Below are positions 1 through 64,000 of a stretch of DNA of 64,000 nucleotides, one piece after another. How positions within the stretch are numbered: position 1 is the first letter of the stretch; every line of letters starts with the position of its first letter. This DNA comes from Comamonas testosteroni (lineage in GTDB: Bacteria; Pseudomonadota; Gammaproteobacteria; Burkholderiales; Burkholderiaceae_C), in assembly GCA_008727115.1 (NCBI GenBank), contig CP044131.1:1488001-1552000 (forward strand), given 5' to 3'. The position numbers and the translations under genes are program-made. A model generated the notes under the pieces. It was not told where the DNA came from. It was given only the letters and a program-made list of their open reading frames with translations, and searched no databases.

Positions 1-129
1 GTGGCGGTGCGCGACTATCTGGCGACTCAGCAATTGCCATTGGAGCGTCTTTTTCTGGGGGCTCCAAAGATGGATGTGTCCGATAAAGACTGGACGCCGC
101 GTGCTCAGTTGAGCCTGTCTGCACAATGA
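1..129 (+). CDS. C-terminal end of an upstream protein, possibly DUF748 family (partial)
   Basis: An open frame runs from the first base to a TGA at 127-129 and encodes 42 residues ending in RAQLSLSAQ. The start lies outside the window. The stretch AVRDYLATQQLPLERLFLGAP resembles the OmpA/DUF748-like C-termini in which a helix is followed by an RLFL-AP strand. In Burkholderiales a DUF748 gene often lies near DUF349 genes. The family call rests on this short tail only and is weak, but the coding assignment is good because a terminator hairpin follows directly. Confidence 0.5.
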   Translation: MAVRDYLATQQLPLERLFLGAPKMDVSDKDWTPRAQLSLSAQ

Positions 130-139
130 TCGAAACAGT

Positions 140-168
140 GCGAAATCCGCGGCGATTTCGCATTTTTT
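140..168 (+). terminator. Intrinsic terminator after the partial upstream gene
   Basis: An 8-bp stem (GCGAAATC at 140-147 pairing with GATTTCGC at 154-161) with a 6-nt loop is followed by TTTTTT at 163-168, ten bases after the stop codon. Confidence 0.8.
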
Positions 169-344
169 GGCTTGCCTTTAAATAAAGGCGAAAATACCGG
201 TTTTCCCAGGCACCTCTGTGTCTGGGCTTGCGCTTGGAAAGTCTGCCCTCATGTGGGTTGGCACAGGTCGGCTGCAACATGGATTGCGGCGGCTGCCAAG
301 CATTTTCTGACCCCTACATGACATCTATTTCTCCTAGCAGCACC

Positions 345-3002
345 ATGTCTGATGCATCTGAAGTGACCCCGGCCTCTGCCAAGAATTCTGAGCAACATCC
401 TTTGGATGCATTGACGGGTGGTGCTTTCTCCGCCGAGACCTCGGGCGATCGCGCCGCACGCATCCGTGACTGGCTGGCTACTCAGCCCACGGTTGAGCAG
501 CTCCAGGACGTTCACAAGGAACTGAGCAAGGGCGACAAGAGCGCGGCCCGTGCCGTTCGTGAACGTCTCGACGAAATCCGTCGCACCGAGAATCAGGAAA
601 AAATTTCCGTGGAATGGGCTGAAAAGGCCCAGGCCTTGCTGGCCGCGACTCCTTTTGATGCAGCCGCAGCCGCAGCTTGGCAGCGAGAGGCTGCCAAGGC
701 CGGTGCGGCTTTGTCGCGCGAACCGCTGTCGCAGTTCAAGGCGCAACTGGTAGAGCGCGTCAAGGCAGTCGAAGATCTGCAGCATCGCACCCAGGTGCAA
801 CGCGAAGTGGCCCTGCTGTTGGCGCAGCGCATCGAAGTGTTGTCCACCAAGTCTTGGAAAGACGCCAAGGGCGTGCTCGAAGCGCTGGGCGCTGATGTGG
901 CTCGCTGGCAAGAGCAAGCCAAGGAGCTGACAAGCGACGCTAGCTGGAGCAGCGTGGACGGCCGTTTCCCTCCGCAATTGGAAGCAGCATCTGCACAGCT
1001 GGCACTGGTCTGGGACGCTTTCCAGTCGGCCTTGGCCTTGACTGAAGCGGCTGCAGCCGACGACGCAGCTCCATTGCCTACGGTGCCTGTCTGGGCTGAT
1101 GAGATCCGTGTGGCCCGCGGCTTGCCGCCCGAAGCTGCTCCTGTCGAAGTGGCCGCCAAGCCGGCTGCGCGTGCTGCTGCCGGTGGCCGTGGTAAGGCGA
1201 CTCCTGAGCAAGTCGAGGCGGCTAAGGCTGCACTGGGTCAGGCGCTGCAAGCGCTGAAAGCGGAGACTGAGGCCGGCAATGGCAAGGCGGGATCTGACGC
1301 GGTGCAGGCAATGCGTGCAGCGATCAAGACCCATGGCCGCTTTGTGGACGAAGCGCTGGTGCACGAAGTGCATGAGGCGCTATTGGCCGCTGGCGAGGCG
1401 GAAGGCTGGCTGCGTCAGCAGGCTGACAAGCTGCGCGAAGAGCTGGTCGCCAAGGCGGAAGCCCTGCTGAACCGCCCTGAAGGCCAGGCTCTGGGTGGCC
1501 GCAAGATTCAAGAAACCCTGCGCAGCCTGCGCGAGCAGTGGAAGAATGCCGACCAAGGCGCTGCTGCCAACCATGCGCTGTGGAAGAAGTTTGACGAAGC
1601 TTGTAACGCTGCCTACAAGGTGGTTGAGTCTTGGCACGAAAAGATTCGTCAGGACAGCACGCAGGCCAAGGCGCAGCGTCTGGCACTGATTGAGGAAATC
1701 AAGTCGTGGGCTGCGGATAACGCCGCTAGCCAGGATTGGAAGGCCATGCTGCGCGCTCTGCGCCAGTTTGGTGAGCGCTGGCGCGAAAGCGGTCACATTG
1801 GTGAAAAGCTTTTTGCAGAATTGCAGCCCTTGTTCAAACAGGCTATGGCTGCTGCTGAAGCACCTTTGCAGGCTGCGCAAAAGGCCAGCCTGGAACGTCG
1901 CCACGCCATGATCGATGAAGCCACGGCTCTGGGTGCAGCGCCAAGCCTGCGTATCGATGCAGTGAAGGCCTTGCAACAGCGTTGGCAGGCGGAAGCCCAG
2001 GTCGTGCCTCTGGATCGCAAGCACGAGCAAAAGCTGTGGGATGCTTTCCGCAAGCCGCTTGATGAAGCCTTCAATCGCAAGAGCGTGGAGCGTGGCGGTC
2101 GCAGCCAGGCGGCAGTGGAGTTGTCGGAGCATGATCGCCGTGTGCTCGAGGCATCCAAGGCTGTGGAGGTGGCCAACGCCAGCGGTGACGCGCAGAAGAT
2201 TCGCACCGCTCTGAGCGAGCTGGAAGCGGTTCTGAAGGCCCAGCCTGTCGCTGAAAAATCTGATGAAAATCAGGCTCAAGCCCAAGATGGACAAGCGCAA
2301 GCAGCTACTGAAACAGAAGCGGCTGAAGCTCCGGTGGCTGCCAAGCCTGCACGTCCTGTGGTAGCTGTGCGCGGCGATGACCGTCCTGGCATGAAGAAGG
2401 AAGCTGCTGCGCCTGCAGGCCGCCCTGGTGATCGCAAGGATGGCCCACGTGGCCGCGATGCAGGTCGTGGCGATCGCCCGGGCCGTGATGGCAACCGCGA
2501 CATGGGCCGTGGCCGTCGTGAGTTTGTGCGTGAAGAGCGTGGCCCGCGTCTGGCAGATCCTGCCTTCCGCGCCCAGCGTGATGCGGTGGAGCATGCCCAG
2601 GAGGCCCTGCGCAAGCTGGCGGCTCAGGCCCACGGCGAAGCCCTGACCCAGCTCCTGGGTGCCTGGCAGGCGCGTGACTCCGAGCAAATGCCTTCGGCCC
2701 AGCAACTGGGTGGCAAGGTGACTGCACCCGTGCGCTCTTCGTGGACTGCCGCCATCGCAGCAGCGCCCAAGGGTAATGCTGCCGAGGCGCTGCTGCGTCT
2801 GGAAATGGCGGCCGATGTGCACACACCTGCAGATCAGCTGGCGGCTCGCCGTGCTCTGCAGCTGCAGATGCTGACCCGTCGTAACGATCCTTCGCCTCAG
2901 CAGACCTGGGGTCAGGATGTTGCAGCAGTGCTGGCCAGCGGCAGCGACGAAGCTTCGGCCCGCCGCCTGCAAACTGCGCTCAAGCAGCTGCTACGCAAGT
3001 AA
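345..3002 (+). CDS. Large DUF349 repeat protein with an RG-rich segment
   Basis: Cytosolic protein of about 885 residues made of alpha-helical DUF349 repeats (motif type W..a...p...e..LW..F). Examples are LREQWKNADQGAA...LWKKFDEAC and ERWRESGHI...LFAELQPLFKQ. A strongly basic RG/RD-rich linker lies at about 2390-2560 and a helical C-terminal part follows. The biochemical role of the family is not established. The RG stretch suggests nucleic-acid contact, which is inference. The frame stays open upstream to a TTG at 228. I chose the ATG at 345 (MSDASEVTPA) because the residues before it look non-conserved, but ATG 318 is equally possible and neither has a good ribosome binding site. A strong terminator follows. 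Confidence 0.8.
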   Translation: MSDASEVTPASAKNSEQHPLDALTGGAFSAETSGDRAARIRDWLATQPTVEQLQDVHKELSKGDKSAARAVRERLDEIRRTENQEKISVEWAEKAQALLAATPFDAAAAAAWQREAAKAGAALSREPLSQFKAQLVERVKAVEDLQHRTQVQREVALLLAQRIEVLSTKSWKDAKGVLEALGADVARWQEQAKELTSDASWSSVDGRFPPQLEAASAQLALVWDAFQSALALTEAAAADDAAPLPTVPVWADEIRVARGLPPEAAPVEVAAKPAARAAAGGRGKATPEQVEAAKAALGQALQALKAETEAGNGKAGSDAVQAMRAAIKTHGRFVDEALVHEVHEALLAAGEAEGWLRQQADKLREELVAKAEALLNRPEGQALGGRKIQETLRSLREQWKNADQGAAANHALWKKFDEACNAAYKVVESWHEKIRQDSTQAKAQRLALIEEIKSWAADNAASQDWKAMLRALRQFGERWRESGHIGEKLFAELQPLFKQAMAAAEAPLQAAQKASLERRHAMIDEATALGAAPSLRIDAVKALQQRWQAEAQVVPLDRKHEQKLWDAFRKPLDEAFNRKSVERGGRSQAAVELSEHDRRVLEASKAVEVANASGDAQKIRTALSELEAVLKAQPVAEKSDENQAQAQDGQAQAATETEAAEAPVAAKPARPVVAVRGDDRPGMKKEAAAPAGRPGDRKDGPRGRDAGRGDRPGRDGNRDMGRGRREFVREERGPRLADPAFRAQRDAVEHAQEALRKLAAQAHGEALTQLLGAWQARDSEQMPSAQQLGGKVTAPVRSSWTAAIAAAPKGNAAEALLRLEMAADVHTPADQLAARRALQLQMLTRRNDPSPQQTWGQDVAAVLASGSDEASARRLQTALKQLLRK

Positions 3003-3022
3003 ATCAAGCGCTTGCAGCTGTG

Positions 3023-3052
3023 AAAAAGGGAGTCTCAGGACTCCCTTTTTTT
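3023..3052 (+). terminator. Intrinsic terminator after the DUF349 gene
   Basis: GGGAGTC (3028-3034), loop TCAG, GACTCCC (3039-3045), flanked by AAAAA on the left and seven T on the right. The symmetric A and T tracts also let it work on the minus strand. Confidence 0.9.
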
Positions 3053-3101
3053 GTGGTCGCCAAAGAGAAGGGGGAGCGCTTAAATGCGTAAAGCACAAAC
3101 T

Positions 3102-3135
3102 AAAAAGCCGCTGCATTTGCATGCAACGGCTTTTT
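3102..3135 (-). terminator. Terminator of tRNA-Leu unit 1
   Basis: Inverted repeat AAAAAGCCGCTGCAT ... ATGCAACGGCTTTTT (one mismatch) directly 3' of the tRNA on the minus strand, giving a G/C stem and a U tract. Confidence 0.85.
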
Positions 3136-3141
3136 GTATTT

Positions 3142-3226
<85 letters not shown>

Positions 3227-3242
3227 ATTTCAGAGTGATCGA

Positions 3243-3248
3243 ATTATA
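3243..3248 (-). promoter_or_regulatory. -10 box (TATAAT) of tRNA-Leu copy 1
   Basis: On the minus strand a perfect TATAAT ends 16 nt before the tRNA 5' end, with GCGACA 18 nt upstream as a -35. Copies 3 and 4 of the tRNA have the same box; copy 2 has TACAAT. This supports independent promoters for the units. Confidence 0.75.
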
Positions 3249-3318
3249 TAGCAGCTGGCGCAGTGTTGTCGCGAGATGGTGGTGTTTTTTCTCAAAACAG
3301 CAAGTAAGGCGGAAAACG

Positions 3319-3352
3319 AAAAAGCCGCTGCATTTGCATGCAGCGGCTTTTT
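3319..3352 (-). terminator. Terminator of tRNA-Leu unit 2
   Basis: Perfect 15-bp inverted repeat AAAAAGCCGCTGCAT / ATGCAGCGGCTTTTT around a 4-nt loop, just 3' of the tRNA on the minus strand. It is the only copy with no mismatch. Confidence 0.88.
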
Positions 3353-3358
3353 GTATTT

Positions 3359-3443
<85 letters not shown>

Positions 3444-3536
3444 ATTTCAGAGTGATCGAATTGTATAGCAGCTGGCGCAGTGTTGGCGCGAGATGGCGGT
3501 GTTTTTTCTCAAAATAGCAAGTGAGGATGGGTAACG

Positions 3537-3570
3537 AAAAAGCCGCTGCATTTGCATGCAACGGCTTTTT
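3537..3570 (-). terminator. Terminator of tRNA-Leu unit 3
   Basis: Same hairpin as unit 1 with one mismatch (CAGCGGC changed to CAACGGC on the plus strand). Confidence 0.85.
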
Positions 3571-3576
3571 GTATTT

Positions 3577-3661
<85 letters not shown>

Positions 3662-3754
3662 ATTTCAGAGTGATCGAATTATATAGCAGCTGGCGCAGTG
3701 TTGTCGCGAGATGGTGGTGTTTTTTCTCAAAACAGCAAGTGAGGATGGGTAACG

Positions 3755-3788
3755 AAAAAGCCGCTGCACTTGCATGCAACGGCTTTTT
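3755..3788 (-). terminator. Terminator of tRNA-Leu unit 4
   Basis: Same hairpin with two differences from the perfect version (CACTTGCATG loop side and CAACGGC). The U tract is retained. Confidence 0.82.
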
Positions 3789-3793
3789 GTATT

Positions 3794-3878
<85 letters not shown>

Positions 3879-3969
3879 ATTTCAGAGTGATCGAATTATA
3901 TAGCAGCTGGCGCAGTGTTGGCGTGAGATGGCGGTGTTTTTTCTCAAACAGCAAGTAAGGCGGAAAACG

Positions 3970-4003
3970 AAAAAGCCGCTGCATTTGCATGCAACGGCTT
4001 TTT
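3970..4003 (-). terminator. Terminator of tRNA-Leu unit 5
   Basis: Same AAAAAGCCGCTGCAT / ATGCAACGGCTTTTT hairpin as in unit 1, immediately 3' of copy 5. Confidence 0.85.
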
Positions 4004-4008
4004 GTATT

Positions 4009-4093
<85 letters not shown>

Positions 4094-4235
4094 TTTCAGG
4101 GAAGCTTCGTATTCTACTGCAGTTATTTGCAAGGAATCTGAATCTTCAATTTTTCTAAGATGCCGTAGGACTTTGCAACATTCCTTGTGGAATGTTGTCC
4201 AAGTTTGCTGCAACCAGGCTGGTTGTCGTTAAACT

Positions 4236-4320
<85 letters not shown>

Positions 4321-4354
4321 ATCTCAGGAAAGACATAGATTGTATATCAAGAAA

Positions 4355-7006
4355 ATGAACCCTAGCGCAAAAGTTGCCGATATGAACGAAGAAATTTTGG
4401 GCACTGTGCAGGGCCACCGCGACGGACATGGCTTTGTCATCCGCGACGATGGTGAGCGTGACATCTACCTCCCCCCCAATGAAATGCGGGCAGTGCTTCA
4501 CAAGGACAAGGTCCAGGTGCGCATTGCACGCCATGACCACCGTGGTCGACCAGAAGGGCGTGTGGTGGAAATCGTGGAGCGTCCTGATCAGCCCATCATT
4601 GGCCGCTTTTTGCAAGAAAGCGGTGTGTGGCTTGTTGCCCCTGAGGACAAGCGCTATGGCCAGGACATCCTGATTCCATCGAATGCGACGGGGTCGGCAC
4701 AGGTCGGTCAGATCGTAGTGGTTGAGCTGACAGAGGCTCCTGCACTGTTTGGTCAGCCTGTAGGGCGCATTACCGAGGTGCTCGGTGAGGTGGATGACCC
4801 AGGCATGGAAATTGAGATCGCGGTGCGCAAATATGGTGTTCCGCACGTTTTTTCCGAGGCATGTCTGGAGCAAGCCAAGGCATTGCCTGAGACAGTCCGC
4901 GCGGCTGATTACAAGAATCGCATTGATCTGACGGATATACCGCTGGCGACCATCGACGGCGAAGACGCTCGCGACTTTGACGATGCGGTGTATTGCGAGC
5001 CGGCCAAGATCGGGCGCAGCAAGGGTTGGCGTTTGCTGGTAGCGATTGCCGATGTGAGTCATTACGTGACCACGGGCAGCGCTATTGATGTGGATGCCTA
5101 CGATCGCGCCACCAGTGTGTATTTCCCGCGCCGAGTGATTCCCATGCTGCCGGAAAAGCTCAGCAATGGCCTGTGTTCGCTGAACCCGGATGTGGATCGC
5201 CTGTGCATGGTCTGCGACATGCTGATCACGGCGCAAGGTGAGATTCACGCCTATCAGTTCTACCCGGCAGTCATGCACAGCCATGCGCGCTTCACCTATA
5301 CCGAAGTGGCTGCGATTCTGGCCAATACGCGTGGCCCGGAGGCAGCGAAGCGCAAGGATCGCGTTCAGGATCTTTTGAATCTGCATGGTGTCTTTCAGTC
5401 CCTGCTCAAGGCGCGAGAGGCACGTGGGGCGGTGGACTTCGAGACGACGGAGACACAAATTGTCTGTGATGACAACGGGCGGATTGAAAAAATCGTGCCG
5501 CGCACTCGCAATGATGCGCACAAGCTGATTGAAGAGGCCATGCTGGCGGCCAACGTCTGCAGCGCAGACTTCATTGAGCAAAGCGGGCAATTGGGCTTGT
5601 TCCGTGTGCACGACAAGCCGTCGCTGGAGAAGCAGGAGATTTTGCGCAACTACCTCAAGGCCATGGGCGTGGGCATGAGCATCAGCGAGAACCCCACGAC
5701 CAAGGAGTTCCAGCAGATTGCCAGCGCGACCAAGGAGCGCCCTGATGCACAGCAGATTCACACCATGCTGCTGCGCTCCATGATGCAGGCCTTCTATACC
5801 CCTGAGGGCTCGGGCCACTTCGGCTTGGCGTTTGAGGCTTACACCCATTTCACCAGTCCGATTCGGCGCTATCCCGATTTGCTGGTGCACCGCGTCATCA
5901 AGGCCGAGCTGAATGGCACGCATTACAAGCTGCCTGCTTTGCCAACGCCGGGCGAGGCAGAGGCAAAGATGGCTAAGCGCCTGGCTTCGCGTGTGGTCGA
6001 ACCTGGACAAAAACCGCGCAAGCGCTCGGCGGCCAAGGAATTCCAGGCGTGGGAGGCGGCGGGACTGCACTGCAGCGCCAATGAGCGCCGCGCCGATGAG
6101 GCCAGTCGTGATGTGGAAGCCTGGCTCAAGTGCAAATACATGCGCGAGCACCTGGGTGAGGAGTTCGCAGGCACCGTTTCTGCGGTCACGACCTTTGGTG
6201 TCTTCGTGACGCTGGATGCGATGTACGTCGAAGGTTTGGTGCATATCACCGAGCTCGGTGGTGATTACTTCCGCTTTGATGAGGCGCGCCAGGAGTTGCG
6301 TGGTGAGCGCTCCGGTGTCCGCTACAGCATTGGGGCCAGGGTGCGGGTGCAGGTCAGCCGGGTGGACCTTGATGGGCGGCGTATTGACTTTCGTCTGGTT
6401 CGCGATGGTGAAGATGGCTTGATGCCGGCTGCTCGCGGCGGACGTGGCCAGGGCAAGGATGATGGCCGTGGTCGCCGAGAGGGTCGTGAATCCCGCGAGG
6501 AGCATGGCAATGCAGGCTATGCCGATAAATGGAGTCGTCGTGATGCCAAGGCGAGTCGTGCGCAGCGCAATTCGGCCTCTTCTGCTGCTTCTTCTGAGTC
6601 TCTCAAGAGCAAGCAGGCCCGCAAGGCGGCCAAGAAGGCCATGCTCAAAAGCGTGAATCTGGCGGCCTTAGAGGCGGAGTATGCGCAAGAGCGCTGCAGC
6701 GTGCCCGAGCCTGAGCCCAAGCAACTGGCTGAACCGGCGGCATTGGCCGAGTTGCCTAAGCCGCGTAAGCCGGCGGCGAAGAAAAAGGTGGCGGCCTTGC
6801 TGTCCCCTGAAACTCAGAGCCAACCTGCGGCGAAAGCTATTCCTGCCCCAGTGGTGCCAGCGGCACCAAAGGTGGTAGCCAAGCCTGCCGCGAAGACTGC
6901 TCCCAAGGCGAAGAAAGTGGTGGCAAAAAAGCCAGCGGTGAAGACAGCCACTCGCGTCAAGACCGCGCCAGCCACTAAAACAGCCAAGCGCAAGACCGAG
7001 TCTTGA
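4355..7006 (+). CDS. rnr: Ribonuclease R with a long basic Lys/Ala-rich tail
   Basis: 3'-5' exoribonuclease of the RNB family that degrades structured RNA. The order is an N-terminal cold-shock domain (GTVQGHRDGHGFVIRDDG), the RNB catalytic core with its acidic cluster (DGEDARDFDDAVYCE), and an S1 domain (FAGTVSAVTTFGVFVTLDAMYVEGLVH; cited in parts). The last 150 or so residues are rich in K, A and P and resemble a histone H1-like tail. At 883 residues it exceeds E. coli RNase R (813) because of that tail. The frame stays open upstream through tRNA copy 6, so the start must be the ATG at 4355 (MNPSAKVADM) or the one at 4382 (MNEEILGTV). Confidence 0.93.
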   Translation: MNPSAKVADMNEEILGTVQGHRDGHGFVIRDDGERDIYLPPNEMRAVLHKDKVQVRIARHDHRGRPEGRVVEIVERPDQPIIGRFLQESGVWLVAPEDKRYGQDILIPSNATGSAQVGQIVVVELTEAPALFGQPVGRITEVLGEVDDPGMEIEIAVRKYGVPHVFSEACLEQAKALPETVRAADYKNRIDLTDIPLATIDGEDARDFDDAVYCEPAKIGRSKGWRLLVAIADVSHYVTTGSAIDVDAYDRATSVYFPRRVIPMLPEKLSNGLCSLNPDVDRLCMVCDMLITAQGEIHAYQFYPAVMHSHARFTYTEVAAILANTRGPEAAKRKDRVQDLLNLHGVFQSLLKAREARGAVDFETTETQIVCDDNGRIEKIVPRTRNDAHKLIEEAMLAANVCSADFIEQSGQLGLFRVHDKPSLEKQEILRNYLKAMGVGMSISENPTTKEFQQIASATKERPDAQQIHTMLLRSMMQAFYTPEGSGHFGLAFEAYTHFTSPIRRYPDLLVHRVIKAELNGTHYKLPALPTPGEAEAKMAKRLASRVVEPGQKPRKRSAAKEFQAWEAAGLHCSANERRADEASRDVEAWLKCKYMREHLGEEFAGTVSAVTTFGVFVTLDAMYVEGLVHITELGGDYFRFDEARQELRGERSGVRYSIGARVRVQVSRVDLDGRRIDFRLVRDGEDGLMPAARGGRGQGKDDGRGRREGRESREEHGNAGYADKWSRRDAKASRAQRNSASSAASSESLKSKQARKAAKKAMLKSVNLAALEAEYAQERCSVPEPEPKQLAEPAALAELPKPRKPAAKKKVAALLSPETQSQPAAKAIPAPVVPAAPKVVAKPAAKTAPKAKKVVAKKPAVKTATRVKTAPATKTAKRKTES

Positions 7007-7030
7007 GTGCTTTTTAATTGATAGCTGAAC

Positions 7031-7063
7031 GGCCTTTCCTGGTAACGGAAAAGGCCATTTTTT
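7031..7063. terminator. Terminator between convergent rnr and nnr
   Basis: GGCCTTT (7031-7037) pairs with AAAGGCC (7050-7056), followed by a T-rich tract. It serves rnr directly. The A-rich left side is weak, so termination of the opposing gene is less certain. Confidence 0.7.
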
Positions 7064-7070
7064 ATGAAAA

Positions 7071-8663
7071 TTATTTCCGATTGTCGCCCAGGTGAAGTGC
7101 CAAGGCGTTGGCGCTGAAGGGCCGATCTGCAGGCCAGGTGTCGGCTGCATGCCCGTGGCGGAGTGCGCCCTGTATGGCAGCGCAGTCCCTGCTCAAGCCC
7201 TGGGCCCATAAGGCACCTATCAGGCCGGCCAGTACATCGCCTGTGCCGCCAGTGGCCAGGCGGGCATTGCCACTGGCATTGATCCAGACTTGCTGTTCTG
7301 GGTTGGCAATCACCGTGCCAGAGCCTTTCAGGAGTGCTGTGCACTGAAATTCTTCAGCCAGCTGTAGCCCGGCTTGTACGCGGTTGGCTTGAATAGAGGA
7401 AGTATCGGTCTTCAGCAGGCGCGCTGCTTCCAGGGGGTGAGGAGTCAGGATGGTGCCCAGTTTTTGCTGGCTGCGCTGACGTAGCTGCTGTGCCAGAGAA
7501 GGGGTGGTGGCGATGGCATTGAGGGCGTCGGCGTCCAGAACCAGCTGCGGTGCTTGCTCCAGTAGTTGGGGTAGCCATTCTTGTACGAGTTCGCCACCGC
7601 CGCAGCCGCAAACCACGGTGGGTTGGCTCCAGTCCTGTGCTGCCGGGCGGCGCAGCATGATTTCTGGCCATGGGGCAGTGCCCTGTGGCGCACTTTCATC
7701 AAGCAAGGCCAGCATGACGCGGCCGGCCCCGGCATGAAGTGCTGCCAGTGCAGCCAGCCAGGCGGCACCCGTCATGGAGATGCCGTTTCTGCTCAGACCC
7801 TGGCCACCGAGCACGGCCACATCGCCAAAACTGCCTTTGTGGCTGCTGTGAAGGCGAGGTGCACTCTGGCTGAGGTTGTTGACGCTCAAGTGCGCCCAAG
7901 GTGTTGTGGTGCTTCCTGCTGCAGAGACCGGTGAGGCTGGGGTGATGTCGGCAATGCCGCACCCTAGGTCGTCCCACCAGACTTGACCGCAGGCATCGCG
8001 TCCTTCGCCAGTGAAAAGCCCGGCTTGCAGTGTCAGCAAAGCCAGCGTGTGACGTTGGGCAGGCTGCGCGCTGCGATGAGGGGTAAATCCGTACAGGTAC
8101 TGGCCTGTATCGGCATCAAGCCCGGAGGCGATGTCTACGCACAGCACGGCGCAAGCGCATTGCTGAACCTGGTTCAGCAACTGGATCAGGCGCTGGTCTG
8201 TAGTGCGTGGCTTGGCGGAGGCGTGCGCACCAATGCCGAGCAGTGCATCAATGCATAAATCCTGGGGGCTGAGATCGTGCGGGCACTCATTGAGCCATCG
8301 GACACCCGCCAGCCTGGCTTTTTCGCGTGACTTCTGTGCGTCGAGTGGCAATTGCTCTGACTCGCAGACTTCGCTGACCAGGATTTGTGCATGAGGCAAT
8401 GCCGCAGTGAGCAGAGCGGCTGCTTCGAAGCCGTCGCCTCCATTGTTGCCTGGGCCGCAGGCAATCCAGATGCGCTGGGCGTGCGGGGCGATAGCCATGG
8501 CTAGTTTTGCAATCGCTTTGCCTGCGCGCTCCATCAAGGTGTGGGGCGGCAGGCGGCGGATGTTCATCTGCTCAATCTGGCGTGTGACCGTAGTGCTGAA
8601 TAGTGGCCAGCCATGAGCAGCGAAGGCGGCAGGGGGCGGAGTGGCAGAGGTGATGCGCAGCAT
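7071..8663 (-). CDS. nnr: Bifunctional NAD(P)HX epimerase / ADP- or ATP-dependent dehydratase
   Basis: Repairs hydrated NAD(P)H in the cytosol. The N-terminal YjeF_N epimerase half shows the CGPGNNGGDGFEAA loop, and the C-terminal ribokinase-like dehydratase half shows KGSFGDVAVLGG, DADALNAI, TPHPLEAARLL and the GTGDVLAG nucleotide site. At 530 residues it is slightly longer than usual for the fused form. The ATG at 8663 is the first in frame. It is convergent with rnr and lies in the same direction as the amidase upstream, with about 100 bp between them. Confidence 0.93.
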   Translation of the reverse strand: MLRITSATPPPAAFAAHGWPLFSTTVTRQIEQMNIRRLPPHTLMERAGKAIAKLAMAIAPHAQRIWIACGPGNNGGDGFEAAALLTAALPHAQILVSEVCESEQLPLDAQKSREKARLAGVRWLNECPHDLSPQDLCIDALLGIGAHASAKPRTTDQRLIQLLNQVQQCACAVLCVDIASGLDADTGQYLYGFTPHRSAQPAQRHTLALLTLQAGLFTGEGRDACGQVWWDDLGCGIADITPASPVSAAGSTTTPWAHLSVNNLSQSAPRLHSSHKGSFGDVAVLGGQGLSRNGISMTGAAWLAALAALHAGAGRVMLALLDESAPQGTAPWPEIMLRRPAAQDWSQPTVVCGCGGGELVQEWLPQLLEQAPQLVLDADALNAIATTPSLAQQLRQRSQQKLGTILTPHPLEAARLLKTDTSSIQANRVQAGLQLAEEFQCTALLKGSGTVIANPEQQVWINASGNARLATGGTGDVLAGLIGALWAQGLSRDCAAIQGALRHGHAADTWPADRPFSANALALHLGDNRK

Positions 8664-8762
8664 GCTCTGAGGATAGTCTCAGCTTGCATGGCTGTGATTT
8701 TTTTGAATAATTTTGTGCTTTAGACCAATGTCTGTAAGCGCCTGCAGCTATAAAAAATGAAG

Positions 8763-10151
8763 TCAGACGTGAAGCAGTGCAGCTTCTATGCTGGCACTGA
8801 TGTTCAAAATGGTGTCGTCGTGCATTGCCGCGTGCCAGATCATCAGTCCCATGGGGAGTTCGTCAGGGGTGTGGCAGGGCAGGGACAGGGCGCAGCCATC
8901 TAGCATGTTGACTACGCTGGTGTTGCGCAGCAGCAGTCCATTGACGCGGAAAAACTCTTCATCGCGTTGTTGGTCGGCTGCGGGGTCGATGCCGTTGGCT
9001 GGAGCGACAGAAGCAATGGTGGGGGCTGTGATTGGGGTGGTGGGAGAGAGCAGGGCGTCATAGCCGGCAATGGCGCTCTCCATCTTGGCAATCCAGCTTT
9101 TGCGCGCGGCCAGTAGATCCAGGTAGTCGGCGGCGCTCATGCTGGCACCTCGCTCTATGCGCGAGCGCACACGAGGGTCGTAGAGGGCTGCCTTGTCGGG
9201 GTCTTGCAGGTATTTGCGGTGCAAGGCGTAGCTCTCGGTGGGAGAGAAGCCGCCAATGACATTGACTCTGTCCAGCTCTTCGAGCTCTGGCAGGTCAATC
9301 CATTCAATCTGGGCGCCTGCCGCCTGCAAGTGGGCAATGCTGCGCTCGAAAGAGGTTTGGATTGCGGCTTCTGCCTGATCGAAAAAGAGAGTACGCGGCA
9401 CTGCGAGGCGGAATTGACCCAGGCTGCGCTCATCCTTGCTGACTTGGCGATCGGTCAGTATTTCATGCAGCAGCACTGCATCACGCACGCTGCGAGTGAT
9501 GGCGCAGGCGGTATCCAGGGTGGGGGAGAGCGGGACTGTCCCTTCAGTTGAAACCAGGCGAGCCGTGCTTTTGAAGCCCACCAGGCCGTTGAGCGCAGCA
9601 GGAATGCGGATGGAGCCACCGGTGTCCGAGCCCAGGGCCGCCCAGGCTGCGCCACTGGCTACGGATACTGCTGCCCCTGAAGAGGAGCCGCCAGGAATGC
9701 GCGCAGGTTGGGTGGGTGCGAGCTGAGGGTTGGCTGGGTGGCGGGCGTCCAGTGCAGCAGGCGTTCCGAAATGAGGATTGACGCCTACGCCGGAGAAGGC
9801 GAACTCCACCATGTGGGTGCGACCAATGATGGCGGCACCCGCAGCGCGCAGGCGGGCGACTGCTGTGGCGTCAGCGCTGGCAGCGGGGGCGTCCTGCAGA
9901 AGACGGGAGCTGGCGGCGCTGGTGGTGTTCTTGGTATCGAACAGGTCTTTGACGGAAATGGCCAAGCCAGCCAGCGCAGTGGTTTTTGGGGTCTCGGCTG
10001 CAGCCCAGCGAGCTTCATCGAAAAAAGTGCGGCTAAAAACGTGAGAGCACAAAGGGCTTTGCGCAGCAGCAATGCTCATTTGCATGAGGTTGGAGGCGCT
10101 TTGGCGGCCTTCGCGAATCTCGTGCGCTGCATGGGTGAGGTCGAATTGCAT
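8763..10151 (-). CDS. Amidase signature family protein
   Basis: Amidase of 462 residues with the Ser-cisSer-Lys triad of the family: Lys in AISVKDLFDTK, the first Ser in GGSSSGAAVSVASG, and the nucleophile region GSDTGGSIRIPAA. It resembles GatA but no gatB or gatC lies beside it, so a role in Asn/Gln-tRNA formation is unlikely. Some biosynthetic or catabolic amide hydrolysis is more probable, and the substrate cannot be read from sequence. It is divergent from rpsB; its start lies only 11 bp from the rpsB -10 box. Confidence 0.85.
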   Translation of the reverse strand: MQFDLTHAAHEIREGRQSASNLMQMSIAAAQSPLCSHVFSRTFFDEARWAAAETPKTTALAGLAISVKDLFDTKNTTSAASSRLLQDAPAASADATAVARLRAAGAAIIGRTHMVEFAFSGVGVNPHFGTPAALDARHPANPQLAPTQPARIPGGSSSGAAVSVASGAAWAALGSDTGGSIRIPAALNGLVGFKSTARLVSTEGTVPLSPTLDTACAITRSVRDAVLLHEILTDRQVSKDERSLGQFRLAVPRTLFFDQAEAAIQTSFERSIAHLQAAGAQIEWIDLPELEELDRVNVIGGFSPTESYALHRKYLQDPDKAALYDPRVRSRIERGASMSAADYLDLLAARKSWIAKMESAIAGYDALLSPTTPITAPTIASVAPANGIDPAADQQRDEEFFRVNGLLLRNTSVVNMLDGCALSLPCHTPDELPMGLMIWHAAMHDDTILNISASIEAALLHV

Positions 10152-10158
10152 GGCAGTG

Positions 10159-10167
10159 TGCTAAAAT
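10159..10167 (+). promoter_or_regulatory. Extended -10 promoter of rpsB-tsf
   Basis: TGCTAAAAT matches an extended -10 (TGn followed by TAAAAT at 10162-10167). No good -35 is visible. It would give an rpsB leader of about 205 nt. Confidence 0.55.
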
Positions 10168-10174
10168 TTTGCGG

Positions 10175-10380
10175 CTTTGCTAAGGGTTAGTCCGAGAGGA
10201 TTGACTTTGAAAGGCGCTGAAGGTGGTGGCTGCAACGAATTTTTCCGTCGTGGTTCCAGTTTTGGGGCTGGCAAGGTAAATACAAACCGGCCTATTCAAG
10301 GTGTTGTCTCTACTTCTCTCTTAAGAGAGTGGTTGCAATCATTGGGCCGGATTTTAGACCCAACCTTTGAGGTAATTAAC
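10175..10380 (+). promoter_or_regulatory. Long 5' leader of rpsB, possible autoregulatory region
   Basis: About 200 nt without a plausible gene. It contains a 14-bp perfect palindrome CTCTCTTAAGAGAG (10316-10329) and a second hairpin TTGGG...CCCAA close to the ribosome binding site TGAGGT. In E. coli S2 represses its own operon through the leader. A similar role here is inference, and no family model was searched. Confidence 0.4.
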
Positions 10381-11133
10381 ATGGCAGTAACAATGCGCGA
10401 GATGCTGGAAGCCGGCGTCCACTTTGGTCACCAAACTCGTTTCTGGAATCCCAAGATGGCTCCGTTCATCTTCGGTGCCCGTAACAAGATCCACATCATC
10501 AACCTGGAAAAGACTCTGCCGATGTTCCAGGAAGCCCAGAAGTTCGCCAAGCAGCTGACTGCTAACGGCGGCACCATCCTGATGGTGGGTACAAAGCGTC
10601 AAGCCCGTGAGCTGGTGGCTGAAGAAGCCAAGCGCGCAGGCGTGCCCTTCGTCGACCAGCGCTGGCTGGGCGGCATGCTGACCAACTTCAAGACCGTCAA
10701 GACCTCCATCAAGCGTCTGAAGGATATGAAGGCTCAGCAAGAAGCGGGTCTGGAATCCATGTCCAAGAAGGAACAGCTGATGTTCTCTCGTGAACTGGAA
10801 AAGCTGGAAAAGGATATCGGCGGTATTCAGGACATGAACGCCCTGCCCGACGCTATCTTCGTGATCGACGTGGGCTTCCACAAGATTGCTATCGCTGAAG
10901 CCAAGAAGCTGGGTATTCCTCTGGTTGGCGTGGTTGACTCCAACCACAACCCCGAAGGCATCGACTACGTGATTCCTGGTAACGACGACTCCGCCAAGGC
11001 TGTGCAACTGTACGCCCAAGGCATTGCCGACGCGATCCTGGAAGGCCGTGAAGCTCGTCTGAACGACGTGGTCAAGGCTGCCGCTGGTGAAGACGGCGAC
11101 GAATTCGTGGAAGTGGAAGAGTCCGCCGCCTAA
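10381..11133 (+). CDS. rpsB: 30S ribosomal protein uS2
   Basis: Primary 30S protein of 250 residues beginning [20 protein letters not shown], the conserved S2 N-terminus. Internal motifs include [31 protein letters not shown] and [21 protein letters not shown]. The ATG at 10381 is set by the ribosome binding site TGAGGT 10 bases upstream; the frame is open to 10177 but that stretch is leader, not protein. It is the first gene of the rpsB-tsf-pyrH-frr group. Confidence 0.98.
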
Positions 11134-11170
11134 GCGAAGTCCGGCTGCGCGACCGCATCGCGAGAAAAAG

Positions 11171-11197
11171 CGGGGCTCTGAGTAGCCCCGTTTTTTT
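11171..11197 (+). terminator. Terminator/attenuator between rpsB and tsf
   Basis: CGGGGCT (11171-11177), 6-nt loop, AGCCCCG (11184-11190), then seven T. A partial stop here would lower tsf relative to rpsB. Confidence 0.85.
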
Positions 11198-11241
11198 AGC
11201 CGGAATCCTGTAACCAATCGAACTGATATTGGAGAAATACG

Positions 11242-12135
11242 ATGGCAATTACTGCAAGCATGGTCGCTGAACTGCGCGCCAAGACCGACGCCCCCATGAT
11301 GGAATGCAAGAAGGCTCTGACCGAAGCTGGTGGCGATATGGCCAAGGCCGAAGAGCTGCTGCGCGTCAAGCTGGGTACCAAGGCTGGTAAGGCTGCATCC
11401 CGCGTGACTGCTGAAGGCGTTGTGGCTGCTTTCATCGAAGGCGACAAGGGCGGCCTGGTGGAAGTCAACAGCGAAACCGACTTCGTGTCCAAGAACGACA
11501 GCTTCATGGCCATGGCAAATGCCGCTGCCAAGCTGGTGGCTCTGAATAACCCCGCTGACCTGGACGCTCTGGGTGCTCTGGCTTACGAGCAAGACGGCTA
11601 CGGCCCCACTCTGGAAGACGTGCGTAAGGGCCTGATCGGTAAGATCGGCGAAAACATGTCCTTCCGCCGCTTCAAGGCTTTCAACAATGCTGGTCTGGCC
11701 GCCTACGTGCACGGCAGCCGCATTGGTGTGGTTGTTGAGTTCGACGGCGACGCTGCTGCTGCCAAGGATGTGGCAATGCACGTGGCTGCCATGAAGCCCG
11801 TTGCTGTGACTTCCGCTGACGTGCCCGCCGAGTTGATCGCCAAGGAGCGTTCCGTGGCTGAAGCTAAGGCTGCTGAGTCCGGCAAGCCCGCTGACATCGT
11901 CGCCAAGATGGTGGATGGTTCCGTGCAGAAGTTCCTGAAGGAAGTTTCCCTGGCTGACCAGGTCTTCGTGAAGGCTGCTGATGGCAAGCAAACCGTGGCT
12001 CAGATGCTCAAGGCTGCTAACACCAATGTGAAGGCATTCACCATGTTTGTGGTGGGTGAGGGCATTGAGAAGAAGGCCGACGACTTTGCAGCCGAAGTGG
12101 CTGCTCAGATGGCTGCTGCCAAGACTGGCGCTTAA
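11242..12135 (+). CDS. tsf: Elongation factor Ts
   Basis: Guanine nucleotide exchange factor for EF-Tu, 297 residues. It opens with the UBA-like N-terminal domain ([20 protein letters not shown], then ECKKAL) that carries the TDAPMM-CKKAL signature. The [13 protein letters not shown] signature and the core domains follow. Ribosome binding site TTGGAGAA precedes the ATG. The order rpsB-tsf-pyrH-frr is the common bacterial arrangement. Confidence 0.98.
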
Positions 12136-12151
12136 ATCTAAGCTCCAACAA

Positions 12152-12183
12152 CAATCGCGGCCCAGAGCCGCGATTGATTTATT
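12152..12183 (+). terminator. Terminator between tsf and pyrH
   Basis: Perfect 10-bp stem CAATCGCGGC / GCCGCGATTG with loop CCAGA, followed by ATTTATT. Confidence 0.78.
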
Positions 12184-12227
12184 CCCCTCTCGTTTTCGTA
12201 TTTATTTAACTTCCCCGGAGAAACACC

Positions 12228-12950
12228 ATGTCCAACGCCATTCCAGCCCACAAGCGTATCTTGCTCAAGCTGTCGGGGGAGGCGTTAATGGGTGATGACC
12301 AGTTTGGCATCAACCGCGCAACGATTGAGCGCATGGTGGCTGAGATCGTGGAAGTGACCAAGGTCGGTGTTCAGGTCGCTGTAGTGATCGGTGGCGGAAA
12401 CATCTTCCGTGGTGTGGCTGGTGGATCTGCAGGCATGGACCGCGCTACGGCGGATTACATGGGCATGCTGGCTACTGTGATGAACTCGCTGGCCCTGGCT
12501 GATGCCATGGACAAGCAGGGTCTGACGGCTCGCGTGATGTCTGCCATTGGTATTGAGCAGGTGGTTGAGCCCTATGTGCGCCCCAAGGCGCTGCAATACT
12601 TGGAAGAGGGCAAGGTCGTGGTGTTTGCTGCTGGTACAGGCAACCCCTTCTTCACCACGGATACGGCTGCAGCTCTGCGCGGCGCAGAAATTGGCGCTGA
12701 AGTTGTGCTCAAGGCTACCAAAGTAGACGGTGTGTACACGGCTGATCCTGTCAAGGATCCCTCGGCCACTCGTTATGACAAGCTGGCTTTTGATGAAGCC
12801 ATTTCGCGCAATCTGGGCATCATGGATGCCACAGCGTTTGCCTTGTGCCGCGACCAGAAGCTGCCGATCCGTGTGTTCTCCATCGTGAAGCCAGGGGCAC
12901 TGAAGCGCGTGGTCATGGGTGAAGACGAAGGCACTCTGGTGTACGCTTGA
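12228..12950 (+). CDS. pyrH: UMP kinase
   Basis: Phosphorylates UMP to UDP in pyrimidine synthesis; hexameric amino-acid-kinase fold enzyme of 240 residues. Visible motifs are [13 protein letters not shown] at the N-terminus, [23 protein letters not shown] and [13 protein letters not shown]. Ribosome binding site CCGGAG precedes the ATG by 6 bases. It is separated from frr by 37 bp, so the two are probably co-transcribed. Confidence 0.98.
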
Positions 12951-12987
12951 GCGTTTGCCGACATTGCCCCAGCAAAGGAACAAGAAC

Positions 12988-13548
12988 ATGACGATCGCTG
13001 AAATCAAGAACAATATCGAAACCAAGATGGGCCAGTCCCTCGAGGCGTTGAAGCACAACCTGTCTCGTGTGCGTACGGGTCGTGCCAATCCTGCACTGCT
13101 GGATGCCATTCACGTTGAATACTATGGCTCCATGGTTCCCCTGTCCCAGGTGGCCAATGTCTCCCTGCTGGACTCTCGCACTATCAGCGTGCAGCCCTGG
13201 GAAAAGAACATGGCTGCCAAGGTGGAGAAGGCCATCCGCGAAAGCGATCTGGGCCTGAACCCCGCCTCCATGGGTGACCTGATTCGTGTACCCATGCCTC
13301 CCATGAGCGAGGAGCGTCGCAAGGAAATGACCAAGCTGGCGCGTAACGAAGGTGAAAACGCCAAGATTGCGATCCGCAATCTTCGTCGTGACGCCAATGA
13401 AAGCGTGAAGCGCCTGGTCAAGGAAAAGGAAGCCTCTGAAGATGATCAGAAGCGCTCTGAAGCCGAAGTCCAGAAGCTGACTGATAAGCACATTGCTGAA
13501 GTCGATACGCTGGTGGCTTCCAAGGAACAGGACATCATGGCAGTCTGA
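12988..13548 (+). CDS. frr: Ribosome recycling factor
   Basis: Splits post-termination ribosomes with EF-G. It has 186 residues, the usual length, with [41 protein letters not shown] and the C-terminal long helices. The ATG at 12988 is preceded by AAAGGAA. The frame is open further upstream, overlapping pyrH, but homologues begin at this Met. Confidence 0.97.
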
Positions 13549-13571
13549 GTCTTGCCAAAGGACTTGCACTT

Positions 13572-14309
13572 TTGACATTCAAGAAAAACGGCGCGGTTCC
13601 GCGCCATATCGCCGTCATCATGGACGGCAATGGACGCTGGGCCAAGCGCCGACTGCTTCCGCGTATTGCAGGCCATAAGCAGGGTGTGGAGTCTTTGCGC
13701 CGCTGTGCTCGCGCCTGTGTCGAGCGTGGCGTGCAGGTGCTCACAGTGTTTGCGTTTTCTTCTGAGAACTGGAACAGGCCTCAGGAAGAGGTTTCCGGCC
13801 TCATGAGTCTGCTGGCCAATGCCTTGACCAAGGAAGTGGCTCAGCTCAGTCGGGATGGTGTGCGCTTGTACTTTGTCGGAGACCGCCAAGGTTTGAGCGA
13901 CAAGGTTCGCGATGGTTTGGCCGAGGCGGAGCGCATCACGGCTCATAACACGCGACTGGTTCTCAACGTGTGCTTCAACTATGGTGGGCGCTGGGATATT
14001 GCCCAGGCTGCGCAGAAGCTGGTTGCTCGGGGGCTGGAGCTGACTCCGGAGAACCTCGACAAGGCCATGGCCCTGCAACATGTGCCTGATCCCGATCTGA
14101 TGATTCGCACAGGCGGTGAAACCCGAATCAGCAACTTCTTGCTTTGGCAGGCGGCATACACTGAATTGTTCTTCAGCGATGCTCTCTGGCCTGACTTTGA
14201 CGAGGCTGCGCTGGATGAGGCCATTGCCGTGTTTGGTGGTAGAGAGCGCCGCTTTGGCCAGACTTCCGAGCAGATTCAAACATCATCCGTCGTCACTTTG
14301 ACGGCATAA
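13572..14309 (+). CDS. uppS: Undecaprenyl diphosphate synthase, TTG start
   Basis: cis-prenyltransferase that makes the C55 carrier for peptidoglycan and LPS. It has 245 residues, catalytic Asp in AVIMDGNGRWAKRR, then GHKQGVESLR, FAFSSENWNRP and DLMIRTGGETRISNFLLWQAAYTE (given in part). The start is a TTG at 13572 with AAGGA nine bases before it; no nearer ATG keeps the N-terminal strand. It lies 23 bp after frr and 15 bp before cdsA. Confidence 0.96.
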   Translation: MTFKKNGAVPRHIAVIMDGNGRWAKRRLLPRIAGHKQGVESLRRCARACVERGVQVLTVFAFSSENWNRPQEEVSGLMSLLANALTKEVAQLSRDGVRLYFVGDRQGLSDKVRDGLAEAERITAHNTRLVLNVCFNYGGRWDIAQAAQKLVARGLELTPENLDKAMALQHVPDPDLMIRTGGETRISNFLLWQAAYTELFFSDALWPDFDEAALDEAIAVFGGRERRFGQTSEQIQTSSVVTLTA

Positions 14310-14324
14310 TCCACAAGAGGTGCC

Positions 14325-15182
14325 ATGCTCAAGCAGCGCGTCATTACCGCCTTGATTTTGTTGGCAATTTTGCTGCCAGCGTTGTTCTATACAGGAAGCA
14401 CAGTGCCGTTTGCAGCGCTGATGCTGCTGTTCATGGCGGCTGGCGCCTGGGAGTGGGGGAGGCTCAACGGCTTTGCTCAGGCGGGCTCGATAGGTCTGGG
14501 GGCTCTTTGCACATTCTTGTGTGCTGCTTCTTGGTGGGCTGGCTGGCTGGATCAGTCCTTATCTACCGTTTGGCTGATCGCTGGCTCTTTGTGGGTGCTC
14601 GGTGGCGTGTTGCTCTTGCGTGCCGGAGTGGCTGGCTGGCCGCATATTCCTGGCGCTGTGCGCTTGATTGGTGGTGTGCTTGCCTTGTGGCTGGCCTGGA
14701 TGGCGGTGGTGCAGGCACGCAATATCGGCATCAATTTCCTGCTGTCGGTGCTGGTGCTGGTCTGGGTGGCGGACATTTTTGCTTACTTTGCGGGCCGCGC
14801 ATTTGGCCTCAAGTTCACCAAGAACAAGCTGGCTCCTTCCATCAGTCCCGGCAAAAGCTGGGAAGGTGTCTGGGGCGGCATGGCAGGTGTTGTCGTGTTG
14901 GCCTTGGTCTGGAGCTGGGCAGATCGCCACTATGGCTCCAATGTCTCAAGTTTCTATACGGTGCTGCAGTCGCGCGGAACCTGGTTCCTGCTGCTGGCTG
15001 CAGTGTTTATGGCTGCGATGAGTGTGGTGGGCGACCTGGTCGAATCCCTCATCAAGCGCAGCGTTGGTGTCAAGGACAGCAGCGGCTTGCTGCCCGGCCA
15101 TGGTGGTGTTTTGGATCGCATTGATGCCCTCCTGCCCACACTGCCGTTGGCAATGATGCTCTCATCCTTTGTGCATCCATGA
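14325..15182 (+). CDS. cdsA: Phosphatidate cytidylyltransferase
   Basis: Membrane enzyme that makes CDP-diacylglycerol for phospholipids. It has 285 residues with many hydrophobic helices and the C-terminal signature SVVGDLVESLIKRSVGVKDSS ... LPGHGGVLDRID, which holds the metal-binding acidic residues. AGAGGTG precedes the ATG. Its TGA overlaps the dxr start by 4 bp (ATGA), suggesting translational coupling. Confidence 0.96.
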   Translation: MLKQRVITALILLAILLPALFYTGSTVPFAALMLLFMAAGAWEWGRLNGFAQAGSIGLGALCTFLCAASWWAGWLDQSLSTVWLIAGSLWVLGGVLLLRAGVAGWPHIPGAVRLIGGVLALWLAWMAVVQARNIGINFLLSVLVLVWVADIFAYFAGRAFGLKFTKNKLAPSISPGKSWEGVWGGMAGVVVLALVWSWADRHYGSNVSSFYTVLQSRGTWFLLLAAVFMAAMSVVGDLVESLIKRSVGVKDSSGLLPGHGGVLDRIDALLPTLPLAMMLSSFVHP

Positions 15183-16357
15183 AGCAGAAAATCACGGTTC
15201 TGGGTTCAACCGGTTCCATCGGAACCAATACCCTGGATGTGGTGGCGCGCCACCTCGATCAATATGAAATCTTTGCACTGAGTGCATCCACGCAAGTGGA
15301 TCTCATGCTCAAGCAATGCGCTCAGTTCGCACCAAAATTTGCCGTGATGGCCAGCGCACCGCATGCGCTGCAGCTGGCAGAAAAATTGAAGCAAAATGAG
15401 CTTCAAACGCAGGTGCTGCAAGCGCAAGATGCTCTTGAAACCATAGCTTCTCACCCTGATGTCGATGCCGTCATGGGCGCGATCGTAGGGGCGGCTGGCC
15501 TGGCGCCATGCCTGGCTGCCGCCAAGGCGGGCAAGCGCTTGCTGTTGGCCAACAAGGAGGCGCTGGTCGTGGGCGGTGCGCTGTTCATGGACACCGTCAA
15601 ACGTCATGGCGCTACGCTGCTGCCCATCGATAGCGAGCACTCGGCCATCTTTCAGTGCCTGCCTGAAGACAGCAGTACCTGGGCGCAGCGCGTTGACTCC
15701 CTGCTGCTGACCGCATCGGGGGGGCCCTTCCGTCAGCGCGATCCGGCGACCCTATCCGAGATCACGCCAGAGCAGGCTTGCACACACCCCAATTTCTCCA
15801 TGGGGCGCAAGATTTCCGTGGACTCGGCCACCATGATGAACAAGGCGCTGGAGGTCATCGAGGCGCGCTGGCTGTTCAACATGCCGCCCGAGAAGATCAA
15901 GGTGGTGATTCACCCGCAGCAGATCGTGCACTCCATGGTGCAGTTCAAGGATTCTTCCGTGCTGGCACAGCTGGGTACGCCTGATATGCGCGTGCCTATT
16001 GCCTGTGGCCTGGCCTGGCCCGAGCGCATCGCCAGTGGTGCGCCTTTGCTCGATTTCGCACAACTGGCTGCGCTGACCTTTGAGGAAGCGGATGCCAAGC
16101 GTTTCCCGGGGCTGCACCTGTCCTGGCAGGCTCTGCGTGCCCCTGAAGGAACAACTGCGGTGCTTAACGCAGCGAATGAGGTGGCTGTCGCTGCATTTCT
16201 GGAGCGTCGCCTGTCGTTTGACCGGATTCATGCGGTCAACTTGCAGACGCTTGAGACGGTGCAGCCCGATGCTGTGACCAGTGTCGAGGACTTGATGGAG
16301 CTGGATGCACGTGCTCGTGAGCAGGCAAAGCGCGTTGCGGCGCAGTGGCAGCGCTGA
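15179..16357 (+). CDS. dxr: 1-deoxy-D-xylulose 5-phosphate reductoisomerase
   Basis: First committed step of the MEP isoprenoid pathway. It has 392 residues: NADPH-binding motif LGSTGSIGTNTLDV at the N-terminus, LLANKEALV, the metal/substrate site PIDSEHSAIFQCL, and SGGPFR. The product feeds UppS two genes upstream. The ATG overlaps the cdsA stop. Confidence 0.97.
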   Translation: MKQKITVLGSTGSIGTNTLDVVARHLDQYEIFALSASTQVDLMLKQCAQFAPKFAVMASAPHALQLAEKLKQNELQTQVLQAQDALETIASHPDVDAVMGAIVGAAGLAPCLAAAKAGKRLLLANKEALVVGGALFMDTVKRHGATLLPIDSEHSAIFQCLPEDSSTWAQRVDSLLLTASGGPFRQRDPATLSEITPEQACTHPNFSMGRKISVDSATMMNKALEVIEARWLFNMPPEKIKVVIHPQQIVHSMVQFKDSSVLAQLGTPDMRVPIACGLAWPERIASGAPLLDFAQLAALTFEEADAKRFPGLHLSWQALRAPEGTTAVLNAANEVAVAAFLERRLSFDRIHAVNLQTLETVQPDAVTSVEDLMELDARAREQAKRVAAQWQR

Positions 16358-16463
16358 GCGAAGTGAGCGCAGAGCAGTTTTAGATTAATCTTCAGCGTGC
16401 TCTTTGAGCTGAGCACGCTGCTGCAGTTGCTTTCCAAGTGCGGATGAGAATAAAGGAGTTCAA

Positions 16464-17834
16464 GTGTTGCTGACGGTTGTGGCTTTCATCGTGGCGCTTG
16501 GTGTCCTGATCGCTGTGCATGAGTGGGGGCACTATCGTGTTGCCGTGGCCTGTGGTGTCAAGGTTCTTCGATATTCCGTAGGCTTTGGTAAGCCCCTGCT
16601 GCGCTGGGTGAGTAAGAAGTCGGGAACGGAGTATGTGATCGCTGCATTGCCGCTGGGTGGCTATGTGCGCATGCTCGATGAGCGTGAAGGACCTGTGAGC
16701 CCGGAAGAAAAGCATCTGGCCTTTAATAACCAGCCTTTGCGCTCTCGCGCTGCCATTGTGGCTGCAGGGCCGGTGGCGAATCTGGTGCTGGCCATTGCCT
16801 TGCTGGCTCTGGTGAACTGGATAGGCTCCAGCGAGCCAGCTGCGCGGCTGGCTGCACCGCCCGCTGGTAGCTTGTTGCAGAAAGCGGGTGTGCAGAGCGG
16901 TGATTGGGTGCAACGTGTCTCGGTGGCTGATCAGGAGTGGCAACCAGTACGAGCACTGGGAGATCTGCGCTGGCTGGTGACGACGGCCGCCATTGAGGGG
17001 GAATCACTGAGGCTGGAAGTGGCGGGGCAGGTCAATGGTGCCTCGCGTGTTGTGTCATTGGATCTGGCATCACTGCAGCAAAAAGAGCCGGACGCAGCAT
17101 TTTTTGAAAAAGTAGGCCTGCAGGGGGCCTGGAGTCGTCCCGTCATTGAAGAAGTGGTTGCTGGCGGCCCGGCAGAAAAGGCGGGCTTGCAAAAAGGCGA
17201 TGTCTTGCTGAGCATTGATGGTCAGGCTGCGCTGGACGGAGCTCAGGCCCGAGCCATGATTCGAGCGGCTGGCGCGAGCGGGGCCGTGCACGAGCAAGTC
17301 TGGGTTTTGCAAAGGGCGGGTCAGCGATTGACATTGGCCGTACTCCCTGAAATGTTGCCAGCCCAAGGCGGACAGCCTGCTGCTGCCCGAGTGAATGCGT
17401 TTATCGGCAGCCAGCCAGAGATGGTGCTGGTGCGCCGAGGGTTTCTGGATGGCTTGAGTGCAGGTGTGCAAAAGACCTGGGAGCTGTCTTCCATGACGCT
17501 TCGCATGATGGGGCGAATGCTGATTGGGCAAGCCTCACTCAAAAATATCAGCGGCCCTTTGACGATTGCGGATTACGCAGGCAAATCTGCCAGCATGGGT
17601 CTGGTGCAGTATTTGTCATTTCTGGCACTCATCAGCATCAGTCTGGGCGTACTCAACCTGCTACCATTGCCCGTTCTCGATGGTGGGCACCTGATGTATT
17701 ATCTTTGGGAAGGTCTGACGGGGCGCAGCGTCCCGGATATCTGGGCTGAAAGGCTGCAGCGCGCAGGCGTGGCAGTCATCCTGCTAATGATGTCAGTCGC
17801 CTTTTTCAACGATGTCAACCGGCTCTGGGGCTAA
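16464..17834 (+). CDS. rseP: Site-2 intramembrane zinc protease RseP
   Basis: Inner-membrane protease that cleaves anti-sigma factor in the envelope stress response. It has 456 residues with the HEWGH zinc motif at about residues 19-23, PDZ domains in the middle (PVIEEVVAGGPAEKAGLQKGDV is one carboxylate-binding loop, shown in part), and the C-terminal LNLLPLPVLDGGHL motif with the third zinc ligand. The start is GTG at 16464 with AAAGGAG upstream. About 45 bp separate it from bamA. Confidence 0.96.
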   Translation: MLLTVVAFIVALGVLIAVHEWGHYRVAVACGVKVLRYSVGFGKPLLRWVSKKSGTEYVIAALPLGGYVRMLDEREGPVSPEEKHLAFNNQPLRSRAAIVAAGPVANLVLAIALLALVNWIGSSEPAARLAAPPAGSLLQKAGVQSGDWVQRVSVADQEWQPVRALGDLRWLVTTAAIEGESLRLEVAGQVNGASRVVSLDLASLQQKEPDAAFFEKVGLQGAWSRPVIEEVVAGGPAEKAGLQKGDVLLSIDGQAALDGAQARAMIRAAGASGAVHEQVWVLQRAGQRLTLAVLPEMLPAQGGQPAAARVNAFIGSQPEMVLVRRGFLDGLSAGVQKTWELSSMTLRMMGRMLIGQASLKNISGPLTIADYAGKSASMGLVQYLSFLALISISLGVLNLLPLPVLDGGHLMYYLWEGLTGRSVPDIWAERLQRAGVAVILLMMSVAFFNDVNRLWG

Positions 17835-17877
17835 TTTTTACCGCTACGGTAGGCCGCATTCGCGGCCATTTCCACTC

Positions 17878-20193
17878 ATGAAAAAACATTTCAATCGCTT
17901 GGGCGTACGCTCTGCTACTGCCCTGGCTGCTATGGTTTTAGCTGCGCAGGCGGCATGGGCGCTGGAGCCCTTCAAGGTTCAAGATATTCGCGTCGAGGGT
18001 TTGCAGCGAGTGGAGCCCGGTACGGTTTTCGCCTCCATGCCTTTGCGTGTGGGTGACGACTACAACGACGAGAAGGGTTCTGCAGCCATTCGTTCGCTGT
18101 TTGCACTGGGACTATTCAAGGACGTACGCCTTGAGGCCAATGGCAATGTGTTGGTGGTTGTGGTTGAAGAGCGTCCTACCATTGCCGAAGTGAACTTCGC
18201 GGGCACCAAGGAATTTGACAAAGACACCTTGCTCAAAGCCATGCGTGACGTGGGTCTGGCCGATGGTCGTCCGTTTGACAAGGCGCTGGCAGACCGCGCA
18301 GAGCAGGAACTCAAGCGTCAGTACATCAACCGCAGCCTGTATGGCGCGGAGGTGGTGACGACGGTGACGCCTATCGAGCGCAATCGCGTGAATCTGACTT
18401 TCACCGTGTCGGAAGGCGAGCCTGCCAAGATCAACGAAATCCACATTGTGGGTAACAAGGCCTTCAAGGAGTCGACGCTCAAGGATTTGTTCGACCAAGA
18501 TACCGGCAACTGGATGAGTTGGTACACCAAGTCGGATCGCTATGCGCGCAACAAGCTCAATGCGGACCTTGAGGTTCTTCGCTCTTACTATCTGCAGCGC
18601 GGCTATCTGGAGTTCCGGGTGGACTCCACTCAGGTGGCGATTTCTCCAGACAAGCAAAATATTGGCCTGACTGTGAATATTCACGAAGGCGAGCAATTTG
18701 TGGTCTCTGGCGTGAAGCTGGAAGGTAATTACCTGGATCGTGATGACGAGTTCAAGTCACTGGTCAAGATCAAGCCCGGTGAGCCATACAACGCAGACCA
18801 GGTTTCTGAAACCGTAAAGGCTTTTACTGACTATTACAGTAACTTCGGCTTTGCCTTTGCCAAGGTGGAAGCGGTTCCAGAAATCGACCGTGCAAACAAT
18901 CGCGTGGCGATTGTTCTGCAAGCCCAGCCATCGCGCCGTGCTTATGTGCGCCGTATCAGTGTCAGTGGCAATAACAAGACTCGCGATGAAGTGATTCGCC
19001 GTGAGTTCCGCCAGTTTGAAGCGTCCTGGTATGACGGCCAGAAGATCAAGCTCTCGCGTGACCGTGTTGACCGTCTGGGCTTCTTCACTCAGGTGGACAT
19101 TGAAACTCAGGAAGTTCCAGGCTCTCCCGACCAGGTTGATCTGATGATCAACGTGGTGGAAAAGCCCACGGGCTCTATCCAGCTAGGTGCCGGCTTCTCC
19201 AGTGCGGAAAAGGTCTCTCTGTCCTTTGGTATCAAGCAGGAGAACGTTTTTGGCTCCGGTAACTACCTGGGGCTGGACGTCAATACCAGCAAGTACAACC
19301 GCACCATGGTGGTGTCGACAACGAATCCGTATTTCACGGATACAGGTATTTCTCGCACTTACGATCTGTATTACAGAACGACTCGTCCTTACTATGACGA
19401 TGCTGCATACAAGATCATTACCAAGGGTGCCAGCGTGCGTTTTGGTGTGCCTTTCAGTGAGGTTGACACCATTTTCTTTGGCGCAGGCGTTGAAGGTAAT
19501 GAAATCAAGCCCGGCAGCTATATGCCGGCCATTTACAACGAGTATTGCGGTGGTTTGCCGGGAGAGAACCTGGGCTGCTCCAAGACAGGTGTTCCTCTGA
19601 CTCTGGGATGGTCTCGCGACAATCGAGATAGCGCACTGGCACCCAATGCGGGTCGTTATCAGCGTGTGAATCTGGAAGCCTCTTTCATGAGCGATATGCG
19701 CTATGCCAAGGCCAACTATCAGATTCAGCAATATATTCCGCTGAACAAGAAGTACACGATTGCACTGAATGGTGAGCTGGGCTGGGGCAAGGGACTGGGT
19801 GGTAATCCATACCCGATCTTCAAGAATTTCTATTCGGGTGGCCTGGGCTCCGTGCGTGGCTTTGAGCAAGGCTCTTTGGGACGCCGTGACACCGTCAATA
19901 CCAATCTGGCTCTTGGCGGTACGCGCAAGCTGACGCTGAATGGCGAGTTCATGGTGCCATTCCCAGGTGCTGGTAACGACAGAACCCTGCGTTTGTTCGG
20001 TTTTGTGGACGTGGGTAATGTGTGGGCGGAAGGTGAAAGCATGGAGCTGAGTTCCTTGCGTGCCTCCACGGGTATCGGTATTAGCTGGATTTCGCCGCTG
20101 GGTCCTCTGCGTTTGGCTTATGCTCAACCAATTCGCAAGGAAACCGGCGATAGAATCCAAAAACTGCAATTCCAAATCGGAACATCTTTCTAA
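17878..20193 (+). CDS. bamA: Outer-membrane protein assembly factor BamA
   Basis: Beta-barrel core of the BAM complex. It has 771 residues with a signal peptide (MKKHFNRLGVR...AAQAAWA), five POTRA domains (the first starts FKVQDIRVEGLQRVEPGTVF) and a C-terminal 16-strand barrel with the VRGFEQGSLG lid motif and terminal aromatic F. The start at 17878 gives the signal peptide; the frame is open 66 bases earlier inside rseP. The last base of its stop codon is the first base of ompH. Confidence 0.97.
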   Translation: MKKHFNRLGVRSATALAAMVLAAQAAWALEPFKVQDIRVEGLQRVEPGTVFASMPLRVGDDYNDEKGSAAIRSLFALGLFKDVRLEANGNVLVVVVEERPTIAEVNFAGTKEFDKDTLLKAMRDVGLADGRPFDKALADRAEQELKRQYINRSLYGAEVVTTVTPIERNRVNLTFTVSEGEPAKINEIHIVGNKAFKESTLKDLFDQDTGNWMSWYTKSDRYARNKLNADLEVLRSYYLQRGYLEFRVDSTQVAISPDKQNIGLTVNIHEGEQFVVSGVKLEGNYLDRDDEFKSLVKIKPGEPYNADQVSETVKAFTDYYSNFGFAFAKVEAVPEIDRANNRVAIVLQAQPSRRAYVRRISVSGNNKTRDEVIRREFRQFEASWYDGQKIKLSRDRVDRLGFFTQVDIETQEVPGSPDQVDLMINVVEKPTGSIQLGAGFSSAEKVSLSFGIKQENVFGSGNYLGLDVNTSKYNRTMVVSTTNPYFTDTGISRTYDLYYRTTRPYYDDAAYKIITKGASVRFGVPFSEVDTIFFGAGVEGNEIKPGSYMPAIYNEYCGGLPGENLGCSKTGVPLTLGWSRDNRDSALAPNAGRYQRVNLEASFMSDMRYAKANYQIQQYIPLNKKYTIALNGELGWGKGLGGNPYPIFKNFYSGGLGSVRGFEQGSLGRRDTVNTNLALGGTRKLTLNGEFMVPFPGAGNDRTLRLFGFVDVGNVWAEGESMELSSLRASTGIGISWISPLGPLRLAYAQPIRKETGDRIQKLQFQIGTSF

Positions 20194-20699
20194 TGAAATC
20201 TCTTTCTAGCCATCTTTCTCTGGCTGTGCTGCTGGGCGCAATGGCCGTCTCTGCGCATGCACAGGAATTCAAGGCCGGTTTTGTGAACACGGATCGTATT
20301 TTCCGTGAAGCATCCGCTGCCAAGGCTGCCCAAGCCAAGCTTGAGCAGGAGTTTTCTAAGCGTGAAAAGGATTTGGTCGATCAGGGCAACTCCTTGAAGA
20401 GCGCTTCGGATAAGTTCGAGCGTGAAGCCACCACGATGTCCGAGAGCCAGCGTGCTTCTCGTCAGCGTCAGCTGGTGGATCAGGATCGTGAATTCCAGCG
20501 CAAGCGCCGTGAATTCCAGGAAGACCTGAATGCACGCAAGAACGAAGAGCTGGCCGCAGTGCTGGACCGCGCCAACAAGGTGGTCAAGCAAGTGGCTGAG
20601 TCCGAAAAGTACGACGTCATTCTGCAAGAAGCTGTGTATATCAACCCCAAGTTTGATATCACAGACAAGGTCATCAAGAGCCTGAACGGCGCAAAGTAA
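20193..20699 (+). CDS. ompH: Periplasmic chaperone OmpH/Skp
   Basis: Holds unfolded outer-membrane proteins in the periplasm. It has 168 residues with a signal peptide ending SAHA, then [15 protein letters not shown] and a long charged coiled coil ([17 protein letters not shown]...). The ATG overlaps the bamA TAA by one base. The skp-lpxD order is conserved. Confidence 0.95.
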
Positions 20700-20716
20700 T
20701 CCCGAAGGATACTTTT

Positions 20717-21718
20717 GTGAGCGTTCTATTGGGACAGATTCTCGATGCGCTCGGTGGAGAACTGGTCGGTGGGGTGCGCGAGATGCCTATTTCGCGCATT
20801 GCTCCGCTGGACTCTGCGAGCCACGGTGATCTGAGCTTTCTAAGCAATCCCCGTTATCGCCAGCAACTGGCCGCCTCACAGGCGGCCTGTGTCATTGTGG
20901 CGCCGGCGATGCGTGATGAGGCAGCACAACGTGGTGCCTGCATTGTCACGGCTGATCCCTATGCCTACTTTGCGCGTGCCACGCAGTGGTGGAAAGCCCA
21001 TCAGCAAGGTGAGCGTCCTCGTGGCGTGCACTCGAGTGCGGTGGTGGATCCATCTGCCAAGGTGCATGAGAGTGCCTATATCGGGCCGCAATGTGTGGTC
21101 GATGCCGGTGCTGTGATTGGTGCGGATACCGTGCTCAAGTCGCGTGTCACCATCAGCCAGGGCTGTGTCGTGGGCGAGCGCTGCATCATTCACCCCGGCG
21201 TGGTGATCGGTGCGGATGGCTTTGGCTTTGCTCCGTCGGCAGGTCAGTGGGAAAAGATCGAGCAACTGGGTGCGGTACGCATTGGCAACGATGTGGAGAT
21301 CGGCGCCAACACCTGTGTGGATCGCGGGGCACTTGATGACACCATCATTGAAGATGGCGTCAAGATCGATAATCTCGTGCAGATTGCCCACAATGTGCAC
21401 ATTGGTGCGCATACGGTGATTGCCGGCAACACTGGTATCGCGGGTAGTGCGCGCATCGGCAAGCGCTGCCAGATTGGTGGTGCGGCCAATATTCTTGGGC
21501 ATTTGACGATTGCGGACGGCACGGTGATCTCGCCGACCTCCATGGTCACTCGTTCCTTGCCGAAGGCAGGTTTTTATACAGGCATCTTTCCGCTGCAAGA
21601 AAACGAGCAATGGGAAAAGAACGCTGCAACCTTCAGGCAGTTGTACACGCTTCGTGAGCGCGTCAAAAAGCTTGAACAAGCGCTGGCTGAGGGCCGGCAA
21701 AGCAACAACGGAAATTGA
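20717..21718 (+). CDS. lpxD: UDP-3-O-acylglucosamine N-acyltransferase
   Basis: Third step of lipid A synthesis. It has 333 residues: an N-terminal uridine-binding domain ([20 protein letters not shown]), then left-handed beta-helix hexapeptide repeats, with the catalytic His in [11 protein letters not shown], and a C-terminal helix. Start is GTG at 20717 with CGAAGGA upstream. Its stop overlaps the fabZ start. Confidence 0.97.
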
Positions 21719-22158
21719 TGATGGATATTCAAGAAATTCTCAAGCAACTGCCTCACCGCTACCCCTTTCTTCTGGTGGATCGCGTGCTGGAGCTTGAGCG
21801 CAACACACGCATCAAGGCCATCAAGAACGTCACTTTCAACGAGCCGTTCTTCACCGGGCACTTCCCCGGTCGCCCCGTCATGCCCGGCGTGCTGATTCTT
21901 GAAGCTCTGGCGCAGGCTGCAGGTCTGCTGGCTTTTGATGCCATGGGCCAGGTGCCCGATGAAAACAATATCTACTACTTCGTGGGTATCGATTCCGCAC
22001 GTTTCAAGCGCCCCGTGGTGCCAGGAGACCAACTGGCTCTGGAGATCACCATCGACCGCGTGCGCGGCGGCATCTGGAAGTTCAATGCTGTGGCCAGCGT
22101 CGATGGCGAAGTGGCGGCAGAAGCCCAACTGATGTGCACCATGCGCCACGTGGGATAA
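21718..22158 (+). CDS. fabZ: 3-hydroxyacyl-ACP dehydratase FabZ
   Basis: Dehydration step of fatty acid elongation. It has 146 residues with the hot-dog fold motifs [13 protein letters not shown] (catalytic His) and [19 protein letters not shown] (catalytic Glu). Two ATGs in tandem (21718 and 21721) make the start uncertain by one codon. It lies between lpxD and lpxA, which compete for the same hydroxyacyl-ACP pool. Confidence 0.97.
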
Positions 22159-22164
22159 GCATTG

Positions 22165-22962
22165 ATGGCGGCTGAGAGCTTGATTCATCCCACCGCCGTG
22201 GTGGACCCTGCGGCCCAGTTGGATACCTCGGTGTCCGTTGGGCCGTATGCCGTGATCGGCCCCAAGGTTCGCATTGGTGCGGGCACCAAGGTAGGCCCGC
22301 ATTGCGTGATCGAGGGTGAGACCACCATTGGCTGCGATAACCACATCTTCCAGTTTGCGTCGCTGGGTGCGCAGCCCCAGGACAAGAAGTACGCGGGCGA
22401 ACCCACGCGTCTGGTGATCGGTGACCGCAACACGGTGCGCGAGTTCTGCACCTTCAACACCGGCACCTCGCAGGACCGTGGTGAGACGACCATCGGCGAT
22501 GACAACTGGATCATGGCCTATGTCCACATCGCGCATGACTGCGTGGTGGCCAACAACACCACGCTGGCCAACAACACCACGCTGGCAGGCCATGTGCATG
22601 TGGGCGACTGGGTGACGATTGGCGGCCTCACCGGCGTGCTGCAGCGCATGCGCATTGGCGCGCACGCCATGGTGGGTTTTCAGGCCCATGTGAACAAGGA
22701 TGTACCGCCTTTCATGACGGTGGACGGCAATCCGCTGGCCGCGCGCAGCGTGAACCTGATCGGTCTGAAGCGCCGAGGCTTCTCGGATGCGCGCATTGCT
22801 GCCGTGCGGGAAATGCACAAGCTGCTGTACCGCCAAGGCTTGACGCTGGAGCAGGCCATTGTTGCCATGGATGCGGTCAAGATGGCAACGCCTGAAGCCG
22901 CTCAGGATGTGGACTTCATGCAGTCCTTTCTGTCATCGGCCACTAACGGTATTACGCGTTGA
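22165..22962 (+). CDS. lpxA: UDP-N-acetylglucosamine acyltransferase
   Basis: First step of lipid A synthesis. It has 265 residues of hexapeptide beta-helix: [33 protein letters not shown], catalytic His in [12 protein letters not shown], and the helical C-terminus. The ATG at 22165 follows fabZ by 6 bp. Confidence 0.97.
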
Positions 22963-23010
22963 TTCTGCTTTTTGATAGCAGCTTGCGCTGAATCCATCTA
23001 GGTTTGAGAC

Positions 23011-24222
23011 GTGAATAGCCCTGAAATGCTTACAAAGCAAGCGCAGCCTGCTGCAAATTCGGTAGTGCCCCGCATCGCCATGGTGGCGGGCGAGGCCTCG
23101 GGCGATCTGCTGGCTTCGCTGCTGCTGGACGGCCTGCGCCAGCGCTGGCCCGATGCCACGTCGATGGGCATTGGCGGCGACAAGATGCAGCAGCGCGGCT
23201 TTGATGCGTGGTGGCAATCCGAACGCCTGGCCGTGCACGGCTACAGCTGGGAAGTGCTAGCCCGCGTGGCCGAGCTGCTGGGTATTCGCAAAAAGCTGCG
23301 TCAGCGCCTGATTGCGCACCCGCCATCGGTTTTTGTGGGTGTGGATGCGCCGGACTTCAATCTGGGCCTGGAAGCCTCGCTGCGCGAGGCGGGTGTCAAG
23401 ACCGTGCACTTTGTCTGCCCGTCCATATGGGCCTGGCGGGCCGACCGCGTGGAAAAAATCCGCAAGGCGGCCGACCATGTGCTGTGCATCTTTCCGTTTG
23501 AGCCCGAACTGCTGGCCCAGCACGGCATCGAAGCGACCTACGTCGGCCACCCGCTGGCCCAGGTGATTCCGCTGCACCCGGACCGCGTTGCGGCACGTGC
23601 GCGGCTGGGCTTGCCCGAAGAGGGTCTGGTGCTGGCTTTGCTGCCCGGCAGCCGCCGCTCGGAAGTGCGCTATATCGCTTCAGGTTTTTTCAAGGCCGCA
23701 GCGCTGGTGCTGAAAGCGCTGCCAGCTACCAAAATCGTAGTGCCTGCCGTGCCTTCGCTATTCGACGAAGTGCAGCGCATTGCGGCAGAGGCAGGCATGC
23801 AGGACCGCTGCCTGATCGTCAAAGGCCAGTCGCACGATGTGCTGGCCGCCTGTGATTGCACGCTGATTGCCAGCGGCACGGCCACGCTGGAGGCAGCGCT
23901 GTACAAGCGCCCCATGGTCATCAGCTACAGCATGCACCCCTGGAGCTGGCGCCTGATGCAGCGCAAGCAACTGCAGCCCTGGGTGGGGCTGCCCAATATT
24001 TTGTGCGGCGACTTTGTCGTGCCCGAGCTGCTGCAGGATGCGGCAAGCCCCGAGGCACTGGCGCAAGCCGCACTGGGCTGGCTGCGTGCCAGCCAGGATT
24101 CTCCTGCCACCATTGAAGCGCTGGTTGAGCGCTTCACCGCGCTACATCACGAACTGCGCCGAGATACTGCCGAACTGGCTGCCCATGCGATCGAAAAAAT
24201 CATTGCCACCCCCGCTGCTTGA
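23011..24222 (+). CDS. lpxB: Lipid-A-disaccharide synthase
   Basis: Family 19 glycosyltransferase that joins UDP-diacylglucosamine to lipid X at the membrane. It has 403 residues with [45 protein letters not shown] and [10 protein letters not shown]. The start is GTG at 23011; an ATG at 23026 is a possible alternative, since residues before [11 protein letters not shown] are not conserved. Its 3' end overlaps rnhB by 38 bp. Confidence 0.96.
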
Positions 24223-24916
24223 GCAAGAGAGCCTGCCCTGGCATCCGCCCGGGCTGGTTGCAGGGGTGGATGAAGCAGGGCGTGGCCCGCTGGCAGGCCC
24301 CGTTGTGGCGGCGGCCGTCATCCTGGATGACATGAAGCCCATCACCGGGCTCAACGACTCCAAAAAACTCACGGCCAACCGCCGTGAAGTGCTGTACGAC
24401 GAGATCCGTGCCAAGGCACTGTGCTTTTGCATAGCGCAGGCGTCGGTGCAGGAAATCGACGAGATCAACATCCTCAAAGCCACCATACTGGCCATGCGCC
24501 GCGCGGTGATGGGTTTGCGCCTCAAGCCCGTACTGGTGCTGGTCGATGGCAATCAGCTGCCGCAGGTGGATGTGCAGGCGGAAGCCATCGTCAAGGGGGA
24601 CTCGCTGGTGCAGGCGATCTCTGCGGCCTCCATCTTGGCCAAGGTCACGCGTGACCGCTGGTGTGAGCGTCTGGACGCTCAGTACCCGCAGTACGGCTTT
24701 GCCGGCCACAAAGGCTATGGCACGGCGGCGCATCTGCAAGCTTTGCGCACTTATGGGGCGACGGCTGAGCATCGCCGTTCGTTCTCGCCCGTGGCCCAGG
24801 TGTTGCAAGCCGGGCAGGTGTGCGAAGGCGTTGCGGCCCAGCCCGTGTTGTGCGAGACGGGCTTGTCCGGCGTGACTTCCACCTTGATGATGTCGCAGGC
24901 TTCGCTGTACGCGTGA
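24185..24916 (+). CDS. rnhB: Ribonuclease HII
   Basis: Removes ribonucleotides from RNA-DNA hybrids. Core motifs are [38 protein letters not shown] and [14 protein letters not shown], including the DEAGRG metal-binding start. The chosen ATG (24185, [10 protein letters not shown]) gives 243 residues and overlaps lpxB by 38 bp. The C-terminal 40 residues after the catalytic core are unlike the usual short end. Confidence 0.95.
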
Positions 24917-25055
24917 TCGACTGGTTGAGCTCAGTCGGGCTGCATGGATGGTATTCCTGAGTGCAGCGCAAAGCTGGTTTCAGCGTTTATCTTCTTGTTT
25001 CAAGCTCGGTAGGTAGGTGCTTGCCGGGTTTTTGTTTTTCTACCCAGAGGTTGAC

Positions 25056-25847
25056 ATGGCTGCACGCCCCCAGGTCACAGACATTCATTCGCGCGACAAC
25101 GCTTTCGTCAAAGAACTGCGCCGTCTGTCGCAAGACAGCACGGCCTACCGCAAGCAAGGCCAGGTCTGGCTGGAGGGCGACCACCTGTGCCGCGCCGCGC
25201 TGGCGCGTGGGCTGGCTCCTAAGGTGGCGGTGTTTGCAGAGTCTTTTTGGCCCAAGGCCCCTGAGGAATGGGTGCAGCCAGCTAGCAAAGTCATAGTGCT
25301 GGCCGATGCACTGTTCGATGAAGTCAGCTCTCTGGAGTCGCCCGCCCGCATGGGCTATGTGATGGATTGGGACTCTGGCGTGCAGGCCCAGCCTGGCGTG
25401 GCCACCGTGGTGCTGGACCGGGTGCAGGATGCCGGCAATGTGGGCAGCATCTTGCGCAGCGCCTCGGCCTTTGGCTTCAAGCAAATCGTTGCGCTCAAGG
25501 GCACGGCTGCGCTGTGGAGCCAGAAAGTGCTGCGTGCCGGCATGGGTGCGCATTTTGGACTGCATCTGGTAGAGGCCGCTTCGGTCGACGATGTGCAGGC
25601 GCTGCAAGTGCCACTGATAGTGACCAGTTCTCATCAGGGGACATTGATTCACGAAGCCGATCTGCCCTGGCCTTGCGCCTGGGCCATGGGGCATGAAGGG
25701 CAGGGCGTGGGCGATGCGCTGATGGCCATGGCGCAGCACAGAATCAGCATTGCGCAGCCGGGAGGTGAGGAGTCACTCAACGTGGGGGCAGCGGCTGCGA
25801 TTTGCCTGCATGCAAGCAGCGCAAGCATGCTCAGGCGTAGAGGGTAA
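25056..25847 (+). CDS. TrmH/SpoU family RNA 2'-O-methyltransferase
   Basis: 263-residue SPOUT enzyme with motif 1 VVLDRVQDAGNVGSILRSASAFG, motif 2 AMGHEGQGV and motif 3 IAQPGGEESLNVGAAAAI (parts shown), which form the AdoMet knot. An N-terminal substrate-binding domain (SRDNAFVKELRRL, VWLEGDHLCRAAL) fits the RlmB-like group that acts on 23S rRNA. The exact target base cannot be told. ATG 25056 is preceded by CAGAGG. Confidence 0.88.
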   Translation: MAARPQVTDIHSRDNAFVKELRRLSQDSTAYRKQGQVWLEGDHLCRAALARGLAPKVAVFAESFWPKAPEEWVQPASKVIVLADALFDEVSSLESPARMGYVMDWDSGVQAQPGVATVVLDRVQDAGNVGSILRSASAFGFKQIVALKGTAALWSQKVLRAGMGAHFGLHLVEAASVDDVQALQVPLIVTSSHQGTLIHEADLPWPCAWAMGHEGQGVGDALMAMAQHRISIAQPGGEESLNVGAAAAICLHASSASMLRRRG

Positions 25848-25884
25848 TCCCGCAGCATTTCACAGGGCTGAGGTTGGCCGCGCT

Positions 25885-25890
25885 TATAAT
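25885..25890 (+). promoter_or_regulatory. -10 box upstream of carA
   Basis: Perfect TATAAT 130 bp before the carA start. No convincing -35 is seen, so this is a moderate call for the carAB promoter. Confidence 0.45.
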
Positions 25891-26018
25891 GAGCGGCTTT
25901 CAAGCATTCCTTCATACGCCTAGCGACGCTACCTCGCCATTCCCTGCAGACAAAAAGTTCCAGCACTCATGCCGGGGCTTCGTTGGGCGTAACCGCAATT
26001 AAAAAACCGGAGAACCCA

Positions 26019-27191
26019 GTGCTTTTGTCTCTCAAGGGAAACTTCCCATCCGCCATTCTGGCGCTCGCAGACGGCACGGTCTTTATTGGCAACTCAATTG
26101 GTGCGCAAGGCATCACTGTGGGTGAAGTTGTTTTCAACACCTCACTGACCGGCTACCAGGAAATCATCACCGACCCCAGCTACTGCCAGCAGATCGTGAC
26201 GCTCACGTATCCGCACATCGGCAACTGCGGCGTCAATCCTGAAGACGTCGAAGCCGACAAGGTCCATGCAGCGGGCTTGGTCATCAAAGACCTGCCTTTG
26301 CTGGCAAGCAATTTCCGCAGCACCCAGATCTTGTCCGAGTACCTGCAGGCCAACAACACCGTCGCCATTTCCAACATCGATACCCGCAAGCTGACGCGCC
26401 TGCTGCGCGACAAGGGCGCGCAAAACGGCGCTATCTTGGGCTTGGCTGCTGGTGAAGAGCCGACCCAGGCCAAGATCGATGAAGCTTTGGCAGCCGCCAA
26501 GGCCGCACCCAGCATGAAGGGCATGGACCTGGCGCAAGTGGTGTCGACCGACAAGGCCTACCAGTGGACCGAAACCGAGTGGAAGCTCGGCGAAGGCTTT
26601 GGCAAGCTGCAGTCGCCCAAGTTCAAGGTTGTGGCGTATGACTTCGGTGTCAAGCGCAACATCTTGCGCATGCTGGCCGAGCGCGGTTGCGACGTGACCG
26701 TGGTTCCTGCCAAGACACCCGCCAAGGATGTGCTGGCCATGAATCCCGATGGCGTGTTCCTGTCCAACGGCCCTGGCGACCCTGCACCTTGCGACTACGC
26801 CATCGCTGCTGTGCAAGAAGTCATGGCCGCCAAGAAGCCCGTGTTCGGCATCTGCCTGGGTCACCAGATCATGGCCCTGGCATCGGGTGCGCAAACCTTC
26901 AAGATGCAAAACAGCCACCACGGTGCCAACCACCCCGTGAAGGATCTGGACACCGGACGCGTCAGCATCACCAGCCAGAACCATGGCTTTGCCGTGGACA
27001 TGGAAACATTGCCCGCCAATGTGCGTGCCACGCATGTGAGCCTGTTTGACGGTACGCTGCAAGGCCTGGAGCGCACCGATGTGCCCGCATTCTGCTTCCA
27101 GGGTCACCCTGAGGCATCGTCCGGTCCTAACGACGTCAGTGGGCTGTTTGACCGTTTCATCGGCATGATGGAACAACACAAAAAGGCTTGA
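26019..27191 (+). CDS. carA: Carbamoyl-phosphate synthase small subunit
   Basis: Glutamine amidotransferase subunit supplying ammonia to CarB for arginine and pyrimidine synthesis. It has 390 residues with [17 protein letters not shown] in the N-terminal domain and the class I triad: Cys in [13 protein letters not shown], His and Glu in [12 protein letters not shown]. Start is GTG at 26019 with GGAG seven bases upstream, matching [20 protein letters not shown] in homologues. The frame is open to a TTG at 25983. Confidence 0.96.
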
Positions 27192-27200
27192 GTCCGTGCT

Positions 27201-27229
27201 TTCACCGCTGGCCATGGCGCAGCGGTGAA
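27201..27229 (+). other. Stem-loop between carA and carB
   Basis: A perfect 10-bp stem TTCACCGCTG / CAGCGGTGAA with a 9-nt loop lies just after carA and has no T tract. It may stabilise or process the carA mRNA. Confidence 0.5.
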
Positions 27230-27344
27230 GCTCTGAACCAGACTTGAACCCATTGCAAATGCATCGCATCGTGGCCCCAAGGCCAGAAGGTGCGCAGACA
27301 CAGCACTGACACCTTCAACGATAGCGATTCACAAGGCGAGCTCT

Positions 27345-30300
27345 ATGCCAAAACGTACAGATTTAAAAAGCATTTTGATTATTGGTGCCGGTCCCATTGT
27401 GATCGGCCAAGCCTGTGAGTTTGACTACTCCGGCGTGCAGGCCTGCAAGGCGCTGCGCGAAGAAGGCTACAAGGTCATTCTGATCAACAGCAACCCCGCC
27501 ACGATCATGACCGACCCCGCGACTGCGGACGTCACCTACATCGAGCCCATCACTTGGCAGACGGTCGAGAAGATCATCGCCAAGGAGCGTCCTGACGCGA
27601 TTTTGCCCACCATGGGCGGCCAGACCGCGCTGAACTGCGCGCTGGACCTGTGGAAGCACGGCGTGCTGGACAAGTACAAGGTCGAGTTGATCGGTGCCAA
27701 GCCCGAAGCCATCGACAAGGCCGAAGACCGCCTGAAGTTCAAGGACGCCATGACCAAGATTGGTCTGGGTTCTGCACGCTCGGGCATCGCCCACAGCATG
27801 GATGAGGCCTGGGAAGTGCAAAAGAGCGTGGGCTTCCCCACCGTGATTCGCCCCAGCTTCACGCTGGGCGGCACGGGCGGCGGCATTGCCTACAACTCGG
27901 AAGAATTCGAGACGATTTGCAAGCGCGGCCTGGAAGCTTCTCCTACCAACGAGCTGCTGATCGAAGAGTCGCTGCTGGGCTGGAAAGAGTACGAGATGGA
28001 AGTGGTGCGCGACAAGGCGGACAACTGCATCATCATCTGCTCGATCGAGAACCTGGACCCCATGGGCGTGCACACCGGTGACTCCATCACCGTGGCTCCT
28101 GCACAGACCATGACCGACAAGGAATACCAGATCATGCGCGATGCCTCCCTGGCAGTGCTGCGTGAAATTGGTGTGGACACGGGCGGCTCCAACGTGCAGT
28201 TCTCGGTGAACCCCAAGGACGGTCGCATGATCGTCATTGAGATGAACCCCCGCGTCTCGCGCTCTTCGGCGCTGGCTTCCAAGGCCACGGGCTTCCCCAT
28301 CGCCAAGATCGCAGCCAAGCTGGCTGTGGGCTTTACGCTGGATGAGCTCAAGAACGAAATCACCGGTGGCAAGACCCCCGCTTCGTTCGAGCCCTCGATC
28401 GACTATGTGGTCACCAAGATCCCACGTTTTGCGTTCGAGAAGTTCCCTGCTGCCGACAACCGCCTGACCACGCAGATGAAGTCCGTGGGCGAGGTGATGG
28501 CCATTGGCCGCACTTTCCAGGAATCTTTCCAGAAGGCCCTGCGCGGTCTGGAAGTGGGCGTGGACGGCATGAACGAAAAGACCCAGGATCGCGAAATCCT
28601 GGAAAAGGAACTGGGCGAGCCCGGTCCCGACCGCATCTGGTATGTGGGTGACGCTTTCGCTGCCGGCTGGACGCTGGACGAAGTGCACAACATCACCAAG
28701 ATCGACAAGTGGTTCCTGGTGCAGATTGAAGAGATCATCAAGATCGAGCTGGATCTGGACAAGCTGTACGCCGAAAAGGGCGAGCAGGCACTGGCTGCCA
28801 TTGATGCTGCAACTCTGCGCATCCTGAAGCAAAAGGGCTTCTCGGACCGCCGTCTGGCCAAGTTGCTGCACACCACCGACAAGGCGGTTCGCGAAGCACG
28901 CAAGGCCCTGAAGGTGCGTCCCGTTTTCAAGCGCGTGGACACCTGCGCGGGTGAGTTTGCCTCCAGCACCGCCTACATGTATTCGACTTACGACGAAGAG
29001 TGCGAAGCCGCACCTTCGGACAAGAAGAAGATCATGGTGCTGGGCGGTGGTCCCAACCGTATCGGCCAGGGCATCGAGTTTGACTACTGCTGCGTGCACG
29101 CCGCCATGGCCATGCGCGAAGATGGTTACGAAACCATCATGGTCAACTGCAACCCCGAGACCGTCTCGACCGACTACGACACCTCCGACCGCCTGTACTT
29201 CGAGCCGCTGACGCTGGAAGACGTGCTGGAGATCGTGGACGTGGAGCAGCCCCATGGCGTGATCGTGCAGTACGGCGGTCAAACACCTTTGAAGCTGGCC
29301 CTGGGCCTGGAAGCTGAAGGCGTGAAGATCATCGGTACCTCGCCTGACTCGATCGACGCTGCAGAAGACCGCGAGCGCTTCCAGAAGCTGCTCAACGAAC
29401 TCAACCTGCTGCAGCCACCCAACGCCACGGCCCGTACCGAAGAAGAAGCGCTGCAACACGCTGCTTCCATCGGCTACCCGCTGGTGGTGCGCCCCTCCTA
29501 CGTGCTGGGCGGTCGTGCGATGGAAATCGTGCACGAGCAGCGCGATCTGGAGCGCTACATGCGCGAAGCCGTCAAGGTCTCCAACGACTCGCCCGTGCTG
29601 CTGGACCACTTCCTGTCCAACGCCATCGAGTGCGATGTGGACTGCGTGCGCGACCGCGAAGGCAAGGTCTTCATTGGCGGCGTGATGGAGCACATCGAGC
29701 AAGCTGGCGTGCACTCGGGTGACTCCGCCTGCTCGCTGCCCCCTTACTACCTCAAGCCCGAAACCGTGGCCGAGATCAAGCGCCAGACCGCTGAAATGGC
29801 CCATGGCCTGAACGTGGTGGGCCTGATGAACGTGCAGTTCGCCATTCAGGAGCGTGATGGCAAGGACGTGATCTACGTGCTGGAAGTGAACCCCCGCGCC
29901 TCGCGTACTGTGCCCTTCGTCTCCAAGGCGACCGGCATCCAGCTGGCCAAGGTGGCTGCACGCTGCATGGTCGGCGATACGCTGGCCGAGCAGGGCATCA
30001 CCAAGGAAGTCACTCCTCCTTACTTCAGCGTCAAGGAAGCCGTGTTCCCGTTCGTGAAGTTCCCCGGTGTGGACACCATCCTCGGCCCCGAGATGAAGTC
30101 CACCGGTGAAGTCATGGGCGTGGGCAAGACCTTTGGCGAAGCCTTTGTGAAGAGCCAGATGGGTGCCGGCGTGCATCTGCCTGAATCCGGCAAGGTGTTC
30201 CTGTCCGTGAAGAACGCCGACAAGGTGCGCGCCGTGGCTGTGGCCAAGGAGCTGGTGGCCATGGGCTACACGCTGTGCGCTACCCGCGGCACTGCTGCAG

Positions 30301-30593
30301 CTCTGGAAGCAGCCGGCCTGAGCGTGCAAGCAGTCAACAAGGTGGCCGAGGGCCGTCCTCACATCGTGGACATGATCAAGAATGGCGAAATCGCCATGGT
30401 CATCAACACCGTGGAAGACCGCCGCAACGCCATTGCCGACTCGCGCCAGATCCGTACCAGCGCTCTGCTGGCCCGCGTGACCACCTTCACCACCGCTTTT
30501 GGTGCGGAAGCCGCTGTCGAAGGCATGAAGGCCATGCGTGGCAACCTGGATGTGTACTCGGTGCAGGAGCTGCACGCTCAACTGCAGCCCTGA
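27345..30593 (+). CDS. carB: Carbamoyl-phosphate synthase large subunit
   Basis: 1082 residues, the usual length. Two homologous ATP-grasp halves: the first starts [22 protein letters not shown], the second [21 protein letters not shown] (parts cited). Each has the IEVNPR-type metal site ([19 protein letters not shown] and [19 protein letters not shown]), and a C-terminal allosteric MGS domain follows ([14 protein letters not shown]). The 150-bp gap after carA holds a hairpin but no gene. Confidence 0.98.
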
Positions 30594-30600
30594 TCGTCAA

Positions 30601-30639
30601 GGCTGACCCGCCGCTGACCGCAAGCTCAGCCGGGTTTTA
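30601..30639 (+). terminator. Probable terminator after carB
   Basis: GGCTGA (30601-30606) pairs with TCAGCC (30626-30631), followed by GGGTTTT. The loop is long, so confidence is moderate. Confidence 0.5.
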
Positions 30640-30688
30640 CCGAGTTTTTGTCGAGTCAAACGCGGCATAATCATCGGTAATGTTTTTG

Positions 30689-30723
30689 AACCGCCGCGCG
30701 GCAACGTGCGGCGGTTTGCTTTT
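30689..30723 (+). terminator. Strong hairpin in the greA leader
   Basis: Perfect 9-bp stem AACCGCCGC (30689-30697) / GCGGCGGTT (30708-30716) with TTGCTTTT after it, about 100 bp before greA. It could end carB read-through or act as a leader terminator, as known for greA in E. coli. Confidence 0.55.
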
Positions 30724-30820
30724 GGGGCGCAGGCCCCTGTTTGACGTTGTGTCGGCCAGGGTCTGTGCGAGAAGTGTCGCGCGGTTGCGCGGCGTTTGCT
30801 GAATTTGTGGAGACTTTGAT

Positions 30821-31297
30821 ATGGCCACCATCCCAATTACCAAGCGCGGAGCAGAAAAGCTCAAGACCGAGCTGCAACGTCTGAAGACCGTGGAACGTCC
30901 CGCCGTCATTCAGGCGATTGCCGAAGCTCGTGCCCAGGGTGACCTGAGTGAAAACGCCGAATACGAGTCGGCCAAAGAACAGCAGGGCTTTATTGAAGGC
31001 CGTATTGCAGAGATCGAAGGCAAGCTGTCTGCTGCGCAGATCATTGACCCCACAGAGCTGGATGCAGGTGGTCGCGTGGTGTTTGGCACCACGGTCGATC
31101 TGGAAGATGAAGACAGTGGCGCTGCTGTGACCTACCAGATTGTGGGTGAAGACGAAGCCGACCTCAAACAAGGTCTGATCAATGTCTCCAGCCCCATCGC
31201 CCGTGCGCTGATCGGCAAAGAAGAGGGCGATACCGCCGTGGTGCAGGCACCCGGTGGTGAGCGTCGGTACGAGATCGTGGGCGTGAAGTACATCTGA
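30821..31297 (+). CDS. greA: Transcription elongation factor GreA
   Basis: Rescues backtracked RNA polymerase by stimulating transcript cleavage. It has 158 residues: an N-terminal coiled coil with the acidic tip [13 protein letters not shown] and a C-terminal FKBP-like domain ([29 protein letters not shown]; in part). GGAG precedes the ATG. Confidence 0.97.
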
Positions 31298-31299
31298 TC

Positions 31300-31386
31300 T
31301 CCCCCTGAGGCGCTTTGCGCCTTCCCCCTCTCTGCTTCGCGGAAGGGGACGACAGCATCGCTGCGCGGCGGCGCTTGCTTGCTGTC
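31300..31386 (+). repeat. REP-like compound hairpin repeat
   Basis: Three nested or adjacent stems: GGCGC/GCGCC (31309-31322), CCCCT with AGGGG across CTGCTTCGCG, and GACAGC/GCTGTC (31351-31386). The CCCCCTGAGGCGC...GCGCC core is of a kind common between genes in Comamonadaceae; that last point is from memory. Confidence 0.6.
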
Positions 31387-31423
31387 TCTTATTTAGGTTG
31401 CGCCAGTTTTGGGGCTAGTCACC

Positions 31424-31843
31424 ATGTTTGAACGCTTACCCTTCTTTTTTGCAGCTCTGTGGTGGGGCAGCTTGAGTGCCATCGGCTTTGTGGCTGTGCC
31501 CATGTTGTTCGCCAATCTGCCTGCGCCTGCCATGGCGGGGTTCATGGCGGCCAAGCTGTTTGCAGCGCAGACATGGATTTCTATAGCATGCTGCGCGCTT
31601 CTGCTGGTGTTTTCAAAGCGAAAACATGCTGAAAAGATTGAGCAGTGGGCGCAAGCAGCTATCGGTTTTGTGATTGCTGGCATGCTGCTGGCCCTGCTGG
31701 TGCAGTACGGCGTCTCGCCCAAGATTGTGGCGCGTGAGAACTTGAAGCTCTGGCACAGCGTGGGCACGGGCATGTACGCGCTGCAGTGGATTTGCGCGGC
31801 TATTGTTTTGTGGCGCCTGGCGGGTAGTCGCAAGCAGGCTTGA
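31424..31843 (+). CDS. Small integral membrane protein, DUF4149-like
   Basis: 139 residues with four hydrophobic segments (starting LPFFFAALWWGSLSAIGFV; SIACCALLLVF; AIGFVIAGMLLALLV; ALQWICAAIVLW). The pattern and the FVAVPMLFANL motif after the first helix fit DUF4149, a family of unknown function in proteobacteria. The ATG at 31424 was chosen over an upstream TTG. Confidence 0.75.
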   Translation: MFERLPFFFAALWWGSLSAIGFVAVPMLFANLPAPAMAGFMAAKLFAAQTWISIACCALLLVFSKRKHAEKIEQWAQAAIGFVIAGMLLALLVQYGVSPKIVARENLKLWHSVGTGMYALQWICAAIVLWRLAGSRKQA

Positions 31844-31883
31844 TCCAGCCCAAGCCCGCTCAATGGACGGGGAGTAAACTGCC

Positions 31884-32774
31884 ATGGTCATGGAATCTCA
31901 AATCGTAAAAATCGACGCGACCGACTGGCGTAATGTCCAAGGCCGCGATGAATGGACTGCGGCGGTTGAAGCCGGCAAGGTGCTTTATTTCCCGCAGCTG
32001 ACTTTTCAGCTCAGCGAGCAGGAAAAAGCGCTACTGCGCCCCGATGTGCGCGATCCCAAGACACGCAATATCAGTCTCAATGTCGATGGCTCGATCAAAG
32101 GCGTGGCGGGTGATGAAGTCACGCAGCGGCAGGTGGCTGCCATGGTCACGCGCTTTCGTGACCAGGCCACGGCACTGATTGCGGGCCTGTTCCCGGCCTA
32201 TATGCCTGTGGTGCGCATGGCGCCCACCAGCTATCGCCCCTCGCAGGTGGAAACGCGTGCCCAATCCTGGCGGGCCGATGACAAGCGCATGCATGTGGAT
32301 GCGTTTCCCTCGCGTCCCAATTACGGCGAGCGCATTTTGCGCGTCTTCACCAATGTGAACCCCGACGGCCAGCCGCGCGTGTGGCGTGTGGGCGAGCCGT
32401 TCACCGATGTCGCCAAGAAGTTTGTGCCGCGCGCCAAGCCCTACAGCGCGTGGCAGGCCAAGGCGCTTGAGCTGCTGCATGTGACCAAGTCCTATCGCAG
32501 CGAATATGACCATATGATGCTGCAGTTGCACGATGGCATGAAGGGCGATATGGACTATCAGCAAAACGCGCCGCAAGAGACGGTGCCGTTTGCCGCTGGA
32601 TCGACCTGGGTGTGCTTTTCCGACCAGGCCGTGCATGCGGTGATGTCGGGTCAGTACATGCTGGAGCAGACGCTGTTTCTGCCGCCCGGCAGCGAATACA
32701 ACCCTGCGGCCAGCCCGCTGTCCATACTTTCCCGCATGAAGGGACATCCGCTGGTAGATGCCAAATACCGATAA
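31884..32774 (+). CDS. Kdo hydroxylase family dioxygenase (KdoO-like)
   Basis: 296-residue Fe(II)/2-oxoglutarate oxygenase of the Kdo hydroxylase type, which converts an LPS inner-core Kdo sugar to Ko (D-glycero-D-talo-oct-2-ulosonate). Motifs include VLYFPQLTFQLSEQEKALL, RNISLN, the H-x-D iron site in KRMHVDAFPSRPNYGERILR and the distal His in FSDQAVHAVMSGQYMLEQT. This fits a betaproteobacterial LPS and the glycosyltransferase next door. Start is 31884 or 31890 (MVMES). Confidence 0.82.
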   Translation: MVMESQIVKIDATDWRNVQGRDEWTAAVEAGKVLYFPQLTFQLSEQEKALLRPDVRDPKTRNISLNVDGSIKGVAGDEVTQRQVAAMVTRFRDQATALIAGLFPAYMPVVRMAPTSYRPSQVETRAQSWRADDKRMHVDAFPSRPNYGERILRVFTNVNPDGQPRVWRVGEPFTDVAKKFVPRAKPYSAWQAKALELLHVTKSYRSEYDHMMLQLHDGMKGDMDYQQNAPQETVPFAAGSTWVCFSDQAVHAVMSGQYMLEQTLFLPPGSEYNPAASPLSILSRMKGHPLVDAKYR

Positions 32775-32794
32775 CTGCTTGCAGCGGGCCACAA

Positions 32795-32832
32795 AAAAGG
32801 CGTTGACCATAAGGTTCAACGCCTTTTGCTTT
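32795..32832. terminator. Bidirectional terminator between convergent genes
   Basis: Perfect 12-bp stem AAAAGGCGTTGA / TCAACGCCTTTT with further CC/GG pairs in the loop and T-rich or A-rich flanks on both sides. Confidence 0.88.
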
Positions 32833-32847
32833 TGAGGGCTGTGGTGA

Positions 32848-33606
32848 TCAGCCCCAAGCCTTTTCGATCCACTTGGCGGGCTCGATGTGGCGGAAACGTT
32901 TGTTGCGACGGCCTTCCAGTGCGTCGGGTGGGTTCACTTCGCCGTGGAAGATCACGATGCGTGCGTCTGCAGGCGGCACCGGCTCCTTCCAGTAATTGGT
33001 CGGCCACATGGGAATGCAGTAGTACTTGAAGCTGGGGCACCACTCGGCAGGCCAATAGTCCAGTTTGCCCTGCTTGTGCAGAAAGTGCGATAGGTACTCC
33101 TGCTCGTTGCGATACTTGGCCCGCATGGCTTCGGTGTTGGCGCGAAAGTAGTCCAGCACATCCGCATGCGCTCCCAACTCGAAACGGTAGACCGATGAGT
33201 TGCCGACAATGCGCTCGCCAAAACGCCAGAAACGCGGATAGTCGTGAATTATGCGGAATTCGCCCGGCAGCGTGAAGAACTCATCGAGGCTGCCCACGAT
33301 CACCACATCCAGGTCCAGGAATAATGCCTGGCCCTTTAGGCCATGTAGGTCGCGCTCAAAGGTGGTGAGCTTTTTCCAGGCTCCATCGCGCTGGCCGGGG
33401 GCCAGGTGAATATTGAGGTCTGGAATGGGCAGGCATTCCACTTCAGGGCGAACCCCTTCAGAGCTGTCGGTCAGGCAGACAAAGCGAAAATCTCCGCTGA
33501 GATGGCGGCGCACCATGGCATAGAGACGGTTGACGTACTCCGGGCCGTATTTGGTGCCCCATTTCATACAAAGAATGTGGCGTTGCTGCTGTGTGGTCTG
33601 AACCAT
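32848..33606 (-). CDS. Putative glycosyltransferase (DxD, GT-A type)
   Basis: 252 residues. ALFLDLDVVIVGSLDEFF carries a DLD metal-binding motif typical of GT-A glycosyltransferases, and the N-terminal CMKWGTKYGPEYVNRLYAM resembles a nucleotide-sugar fold start. The C-terminal VIFHGEVNPPDAL also fits. The sugar and acceptor are unknown; a role in LPS or capsule is inferred from the Kdo hydroxylase alongside. Confidence 0.7.
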   Translation of the reverse strand: MVQTTQQQRHILCMKWGTKYGPEYVNRLYAMVRRHLSGDFRFVCLTDSSEGVRPEVECLPIPDLNIHLAPGQRDGAWKKLTTFERDLHGLKGQALFLDLDVVIVGSLDEFFTLPGEFRIIHDYPRFWRFGERIVGNSSVYRFELGAHADVLDYFRANTEAMRAKYRNEQEYLSHFLHKQGKLDYWPAEWCPSFKYYCIPMWPTNYWKEPVPPADARIVIFHGEVNPPDALEGRRNKRFRHIEPAKWIEKAWG

Positions 33607-33666
33607 GTCTTGGCGGTCTCAGCGAAGAAAAAAGGCAAATAGGAAGGCTGGCAAAAGGGCGGGAGA

Positions 33667-34137
33667 TCAGTCCTTGCGACCCTTCTTGACAGATTTTTGC
33701 TTGGGCTTGGCGCGCTTGATCTGGCCGCCGGCCGTCAGGCGCTGGTTGCCCAGCACGCGCAGCTGCTTGACTTCGGGCTTGGCTCCGGCACGGCCGAACT
33801 TGAGCACCTTGACATCACGAGGGCCGGGCATGCGGTCTTCGTTGTGAGTGCGCTCTTTTTCGGGAATGGGGCGCCATAGCACCAGCAGCTTGCCGATGTG
33901 CTGGATGGGAGCGGCATTGAGCTCATCGCAAAGTTGTTGATAAATTTGCTCGCGGGCTGCGCGGTCATCGCCAAAGACGCGGACCTTGATCAGACCATGG
34001 GCATTGAGTGCAGCGTCCACTTCCTTCTGAACGGAAGCGGTCAGGCCATCGCCACCGATGAGGACAACGGGGTCCAGATGGTGGGCTTCGGCGCGGTGTT
34101 CCCGGCGCTCTGCGGGAGTTAATTCAATTTGGGGCAT
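33667..34137 (-). CDS. yhbY: CRM-domain ribosome assembly protein YhbY
   Basis: RNA-binding protein tied to 50S assembly. It has 156 residues: CRM domain LTPAERREHRAEAHHLDPVV with the loop LIGGDGLT (GxxG variant), LIKVRVFGDDR and HIGKLLVLWRP, then a longer basic tail ending KSVKKGRKD. It is divergent from rlmE across 32 bp, the arrangement found in many proteobacteria. Confidence 0.92.
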   Translation of the reverse strand: MPQIELTPAERREHRAEAHHLDPVVLIGGDGLTASVQKEVDAALNAHGLIKVRVFGDDRAAREQIYQQLCDELNAAPIQHIGKLLVLWRPIPEKERTHNEDRMPGPRDVKVLKFGRAGAKPEVKQLRVLGNQRLTAGGQIKRAKPKQKSVKKGRKD

Positions 34138-34169
34138 ACCCGTATTATCAAGGCTGCGAGAATTCAGGC

Positions 34170-34832
34170 ATGAAAACCAAAACCAAAAGCAAGAAGGTCA
34201 ATAAGAATTGGCTGCACGATCACGTCAATGACCCGTATGTGAAGGCCGCTCAAAAGGACGGCTATCGTGCACGCGCGGCCTACAAGCTCAAGGAAATTGA
34301 CGAGTCTCTCAAGCTGATCCAGCCTGGGCATACCGTGGTGGACCTGGGGTGCGCTCCAGGGGCCTGGAGTCAGTATGTGCGCCGTCGTCTGTCACCTCAT
34401 GGTGCCGCAATGGGGGAGCTCAATGGTCGCATCATCTCGCTGGATCTGTTGCCCATGGAGCCCATAGAGGGCGTGCATTACATTCAGGGCGATTTCCGGG
34501 AAGAGTCGGTGCTGGCCCTGCTGGAAGAGGCGATGGGGGGCGGCAAGGCCGATGTGGTGGTATCTGATATGGCCCCCAATCTGTCGGGCCATGGAGCCAC
34601 GGACGGGGCGCGGGTCGCGGTTCTCATCGAGATGGCCGTTGACTTCGCCCTGCACAACATGAAGCAGGACGGCACGCTGGTGGTCAAGCTGTTTCACGGC
34701 AGTGGCTATAACGAGCTTGTGGATTTGTTCAAGCAGACCTTCAAGGTGGTCAAGCCAATCAAGCCCAAGGCTTCGCGGGATCGATCCGCCGAAATTTTCC
34801 TGGTCGGCATGGGCTTGAAATCACTGGGTTGA
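34170..34832 (+). CDS. rlmE: 23S rRNA (uridine-2'-O) methyltransferase RlmE
   Basis: Methylates U2552 of 23S rRNA. It has 220 residues with RAAYKLKEIDE (catalytic K), the AdoMet loop VVDLGCAPGAWSQY, the catalytic Asp in VVSDMAPNLSGH and the Lys in GTLVVKLFHG. It lies before ftsH as in E. coli, with a 247-bp promoter region between. Confidence 0.96.
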   Translation: MKTKTKSKKVNKNWLHDHVNDPYVKAAQKDGYRARAAYKLKEIDESLKLIQPGHTVVDLGCAPGAWSQYVRRRLSPHGAAMGELNGRIISLDLLPMEPIEGVHYIQGDFREESVLALLEEAMGGGKADVVVSDMAPNLSGHGATDGARVAVLIEMAVDFALHNMKQDGTLVVKLFHGSGYNELVDLFKQTFKVVKPIKPKASRDRSAEIFLVGMGLKSLG

Positions 34833-34997
34833 TACTGTTCTGGCACTGGCATAGGGACATTTGACCTCATGCTTTACTGTAGAAAGCCAGCCAAACTGAT
34901 AGCGCAAAGCGCTGATAAAACAGTGGCTTAGAGGCTGTTGGGTCCGGCCTGTGACGTTGCCTATGGTTGCCATAGGGGGAAATAGCCGTCATAAGTG

Positions 34998-35025
34998 CTT
35001 GAAACACCTAAAATGAACCTCAACT
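34998..35025 (+). promoter_or_regulatory. Candidate sigma-32 heat-shock promoter of ftsH
   Basis: CTTGAA (34998-35003), 14-nt spacer, CCTCAACT (35018-35025), against the consensus CTTGAA-N13-15-CCCCATNT. The -35 is perfect and the -10 matches five of seven defined bases. ftsH is a known heat-shock gene. Confidence 0.5.
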
Positions 35026-35079
35026 AGGTCCAGAGTCCCCTTTGGGCCTTTATGTCTGAATATTCCTTTGGAGCCCCGC

Positions 35080-37002
35080 TTGAACAATCAGTGGTTTTCA
35101 AAAGTCGCCGTCTGGCTGGTCATCGCCATGGTGCTGTTTACGGTGTTCAAACAGTTTGACACCCGAGGCGCTGGCGGTGCCTCTCATGTCGGCTACTCGG
35201 AATTCCTGGAGCAGGTGCGCAACAATCGCATCAAGAGCGCAACCATTCAGGAAGGTGCTGGAGGCACGGAAGTGGTCGCCACCACCACCGATGATCGCAA
35301 GATCCGCACCACTGCGACCTACTTGGATCGTGGCCTGGTTGGCGATCTCATCAACAACAACGTCAAGTTTGACGTCAAGCCCCGTGAAGAAGGCTCGCTG
35401 CTCATGACACTGCTCGTGAGCTGGGGTCCCATGTTGCTGTTGATCGGCGTATGGGTGTACTTCATGCGCCAGATGCAGGGCGGTGGCAAGGGCGGTGCAT
35501 TCAGCTTTGGCAAGTCCAAGGCGCGCATGCTCGACGAGAATAGCAACACCGTCACCTTTGCTGATGTGGCCGGTGCGGATGAAGCCAAGGAAGAGGTCAA
35601 GGAAGTCGTGGACTTCCTCAAGGACCCCAACAAGTTCCAGAAGCTCGGCGGGCGTATTCCTCGTGGACTGTTGCTGGTTGGCCCTCCCGGTACCGGTAAG
35701 ACCCTGCTGGCCAAGTCCATCGCGGGCGAAGCCAAGGTTCCTTTCTTCTCCATCTCTGGCTCCGACTTCGTGGAAATGTTCGTCGGTGTGGGCGCAGCCC
35801 GTGTGCGCGACATGTTCGAGAACGCCAAGAAGAATGCTCCTTGCATCATCTTCATCGATGAAATCGACGCCGTTGGTCGTCAGCGCGGCGCCGGCATGGG
35901 CGGCGGCAACGACGAGCGTGAGCAGACTCTGAACCAGATGCTGGTCGAGATGGATGGTTTCGAGACCAACCTTGGCGTGATCGTCGTGGCTGCGACTAAC
36001 CGTCCCGATATTCTGGATGCCGCCTTGCTGCGCCCGGGGCGCTTTGACCGTCAGGTCTATGTGACGTTGCCCGATATCCGTGGTCGCGAGCAGATCCTGA
36101 ATGTGCACATGCGCAAGATTCCCGTCGGCCAAGACGTGAATCCGGCCATCATTGCACGTGGTACGCCCGGCATGTCTGGCGCTGACTTGGCCAATCTGTG
36201 CAACGAAGCTGCTTTGATGGCTGCACGCCGCAATGCGCGCACTGTCGAAATGCAAGACTTCGAGAAGGCCAAGGACAAGATCATCATGGGCCCCGAGCGC
36301 AAGACCATGGTCATGCCCGAGGAAGAGCGTCGCAACACTGCGTACCACGAGGCAGGCCACGCCTTGATCGGCAAGCTGCTGCCCAAGTGCGATCCCGTGC
36401 ACAAGGTCACCATCATCCCACGCGGCCGTGCACTGGGTGTGACCATGAGCCTGCCTGAGAAGGATCGCTACTCCTATGACAAGGAGTACATGCTCAACCA
36501 GATCGCCATGCTGTTTGGTGGACGTATTGCTGAAGAAGTGTTCATGAACCAGATGACGACTGGCGCATCGAATGACTTCGAGCGCGCCACGCAGATTGCA
36601 CGTGACATGGTGACGCGCTATGGCATGAGCGATGCGCTGGGCACCATGGTCTACTCCGAGCAGGAGGGCGAGCCTTTCCTGGGGCGTACTTTCAGCCGTG
36701 GCTCCAACTTGTCAGAGTCCACCATGCAAAAGGTGGACGATGAGGTGCGTCGCATCATTGACGAGCAGTACGCACTGGCTCGCAAGTTGATTGAAGACAA
36801 CAGCGACAAAATGCATGCCATGGCCAAGGCCATGCTTGATTGGGAAACCATTGATGCAGAGCAATTGGATGACATCATGGCCGGAAAGGAGCCCCGTCCT
36901 CCCAAGGATTGGACGCCTCGCAATCCTCCTTCATCGGATGGTGGTAACTCGTCAGGCGGCACCCCAGCTGCCAGTGCAGATCCTGCACCGACAGCTGCTT
37001 AA
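35080..37002 (+). CDS. ftsH: ATP-dependent zinc metalloprotease FtsH, TTG start
   Basis: Inner-membrane AAA+ protease for quality control and LpxC/sigma-32 turnover. It has 640 residues, an N-terminal helix ([16 protein letters not shown]), a periplasmic part, a second helix, Walker A GPPGTGKT, Walker [13 protein letters not shown], the SRH region and zinc motif HEAGH. Start is TTG at 35080 (MNNQWFSKV) with GGAG 6 bases upstream; another TTG lies at 35068. It controls LpxC, linking it to the lipid A genes earlier in the window. Confidence 0.96.
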
Positions 37003-37020
37003 AATAGCTTGCATATGACC

Positions 37021-37049
37021 AAAGGTCCTTAGGGACCTTTTGTTTTTTT
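37021..37049 (+). terminator. Terminator after ftsH
   Basis: AAAGGTCC (37021-37028), loop TTAG, GGACCTTT (37033-37040), then TGTTTTTTT. Confidence 0.88.
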
Positions 37050-37064
37050 CATGATTGGACTTTT

Positions 37065-37913
37065 ATGTCGCCACAGTGGCAAACCTCGCGCTTTCTTTTG
37101 CAGCTGGACAAGCCCCAGGTCATGGGGATTGTGAATGTGACGCCAGATTCCTTTTCGGATGGCGGCAAGCATGCAGGTGTGTCTTTGGCCATGAAGCATG
37201 CGGAGCTGCTGCTCAGGCAAGGGGCGCATATTCTGGATATAGGGGGTGAGTCCACCAGGCCTGGCTCACCTGCAGTAGTGCTGGAAGAAGAGCTGAAACG
37301 GGTGCTGCCCGTAGTGCGTGAAGCTGTGAAACTGGGCGTGCCCATTTCCATCGATACCTACAAGGCCGAGGTGATGGCAGCTTCGTTGGATCTTGGGGCG
37401 GACATCATCAATGACATCTGGGCACTGCGTCAGCCCGGTACATTCGAGGTGGTGAGCGGGCATGGTGACTGCGGCATCTGCCTGATGCACATGCACAGGA
37501 CCCCTCAGGATATGCACTTGAATCACATGCAGGGGGATGCAGTTCTGCAGGTTCGAGATTTCTTATGGCAGACCACTCAGCCTTTGATGGCGGCCGGCGT
37601 TGCTCGCTCGCGCATTGTCTGGGATTACGGGATTGGCTTTGGAAAAAGCGTGGCACAAAATTTTGCTTTGCTTGCGAATCAACAGGCATTGCTGGAACTA
37701 GACTTTCCGCTGCTGGCCGGGTGGTCACGCAAGGGATCTTTGGGACAAGTCTCAGGCTTGTCGGTTGACGAGCGCATGGTGCCCAGTGTGGCTGCGGCTT
37801 TGCTGGCAGTCGAGCGCGGGGCGAGGGTCGTGCGTGTGCACGATGTCAAAGAGACAGTGGCTGCACTGGCAGTCTGGCAGGCGATGCATGATGCGCAAGC
37901 GTCTCAGGCCTGA
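37065..37913 (+). CDS. folP: Dihydropteroate synthase
   Basis: Folate synthesis enzyme and sulfonamide target. It has 282 residues with GIVNVTPDSFSDGG, DIGGESTRPGS, ISIDTYKAEV, DIINDIWALR and the C-terminal RVHDVKETVAAL. The ATG is 12 bp after the ftsH terminator's T tract, with no good ribosome binding site. The order ftsH-folP-glmM is widely conserved. Confidence 0.97.
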   Translation: MSPQWQTSRFLLQLDKPQVMGIVNVTPDSFSDGGKHAGVSLAMKHAELLLRQGAHILDIGGESTRPGSPAVVLEEELKRVLPVVREAVKLGVPISIDTYKAEVMAASLDLGADIINDIWALRQPGTFEVVSGHGDCGICLMHMHRTPQDMHLNHMQGDAVLQVRDFLWQTTQPLMAAGVARSRIVWDYGIGFGKSVAQNFALLANQQALLELDFPLLAGWSRKGSLGQVSGLSVDERMVPSVAAALLAVERGARVVRVHDVKETVAALAVWQAMHDAQASQA

Positions 37914-37951
37914 TGACAGAGTATTGAATCTAAAAAAAGGACAGCGAGAAA

Positions 37952-39286
37952 ATGGCACGACAGTATTTCGGCACCGATGGGATTCGCGGCACGGTGGGCA
38001 AGTCTCCCATCACGCCTGACTTTGCTCTGCGTCTAGCGCATGCGGTGGGGCGTGTGCTGCGGCGCACGCAAGAGCGTCCTCTGGTCCTGATTGGCAAAGA
38101 CACTCGCATTTCCGGCTACATGCTCGAGAGTGCGCTGGAATCAGGCTTTAACTCTGCAGGCGTGGACGTCATGCTGCTCGGGCCTTTGCCTACGCCGGGC
38201 GTTGCCTATCTGACGCGGGCCCAGCGTGCCAGTCTGGGTGTGGTGATCAGCGCCAGCCACAATCCGTTTTATGACAATGGCATCAAGTTTTTCAGCGCAG
38301 AAGGCACCAAGCTGTCAGACGCCTGGGAAGAGGATGTCGAGGCTGCGCTCAAGGAGGATCCAGCTTGGGCGGATTCCGCCTCTCTGGGCAAAGCACAGCG
38401 GCTGTCCGATGCCGCCGGTCGCTATATCGAGTTCTGCAAGAGCACCTTTGATCACAGCCTGACTTTGCGTGGCCTGAAGATCGTGGTGGATGCCGCACAT
38501 GGTGCGGCCTATCAGATCGCTCCCAAGGTGTTCCATGAGCTGGGGGCCAATGTCGTGGCCATTGGCTGCACACCAGACGGTCTCAATATCAACGAGGGAG
38601 TAGGTGCCACTCATCCCGAAGCGCTGGTGCGCGCCGTGCGTGCCAATAATGCGGATTACGGTGTGGCGCTGGACGGCGATGCCGACCGCTTGCAGCTCGT
38701 TGATGCGCAAGGGCGTCTCTACAACGGTGATGAGTTGCTTTATCTGATGGCCGCAGATCGTTTAGCCCATGGCGAGGCCGTACCTGGTGTCGCCGGCACC
38801 CTGATGACCAATATGGCCGTTGAGCAAGCGCTCAAGCAGCGTGGTGTGGGCTTTGTGCGCGCAAAAGTGGGTGATCGCTATGTTCTGGAAGCCCTGCATG
38901 CCAACGACTGGCAGCTGGGGGGTGAGGGCTCAGGGCATTTGCTGGCTCTGGACAAGCACACCACGGGCGATGGTCTGGTCAGTGCGTTGCAGGTGCTGCA
39001 AGCCTGCGTGCGCTCCCAGAAAACCATTGCACAGTGGCTGGAGCCAGTGACTCTGTTCCCCCAGGTCATGATCAATGTGCGCCTGCAGCCGGGGCAGGAC
39101 TGGAAGAGCAATGCCAAGCTGCCGCTGGAGCAGGCAGAAGTTGAGAAGCAACTGGGCAGTGATGGCCGGGTGCTGATTCGCCCCAGTGGTACGGAGCCGC
39201 TGGTGCGCGTCATGGTGGAAGCCAAAGATGCGGCCGTGGCAAGCAATTGCGCCGAGCGTCTGGCCGAAATCGTCAGAGCCAGCTGA
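37952..39286 (+). CDS. glmM: Phosphoglucosamine mutase
   Basis: Interconverts glucosamine-6-P and glucosamine-1-P for UDP-GlcNAc, the precursor of peptidoglycan and of lipid A. It has 444 residues: [11 protein letters not shown], catalytic Ser102 in [18 protein letters not shown], metal site ALDGDADRL and the phosphate-binding [21 protein letters not shown] lies 10 bases before the ATG. Confidence 0.98.
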
Positions 39287-39329
39287 GCCGGGGCAAAACT
39301 CGGTGACAGTCATTGCTGTGAAGTGAAGC

Positions 39330-39347
39330 CTGTCACTGAGAAGTCAT
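39330..39347 (+). promoter_or_regulatory. Pho box upstream of ppk
   Basis: CTGTCAC-TGAG-AAGTCAT: two 7-bp PhoB half-sites in direct repeat with the usual 4-bp spacer (6/7 and 5/7 against CTGTCAT), 72 bp before the ppk start. It places ppk in the Pho regulon by inference. Confidence 0.65.
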
Positions 39348-39419
39348 TGAATTGACACAAATACTGGGCAGACTCAGAACATGCCCTGATGGGCGTTTCA
39401 AGCTTTTGTAGCTGCTGAT

Positions 39420-40828
39420 ATGTCCCAAACCGTACCTGGTCCTGACTCACTATCCTCTGTAACCACCTCTGAGGTCCTTGTTCAAAAAGCTGCGGTCGCC
39501 AGCGCTGCGCAAAGCCGCGGCGCGCTCAAGGCCTTGCCTCTTGAGGTGGCTCAGACAGGTCCAGCCTCTTTGGGGCTGGCTTCCAAGGCACTGCCTGTTA
39601 CCGCGGTGGCAGCTCGGGAAAGTCGGCGAATAAAAGTTGCACAAGCCAAAACAGCCGGGCACGATGAGGTGCCCGCTGCTGTTTCTGAGGAGCCTGTGTC
39701 ATCGCCTTCTTCCACCCCCAAAGCGCCGCGTCGACGCCGAGTGCAGCGCAAACCCGAGGTCGTCATGCCGGTTGCGGCCGAGCCGACCCTGGAGCTGCTG
39801 GACCGTGATCAAAGCATTCTGCTCTTCAACGAGCGTGTGCTGAGCTGGGCCGAGCGTGAGGATGTGCCGCTGCTCGAGCGCCTGCGCTACCTGTGTATCG
39901 TTTCTTCCAATCTGGACGAGTGGTTTGAGGTGCGCAGTGCCCCTCATGTGTCGGCGGCCAAGGTGGGAGACGAGCAGGGGCAATACTCCCGCAGCAGCTT
40001 CGAGCGACTCATGGCCACGGCCCATGCGCTGGTCAACAAGCAGTACCAGCTCTACAACCAGTCCCTCATTCCGGCATTTGACAAGCATGCGATCAGGCTC
40101 GTCTCTCATGGCGAGCGCAGCGCGGCCCAGCGCAAGTGGGTGCGCGAATATTTCTTGCGCGAAGTGCAGCCCTTGCTAATGCCCGTGGGGCTTGATCCTT
40201 CCCATCCATTCCCTCAGGTGGCCAACAAGGCGCTGAACTTCATCGTGCGGCTCAATGGCGTGGATGCTTTCGGGCGCGCCAATGAGGTAGCCATCGTCAA
40301 GGTGCCGCGCGCCTTGCCGCGTCTGATTCGTCTGCCCCAGAAAATCTCGGGCAAGCAAAAGCTGTTTGTCAGTATTTCCAGCGTGGTCAGAGCCCATCTG
40401 GCCGAGCTGTTTCCGGGGCGTGAAGTTGCCGAGTTCTCGCAGTTTCGCGTCACCCGCCACTCCGATCTGGCGGTCGATGAAGACGATGTGGTGGACCTGC
40501 GCATGGCGCTGCGCCAGGGCCTGCACCACCGCCATTACGGCCAGGCGGTGCGCCTGGAGGTGTCATCGTCATGCTCGGCGGTGCTCTCCGATCTGCTGCT
40601 TGAGCAATACGACCTGCCGGCCGAAGCCTTGTTCCGTGTCAAGGGGCCGGTCAATCTGGTGCGTCAAATGCAACTGATCGACTTGGTGGATGACCCGGCT
40701 TTGCTGTTTCCCAAATGGAAGCCGGCCTGGCCCAAGCAGCTGGTTCCAGGGCGCTCCATCCTGGCGCAGATGCGCAAGAGCGACATCATCATTCACCAGC
40801 CCTTCGAAAGCTTTGATGGCGTGCTAGA
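39420..40828 (+). pseudogene. ppk: Polyphosphate kinase 1, 5' fragment (split by transposon)
   Basis: PPK1 makes polyphosphate from ATP. This part codes about 470 residues: a low-complexity Ala/Ser/Pro/Lys N-extension of about 115 residues, then the PPK N domain (LLDRDQSILLFNERVLSWAE; RYLCIVSSNLDEWFEVR) and the start of the middle domains (IIHQPFESFDGVL). At 40828 the frame enters the element, runs 29 codons further and stops at 40916. The catalytic phospholipase-D-like domains are missing, so this fragment cannot be active. Joined to 43273-44275 it would give 803 residues without a frameshift. A start at the ATG near 39765 would give a length closer to usual PPK1. Confidence 0.95.
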
Positions 40829-40850
40829 TGTGATGTCCAGGGACGTTGTT
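40829..40850. repeat. Left terminal inverted repeat of the element
   Basis: 22 bp starting TGTGATGTCC, exact reverse complement of the right end. The 5' TGT is typical of IS481 ends. Confidence 0.95.
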
Positions 40851-41008
40851 CTGGCCCCCGCCCGTAATGACACCGTGCCGATTCAAGAAGTATCTGTCCA
40901 GACCGCTTGCCATTGAAGGCATGTTAGAGTTTGGGGCATGTCGAGTCCCGAATCAGACAGGTCAGGGGTTGTCGGTCACACCGCCAGCCCCTTGAACCAC
41001 TAGTTACG

Positions 41009-41031
41009 ACGCCCACGATCTGTGTGGGCGT
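41009..41031 (+). promoter_or_regulatory. Hairpin in the leader of the exporter gene
   Basis: Perfect 8-bp stem ACGCCCAC / GTGGGCGT with a 7-nt loop GATCTGT, immediately before the short leader frame at 41032. Confidence 0.6.
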
Positions 41032-41085
41032 ATGTCTGGCGTACCCGGGGCGCTGGCCGTGGTGACAAGAAGAACCATTTCTTGA
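41032..41085 (+). CDS. Candidate leader peptide of a translational attenuator
   Basis: A 17-residue frame, MSGVPGALAVVTRRTIS, ends 21 bp before the exporter ATG. Its 3' end forms a hairpin (CAAGAA/TTCTTG, extended by GGTG/CACC) that reaches to the exporter ribosome binding site CGGAG. Phenicol resistance genes such as cat and cmlA are often induced by ribosome stalling in such leaders. The function here is inferred. The frame 40938-41003 (21 residues) is an alternative. Confidence 0.45.
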   Translation: MSGVPGALAVVTRRTIS

Positions 41086-41106
41086 TCTCACACCTCGGAG
41101 TACTCG

Positions 41107-42282
41107 ATGCCTTTTGCCCTCTACATGCTTGCCCTGGCGGTCTTCGTCATGGGCACTTCAGAATTCATGCTCGCGGGATTGCTCCCCGCGATCGCGACCG
41201 AACTTGACGTCTCGGTCGGCACTGCGGGCCTGCTGACCTCCGCATTCGCAGTCGGTATGGTCGTCGGCGCGCCAGTGATGGCGGCATTCGCTCGCCGTTG
41301 GCCACCGCGGCTCACATTGATCGTTTGCCTTCTCGTGTTCGCGGGAAGCCACGTCATCGGAGCGATGACACCAGTGTTCTCTCTCCTGCTCATCACCCGG
41401 GTGCTCAGCGCTCTCGCAAACGCAGGATTCCTCGCCGTAGCACTGAGCACGGCCACTACCCTCGTGCCAGCGAACCAGAAGGGGCGTGCACTGTCGATCC
41501 TGCTCTCCGGCACGACGATCGCAACCGTCGTGGGCGTCCCCGCCGGGGCACTGCTCGGCACAGCGCTGGGCTGGCGAACGACGTTCTGGGCGATCGCCAT
41601 CCTCTGTATTCCCGCGGCCGTTGGAGTCATTCGTGGCGTCACGAACAATGTTGGTCGGAGCGAGACTAGCGCGACCTCACCAAGGCTCCGTGTCGAGCTC
41701 AGCCAGTTGGCGACGCCGCGGCTCATCCTGGCCATGGCACTCGGAGCGCTGATCAACGGAGGGACCTTTGCGGCATTCACCTTCCTGGCACCCATCGTGA
41801 CCGAGACCGCGGGCTTGGCCGAAGCGTGGGTGTCCGTCGCGCTGGTGATGTTCGGCATCGGATCGTTCCTTGGCGTCACGATCGCAGGACGACTATCAGA
41901 TCAACGACCTGGCCTCGTGCTCGCAGTCGGCGGACCGCTATTGCTGACAGGCTGGATCGTGTTGGCAGTGGTCGCATCTCATCCCGTTGCGCTTATCGTC
42001 CTCGTCCTCGTTCAGGGATTCCTGTCGTTCGGCGTCGGCAGTACTCTGATCACGCGTGTGCTGTATGCAGCATCGGGTGCGCCAACGATGGGCGGTTCGT
42101 ACGCAACCGCAGCATTGAATATCGGAGCTGCAGCGGGGCCCGTGCTTGGTGCGCTCGGGCTCGCGACCGGGCTGGGGCTGCTCGCGCCGGTTTGGGTCGC
42201 TTCGGTGCTGACAGCGATCGCTCTCGTCATCATGCTTCTCACCAGACGCGCGCTTACGAAGACCGCGGCGGAGGCCAATTGA
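41107..42282 (+). CDS. cmx: MFS chloramphenicol efflux protein, Cmx type
   Basis: 391-residue inner-membrane drug/proton antiporter of the DHA1 group, expected to have 12 helices. Motifs are MGTSEFMLAGLLPAIATELDVS at the start (in part), the loop 2-3 motif AFARRWPPR, and motif C-like GTTIATVVGVPAGALLG in helix 5. It closely resembles actinobacterial Cmx/Cmr proteins that export chloramphenicol; assignment is from memory of the family. Ribosome binding site CGGAG precedes the ATG. Its TGA overlaps the transposase ATG by one base, so the two are likely co-translated. Codon use is foreign to the host. Confidence 0.9.
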   Translation: MPFALYMLALAVFVMGTSEFMLAGLLPAIATELDVSVGTAGLLTSAFAVGMVVGAPVMAAFARRWPPRLTLIVCLLVFAGSHVIGAMTPVFSLLLITRVLSALANAGFLAVALSTATTLVPANQKGRALSILLSGTTIATVVGVPAGALLGTALGWRTTFWAIAILCIPAAVGVIRGVTNNVGRSETSATSPRLRVELSQLATPRLILAMALGALINGGTFAAFTFLAPIVTETAGLAEAWVSVALVMFGIGSFLGVTIAGRLSDQRPGLVLAVGGPLLLTGWIVLAVVASHPVALIVLVLVQGFLSFGVGSTLITRVLYAASGAPTMGGSYATAALNIGAAAGPVLGALGLATGLGLLAPVWVASVLTAIALVIMLLTRRALTKTAAEAN

Positions 42283-43271
42283 TGACCCATCCGAACGCTC
42301 TTCTCACTCCTCGTGCCCGTCTCCGGTTAGCTCGGCTGATTGTCGAAGACGGCTATCCGGCCACGATCGCCGCAAAGATGTTCATGGTCTCCCCGATCAC
42401 TGCCCGGAAATGGGCAGGCCGCTACCGGGAAGAGGGTGAGTTTGGGATGCAGGATCGCTCCAGCAAGCCGCACCGGATCCCAGGCAGGACGCCCGAGCAT
42501 GTCAAGAAGAAGATCATCAACCTGCGCTGGCGGCTTCGACTGGGGCCAGCCCAGATCGCTGCGCGACTTGGTCTCTCGACGTCGACTGTTCACGCGGTCC
42601 TCGTCCGTTGCCGCGTGAACCGCCTCTCGCATATCGATCGTGTCACTGGCGAGCCATTGCGGCGATATGAGCATCCTCATCCGGGATCGTTGATTCATGT
42701 CGATGTCACGAAGTTCGGCAACATCCCCGACGGCGGTGGACATCGTTACGTAGGTCGGCAGCAAGGCGCACGGAACAAGCTCGCGACTCCGGGATTACCA
42801 CGAGGAAAAGATCACAAGCCGCGCACCGGGACGGCGTTCGTTCACACAGTCATCGACGACCACTCCCGCGTCGCATACGCAGAAATCTGGTCGGATGAGC
42901 AGGCGAGCACAGCGGTGGGAGTTCTCGAACGCGCCGTGGCCTGGTTCGCCGAACGAGGCGTGACCGTCGAGCGAGTCCTATCCGACAACGGGTCGGCATA
43001 CAGATCCCACGCATGGAGGGACTTCTGCGCTCGGCTCGGCATCCGACACAAGCGGACACGCCCCTACCGGCCGCAGACGAACGGGAAGATCGAGCGATTC
43101 CACCGCACGCTCGGGGACGGCTGGGCCTATGCCAGGTTTTACGGTTCAGAGGCCGAACGACGCCTGGCGCTGCCCGGCTGGCTCCACTTCTACAACCACC
43201 ACCGACACCACTCTGCGATTGGCGGCGTACCCTTCGACCGACTCAACAACGTCCCTGGACATCACAGCTAG
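42282..43271 (+). CDS. IS481 family DDE transposase
   Basis: 329 residues: N-terminal helix-turn-helix (AARLGLSTSTVHAVL after a first HTH at YPATIAAKMFMVSPITARKW, in part), then the RNase H-like core with Asp141 (HVDVTKF), Asp235 (LSDNGSAYRS) and Glu271 (NGKIERFHRTL), i.e. a DD35E spacing. The full IS481 signature is present, so the element is probably active. The coding frame runs through the right inverted repeat, and its stop TAG (43269-43271) lies in the target duplication, beyond the element. Confidence 0.95.
   Translation: MTHPNALLTPRARLRLARLIVEDGYPATIAAKMFMVSPITARKWAGRYREEGEFGMQDRSSKPHRIPGRTPEHVKKKIINLRWRLRLGPAQIAARLGLSTSTVHAVLVRCRVNRLSHIDRVTGEPLRRYEHPHPGSLIHVDVTKFGNIPDGGGHRYVGRQQGARNKLATPGLPRGKDHKPRTGTAFVHTVIDDHSRVAYAEIWSDEQASTAVGVLERAVAWFAERGVTVERVLSDNGSAYRSHAWRDFCARLGIRHKRTRPYRPQTNGKIERFHRTLGDGWAYARFYGSEAERRLALPGWLHFYNHHRHHSAIGGVPFDRLNNVPGHHS
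43245..43266. repeat. Right terminal inverted repeat of the element
   Basis: 22 bp ending ...GGACATCACA, perfect complement of the left end. It forms the last codons of the transposase. Confidence 0.95.
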
Positions 43272-44275
43272 AGCTGCTGCGCGAGGCTGTGAACGATCCG
43301 CAGGTGCTGGCCATCAAGCAGACCATCTATCGCACGGGCACCGACTCCGAGATCATGAATCTGCTGGCCGAAGCGGTGAGCCGCGGCAAGGAGGTGCTGG
43401 CCGTGCTGGAGCTCAAGGCGCGCTTTGATGAAGAGGCGAACATCAACTGGGCCGAGAAGCTGGAGTCGCTGGGCGTGCAGGTGGTCTACGGCGTGGTGGG
43501 CCTGAAGACGCATGCCAAGATGCTGCTGATCACTCGGCGTGAAAAGCGCCTGAACCAGCTCAAGCGCTACGGCCATCTGTCCACGGGCAACTACAACGCC
43601 CGCAGTGCGCGCCTGTATACCGACATCAGCCAGCTGACTTGCGACGATGAAATCACGGCCGATATGGATGCCGTATTCCGTCACCTCTCCAGCCACAACA
43701 CCCTGCCCAAGCTGCAAAAGCTGGTCATGGCGCCTTTCCATCTGCAAAACCGCATGCTGGAGCTGATTGGTCAGGTGGCCGCCGCCGCAGACAAGGGGGA
43801 GAAGGCGCGCATGGTGCTCAAGATGAATGCGCTGACCGATGAGCCTCTGATACGGGCACTGGTGGATGCCGGGCGCAAGGGCGCCAAGATCGATCTGATC
43901 GTGCGGGGCGCCTGCATGCTGCCGGCACAGCGACCGGGCGTGACGGACAACATTCGTGTGCGATCCATCATCGGGCGCTTTCTGGAGCACTCTCGCGTCT
44001 TCTACTTTGCCTGGGGTCAGGAGGAAGAGCTGCTGCTGTCCAGCGCCGACTGGATGAACCGCAACATGCTCAGCCGCGTGGAGCTGGCCTGGCCGGTCGT
44101 GGACAAAAAGCTGCGCCAGCGCGTGATTGATGAGTGCCTGGTCGCTTATCTGGGGGACGACCGCAATGCCTGGATGCTTGGAGCTTCTGGCGAGTACCAA
44201 AAGCCGGTGCGGCCTCTGGAGGGCAAGGGGGCACAGCAGGCCCTGATGCTGCGCTATGGCGGTAAAAACGCCTGA
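43267..44275 (+). pseudogene. ppk: Polyphosphate kinase 1, 3' fragment
   Basis: Begins with the second copy of the GCTAGA duplication. From 43273 it reads on as ELLREAVNDPQVLAIKQTIYRTG in the ppk frame (given in part). It holds both catalytic phospholipase-D-like domains: GLKTHAKMLLITRR with the autophosphorylated His, and LSTGNYNARSARLYTDISQL. It ends LMLRYGGKNA at 44275. No start of its own is obvious. The frame continues upstream into the transposase gene in another phase, so translation from inside the element is possible but unlikely to give an active enzyme. Confidence 0.93.
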
Positions 44276-44427
44276 CAGATATATTGAAAATATGAGCTGT
44301 TAGCGCAGATTCATCAACGATTTCAGCTGTATTTACATCTGAAATCATTGATTGAAAATCGCTTACAGCTATGGTTTTTGAAAATGGGCGCACCATACTG
44401 CCGATTGAGCCTTCTGGCTGCACATGA

Positions 44428-44463
44428 AAAAGGGACTGCAAATGCAGTCCCTTTGGCTTTTTT
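44428..44463. terminator. Bidirectional terminator between ppk and ppx
   Basis: AAAGGGACTGC (44429-44439) pairs perfectly with GCAGTCCCTTT (44444-44454), loop AAAT, followed by GGCTTTTTTG. Confidence 0.88.
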
Positions 44464-44486
44464 GAGGGCACCGAGGTGCGCGCAAC

Positions 44487-45968
44487 TCAGCGCAGCTGCA
44501 GCTTGAGGCTCCAGTCTGTTTTGCTCCAGGCTGCTGCCTCTGCCTCTAGCAGACGTGCCGACTGCGGATAGGTCAGCATCCAGCCAGCGGGGGTGGAGAG
44601 CTTGCACTCGGCGCCCATGCGCTTGAGCTGTATGCCGCTCATGTCCGGGTCGCGGCGGGTGTGGCAAAGCTGCACGGCCAGGCGCAGAGCCATCAGCGCC
44701 AGGGCCAGTTGCGGCTCGGCAATCGCGTCTTCCAGCTTGCGCAGCTTTCCCTGGTGGCCCAGCACCAGCTGGCTGATGCGCTGGCGCAGCTCAGGCTGCC
44801 AGGTGGCGATGCCGCAATGCTCGGCAATGTAGGCGCCATGGCGGTGGTAATTGTTCAAGGCCACGCGCATGCCCATCTCATGCAACTGGGCAGCAATGTC
44901 CAGCGCCTGTGTGCTCAGGGTGGGCGAGTTCTCGGGCTGTATCTGCTGCCACAGCTGGGCGGCAACGCGCTGCACCCGCTGGGCGTGGGCCACATTGATG
45001 CCAAAGTCTTGCTGCAGGGCGCTGATTTCTGCAGCCTCCTTGTCAGCGGGAGGCTCGTGGTCGAGCAAATCGTGCAGGACGCCCTGGCGCAGTGCACCCT
45101 GTGCGACTTCCAGCTCGGTAATGCCCAGCAGATCGACCATGGCCATCATCACGCTGATGCCGCCAGCCACCACGGGGCGGCGGTCTTCCTTGAGGCCTGG
45201 CATGCGCAGGCGATCGACGTGACCGATTTCGAGCAGCAGCTGATAGAGGTGTTGCAGCTTGGAGGGGGTAATCACTTGTCCGGCCATGCCCAGGGCGGTC
45301 AAGGCGTCGGCCACTGCGTTGGCTGTGCCTGAGGAGGCATAGGCGCAGTCCCAGGCCGTTCCCGGGTAGGCGAACTGCGCTTGCGCCAGGCAGGCCTTGG
45401 CGGCGGTAATCGCGGCCTGGAAGTTGGCTTTGCTCAGCGCGCCATCGCTGAAGAACTGGGTGCTCCAGGAAACGCTGCCAAGCGGAAACGATGCCACCTG
45501 CAGCGCCTGGCTGTGCTGGCCAATGATGACTTCCGTGGAGCGCCCGCCAATGTCGATGACCAGGCGGCGCTGCTGACTGGGCGGTAGCGAGCTGGAAACG
45601 CCCCGGTAGATCAGGCGGGCTTCTTCTTCGCCGGCAATGACTTCGATGAGAAAGCCCAGTAGCTCGCTGCCACGGCGGATGAATTCCTCGGCATTGCAGG
45701 CCTCGCGTAAGGTTTGTGTTGCCACGGCGCGCACATGGGCTGAGGAAAAGCCCCTCAGGCGCTCGCCAAAGCGCGCCAGACATTCCCAGCCGCGCTCCAT
45801 GGCCTCGCGCGAGAGCTCATGGCGCGCGTTCAGGCCGTTGCCCTGGCGCACGGTTTCCTTGAGGTACTCCACGCGCTCAATGCGTTGATGCGAGCCTATG
45901 CGGCCAATTTCAAGGCGAAAACTGTTGGAGCCAAGGTCTACGGCGGCAAGCAGCGATTCAGGAGCCAT
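44487..45968 (-). CDS. ppx: Exopolyphosphatase (Ppx/GppA family)
   Basis: Degrades polyphosphate, or pppGpp in the GppA branch. It has 493 residues, ASKHA fold: LLAAVDLGSNSFRLEIGR phosphate loop, AVATQTLREA, EVIAGEEEARLIYRGV, and VIDIGGRSTEVIIG; a C-terminal HD-like helical domain (ALDIAAQLHEMGMRVALNNYHRHGAYI; in part) fits Ppx. It is convergent with ppk. With ppk broken, its polyphosphate substrate may be scarce. Confidence 0.93.
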   Translation of the reverse strand: MAPESLLAAVDLGSNSFRLEIGRIGSHQRIERVEYLKETVRQGNGLNARHELSREAMERGWECLARFGERLRGFSSAHVRAVATQTLREACNAEEFIRRGSELLGFLIEVIAGEEEARLIYRGVSSSLPPSQQRRLVIDIGGRSTEVIIGQHSQALQVASFPLGSVSWSTQFFSDGALSKANFQAAITAAKACLAQAQFAYPGTAWDCAYASSGTANAVADALTALGMAGQVITPSKLQHLYQLLLEIGHVDRLRMPGLKEDRRPVVAGGISVMMAMVDLLGITELEVAQGALRQGVLHDLLDHEPPADKEAAEISALQQDFGINVAHAQRVQRVAAQLWQQIQPENSPTLSTQALDIAAQLHEMGMRVALNNYHRHGAYIAEHCGIATWQPELRQRISQLVLGHQGKLRKLEDAIAEPQLALALMALRLAVQLCHTRRDPDMSGIQLKRMGAECKLSTPAGWMLTYPQSARLLEAEAAAWSKTDWSLKLQLR

Positions 45969-46150
45969 TTCTGAGCCAATCCATGCGTTGTTGTTTTGTA
46001 AGCGGGTATGAGCGAGCCCGTGAGAGGGTCAATATGCGTGTGCAGCGCTGCGAATATGCAACAGCTGCTGTCACTGGGCTCATTTTGAAGGCCTTGCAAC
46101 CTCGATCAAGTCAGGTATTGAAAGGTGTAATTTTGACAAGCTTTGATGGG

Positions 46151-46168
46151 AAAACAGCAGTGTGACAG
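46151..46168 (-). promoter_or_regulatory. Candidate Pho box facing ppx
   Basis: On the minus strand CTGTCAC-ACTG-CTGTTTT, half-sites 6/7 and 5/7 against CTGTCAT with the normal 4-bp spacer, 183 bp upstream of ppx. Confidence 0.45.
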
Positions 46169-46335
46169 CGCTTTCGCAATAGGGGCTTGCCTTTGGGAGC
46201 CTGTCACAAATGTTGCGTCTTCTGTCTCTACTCGGGAACCGAGTATGAAGTCAGGAGGCAGAGTTTGAGAGTGGAATATGTCATCGGAATGACGGCGTGG
46301 AGCAGCCTTTTCTTTAATGTGTCTGCTGATTTTGT

Positions 46336-46353
46336 GTGTCACAACGCTGTCAT
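46336..46353 (+). promoter_or_regulatory. Pho box of the pst operon
   Basis: GTGTCAC-AACG-CTGTCAT, a direct repeat of the PhoB half-site (the second copy is perfect) 54 bp before the pstS start. Further CTGTCA half-sites are at 46070 and 46201. The 439-bp gap between ppx and pstS (45969-46407) contains these sites and no gene. Confidence 0.8.
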
Positions 46354-46407
46354 AAAACGTTTTTAAAGTTCACTCCATCGAATCTTTCAACCCTAAGAGG
46401 TCGTTTC

Positions 46408-47439
46408 ATGAAGTTGTCCTTGATTCACGTTCTGGTGGCTGGTGCTTTGTCGGCAGGTGGCTTTGCCCATGCAAGCCAAGAGGCTACAGGTGCTGGTGCG
46501 AGCTTCCCGGCTCCTCTGTATTCCAAGTGGGCTGCCGACTACCACAAGGCTACCGGCGTCAAGATTAACTACCAGTCCGTGGGCTCCAGCGCTGGCGTCA
46601 AGCAAATCGATGCCAAAACGGTGGACTTCGGTGCCTCGGACGAGCCTCTGAAGGACGAAGAGCTGGCCAAGAAGGGCCTGGTGCAGTTCCCCACCGTGAT
46701 CGGCGGCATTGTGCCCGTGGTCAACATCAAGGGCGTGGCTCCCGGTCAGCTCAAGCTCTCGGGCCAGGTTCTGGGCGATATCTACCTGGGCAAGATCACC
46801 AAGTGGAATGACGCAGCCATCACGGCTCTGAACCCCGGCGTGGCTCTGCCTGACGCCACCATCGCTCCCGTGCGCCGCGCTGATGGCTCCGGCACGACTT
46901 TTGGCTTCACCAACTACCTCTCCAAGGTCAACGCCGAGTGGAAGGAGAAAGTGGGTGAGGGCAAGGCTGTGAACTGGCCCACCGGTGCCGGCGGCAAGGG
47001 TAACGAAGGTGTTGCTGCTTTCGTGGGCCGTCTGCCCAACTCCATTGGCTACGTTGAGTACGCCTATGTGAAGCAAAACAAGCTGACTTTCGCGCAGCTG
47101 CAGAACAAGGAAGGCGTTTACGTCTCTCCGGATGATGAGAGCTTCAAGGCTGCTGCCGCAGGCGCTGACTGGGCCAAGAGCTTCTATCAGATCCTGACCA
47201 ACCAGCCCGGCAAGAATGCCTGGCCCATCACTTCGGCGACCTTTATCCTGATGCACAAGACTCAGGACAAGCCTGCCCAAGCTACCACGTCGCTGAAGTT
47301 CTTTGACTGGGCTTACAAGCAAGGCGACAAGACCGCGGCCGATCTGGACTATGTGCCCATGCCTGACGCGGTCAAGAATGTCATCTTCAAGTCCTGGGAT
47401 GACATCAAGGACACTTCTGGCAAGGCAGTTGCCAAGTAA
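46408..47439 (+). CDS. pstS: Periplasmic phosphate-binding protein PstS
   Basis: High-affinity phosphate receptor of the Pst ABC importer. It has 343 residues with a signal peptide cleaved after FAHA, then [18 protein letters not shown] and the phosphate-contacting segments [18 protein letters not shown] and [15 protein letters not shown]. The start at 46408 (MKLSLIHV) gives the signal peptide; the frame is open 72 bases upstream. It is the first gene of pstSCAB-phoU-phoBR. Confidence 0.97.
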
Positions 47440-47454
47440 TTTCCTGACTCGGTG

Positions 47455-47497
47455 AGCAGCGGGATGCCGTGCCGGACGGTATCTGCGCTGCTTGTTT
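47455..47497 (+). terminator. Hairpin between pstS and pstC (attenuator or mRNA stabiliser)
   Basis: AGCAGCG (47455-47461) pairs with CGCTGCT (47486-47492), enclosing a second stem around CCGT/ACGG, and TGTTTT follows. It may keep pstS mRNA more abundant than the permease part. Confidence 0.6.
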
Positions 47498-47524
47498 TAA
47501 CCCTTTGCGAATAAAGGCGCTCAC

Positions 47525-48550
47525 GTGTCCACTACGTCGCCCTCCAGTTCGCTGGCTGCAGCTCCCGCAGATGCCGCCAAGCGACGCTCTCCCTCACCGC
47601 CACGTGCACCGATGCTCTCGGGCCGGATGGCGGATCGTCTGTTTGGTGGCCTCGCTCGCAGCGCAGCGATTTTGACGCTGGCGCTGCTGGTGGCCATCAT
47701 GGGCTCGCTGGTCATCGGCGCCTGGCCCGCTATCTCTGAATATGGTCTGGGCTTTTTGACCAGCAGCGTCTGGGATCCTGTGCAGGATCAGTACGGCGGC
47801 TTGGTCATGATTTACGGCACGCTGGCCACATCGGCCATTGCGCTCCTTATTGCAGTGCCGGTGAGCTTCGGTATTGCGCTGTTTTTGACGGAACTCTCGC
47901 CCACCTGGCTCAAGCGCCCCCTGGGCACAGCCATCGAGTTGCTGGCAGCGGTTCCTTCCATTGTTTACGGCATGTGGGGTCTGATGGTTTTCGGCCCGGT
48001 TCTGGCCACTTATGTGCAGCAGCCGCTACAGAATTTGCTGACGGGAGTGCCCTACCTGGGGGCATTCGTGTCCGGCCCTCCGGTGGGCATCGGTATCTTG
48101 TCGGCCGGCATCATCCTGGCCATCATGGTGATTCCGTTCATCGCCTCGGTGATGCGTGATGTGTTTGAAGTCACGCCAGCGCTGCTCAAGGAGTCGGCCT
48201 ACGGCCTGGGCTCCACTACCTGGGAGGTGGTCTGGAAGGTGGTGCTGCCCTATACCAAGACGGGTGTGCTGGGCGGCGTGATGCTGGGTCTGGGTCGTGC
48301 TTTGGGCGAGACCATGGCCGTGACCTTTGTGATCGGCAACATGAACCAGCTCAACTCCCTGTCCGTGTTCGAAGCTGCGAACAGCATTACCTCGGCACTG
48401 GCCAACGAGTTCGCGGAAGCGGGTGAGGGCCTGCATCAGGCGTCCCTGATCTACCTGGGTCTGGTGTTGTTCTTCATCACCTTTGTGGTGCTGGCCCTGT
48501 CCAAGCTGCTGCTCAACCGCCTGCAGAAGAATGAAGGAGCCCGCTCGTGA
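47525..48550 (+). CDS. pstC: Phosphate ABC transporter permease PstC
   Basis: One of two inner-membrane channel subunits. It has 341 residues with an N-terminal cytoplasmic stretch and six or so hydrophobic helices, and the ABC permease EAA loop ([20 protein letters not shown]). Start is GTG at 47525. Its TGA overlaps the pstA GTG by 4 bases. Confidence 0.96.
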
Positions 48551-49437
48551 GCCCGACCTCTACGTCTTCCAAAATGCTCAATGTCGCAGATCTGGCCGCT
48601 ATGCGCCAGGCCAATTACGATAAGCGCAAGCGCCTGAATCAGATTGCGCTGACCCTGTCGATGGCTGCCATGTTGTTTGGTGTGTTCTGGCTGGTCTGGA
48701 TTCTGTGGGAAACCATTCGCCAGGGTGTGGGTGGTCTGAGCTTTGCTCTGTTCTCCGAGATGACACCTCCGCCCAACGAAGAGGGCGGCATTGCCAACGC
48801 CATCTGGGGCTCGCTGATGATGGTGGCGCTGGCCACCTTTGTGGGCACGCCCATTGGCGTCATGGCCGGCGTCTATCTGGCCGAGTACGATAAAAAAGGC
48901 TGGCTGGCATCCACCACCCGCTTCGTCAACGACATTTTGCTGTCGGCGCCCTCCATCGTGATCGGCCTGTTTGTCTACACCGTAGTGGTGGTGCGCTTCA
49001 AGAGCTTCTCCGGCATGGCCGGCGTGATTGCGTTGGCGCTGATCGTCATTCCCGTGGTGATTCGCACGACGGAAAACATGCTGGTGCTGGTGCCTTCCAG
49101 CTTGCGTGAGGCGGCCTATGCGCTGGGCACGCCCAAGTGGAAGGTCATCATCATGGTGACGCTGCGTGCCGCCCGTGCCGGTGTGATTACCGGCGTGCTG
49201 CTGGCCGTGGCCCGGATTGCCGGCGAGACCGCTCCGCTGCTGTTTACCGCGCTGAACAACCAGTTCTGGAATGCGGACATGACCAAGCCCATGGCCAGCT
49301 TGCCAGTCACCATCTTCAAATTTGCGATGAGCCCGTATGAGAACTGGCAGCAACTGGCCTGGGCCGGTGTGTTCCTCATCACAGTGGCCGTGCTGGGTCT
49401 GAATATCCTGGCGCGTTTCATCACTCGCCAAAAGTAA
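48547..49437 (+). CDS. pstA: Phosphate ABC transporter permease PstA
   Basis: Partner of PstC, 296 residues, with hydrophobic helices and the EAA loop [20 protein letters not shown]. Start is GTG at 48547, coupled to pstC. A long N-terminal lead of about 35 residues precedes the first helix. Confidence 0.96.
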
Positions 49438-49454
49438 TCTGAAAGTTCAAGACC

Positions 49455-50231
49455 ATGACTGCAACCACTGTTTCTGCCAACACCAAGCTGGCTGTGCGCG
49501 ACCTGAACTTCTATTACGGCAAGTTTCATGCGCTGAAGAACATCAATCTCGATATTCCCGAGAAAAAAGTGACGGCCTTCATCGGCCCCTCGGGCTGCGG
49601 CAAGTCCACGCTGCTGCGTACCTTCAACCGCATGTTTGAGCTGTACCCTGAGCAGCGTGCCGAAGGACAGATCCTGCTCGATGGCGAGAACCTGCTGACC
49701 AGCAAACAGGATGTGGCGCTGATTCGCGCCAAGGTGGGTATGGTGTTTCAGAAGCCCACGCCGTTTCCCATGTCTATCTACGACAACATCGCGTTTGGCG
49801 TGAAGCTGTTTGAAAACCTCAACGCCTCCGATATGGATGACCGCGTGGAGTGGGCGCTGCGCAAGGCGGCACTGTGGAATGAGGTCAAGGACAAGCTGCA
49901 GCAAAGCGGCTCTGGCCTGTCTGGTGGTCAGCAGCAGCGTCTGTGCATTGCACGCGGCATTGCCATCAAGCCTGAAGTACTGCTGCTGGACGAGCCCTGC
50001 TCGGCGCTGGACCCGATTTCGACCTCCAAGATCGAAGAGCTGATTGCAGAGCTGAAGAACGATTACACCGTGGTCATCGTGACGCACAACATGCAGCAGG
50101 CAGCGCGCTGCAGTGACTACACGGCCTATATGTACTTGGGTGATCTGATGGAGTTCGGCGAGACAGAAAAAATGTTCTTCAAGCCTGAACGCAAGGAAAC
50201 GGAAGACTACATCACAGGCCGCTTCGGCTAA
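49455..50231 (+). CDS. pstB: Phosphate ABC transporter ATPase PstB
   Basis: Energises the Pst importer. It has 258 residues with Walker [11 protein letters not shown]-loop [12 protein letters not shown], signature LSGGQQQR, Walker [14 protein letters not shown] and the switch His in [10 protein letters not shown]. It lies 17 bp after pstA. Confidence 0.98.
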
Positions 50232-50241
50232 GGACTTCAAA

Positions 50242-50943
50242 ATGACAGAAAAACATTTGTCCACACAGTTCGACTCTGAACTCAACCGCGTCTCGGCCCG
50301 TGTCATGGAGCTGGGTGGTCTGGTGGAGTCCCAGATTCGCAATGCGGTCTATGCCTTGACCAGCTTCAGCACCGAAGCCGTGGAGCAAGTCATCAGCACC
50401 GAGGAGCGTGTCAATGCCATGGAGGTCGAGATCGACCATGAACTGTCGTCCATCATTGCGCGACGTCAGCCCACGGCGCGTGATCTGCGTTTGCTGATTG
50501 CCTTCTCCAAGGCCACTGCCAACCTGGAGCGCATGGGCGACGAGTCCTGCAAGATGGCACGTATGGTCAAGTCCATTATCGAAAGCGGTGCAGCCCGCTC
50601 GCTGCCTAGCAGCGAGCTGCGGGTGGCGGCGCAAATGGCTTCCGAGTTGCTGCGCAAGACGCTGGATGCTTTTGCCCGCCTGGATACCAAGGCCGCAGTG
50701 GCTATCCTGCGCGAAGACGATCTGATCGATGAAGAGTTTGACGGCTTTGTGCGCAAGCTCATCACCTACATGATGGAAGATCCGCGCACCATCTCTGCCA
50801 GCCTGGACTTGCTATTCTTGGCCAAGGCAATTGAGCGCATCGGCGACCACTCCAAGAACGTGGCAGAGCTGATCATCTACTTGGTCGAGGGCAAGGACGT
50901 GCGCCACCAGACCATGGCTGAAATTGAATCTGCAGTGCTGTAA
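50242..50943 (+). CDS. phoU: Phosphate signalling protein PhoU
   Basis: Links Pst transport to PhoR and keeps the Pho regulon off when phosphate is plentiful. It has 233 residues, two three-helix repeats with metal-binding E/D clusters (ARVMELGGLVESQI, NLERMGDESCKMA and IERIGDHSKNVAE). AAGGA precedes the ATG. It is 10 bp after pstB. Confidence 0.96.
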   Translation: MTEKHLSTQFDSELNRVSARVMELGGLVESQIRNAVYALTSFSTEAVEQVISTEERVNAMEVEIDHELSSIIARRQPTARDLRLLIAFSKATANLERMGDESCKMARMVKSIIESGAARSLPSSELRVAAQMASELLRKTLDAFARLDTKAAVAILREDDLIDEEFDGFVRKLITYMMEDPRTISASLDLLFLAKAIERIGDHSKNVAELIIYLVEGKDVRHQTMAEIESAVL

Positions 50944-50961
50944 GCAGGAGGCTATCGAGGG

Positions 50962-51657
50962 ATGAAGAAGATGCCCATGGTCCTCATCGTGGAGGACGAA
51001 CCTGCGATTGCAGAGTTGATCGCGGTCAATTTGAGGCATAACGGCTTCCAGCCCGTCTGGGCGGAAGACGGTGTTTCGGCGCAGCGCGAGCTTGATGCCG
51101 TGCTGCCCGATGTGATCTTGCTCGACTGGATGCTGCCAGGTGCCAGTGGCCTGTCGCTGGCGCGTAAATGGCGTGCCGACAGCCGAACCAAGGCCGTGCC
51201 TATTCTCATGCTGACAGCGCGCGGTGATGAGCCGGACAAAGTAGCAGGCCTGGATGCCGGTGCGGATGACTACATCACCAAGCCGTTTTCCACGCAGGAG
51301 TTGCTGGCCCGTATCCGTGCGGTGCTGCGCCGCCGTGCGCCAGAGCAGATGCAGGACAAGGTCAGCATCGGGGATCTGGTGCTGGATGCTGCAGCCCACC
51401 GTGTGAGCTGGCAGGGTGATCTGATCAAGATTGGCCCTACGGAATTCAAGCTGCTCAACTATCTGATGAAGCATCCTGAACGAGTGCACAGCAGAGCGCA
51501 GTTGCTGGACAAGGTCTGGGGCGATCACGTTTTTATCGAGGAGCGGACCGTGGACGTCCATGTCAAGCGCTTGCGTGAGTCGCTGGGCGTTGCATCGGTT
51601 TTGATCGAGACGGTACGCGGTGCCGGCTATCGCTTCAGCGCGCAGGCCATAGGCTGA
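50962..51657 (+). CDS. phoB: Response regulator PhoB
   Basis: Activator of the Pho regulon, binding the Pho boxes in this window. It has 231 residues: receiver domain with acidic pocket VEDE (residues 10-13), phosphorylated Asp55 (ILLDWMLP) and the TKPFS Lys, then a winged-helix domain of OmpR type (RVHSRAQLLDKVWG; ERTVDVHVKRLRESL). AGGAGG lies upstream of the ATG. It follows phoU by 18 bp. Confidence 0.96.
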   Translation: MKKMPMVLIVEDEPAIAELIAVNLRHNGFQPVWAEDGVSAQRELDAVLPDVILLDWMLPGASGLSLARKWRADSRTKAVPILMLTARGDEPDKVAGLDAGADDYITKPFSTQELLARIRAVLRRRAPEQMQDKVSIGDLVLDAAAHRVSWQGDLIKIGPTEFKLLNYLMKHPERVHSRAQLLDKVWGDHVFIEERTVDVHVKRLRESLGVASVLIETVRGAGYRFSAQAIG

Positions 51658-51679
51658 TCGCGTTATTCCCTGAAACCTT

Positions 51680-51703
51680 GGCCCGGCTCTGTTTAGCCGG
51701 GCC
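51680..51703 (+). other. Strong stem-loop between phoB and phoR
   Basis: GGCCCGGCT (51680-51688) / AGCCGGGCC (51695-51703), perfect 9-bp stem, 6-nt loop, followed by TTCCCG rather than a T tract. It is more likely to affect mRNA stability or phoR level than to be a full terminator. Confidence 0.55.
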
Positions 51704-51729
51704 TTCCCGAATTACAACGGAAAGCAAAT

Positions 51730-53127
51730 ATGGGGTGGCGTGGTTTTCGACTGCTGGCTTCTCAGGGGATTGCGGCTGTTTTGGTATGGCTGGTCTGGAC
51801 CTATTTGCTTGCGCCGGGCTCGAGCGTGCAGCAGCAGTGTCTGGCAGCCTTGGTGGGGACTCTGATAGGCGGCTGGATCTGGTGGCTGGTGGATAGCTGG
51901 AATGGAGCGCGCTTGCTGCGTTGGCTGCGCCAATCGGAGCTGAGCGATGTGCCGAACCTGGTGGGTGTCTGGAGTGAGGCCGGTGTGCGCATGCGTCGCT
52001 GGATTCGCCAAAGCGTTCAGCAGGTGCAGCAAGGAGATCAGCGACTCAACGATATTTTGTCTGCGCTGCAAGCCAGTCCCAATGGAGTGGTGTTGCTGGA
52101 TGCACAGGGGCGCATAGAGTGGTGCAATCAGATATCGGCAAAGCAATTTGGCTTTGATGCGGAGCGTGATGTACTGCAGAGCATTGGGAATCTGGTGAGA
52201 GATCCTCAGTTCAGCGCTTATTTTGCAACCCAGGATTTCACGCACGATCTGGTCATGCAAGGGCGTGAAAGTACGCCATCGCGCCCGGTCAAGCTATCGG
52301 TTCAACTCTACGGCTATGGCGAGGGGCGCAAGTTGCTTCTGGCCCGTGATGTGACGGCACTCGAGCAGGCTGAAGCCATGCGCCGTGACTTTGTTGCCAA
52401 CGTCTCTCATGAAATTCGCACGCCCTTGACTGTGTTGGCCGGGTTTGTCGAGACGCTGCAGAACTTGCCACTCGAAGAGGATGAGCGCAAACGCTACCTG
52501 GAACTGATGGCTCAGCAGGCTGAGCGCATGCAGCATCTGGTGGAGGACTTGCTGACTTTGTCGCGCCTGGAGGGTAGCCCGCTGCCTAGCAATAACGATT
52601 GGGTGTCTGTGGCCCAGTTGCTGCAGCGTTGCGAGAACGAGGCCAGAGGCCTCTCCGTCGCCTTGACGCGCAAGCAGGCCAAGCCCCATGTGCTGAACTT
52701 CCCGGATGAGCAGTCACTGCGCCAGGCTGGTGACCTGGCTGGAGCCAGTGCAGAGCTTCACAGTGCGTTCTCTAATTTGCTGGCCAATGCCATGCGCTAT
52801 ACCCCTGCTGGAGGGCAGATCGAGGTGCGCTGGGAGCTATTGCCTGACGGGGCTGCACGTTTTGCGGTCAAGGACTCCGGGGCCGGTATTGACGAAAAGC
52901 ATGTGTCACGGCTGACCGAGCGTTTTTATCGCGTTGACCGCAGCCGGTCACGCGATACAGGTGGGACGGGATTGGGACTGGCCATCGTCAAGCATGTGCT
53001 TCAGCGTCACGGTGCCAGACTCAGTATCAGCAGCGAATTGGGTCAGGGATCTGAGTTCGCTGTGACCTTCCCGCCCAGTCGAGTGAGAGCTGCGAGTGAT
53101 ACGTCGGCCAAGATCGTAGCCCCTTAA
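51730..53127 (+). CDS. phoR: Phosphate sensor histidine kinase PhoR
   Basis: Membrane kinase that phosphorylates PhoB. It has 465 residues with two N-terminal helices (FRLLASQGIAAVLVWLVW; AALVGTLIGGWIWWLV), a PAS domain (ALQASPNGVVLLDAQGRIEW), the H-box VANVSHEIRTPL with His227, an N-box (SNLLANAMRYTPAGG) and G boxes (DSGAGID, GGTGLGLAIVKHV). It follows phoB in the same direction. Confidence 0.95.
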   Translation: MGWRGFRLLASQGIAAVLVWLVWTYLLAPGSSVQQQCLAALVGTLIGGWIWWLVDSWNGARLLRWLRQSELSDVPNLVGVWSEAGVRMRRWIRQSVQQVQQGDQRLNDILSALQASPNGVVLLDAQGRIEWCNQISAKQFGFDAERDVLQSIGNLVRDPQFSAYFATQDFTHDLVMQGRESTPSRPVKLSVQLYGYGEGRKLLLARDVTALEQAEAMRRDFVANVSHEIRTPLTVLAGFVETLQNLPLEEDERKRYLELMAQQAERMQHLVEDLLTLSRLEGSPLPSNNDWVSVAQLLQRCENEARGLSVALTRKQAKPHVLNFPDEQSLRQAGDLAGASAELHSAFSNLLANAMRYTPAGGQIEVRWELLPDGAARFAVKDSGAGIDEKHVSRLTERFYRVDRSRSRDTGGTGLGLAIVKHVLQRHGARLSISSELGQGSEFAVTFPPSRVRAASDTSAKIVAP

Positions 53128-53219
53128 GGCTTGCTTGCTGAGAATGCTCCCAAGACATACTGCTTTTGCTGCGCAGTGCTGTTGTCTACGGCAGTCATGC
53201 TTGCTCTAGGCGCAGGGTC

Positions 53220-54578
53220 TTAAGTCGTCGAGGAGGGCTGCTGTATGGCTTTGTGCAGGATGCGGCTGAAGGCCATGGCGGTAACAAACAAGGCCATTGC
53301 ACTGCAGATCCACAATGGCATGGGCGTGGCTTGCCATGCTTTCCAGTCAGCAGGAGCTTTCCATTGGTAGGTCAGCCAGTAGCCAAGGCCTAAGCCTCCG
53401 CCCCACAGCAGTACGCAATAAATCACCAAGGGCGCCACGGTAATACGGTAGCAGCGAAGTACAAAAATGCAGTAGGTCTGCACACAGTCAGCTACGTGAT
53501 AGGCCGAGACGCAGAGCAGCAGCCAGGCAGTCATGGCCAGGACTTTGGGGGAGTCGGTGTAAATATCGGCAATCCAGGTGCGAGCTATTAAAAGAATAGC
53601 GGCTGTGGAAATACCTGTAAGCAGTGCAAGCCTAAAACACTGTCGAATCAAATCTCTGGCCTGAAGTTCGTCGCCTGCACCTCGCCAGAAGCTGACACGG
53701 GCGCTGGTGGCAATGGCCAGAGACAGGGGAATCATGTAGCAGATCGCAGCCAAATTGGCGGCGATCTGGTGGCTGGCAGATGCGAGTGAGCCTTGCCGCG
53801 CAATATAGAGAGCCATAAGAGTGAAGGACGTGACCTCCACCAGAATGGCCAGTCCAGCAGGAATCCCCAAGCGGCAGAAGTGCCTCAGTTGCTGCCAGTT
53901 TGGGGGCTCCAGCTTTTGCCATAGAGCAAGCGGCACATAGAGGCTTTGGGTACGCGTCAGCCATAGGGCGACGGCAAACATGGTGTAGTTGACCCCAATG
54001 GTTGCGAGTGCGCAGCCCACGGCGCCCATGGGCGCGAGGCCCAGTCCGCCAAAAGTGAACCAAATAGATAGAGGAGTTTTGAGCAGCAGCGAGATGAGCT
54101 GTAGCCATGTGACCAGTTTTGGATAGCCTAGAGCTTGATTGAGGGCGCTGTAGATCCGAAACAGTAGTGCTGGTGGCAAGCCCCATGCGAGGACAGCCAG
54201 GTAGCGCTTGACTTCCAGCTGCAGTGCCTCAGGGACCTTGGTCCAGTGAAGCAGCGCATCGGGCATAAGCAACACGCTCATCCCCAAAAGGCAGGCCAGT
54301 GCACAGAGGTACATGGACTGGCGCAGCGAACGCCCTATCTCCAAAGGGTGACCTGCGCCGCGCTGCTCAGACCAGAGGGGGAGCAAGGCCTGGAAAATCC
54401 CCATCAAAGAGGCATAGACGCTGACAAAAATGGCCGACCCTACGGAGAGAGCGGCCACAGCATCATCGGAATAGCGGCTGGCAACAATGGTGTCCGTAGT
54501 GCCAAAGGCCATGACCGCCAGCTGCCCCGCCAAAACGGTTCCTGCGTGGCGGCCTATGTATTGCAACTCCGACTTCAT
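53220..54578 (-). CDS. MATE family multidrug/cation antiporter
   Basis: 452 residues with about twelve hydrophobic helices in two similar halves. The N-terminal LAVMAFGTTDTIVASRYSDDAVAALSVGS (in part) and the second-half IPAGLAILVEVTSFTLMALY are typical of NorM-type MATE proteins. The substrate is unknown. The start overlaps the upstream gene's stop by 4 bp, so translation is probably coupled. Confidence 0.88.
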   Translation of the reverse strand: MKSELQYIGRHAGTVLAGQLAVMAFGTTDTIVASRYSDDAVAALSVGSAIFVSVYASLMGIFQALLPLWSEQRGAGHPLEIGRSLRQSMYLCALACLLGMSVLLMPDALLHWTKVPEALQLEVKRYLAVLAWGLPPALLFRIYSALNQALGYPKLVTWLQLISLLLKTPLSIWFTFGGLGLAPMGAVGCALATIGVNYTMFAVALWLTRTQSLYVPLALWQKLEPPNWQQLRHFCRLGIPAGLAILVEVTSFTLMALYIARQGSLASASHQIAANLAAICYMIPLSLAIATSARVSFWRGAGDELQARDLIRQCFRLALLTGISTAAILLIARTWIADIYTDSPKVLAMTAWLLLCVSAYHVADCVQTYCIFVLRCYRITVAPLVIYCVLLWGGGLGLGYWLTYQWKAPADWKAWQATPMPLWICSAMALFVTAMAFSRILHKAIQQPSSTT

Positions 54579-56302
54579 TGGGGAGCTGACAAGTTTGAGC
54601 GTTTGAGCAGGATCAGTACTTCCTTGCGCCCAGAAAGGCGTGTGATGCGACTGACCTCAAGCCAGCCCTGGCGTAATCTTCGGTTGTGATCGCCTGCCCA
54701 GCGGTCTGCATCCACCAAAGCCCAGTCGCATGAATCAGGCTGGCTGCGGCGCAGCAAGGCCGTGTCAACAGGCGTGTAGTAACGGACAGCGGCAATTTGT
54801 GAGCGTCCCAAGCCATAAGTCAGTACACAGCTGGTAGCGCCATTTTGTTCGAGTTGCTCGGCCAGCTGGGTCATTTGAAATTCATAACTGCGGGCATGAT
54901 CCAATGGCTCCATCCAGAGGGTAGAAAGCAGAACCCAGCTGAGGGTGGCTCCACCTGCTGGCAGGACCAGGCTTTTCCAGATGGCCGCACGATTGCGTGA
55001 TGTGCGCCAGACCACCAGTGCAAACCAGCCCGCTGTGGCGGCTAGGGCGACCAGGATGATTGGCCAAGAGATGCTTGCTTCGAACTGAGGGGCAAGTCGT
55101 TCAATGTTGGCGGCAATCTTGGGCGGAAATCCGGTTTGAAATGCCAGCCAGACTACCCACATCGCAACGGCCGATATGGTGAAGAACAGCAGGGTAAACC
55201 AGTCAATCAGTGCACTGATACTGCGCTTGAAGGTGGGTAAGGCAAAAGCGGCCAGGGTGGCGATGGCAGGCAGCCCCAGCAAGAGGGCACGGTCTGCAGG
55301 CGAGCTGCTGAGGCAGGCTGCCAAGGGCACCAAGAAAAAGAGAAGTGCAATCGATAGGTGGGGGTTATGGCTGGGCTGGGCAATCTGGCGGCGCCAGACC
55401 CATAGGGTCCATAGAGTCAAAGGCCATGCTGGCCAGCAAAACCACAATAGCAGCTGCAGCAGGCCGTCGAAGTCCTTGAGAGAGTCGACCAGATGCCAAA
55501 CCCATTGGTGCAATGCTGTGGTCAGACTTGCGGCGAGAACTGTCGCGGCAAGCCAGGCTGCGGCCCAAAGTCTTGCCTGCCGATGGTTGCGACCCAGGCT
55601 GTCACCCCAGCTGCGTTGGGTGAAGGCAATCAGGCTGCCGCCCAGGCCAAACAATATGGCCATGGTGGGAGCGCCACTCAAACTCAGCCCCAGCATGCCG
55701 AAAATGAGGGCTGCGGCTGACTTGTTGGGGTGGTAGGCCATGGCAGCAGCCGCAAAAAACAGCAAGGCTGTGGAGCCTAGTTGAGTCGAATAGCTGGTGG
55801 TTTCATGTGAGGCCTGGGCCAAGCCCAGGCAGGCAACCAGGGCGAGCAAGGCGGCATCTGCCATGGCTCGAGCGTAGTCAATCAACTGTGCCTCGCCGCC
55901 GAAGGCAAAAGCCACGGGCTGTGCTCCTGGGGTGCGAGCCAAGTAATAAGCTCCCCACCAAGTGGAGGCCAGTGTTAGAGCCAGTAGTGCGATGAAGGGA
56001 ATGCGCACCGCTATTTCCGGCCCAAAAACACCATCAAATGCTTGCAAGGAAATGGCTCCCAGCCAATAAGGCAGCAGGCCATCCATGCTAGGAGAGAGAC
56101 CGGATAAGGTGGGTGACAGCCAGCTGGTGTTGCCTAGAGCCAGCTCGCGCATATAGCCAAAGGCTTCCATGTCGTTGGAGCGCCAGGGGCCGCGCAGGAC
56201 AAAGCCAGGAACGACATAAGCGAGGCACAGCAAAAGCAAGGCCCAGCGTGGCAGGCGGCGTACGGCGCTTTGGGCAACGATGGCAGGTGTGGGCTGGTTC
56301 AC
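54575..56302 (-). CDS. GT-C integral membrane glycosyltransferase (ArnT/PMT-like)
   Basis: 575 residues, GTG start at 56302, many hydrophobic helices and a soluble C-terminal part. The first periplasmic loop holds RGPWRSNDMEAFGYM, placing an acidic pair where GT39/GT83 enzymes have their catalytic D/E. The family moves sugars from polyprenyl phosphate to LPS, glycans or proteins; the acceptor here is not known. It pairs with the MATE gene downstream, possibly an operon. Confidence 0.75.
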   Translation of the reverse strand: MNQPTPAIVAQSAVRRLPRWALLLLCLAYVVPGFVLRGPWRSNDMEAFGYMRELALGNTSWLSPTLSGLSPSMDGLLPYWLGAISLQAFDGVFGPEIAVRIPFIALLALTLASTWWGAYYLARTPGAQPVAFAFGGEAQLIDYARAMADAALLALVACLGLAQASHETTSYSTQLGSTALLFFAAAAMAYHPNKSAAALIFGMLGLSLSGAPTMAILFGLGGSLIAFTQRSWGDSLGRNHRQARLWAAAWLAATVLAASLTTALHQWVWHLVDSLKDFDGLLQLLLWFCWPAWPLTLWTLWVWRRQIAQPSHNPHLSIALLFFLVPLAACLSSSPADRALLLGLPAIATLAAFALPTFKRSISALIDWFTLLFFTISAVAMWVVWLAFQTGFPPKIAANIERLAPQFEASISWPIILVALAATAGWFALVVWRTSRNRAAIWKSLVLPAGGATLSWVLLSTLWMEPLDHARSYEFQMTQLAEQLEQNGATSCVLTYGLGRSQIAAVRYYTPVDTALLRRSQPDSCDWALVDADRWAGDHNRRLRQGWLEVSRITRLSGRKEVLILLKRSNLSAPQ

Positions 56303-56421
56303 ACAATCAATCCGGTAGTGGCAGTGCGCAATTGCAGAGCCTGATCAAGTGAAAGTGCTTGGTACTCAAGCGTTTTCTGCTCCGATGATAGGAGCATTGC
56401 AAGTTTTGCGCTCTTAAAAAG

Positions 56422-56453
56422 AAAAGGCAGCACGGTTGCCCGGGCTGCCTTTT
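56422..56453. terminator. Terminator after rpmE2
   Basis: AAAAGGCAGC (56422-56431) pairs with GCTGCCTTTT (56444-56453). An A-rich left flank gives a U tract on the minus strand. The gap 56303-56472 holds nothing else clear. Confidence 0.8.
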
Positions 56454-56472
56454 TGAGCGAGAGAGTAAAAAA

Positions 56473-56718
56473 TTACTTCTTGCCGAAGCGGTTGCGGAAC
56501 TTCTCCACGCGGCCACCCATGTTGTCCACCGACTTTTGTGTGCCGGTGTAGAAGGGGTGCGATTCAGAAGTGGTATCCAGCTTGAACAGAGGGTACTCTT
56601 TACCTTCGAAAGTTTCTGTTTCCTTGGTGGAAACGCAAGAACGTGTCACGAACTTGAAACCGTTGGACATGTCCACGAACAGAACTTCGCGGTAATCGGG
56701 GTGAATGCCTTCTTTCAT
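56473..56718 (-). CDS. rpmE2: 50S ribosomal protein bL31, type B (zinc-free)
   Basis: 81 residues starting [20 protein letters not shown] with GYPLFK-type core and [21 protein letters not shown] (in part). It lacks the CxxC zinc pairs of type A, so it is the paralog often used when zinc is low. AAGGAAG sits before the ATG. No other bL31 gene is in the window. It is downstream of rho on the same strand in reverse order. Confidence 0.95.
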
Positions 56719-56807
56719 GATCTTCCTTTGGTCAAGTGCGGTAGCCGTGCCTGACCTGCTACAACCTTTGTAGCAGTCGTAAATCAAGCGTACTTGCCGC
56801 AATAGAA

Positions 56808-56837
56808 AAAGCCCACCATTATAACCTGGCGGGCTTT
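56808..56837 (-). terminator. rho terminator, with an rpmE2 -10 box in its loop
   Basis: AAAGCCC with CC (56808-56817) pairs with GGcGGGCTTT (56828-56837), one mismatch, and A-rich left flank. The loop contains ATTATA (56818-56823), i.e. TATAAT on the minus strand, about 100 bp before rpmE2. Confidence 0.65.
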
Positions 56838-56869
56838 GTTCGTCTGCGTTGGGAATCTCCGTGTGGAAA

Positions 56870-58132
56870 TTATCCGCCGCGACGCATCATGTCGAAGAAT
56901 TCCACGTTGTTCTTGGTGGCCTTCATATTCTTGATCATGAGTTCCATGGACTCAATCTCATCCATGTTGTACATGAACTGGCGCAGGATGCGGGTCTTCT
57001 GCAGGATCTCGGGGGGCAGCAGCAGCTCTTCACGGCGAGTGCCACTCTTGTTGAGCTCAATGGCTGGGAAGACGCGCTTTTCGTAGAGGCGACGGTTCAG
57101 GTGCAGTTCGCTGTTGCCTGTGCCCTTGAACTCTTCAAAGATCACTTCGTCCATGCGGCTGCCGGTATCGACCAGGGCCGTGGCGATGATGGTCAGAGAG
57201 CCGCCTTCTTCTACATTGCGCGCTGCGCCGAAGAAGCGCTTGGGGCGCTGCAAGGCATTAGAGTCCACGCCGCCGGACAGGACCTTGCCTGACGAAGGGA
57301 CGACGTTGTTGTAGGCGCGGGCCAGGCGGGTGATGGAGTCCAGCAGGATGACCACATCCTTGCCCAGCTCCACAAGGCGCTTGGCACGTTCAATCACCAT
57401 TTCGGCCACATGTACGTGACGGGTGGCAGGCTCGTCGAAAGTGGAGGCAATGATTTCGCCCTTGACCGAGCGCTGCATTTCCGTCACTTCTTCGGGGCGC
57501 TCATCCACCAGCAGCACCATCAGGTGCACATCGGGCTGGTTGGCGGTGATGGCGTGGGCAATGCTTTGCATCATCATGGTCTTGCCGCTCTTGGGCGGAG
57601 CCACGATCAGCGCGCGCTGGCCGCGGCCAATGGGGGCGATGATGTCGATGATGCGGCCGGTGATGTTTTCTTCGCCCTTGATGTCGCGCTCTAGGCGCAT
57701 TTGTTCCTTGGGGAACAAAGGGGTCAGGTTTTCAAACAGCACCTTGTGCTTGTTCTGCTCGGGCGGGTTGCCGTTGACCTTGTCGAGCTTGGTCAGTGCG
57801 AAGTAGCGCTCTCCATCTTTGGGAATGCGCACTTCACCTTCGATCATGTCGCCGGTGTGCAGATTGAAGCGGCGCACCTGGCTGGGGGAGATATAGATGT
57901 CGTCGGTGCTGGCCGTGTAGCTTGTATCGGGGCTACGCAGAAAGCCAAAGCCATCGGGCAGAATTTCGAGCACGCCGTCGGCGAAAACTTGTTCGCCGGC
58001 CTTTGCGCGCTTCTTGATGATGGCGAACATCAGTTCCTGCTTGCGCATGCGACCGACGTTTTCGATCTCAAGCGCTTCGGCCTGCTTCAAGACTTCAGAC
58101 ACGTGCAGTGCCTTGAGTTCATTAAGGTGCAT
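56870..58132 (-). CDS. rho: Transcription termination factor Rho
   Basis: Hexameric RNA helicase that ends transcription. It has 420 residues, matching E. coli length: N-terminal [19 protein letters not shown] helix, RNA-binding cold-shock fold ([11 protein letters not shown]...DIYISPSQ), Walker [10 protein letters not shown], Walker [17 protein letters not shown] and the R-loop. The ATG at 58132 was chosen because the 37 residues of open frame upstream are unlike the family. Confidence 0.98.
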
Positions 58133-58371
58133 GAAATGACTCCAAGCGTGGAGTGAGAATAACCAGGGGGGAGAGGCGTAGAGCCTAACGAAACACTGTG
58201 ACAGTGGGCAGGCTTGCCTGAAGAAAATCCAGCGCGGTCCCATGCGGTGGCCGGCGGTCTGTACATTATGACAGGAAAAGAGAAAAAGCTTGCAAGCTAT
58301 TTGTGAATAGACATGTCATTGTGCTTTACCGGGCTTGTCACTTTAATAAATGAGTGAGCCCTAAAAGCAAA

Positions 58372-58392
58372 CAAGGCTCTGAAAGAGCCTTG
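58372..58392 (-). terminator. Terminator after trxA
   Basis: CAAGGCTC / GAGCCTTG with a 5-nt loop. On the minus strand it is followed by TTTGCTTTTA. Confidence 0.7.
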
Positions 58393-58404
58393 TGAGTGAT
58401 TTTT

Positions 58405-58734
58405 TTAGATGTGCTGGTCGAGGAATGCCGACAGCTGTGTTTTGTTCAGTGCCCCAACTTTGGTGGCCGCCAGTTGGCCATCCTTGAAGAGCATCAGTGT
58501 GGGGATTCCGCGAATGCCGAACTTGGCGGGAATTTCGCGATTCTCATCCACGTTCATCTTGGCAATCTGCACTTTGCCTTTGTAGGCTTCTGCCACATCA
58601 TCCAAGATGGGGGCAATCATCTTGCAGGGGCCGCACCACTCAGCCCAGTAATCTACCAGTACGGTTGTGCCGGGTTGCAGTACGTCGGATTCAAAGCTTG
58701 CATCAGTGATGTGCTTGATCAGTTCGCTAGCCAT
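58405..58734 (-). CDS. trxA: Thioredoxin 1
   Basis: Cytosolic disulfide reductase of 109 residues with the WCGPCK active site (Cys34, Cys37), preceded by VLVDYWAEW, and cis-Pro in [11 protein letters not shown]. The start is the ATG at 58734 ([10 protein letters not shown]). It lies upstream of rho on the same strand, a common proteobacterial pairing. Confidence 0.97.
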
Positions 58735-58947
58735 TTGTAGTCCTGGATTTTCTTGAATCAAAAAAGAGACGGCGACTTTATCGTCGAGTGACTTGATTGT
58801 GACAGAAACTCATCTCCTGACACTGAGTGGGTGGTTGTTTGCTGCTATTGCGGCAATAGTGCTCGCAGTCTTGAAGCAATGCGGGCGGTGGTATTCTGCG
58901 CACCCTTTTGCGGCTGTTGTGGGCCGAGTGATTGAAGTGGTGAATAT

Positions 58948-60237
58948 ATGAATGTCTCGGTGCCGTTGATGGTTGATTCTGAGTTGAGTTGCGATGTGGC
59001 AGTGGTTGGCGCTGGGCCTGCAGGGCTGATGGTTGCGGAGCAGTTGGCAAGTGCGGGATTGTCGGTAAGAGTATTTGAGGCAAAAGCTTCTGCGGCTCGG
59101 AAATTTCTTATGGCAGGTAAGGGGGGGTTGAACCTCACCCATTCGGAGGGGTTTTCTGCATTTGTTGGTCGGTATGGCTCGCGCTCGGAAGACTTGAGTC
59201 CCTGGTTGGAAAAATGGGGTGCGATTGAGCTGTGTGCCTGGGCCAAAGATCTGGGGTTTGAGACATTTGTAGGCTCATCTGGGCGGGTTTTTCCGGTGGG
59301 GATGAAGGCGGCGCCTTTGCTGCGGGCTTGGTTGGCGCGTATGAGATCGAAGGGGGTGCAGTTTCATATGCGTCACCGTTGGGTCGGGTGGGCAGAGGAT
59401 GGCAGGCCATGCTTTCAGGCGGAGAACGTGCGGGTCAAGCTGAACTGCAAGGCATTCGTGCTGGCTACAGGTGGAGGTAGCTGGGCGCGATTGGGGTCGG
59501 ATGGGGCCTGGTTCGAGATGCTTCGAGAAAAAGGAGTGGATGTTGCGCCACTGCAGGCTGCAAATTGTGGCTTTGATCTGGGCGGACTGCAGGGAGATGA
59601 AGAGGGCTGGAGTGAGTTGTTCGCACAGCGCTTTGCGGGTCAGCCATTCAAGTCGGTGACTTTGAGGTTTTCAGATGAGCAAGGTGTCAGCTTTGAGCGG
59701 CAGGGTGAATTTGTTGCCACTCAGACGGGTGTGGAGGGGAGTCTGATCTATGCAGTCGCATCCATGCTGCGCGACTGTATTGCTCGTCAGGGGCAAGCTC
59801 GGTTTGAGTTGGATCTGATGCCTCAGTGGGATGCGCAGCATGTCAGGCAAGAGGTGATGCGCCCGCGTGGCTCTCGTAGTCTTAGCAGTCACCTGAAGGG
59901 GCGCTTGGGGCTGGATGGAATCAAGGCTGCTTTGCTTTATGAGGTGCTGGGTAGGCAGGGGATGTCTGATATGGAGCTGCTGGCTGCCACGATCAAGGCC
60001 GTGCCTCTGGTGGCAATTGCGCCGCGACCTATAGACGAGGCGATCAGCACAGCGGGGGGGGTTCGTCTTGAGGCGTTGGATGATGGGGGGATGTGTGTGG
60101 CTTTGCCGGGTGTTTTCTGTGCAGGGGAGATGCTGGATTGGGAGGCGCCTACAGGGGGGTATTTGCTGACTGCGTGTATGTCCTCCGGCGTACGAGTGGC
60201 GCAGGGGGTGTTGGATTTTTTGAAAAAAACTATCTAA
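58948..60237 (+). CDS. HI0933-like FAD-dependent oxidoreductase (TIGR03862 type)
   Basis: 429 residues with the FAD motif VAVVGAGPAGLMVAEQLASAG, then KFLMAGKGGLNLTHSEG and a C-terminal TAGGV/EMLDWEAPTGGYLLTACMSSG flavin site typical of the HI0933/YhiN family. The physiological reaction is not known. Base use is more G-rich with many TTG and GGG codons than neighbouring genes, including a run of eight G at 60053-60060. Confidence 0.85.
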   Translation: MNVSVPLMVDSELSCDVAVVGAGPAGLMVAEQLASAGLSVRVFEAKASAARKFLMAGKGGLNLTHSEGFSAFVGRYGSRSEDLSPWLEKWGAIELCAWAKDLGFETFVGSSGRVFPVGMKAAPLLRAWLARMRSKGVQFHMRHRWVGWAEDGRPCFQAENVRVKLNCKAFVLATGGGSWARLGSDGAWFEMLREKGVDVAPLQAANCGFDLGGLQGDEEGWSELFAQRFAGQPFKSVTLRFSDEQGVSFERQGEFVATQTGVEGSLIYAVASMLRDCIARQGQARFELDLMPQWDAQHVRQEVMRPRGSRSLSSHLKGRLGLDGIKAALLYEVLGRQGMSDMELLAATIKAVPLVAIAPRPIDEAISTAGGVRLEALDDGGMCVALPGVFCAGEMLDWEAPTGGYLLTACMSSGVRVAQGVLDFLKKTI

Positions 60238-60380
60238 TTGCAGTTGGCGAGGGATGTCTCCTACGATGCAAACTCTTGCTGAGGGACAGGTGTCCTGCAG
60301 CGGATTGAGTACGCTGACCACAACGCTGCTGACTGAATGTTGGTTGAGAGTTGCGCTGTGATTGGTGAAGGAGGTGGGAT

Positions 60381-60692
60381 ATGGTTTGGAGCAAGATTTT
60401 CGGCCTCGGCCGTTCCGAGCCTCGCTATATTCGAAGAATGCGAGCCTATCTCCAAGAGGCTCGCATGGCAGCTCTGGAGCATTCAATTGCGGCAGAGCAT
60501 TACCAATCCTCTGCCCAGATGTATGTGGAAAGAGCTGCTCGGTTAGAGATGGAGCTGAGAGCTTGGGAGCAGGGGGAGTGCACTGCTTCTTCAATACAGC
60601 ATCGCTACTCGGGCGTAGCAACTTCAGTCACAAGGGCATCAGGGGATATTCCTGTAGCTCCTGCCTCTGTTGGAGTTGTGCGCGCAGCCTGA
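60381..60692 (+). CDS. Small protein of unknown function
   Basis: 103 residues starting MVWSKIFGLGRSEPRYIRRM, mostly charged amphipathic helix (YLQEARMAALEHSIAAEHYQ, then SAQMYVERAARLEMELRAWE) with an Ala/Ser/Val tail. I do not recognise it. A very good ribosome binding site AAGGAGG, 7 bases before the ATG, and helix periodicity support translation. It stands alone, before the tRNA-Asn array. No function is proposed. Confidence 0.65.
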   Translation: MVWSKIFGLGRSEPRYIRRMRAYLQEARMAALEHSIAAEHYQSSAQMYVERAARLEMELRAWEQGECTASSIQHRYSGVATSVTRASGDIPVAPASVGVVRAA

Positions 60693-60701
60693 TCATTCAA
60701 A

Positions 60702-60738
60702 GAAAAAAGCCCATATGTCGATGACAAATGGGCTTTCA
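60702..60738 (-). terminator. Terminator of the tRNA-Asn array
   Basis: AAGCCCAT (60707-60714) / ATGGGCTT (60728-60735). On the minus strand the stem is followed by TTTTCTTTG. It is the only clear terminator for the five tRNA-Asn genes. Confidence 0.82.
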
Positions 60739-60740
60739 TT

Positions 60741-60816
60741 TGGCTCCTCAACCTGGGCTCGAACCAGGGACCTACGGATTAACAGTCCGGCGCTCTACCG
60801 ACTGAGCTATTGAGGA
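60741..60816 (-). tRNA. tRNA-Asn (anticodon GTT), copy 1
   Basis: 76 nt with encoded CCA. On the minus strand TCCTCAATAGCTCAGTCGG, anticodon arm CGGACTGTTAATCCG with anticodon GTT, T arm GGTTCGAGCC. It is the most distal gene of the array. Confidence 0.97.
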
Positions 60817-60864
60817 ATGTGTCGGTTTGACAAGCCTTGAGCGATTGCAAGGCTTTTTGAATTC

Positions 60865-60940
60865 TGGCTCCTCAACCTGGGCTCGAACCAGGGACCTACG
60901 GATTAACAGTCCGGCGCTCTACCGACTGAGCTATTGAGGA
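60865..60940 (-). tRNA. tRNA-Asn (anticodon GTT), copy 2
   Basis: Identical to copy 1 over 76 nt. Spacer on its 3' side has GGCTTTTTG, one or two T longer than in the other units. Confidence 0.97.
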
Positions 60941-60987
60941 ATGTGTCGGTTTGACAAGCCTTGAGCGATTGCAAGGCTTTTAAATTC

Positions 60988-61063
60988 TGGCTCCTCAACC
61001 TGGGCTCGAACCAGGGACCTACGGATTAACAGTCCGGCGCTCTACCGACTGAGCTATTGAGGA
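60988..61063 (-). tRNA. tRNA-Asn (anticodon GTT), copy 3
   Basis: Identical 76-nt tRNA. The spacer to its right differs by one base (ATATGTC instead of ATGTGTC). Confidence 0.97.
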
Positions 61064-61110
61064 ATATGTCGGTTTGACAAGCCTTGAGCGATTGCAAGGC
61101 TTTTAAATTC

Positions 61111-61186
61111 TGGCTCCTCAACCTGGGCTCGAACCAGGGACCTACGGATTAACAGTCCGGCGCTCTACCGACTGAGCTATTGAGGA
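61111..61186 (-). tRNA. tRNA-Asn (anticodon GTT), copy 4
   Basis: Identical 76-nt tRNA with encoded CCA. Confidence 0.97.
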
Positions 61187-61233
61187 ATGTGTCGGTTTGA
61201 CAAGCCTTGAGCGATTGCAAGGCTTTTAAATTC

Positions 61234-61309
61234 TGGCTCCTCAACCTGGGCTCGAACCAGGGACCTACGGATTAACAGTCCGGCGCTCTACCAACTGAGC
61301 TATTGAGGA
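61234..61309 (-). tRNA. tRNA-Asn (anticodon GTT), copy 5, D-loop variant
   Basis: First gene of the array in transcription order. One D-loop base differs (CAGTTGG instead of CAGTCGG). The flanking sequence upstream is unique and carries the promoter. Confidence 0.97.
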
Positions 61310-61320
61310 AGAAGACCTAG

Positions 61321-61326
61321 ATTATA
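61321..61326 (-). promoter_or_regulatory. -10 box of the tRNA-Asn array
   Basis: TATAAT on the minus strand, 11 bp before copy 5. The -35 region is not convincing. It is the only TATAAT near the array. Confidence 0.7.
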
Positions 61327-61489
61327 GGGTGTAAAAAAGCACTCTCAGGAAGTTCATCACAATTTCATCAAATTCTCTGTTCTCGAAGTCTCTGCAGGCC
61401 ACAGAGTTCACGTGGAATTGCTGCAAAGCTATGCTCATGAATGATTGAACAGTGGGCTGCCAAGTGGTTGCTGCACGCTACATTGATGT

Positions 61490-62029
61490 ATGACTGTACG
61501 TACTATTTTGAAGATGGGCGATCCCCGGTTGCTGAGGGTAGCCAAACCGGTGACTGAGTTTGATACAGATGTGCTGCATCTGCTGCTCAAAGATTTGTTG
61601 GACACCATGCATGTGGCCAATGGCGCTGGACTGGCTGCTCCGCAGATTGGCGAAGATTTGCAGGTGGTCGTGTTTGGCTCGGGTGAGCCCAATCCTCGAT
61701 ATCCGGATGCACCGATAGTGCCACGCACTGTGCTGATCAACCCTGTTATCACTCCTATCGGTGAAGAAGAGCAGCTGGATTGGGAGGGGTGTCTGTCTGT
61801 TCCCGGGCTACGAGCCATGGTGCCGCGCTGGAGCAAGGTGCGCTATACCGGCTTTGATATCTACGGTGATCCGATAGATCGAACAGTCGATGGCTTTCAT
61901 GCAAGAGTGGTGCAGCATGAGTGTGACCACCTCTGGGGCAAGTTGTATCCAATGAGGGTGCGCGATTTCAGTCGTTTTGGATTTACCGATGTGCTGTTTC
62001 CCGGGATTGCGCAGACCGAGGAAGACTAA
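61490..62029 (+). CDS. def: Peptide deformylase
   Basis: Removes the formyl group from new proteins. It has 179 residues with the three metal-site motifs [18 protein letters not shown] (Cys101) and HECDHLWG (His143, Glu144, His147). It is probably one of two deformylases, since Burkholderiales usually have another beside fmt. No operon partner; a hairpin follows. Confidence 0.96.
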
Positions 62030-62081
62030 ACGTCAAGGGGGCACACTCCAGGCCTCTTTCTTTAATGAATAAAAGATACGA

Positions 62082-62118
62082 GCGAAAGGCGTGCGTCTGT
62101 ACGCCTTTCGCCTTTGTG
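62082..62118 (+). terminator. Hairpin after def
   Basis: GCGAAAGGCGT and ACGCCTTTCGC form a perfect 11-bp stem between about 62087 and 62113, followed by CTTTGTG. The T tract is weak. Confidence 0.6.
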
Positions 62119-62215
62119 CCGAGCACGACTGTTTTGGTGCGTGTATGCCTATCTCAGTGCGTGATACCCCGTTTGTGAATGTGTTTGAGTGCTTTGGAAA
62201 GGTTCTGGTAAGTAC

Positions 62216-62227
62216 TTTGTATACAAA
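62216..62227. promoter_or_regulatory. GntR-like operator palindrome upstream of the purine permease
   Basis: TTTGTATACAAA, a perfect 12-bp palindrome of the TTGTATACAA type used by GntR/FadR regulators. TTGTAT (62217-62222) could itself be a -35, with TTTAGT 17 bp on, so a repressor would overlap the promoter. The regulator gene is not in the window. Confidence 0.5.
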
Positions 62228-62289
62228 ACTGTAGACAATTTTAGTATCCTGGCAACGTACAGTCTCAGTTCATGCTCTACCGGATATGG

Positions 62290-62341
62290 CCTTGATTGCG
62301 TAATGGAGTAGACCGTCTGGCGGATCTCATGCAATCCAAGG
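62290..62341 (+). ncRNA. Structured leader RNA, candidate purine (xanthine) riboswitch
   Basis: CCTTGATTGC (62290-62299) pairs with GCAATC-C-AAGG (62331-62341), enclosing ATGGAG/CTCAT and an inner AGAC/GTCT stem. This compact two-stem element lies about 140 bp before the permease ATG. The xanthine-I (NMT1) class precedes purine permease and oxidation genes in betaproteobacteria, so it is a candidate. I could not check the consensus. The stretch 62030-62480 has no gene. Confidence 0.35.
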
Positions 62342-62480
62342 AGGTTGAAGGCTGGCTGTAGCACAAGACAGTGCAATAGCAGTGGTCGGGAACGATCACA
62401 ACCTAAGAGCGACAGTGAGTCGACCGGACAGAGCGAAAGGCCTCTAGAGCCTTGGTGAGTAGGTAATTTAGGAGACAAAG

Positions 62481-63971
62481 ATGAACGATCAGACCGGAGC
62501 ATCAAGGGATGCGGCCGTCATGCGCCCCGAAGATGAAAATCTTGGCGTTACAGCCAACCTCATGTATGGCTTGCAGCATGTATTGACCATGTACGGCGGC
62601 ATCGTCGCGGTGCCTCTGATCGTTGCTGAGGCGGCAGGCATGTCGGCCGCCGATGCGGGACTGTTGGTGACAGCCTGTCTGTTCATGGGAGGAGTCGCCA
62701 CGCTGTTGCAGACTCTGGGCATTCCCTTCTTTGGCTGTCGTCTGCCTTTGGTGCAGGGGGTCTCTTTTGCAGGTGTTGCCACCATGGTCAGCATCTTGCA
62801 TACCGGTGGAGGCATGCCCGGAGTCTTGGGGGCAGTGATGTACTCATCCATCCTGGGGCTGATCATTGCGCCAGTTTTCTCGCGCATCACCAAATTTTTC
62901 CCCCCGTTAGTCAATGGCTGCGTGATTACGGTGATTGGCATGTCGCTGATGCCTGTGGCTGCACATTGGGCCATGGGTGGCAACGCCAAGGCTGCGGACT
63001 ATGGCAGCGTGGGAAATATCGGTCTGGCGGGCTTGTCGCTGTTTATGGTGTTGCTGTTCAGCAAGCTAGGCAATGCCATGCTGTCGCGCCTCTCGATTCT
63101 GGTGGCAATTGTGGTGGGCACCGTGACTGCGGTGTTCATTGGCAAGGCAGATTTTTCCCAAGTGTTCAGTGGGCCCATCTTCGCTGTACCTACTCCGTTG
63201 CACTTTGGCTGGCCCACTTTTGACATGGCCGCGACCATTTCCATGTTCATCGTGATCCTGGTGATTCTGGTGGAAACCTCGGCCGATGTACTGGCCGTGG
63301 GTGAAATCGTGGATAGCCCGGTGGATGGCCGCCGCCTGGGTGATGGCCTGCGTGCCGACATGCTGTCCAGCATCGTGGCACCTATCTTTGGTGGTTTCAC
63401 ACAGAGCGCGTTTGCGCAGAACGTGGGATTGGTCGCAGTGACCGGTATCAAGAGCCGCTATGTGGTGGCTTTCTCTGGTTTGATCCTGATCGTGTTTGGC
63501 GTGCTTCCCGTGATGGGCCGTATCGTTGCCTGCGTGCCTCCCTCGGTGCTGGGCGGTGCTGGTCTGGTGTTGTTTGGTACCGTGGCTGCCAGCGGTATTC
63601 GTACTCTGGCCAAGGTGGAGTACAACAACAATATGAATCTGATCATCGTGGCGACTTCGGTGAGCGCAGGTCTGTTGCCAGTGGTGGCTCCCAAGTTCTA
63701 CGATCAGTTTCCCGAATGGTTCGCCACGATCTTCCACTCCGGCATCAGCGCTACAGCCTTGGTGGCTGTGACTTTGAACCTGCTGTACAACCATTTCAAG
63801 CAAGGCAACTCTGATCAGCCTTCCGTCTTTGAAGCGGGCTATGGCCGAGCCCTGAGCCAGCATGTGCTGGAAGCCCTGGCTGATGGTGATCGTGTTGAAG
63901 GTGGCAAGGTCTACGACAAGGAGGGCAAGGAAGTGCCCATCATTCCGGTAAAGGCTGCACACGGTCATTGA
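62481..63971 (+). CDS. Nucleobase:cation symporter-2 family purine permease
   Basis: 496-residue inner-membrane permease of the xanthine/uric acid group (UacT, XanP, PbuX kin). It starts NLMYGLQHVLTMYGGIVAVPL and has CRLPLVQGVSFAGVATM, the helix 8 motif IVILVETSADVLAVGEIV and the QN motif FGGFTQSAFAQNVGLVAVTGI (in parts). These residues bind the base. TAGGAGA precedes the ATG. The long regulated leader suggests control by purines. Confidence 0.93.
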   Translation: MNDQTGASRDAAVMRPEDENLGVTANLMYGLQHVLTMYGGIVAVPLIVAEAAGMSAADAGLLVTACLFMGGVATLLQTLGIPFFGCRLPLVQGVSFAGVATMVSILHTGGGMPGVLGAVMYSSILGLIIAPVFSRITKFFPPLVNGCVITVIGMSLMPVAAHWAMGGNAKAADYGSVGNIGLAGLSLFMVLLFSKLGNAMLSRLSILVAIVVGTVTAVFIGKADFSQVFSGPIFAVPTPLHFGWPTFDMAATISMFIVILVILVETSADVLAVGEIVDSPVDGRRLGDGLRADMLSSIVAPIFGGFTQSAFAQNVGLVAVTGIKSRYVVAFSGLILIVFGVLPVMGRIVACVPPSVLGGAGLVLFGTVAASGIRTLAKVEYNNNMNLIIVATSVSAGLLPVVAPKFYDQFPEWFATIFHSGISATALVAVTLNLLYNHFKQGNSDQPSVFEAGYGRALSQHVLEALADGDRVEGGKVYDKEGKEVPIIPVKAAHGH

Positions 63972-64000
63972 GCCGAGAACAAAGTGCGCGCGGTGGGGCT

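Follow-up and report, generated by a model that had tools for sequence, protein, structure and literature searches.

The window, a stretch of 64,000 nucleotides from the Comamonas testosteroni contig CP044131.1, contains a complete cmx/IS5564 transposon of 2438 bp at positions 40829-43266, located within ppk1. The element is bordered by two 22-bp inverted repeats (40829-40850 and 43245-43266, forward strand) that match each other perfectly. It has the 5'-TG..CA-3' ends and the target duplication at NCTAGN of the IS481 family, with GCTAGA present on both flanks (40823-40828 and 43267-43272). The initial annotation had described a complete IS481-type transposon at an NCTAGN target, which agrees with the perfect ends, the GCTAGA duplication and the intact genes for both Cmx and the transposase, and its reading of the insertion as recent is also upheld. 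It made no mention of the interrupted ppk1, a second copy of the element, the transposase stop supplied by the target or a leader ORF upstream of cmx.

The first gene, cmx (41107-42282, forward strand), encodes a chloramphenicol exporter of the MFS type with 391 amino acids, identical to Cmx of pTP10. It matches the NCBIfam model NF000510 with 840 bits (cut-off 800) over residues 1-391, and based on this family membership, the protein would export chloramphenicol. The second gene, tnp (42282-43271, forward strand), encodes an IS5564-type transposase of the IS481 family, which matches NF033577 with 337 bits (cut-off 224) and contains the LZ_Tnp_IS481 and rve domains in a profile search. The catalytic triad consists of D141, D235 and E271, and the second aspartate is separated from the glutamate by 35 residues. 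The two genes share a single base, the A of TGATG at position 42282. The MFS-type Cmx cargo, the intact DD35E transposase and the one-base overlap had all been proposed from the sequence at the outset, and each of them is recovered here.

The transposase stop codon TAG (43269-43271) is located outside the element, inside the right-hand target copy, and is supplied by the duplicated CTAG. A stop codon is found at bases 3-5 of the flank at 37 of 38 right junctions of the element copies and at all 51 right junctions among transposase relatives of 71-79% identity, when L093 and L099, which are interrupted or cut, are excluded. A transposase stop supplied by CTAG has already been published for related elements; in TnRErm46/ISRe46 from Rhodococcus equi, the CTAG target provides the TAG of the transposase and, in some cases, the target gene's stop codon as well (PMC6794481). 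TnRErm46/ISRe46 is likewise an IS481-family transposon with a resistance cargo, but the cargo is erm(46), the ends are different and the length is 6.9 kb. The IS481-family transposase most likely acted on the 22-bp ends and placed the whole 2438-bp unit at the CTAG in ppk1, with a duplication of six bases. Both ends could be read in 29 element copies; 22 of these have an exact 6-bp duplication, all with CTAG, while the exact duplication is absent from the other seven. Three loci (L039, L042 and L066) are flanked on both sides by CTAA or TTAG, which shows that the element can insert directly where a single base of CTAG differs. Given such direct insertion, selection on the junction to retain the target stop is an unneeded explanation.

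The insertion splits ppk1, the gene for polyphosphate kinase 1, into two parts. The 5' part (39420-40828, forward strand) matches PP_kinase_N and the PP_kinase middle domain in Pfam as well as poly_P_kin in NCBIfam; it includes the left GCTAGA, and its frame enters the element and stops at 40916. The 3' part (43267-44275, forward strand) lacks a start of its own and matches PP_kinase_C_1 and PP_kinase_C. A search of 53 genomes from the genus gave a match in 42 others, and ppk1 was uninterrupted at the insertion point in all 29 loci examined, where the two flanks join in exactly one copy of the six bases, which reads GCTGGA in 23 of them. The insertion would probably abolish the kinase activity. 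The genome also contains a PPK2 gene (G000:C1:93469-94122). Since ppk1 and cmx have the same direction, transcription of ppk1 would run into cmx.

From its sequence, the element is an already known transposon, namely Tn5564 (Tn45) without IS1513. It has the same ends, an identical Cmx, the same transposase family name and the same CTAG target as Tn5564 (IS5564, cmx and IS1513) on the Corynebacterium striatum plasmid pTP10, which has CCTAGG on both sides. However, the pTP10 copy is 4156 bp long and contains IS1513 near its left end, whereas the copy in the window is 2438 bp and lacks IS1513. We file it as the IS1513-free form because it corresponds to the shorter Tn45, which is reported to consist of a transposase gene plus cmx in C. 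glutamicum and C. urealyticum (PMC3350403). All 2438 bases are shared with L003, L004, L008 and L011; the copies identical over this length come from P. aeruginosa PA7, from Burkholderia and from Actinobacteria. Tn45 and the PA7 transposon differ from it in the insertion site, which in the genome studied here is ppk1 and, for a second copy, the stop codon of a kinase gene.

The plasmid records with a match to the element are at least 99% identical to it in 20 of 21 cases, and 15 of these 20 are from Actinobacteria. The next plasmid relatives of Cmx, at 60-80% identity, are actinobacterial in six of six cases, and the first proteobacterial proteins below the element copies have 36-37% identity, both among the 50 of 87 matches listed. 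In the genome scan, 55 transposase relatives of 71-79% identity were found among the 80 of 377 matches kept, of which 54 have actinobacterial names and one record is titled Planococcus, as judged by eye. The exporter occurs in only one of the 53 genomes of the genus (E <= 1e-60) and the element in one of 399 sampled genomes of the host's order (E <= 1e-20), in both cases the window's own, and no match to the element was obtained among 5,426 E. coli genomes at megablast sensitivity. A native permease is not supported by the actinobacterial affiliation of the close Cmx relatives listed or by the occurrence in a single one of the 53 genomes of the genus. An actinobacterial source and a transfer across phyla, as initially proposed, are thus supported by the names of the listed relatives and by the identical copies in Actinobacteria and Proteobacteria; near-identical actinobacterial copies do exist, and the exporter does not group with native permeases. 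The codon-use argument arrived at the same origin, but codon use is itself thin evidence since the G+C content overlaps (about 61-65% inside the element versus 49-65% around it). The betaproteobacterial host inferred at that stage is consistent with the tRNA-Leu cluster in the window, which matches plasmid records of Cupriavidus, Ideonella, Vitreoscilla and Paraburkholderia and falls short of establishing it. Both the arrangement of the transposon and the crossing between phyla are already described in an earlier study (PMC5467266).

A second copy of the element is located 1.95 Mb away in the same genome. It differs at six bases, has an intact transposase frame and an exact CCTAGA duplication, and is inserted at the stop codon of a kinase gene, flanked by a hybrid sensor kinase and a GGDEF response regulator. 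The kinase region was matched in only two other congeners among the 53 genomes, at 69-71% identity. All six differences are common to plasmids from Shinella (L090) and Paenarthrobacter (L095), while the copy in ppk1 is identical throughout to L003, L004, L008 and L011. The two copies hence belong to two haplotypes known from elsewhere, and we consider two separate arrivals most likely, rather than one arrival followed by copying. That one copy gave rise to the other by transposition and acquired the six differences through later mutations fits with the completeness of both copies, their intact transposase frames and their exact duplications at CTAG; it would nevertheless demand six parallel changes, which makes it very unlikely. 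A single arrival followed by exchange with another copy is an alternative to the two separate arrivals.

The exact target duplications of both copies, in or at host genes, point indirectly to transposition in this proteobacterial cell. The published model is instead a carry-back, and that study did not detect transposition in E. coli (PMC5467266). Under the carry-back model, homologous recombination of the proteobacterial sequences on its flanks would have brought the element into the chromosome, and two P. aeruginosa plasmid copies are indeed located between sul1 and IS6100. Here, by contrast, the flanks are ppk1 for the first copy and the hybrid sensor kinase and GGDEF response regulator for the second, and matches to intI1, sul1 and IS6100 were absent from the window, from 13 kb around the second copy and from the examined surroundings of the copies in PA7, Burkholderia and Halopseudomonas. 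In addition, 6-bp duplications occur at both copies and are exact in seven of the eight proteobacterial copies with both ends readable. We thus regard entry by carry-back as improbable for this chromosome. The element may also have transposed onto a mobile replicon elsewhere, with ppk1 then recombining from a relative. The genome contains two cmx-transposon haplotypes with exact duplications in a single proteobacterial chromosome.

The region upstream of cmx contains a leader ORF, MSSPESDRSGVVGHTASPLNH, of 21 codons (MSSPESD..., 40938-41003, forward strand), which is a candidate drug-sensing leader peptide. A -10-like box, TAGAGT (40925-40930, forward strand), is located seven bases before its start. 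Counterparts of the leader were identified in 57 of 63 upstream regions of the Cmx family, compared to 38 of 12,600 shuffled sequences. The 63 distinct loci comprise 30 of 47 places, 30 of 45 further ones (four already included) and seven plasmid loci, and four of the 63 are Tn5564 copies or 97-100% identical. The search pattern was widened after inspection, from M..PES (23 of 37) to a relaxed form (32 of 37) and then to one that allows Thr at residue 3 (34 of 37). It includes a TANNNT box 6-8 bases before the start, and the spacing is exactly seven in 43 of the 57. In three of the misses (L199, L201 and L210) the leader is located just past the 400-base limit, in L185 the alignment starts only at exporter residue 142-144, and L186 is a 41% homolog; no leader was found upstream in L182. 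Across 394 genomes, the pattern gave 29 matches and its reversed version none. A short ORF is opened by 23 of the 29, and 21 of these 23 are located 146-423 bases before the start of a Cmx-family gene.

The 44 distinct leader peptides divide at residue 6 into 23 with Ser and 21 with Ala. Ser at codons 2 and 3 is encoded by either AGY or TCN, and codons 4-6 differ in their third bases; this synonymous variation at codons 2-6 points to selection on the peptide. The frame is not conserved beyond residue 7, where two frames occur. Chloramphenicol stalling prefers Ala, Ser or Thr in the nascent chain, and the Ser or Ala at residue 6 suggests that the ORF is a leader peptide at which chloramphenicol stalls the ribosome. 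A literature search, with the original Tn5564 and cmlR papers outside its scope, yielded no report of a Cmx leader peptide, although one may be in print.

The leader RNA has the potential for alternative pairings. A leader segment, CGAGTCCCGA (40942-40951, forward strand), is able to base-pair with 41095-41106, the ribosome-binding region of cmx, a hairpin GGGGTT...AGCCCC is located at 40965-40991 (forward strand), and a downstream segment, GCTGGCCGTGGTGAC (41052-41066, forward strand), is an alternative partner of the 3' side of the hairpin (40975-40988). The first pairing is retained in 86.7% of cells in 20 aligned leaders, compared to 25-49% in slid versions, but the pairings were drawn on one aligned sequence and the loci are related, so the covariation counts are not independent. 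Over 49 distinct wider pairs, the mean longest helix is 5.53 versus 5.12 in shuffled pairs (highest shuffle 5.47), a weak signal, and the distal helix is broken in the three most distant aligned rows. The single-sequence fold has a z of -3.8. No known Rfam element was detected near cmx at the gathering threshold (38000-47000). A sigma-70 promoter inside the element was rejected, as a consensus scan found none. In E. coli, chloramphenicol tolerance was reported when promoters were provided (PMC5467266), and together with the lack of a sigma-70 match, this indicates that the promoter of the element itself may have low activity in Proteobacteria.

Drug-sensing attenuators with a leader peptide are known from erm and cat. 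For wblC, uORF-mediated attenuation has been reported (PMC7157823). Like erm, cat and the WhiB7/WblC uORF attenuators, the cmx region has a conserved short upstream ORF with constraint at the peptide level, possible alternative RNA pairings and a gene directed against ribosome-targeting drugs. It differs in that the peptide MSSPE(S/A) begins right at the expected transcript start and in that regulation by chloramphenicol is a proposal. The short ORF begins at the transcript start expected from the TANNNT box, and would be translated as a leaderless mRNA. Chloramphenicol would arrest the ribosome when residue 6 (Ser or Ala) is the penultimate residue of the growing peptide, and the arrested ribosome would cover the part of the leader that would otherwise base-pair with the ribosome-binding site of cmx or enter hairpins. 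The freed cmx would be expressed, and tnp would follow via the one-base overlap. The strong fold, the conserved hairpins and the variable frame after codon 7 could also be taken to mean that the ORF is a mere side effect of a conserved promoter or RNA structure, with no sensor translation. However, the switching between AGY and TCN and the variable third bases at codons 4-6 leave the peptide intact, and several distant homologs have retained only a 9-residue ORF (MSSPEASRR and similar), so we consider this reading unlikely.

We have high confidence in the account as a whole, in which an IS1513-free Tn5564/Tn45 transposed into ppk1, the second copy arrived separately and the leader would regulate cmx. 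The broader proposal is evenly balanced: that Cmx exporters of Actinomycetes share a leaderless-mRNA MSSPE(S/A) chloramphenicol sensor with a stall at Ser/Ala-6, and that Tn5564 takes the switch along from one phylum to another and transposes unaided in Proteobacteria. The two haplotypes with duplications make the published question of transposition versus recombination in Proteobacteria directly testable. If the proposal is true, the drug itself would switch on an exporter family, via a residue that fits the stalling preference of chloramphenicol, and the switch would travel with the gene.

The element at 40829-43266 of the window is complete, as the initial annotation had proposed, and is bounded at both termini by perfect inverted repeats of 22 bp and flanked left and right by the 6-bp target duplication GCTAGA. 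It contains cmx, encoding a predicted chloramphenicol exporter (41107-42282), and an intact IS481-family transposase gene with the DD35E catalytic residues (42282-43271), which overlap by one base. Both proteins score above the curated cut-offs of their profiles. The observation is confirmed and its interpretation supported, and the element is an already known one, the cmx/IS5564 transposon (Tn5564 free of IS1513, or Tn45). Elsewhere in the window, six tRNA-Leu(CAG) genes are arranged in tandem at 3142-4320, in a cluster with matches among Ideonella, Vitreoscilla and Cupriavidus plasmid records, and five tRNA-Asn(GTT) genes at 60741-61309.

Among the 21 plasmid records that matched the element, 20 did so with at least 99% identity, 15 of them from Corynebacterium, Glutamicibacter, Paenarthrobacter, Dietzia, Nocardioides and Bifidobacterium and five from Pseudomonas aeruginosa, Comamonas aquatica and Shinella. 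The genome scan yielded 25 loci with at least 97% identity among the 80 kept of 377 relatives, and three of these belong to Proteobacteria (Burkholderia sp. BCC0506, P. aeruginosa PA7 and Halopseudomonas xiamenensis). No copy turned up in 398 other genomes sampled from the host's order, and none in E. coli at the sensitivity of megablast. An identical breakpoint is shared by five Corynebacterium loci and one Rothia locus (L021-L026), which within the retrieved stretch match the element only from base 1547, corresponding to the transposase from codon 26. Three of seven plasmid loci, from Micrococcus, Brachybacterium and Microbacterium (L151, L152, L155), encode Cmx homologs with 65-67% identity, each with an IS481 transposase next downstream that overlaps by four bases, and the short leader ORF upstream of the exporter gene is itself preceded by CTAG and by an end of the TGTTGC type. 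This arrangement suggests that the exporter-transposase unit represents an older transposon lineage. The three loci appear to be sister transposons of Tn5564 that have other IS481 transposases and differ in their end sequences.

The element interrupts ppk1, leaving the N-terminal and middle domains on its left and the two C-terminal domains on its right, according to domain profiles, while a PPK2-family gene is still present elsewhere in the genome. A search with the left flank matched 43 of the 53 genomes of the genus, including the host's own, and 30 loci from these were compared. The site is uninterrupted in all 29 loci other than its own, with both flanks joined at a single copy of the six bases, which read GCTGGA in 23 of them. 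Since none of the 29 contains CTAG at this site, the target CTAG probably arose within this lineage, through a Leu codon change that, judged from the reading frame, would be silent. CTAG is rare in the rest of the window, with 43 sites where base composition would predict 227 and trinucleotides 67. The transposase gene has no stop codon of its own; the TAG is supplied by the CTAG target. Among element copies, 37 of 38 right junctions have a stop at this position, as do 51/51 right junctions of relatives at 71-79% identity. The borrowed stop is not a new trait, because published reports describe a target-supplied transposase stop for ISRe46 (PMC6794481) and for ISLxc2 and ISLxx4 (PMC2516522).

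A second copy is located at G000:C1:3478874-3481311 in the same genome, where the insertion coincides with the stop of a gene for a hybrid sensor kinase that adjoins a GGDEF response regulator gene. Here, one palindromic CTAG (4869-4874 of L087, the stretch around this copy) provides the stops of two genes on opposite strands, the transposase gene and the kinase gene, which leaves the kinase frame whole. Similarly, the target genes of TnRErm46 are described as being kept whole by a donated TAG (PMC6794481). The two copies differ by six bases, two upstream of cmx, three within cmx and one within the transposase gene; one upstream difference changes Val12 of the leader ORF to Ala in the second copy, and the three in cmx result in a single amino-acid change, Ala211 to Val. 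The first copy is identical over all 2438 bases to four loci (L003, L004, L008 and L011), and the second has exactly the haplotype of a Shinella plasmid (L090) and a Paenarthrobacter plasmid (L095). The simplest reading of these sequences is that the genome received the element twice. According to the published carry-back model, the element enters Proteobacteria by recombination of flanking DNA; that study reports an E. coli test without detected transposition and proposes recombination of integron flanks (PMC5467266). Both copies in this genome have exact target duplications, and no stretch matching intI1, sul1 or IS6100 was found in the window or in the 13 kb around the second copy. Of the eight proteobacterial copies that can be read at both ends, seven are flanked by exact duplications (L001, L002, L003, L004, L012, L088 and L090), the sole exception being L089. 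Both insertions are better explained by transposition within a proteobacterial cell, and this evidence that the element reached a single proteobacterial chromosome on two separate occasions, by transposition, may be new.

The leader ORF upstream of cmx (MSSPESDRSGVVGHTASPLNH, 40938-41003) has 21 codons and an ATG located 7 bases after TAGAGT. We compared 63 upstream regions of Cmx-family genes (30 loci from the order sample, 26 further loci from the class sample and the seven plasmid loci) with a pattern consisting of a TANNNT box 6-8 bases before ATG/GTG, followed by M-x-[SCAT]-P. This pattern, a widened form of a stricter predecessor that matched 23/37, was present in 57 of the 63 regions versus 38 of 12,600 shuffled regions, and 43 of the 57 have a spacing of exactly 7. 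Residues 5 and 6 are not part of the pattern; across the 44 different peptides, position 5 holds Glu (41) or Lys (3) and position 6 holds Ser (23) or Ala (21). Selection appears to act on the peptide, as both codon families are used for Ser at codons 2 and 3 and the third bases of codons 4-6 are variable. In several distant relatives the leader is reduced to nine residues, such as MSSPEASRR. A strict version of the pattern at the DNA level, with residue 6 restricted to Ser/Ala, gave 29 matches in 394 genomes of the class, while the reversed pattern gave none. ORFs shorter than 40 residues are opened by 23 of the 29, and 21 of these are located 146-423 bases before a Cmx-family start. The other two are a full 21-residue MSSPES leader that lacks a Cmx-family gene within 600 bases (L228, 1501-1580), either an orphan leader or one whose exporter was lost, and an 8-residue ORF upstream of a frame named by eye as recA-like. 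The remaining six matches open frames of 60-338 residues, which by eye look like the starts of other proteins.

The leader region of the window folds with a z-score of -3.8. Three pairings were counted on an alignment of 20 distinct leaders, and they were drawn on its first sequence, which biases the counts in their favour over the slid versions: a local leader hairpin (98.9% paired versus 37-73% slid), an alternative distal helix (90.7% versus 20-71%), in which both partners of three pairs have changed, and a helix between leader codons 2-5 and the cmx ribosome-binding region (86.7% versus 25-49%). The role of the last is uncertain, because in a wider set of 49 distinct pairs it is barely above shuffled sequences. 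Chloramphenicol stalls ribosomes best when the penultimate residue of the nascent chain is Ala, Ser or Thr. We propose that the leader would be translated from a leaderless mRNA and that chloramphenicol would stall the ribosome at residue 6, which would free the cmx ribosome-binding site; expression of the transposase would be coupled to that of cmx. The Cmx-family leader peptide may be new.
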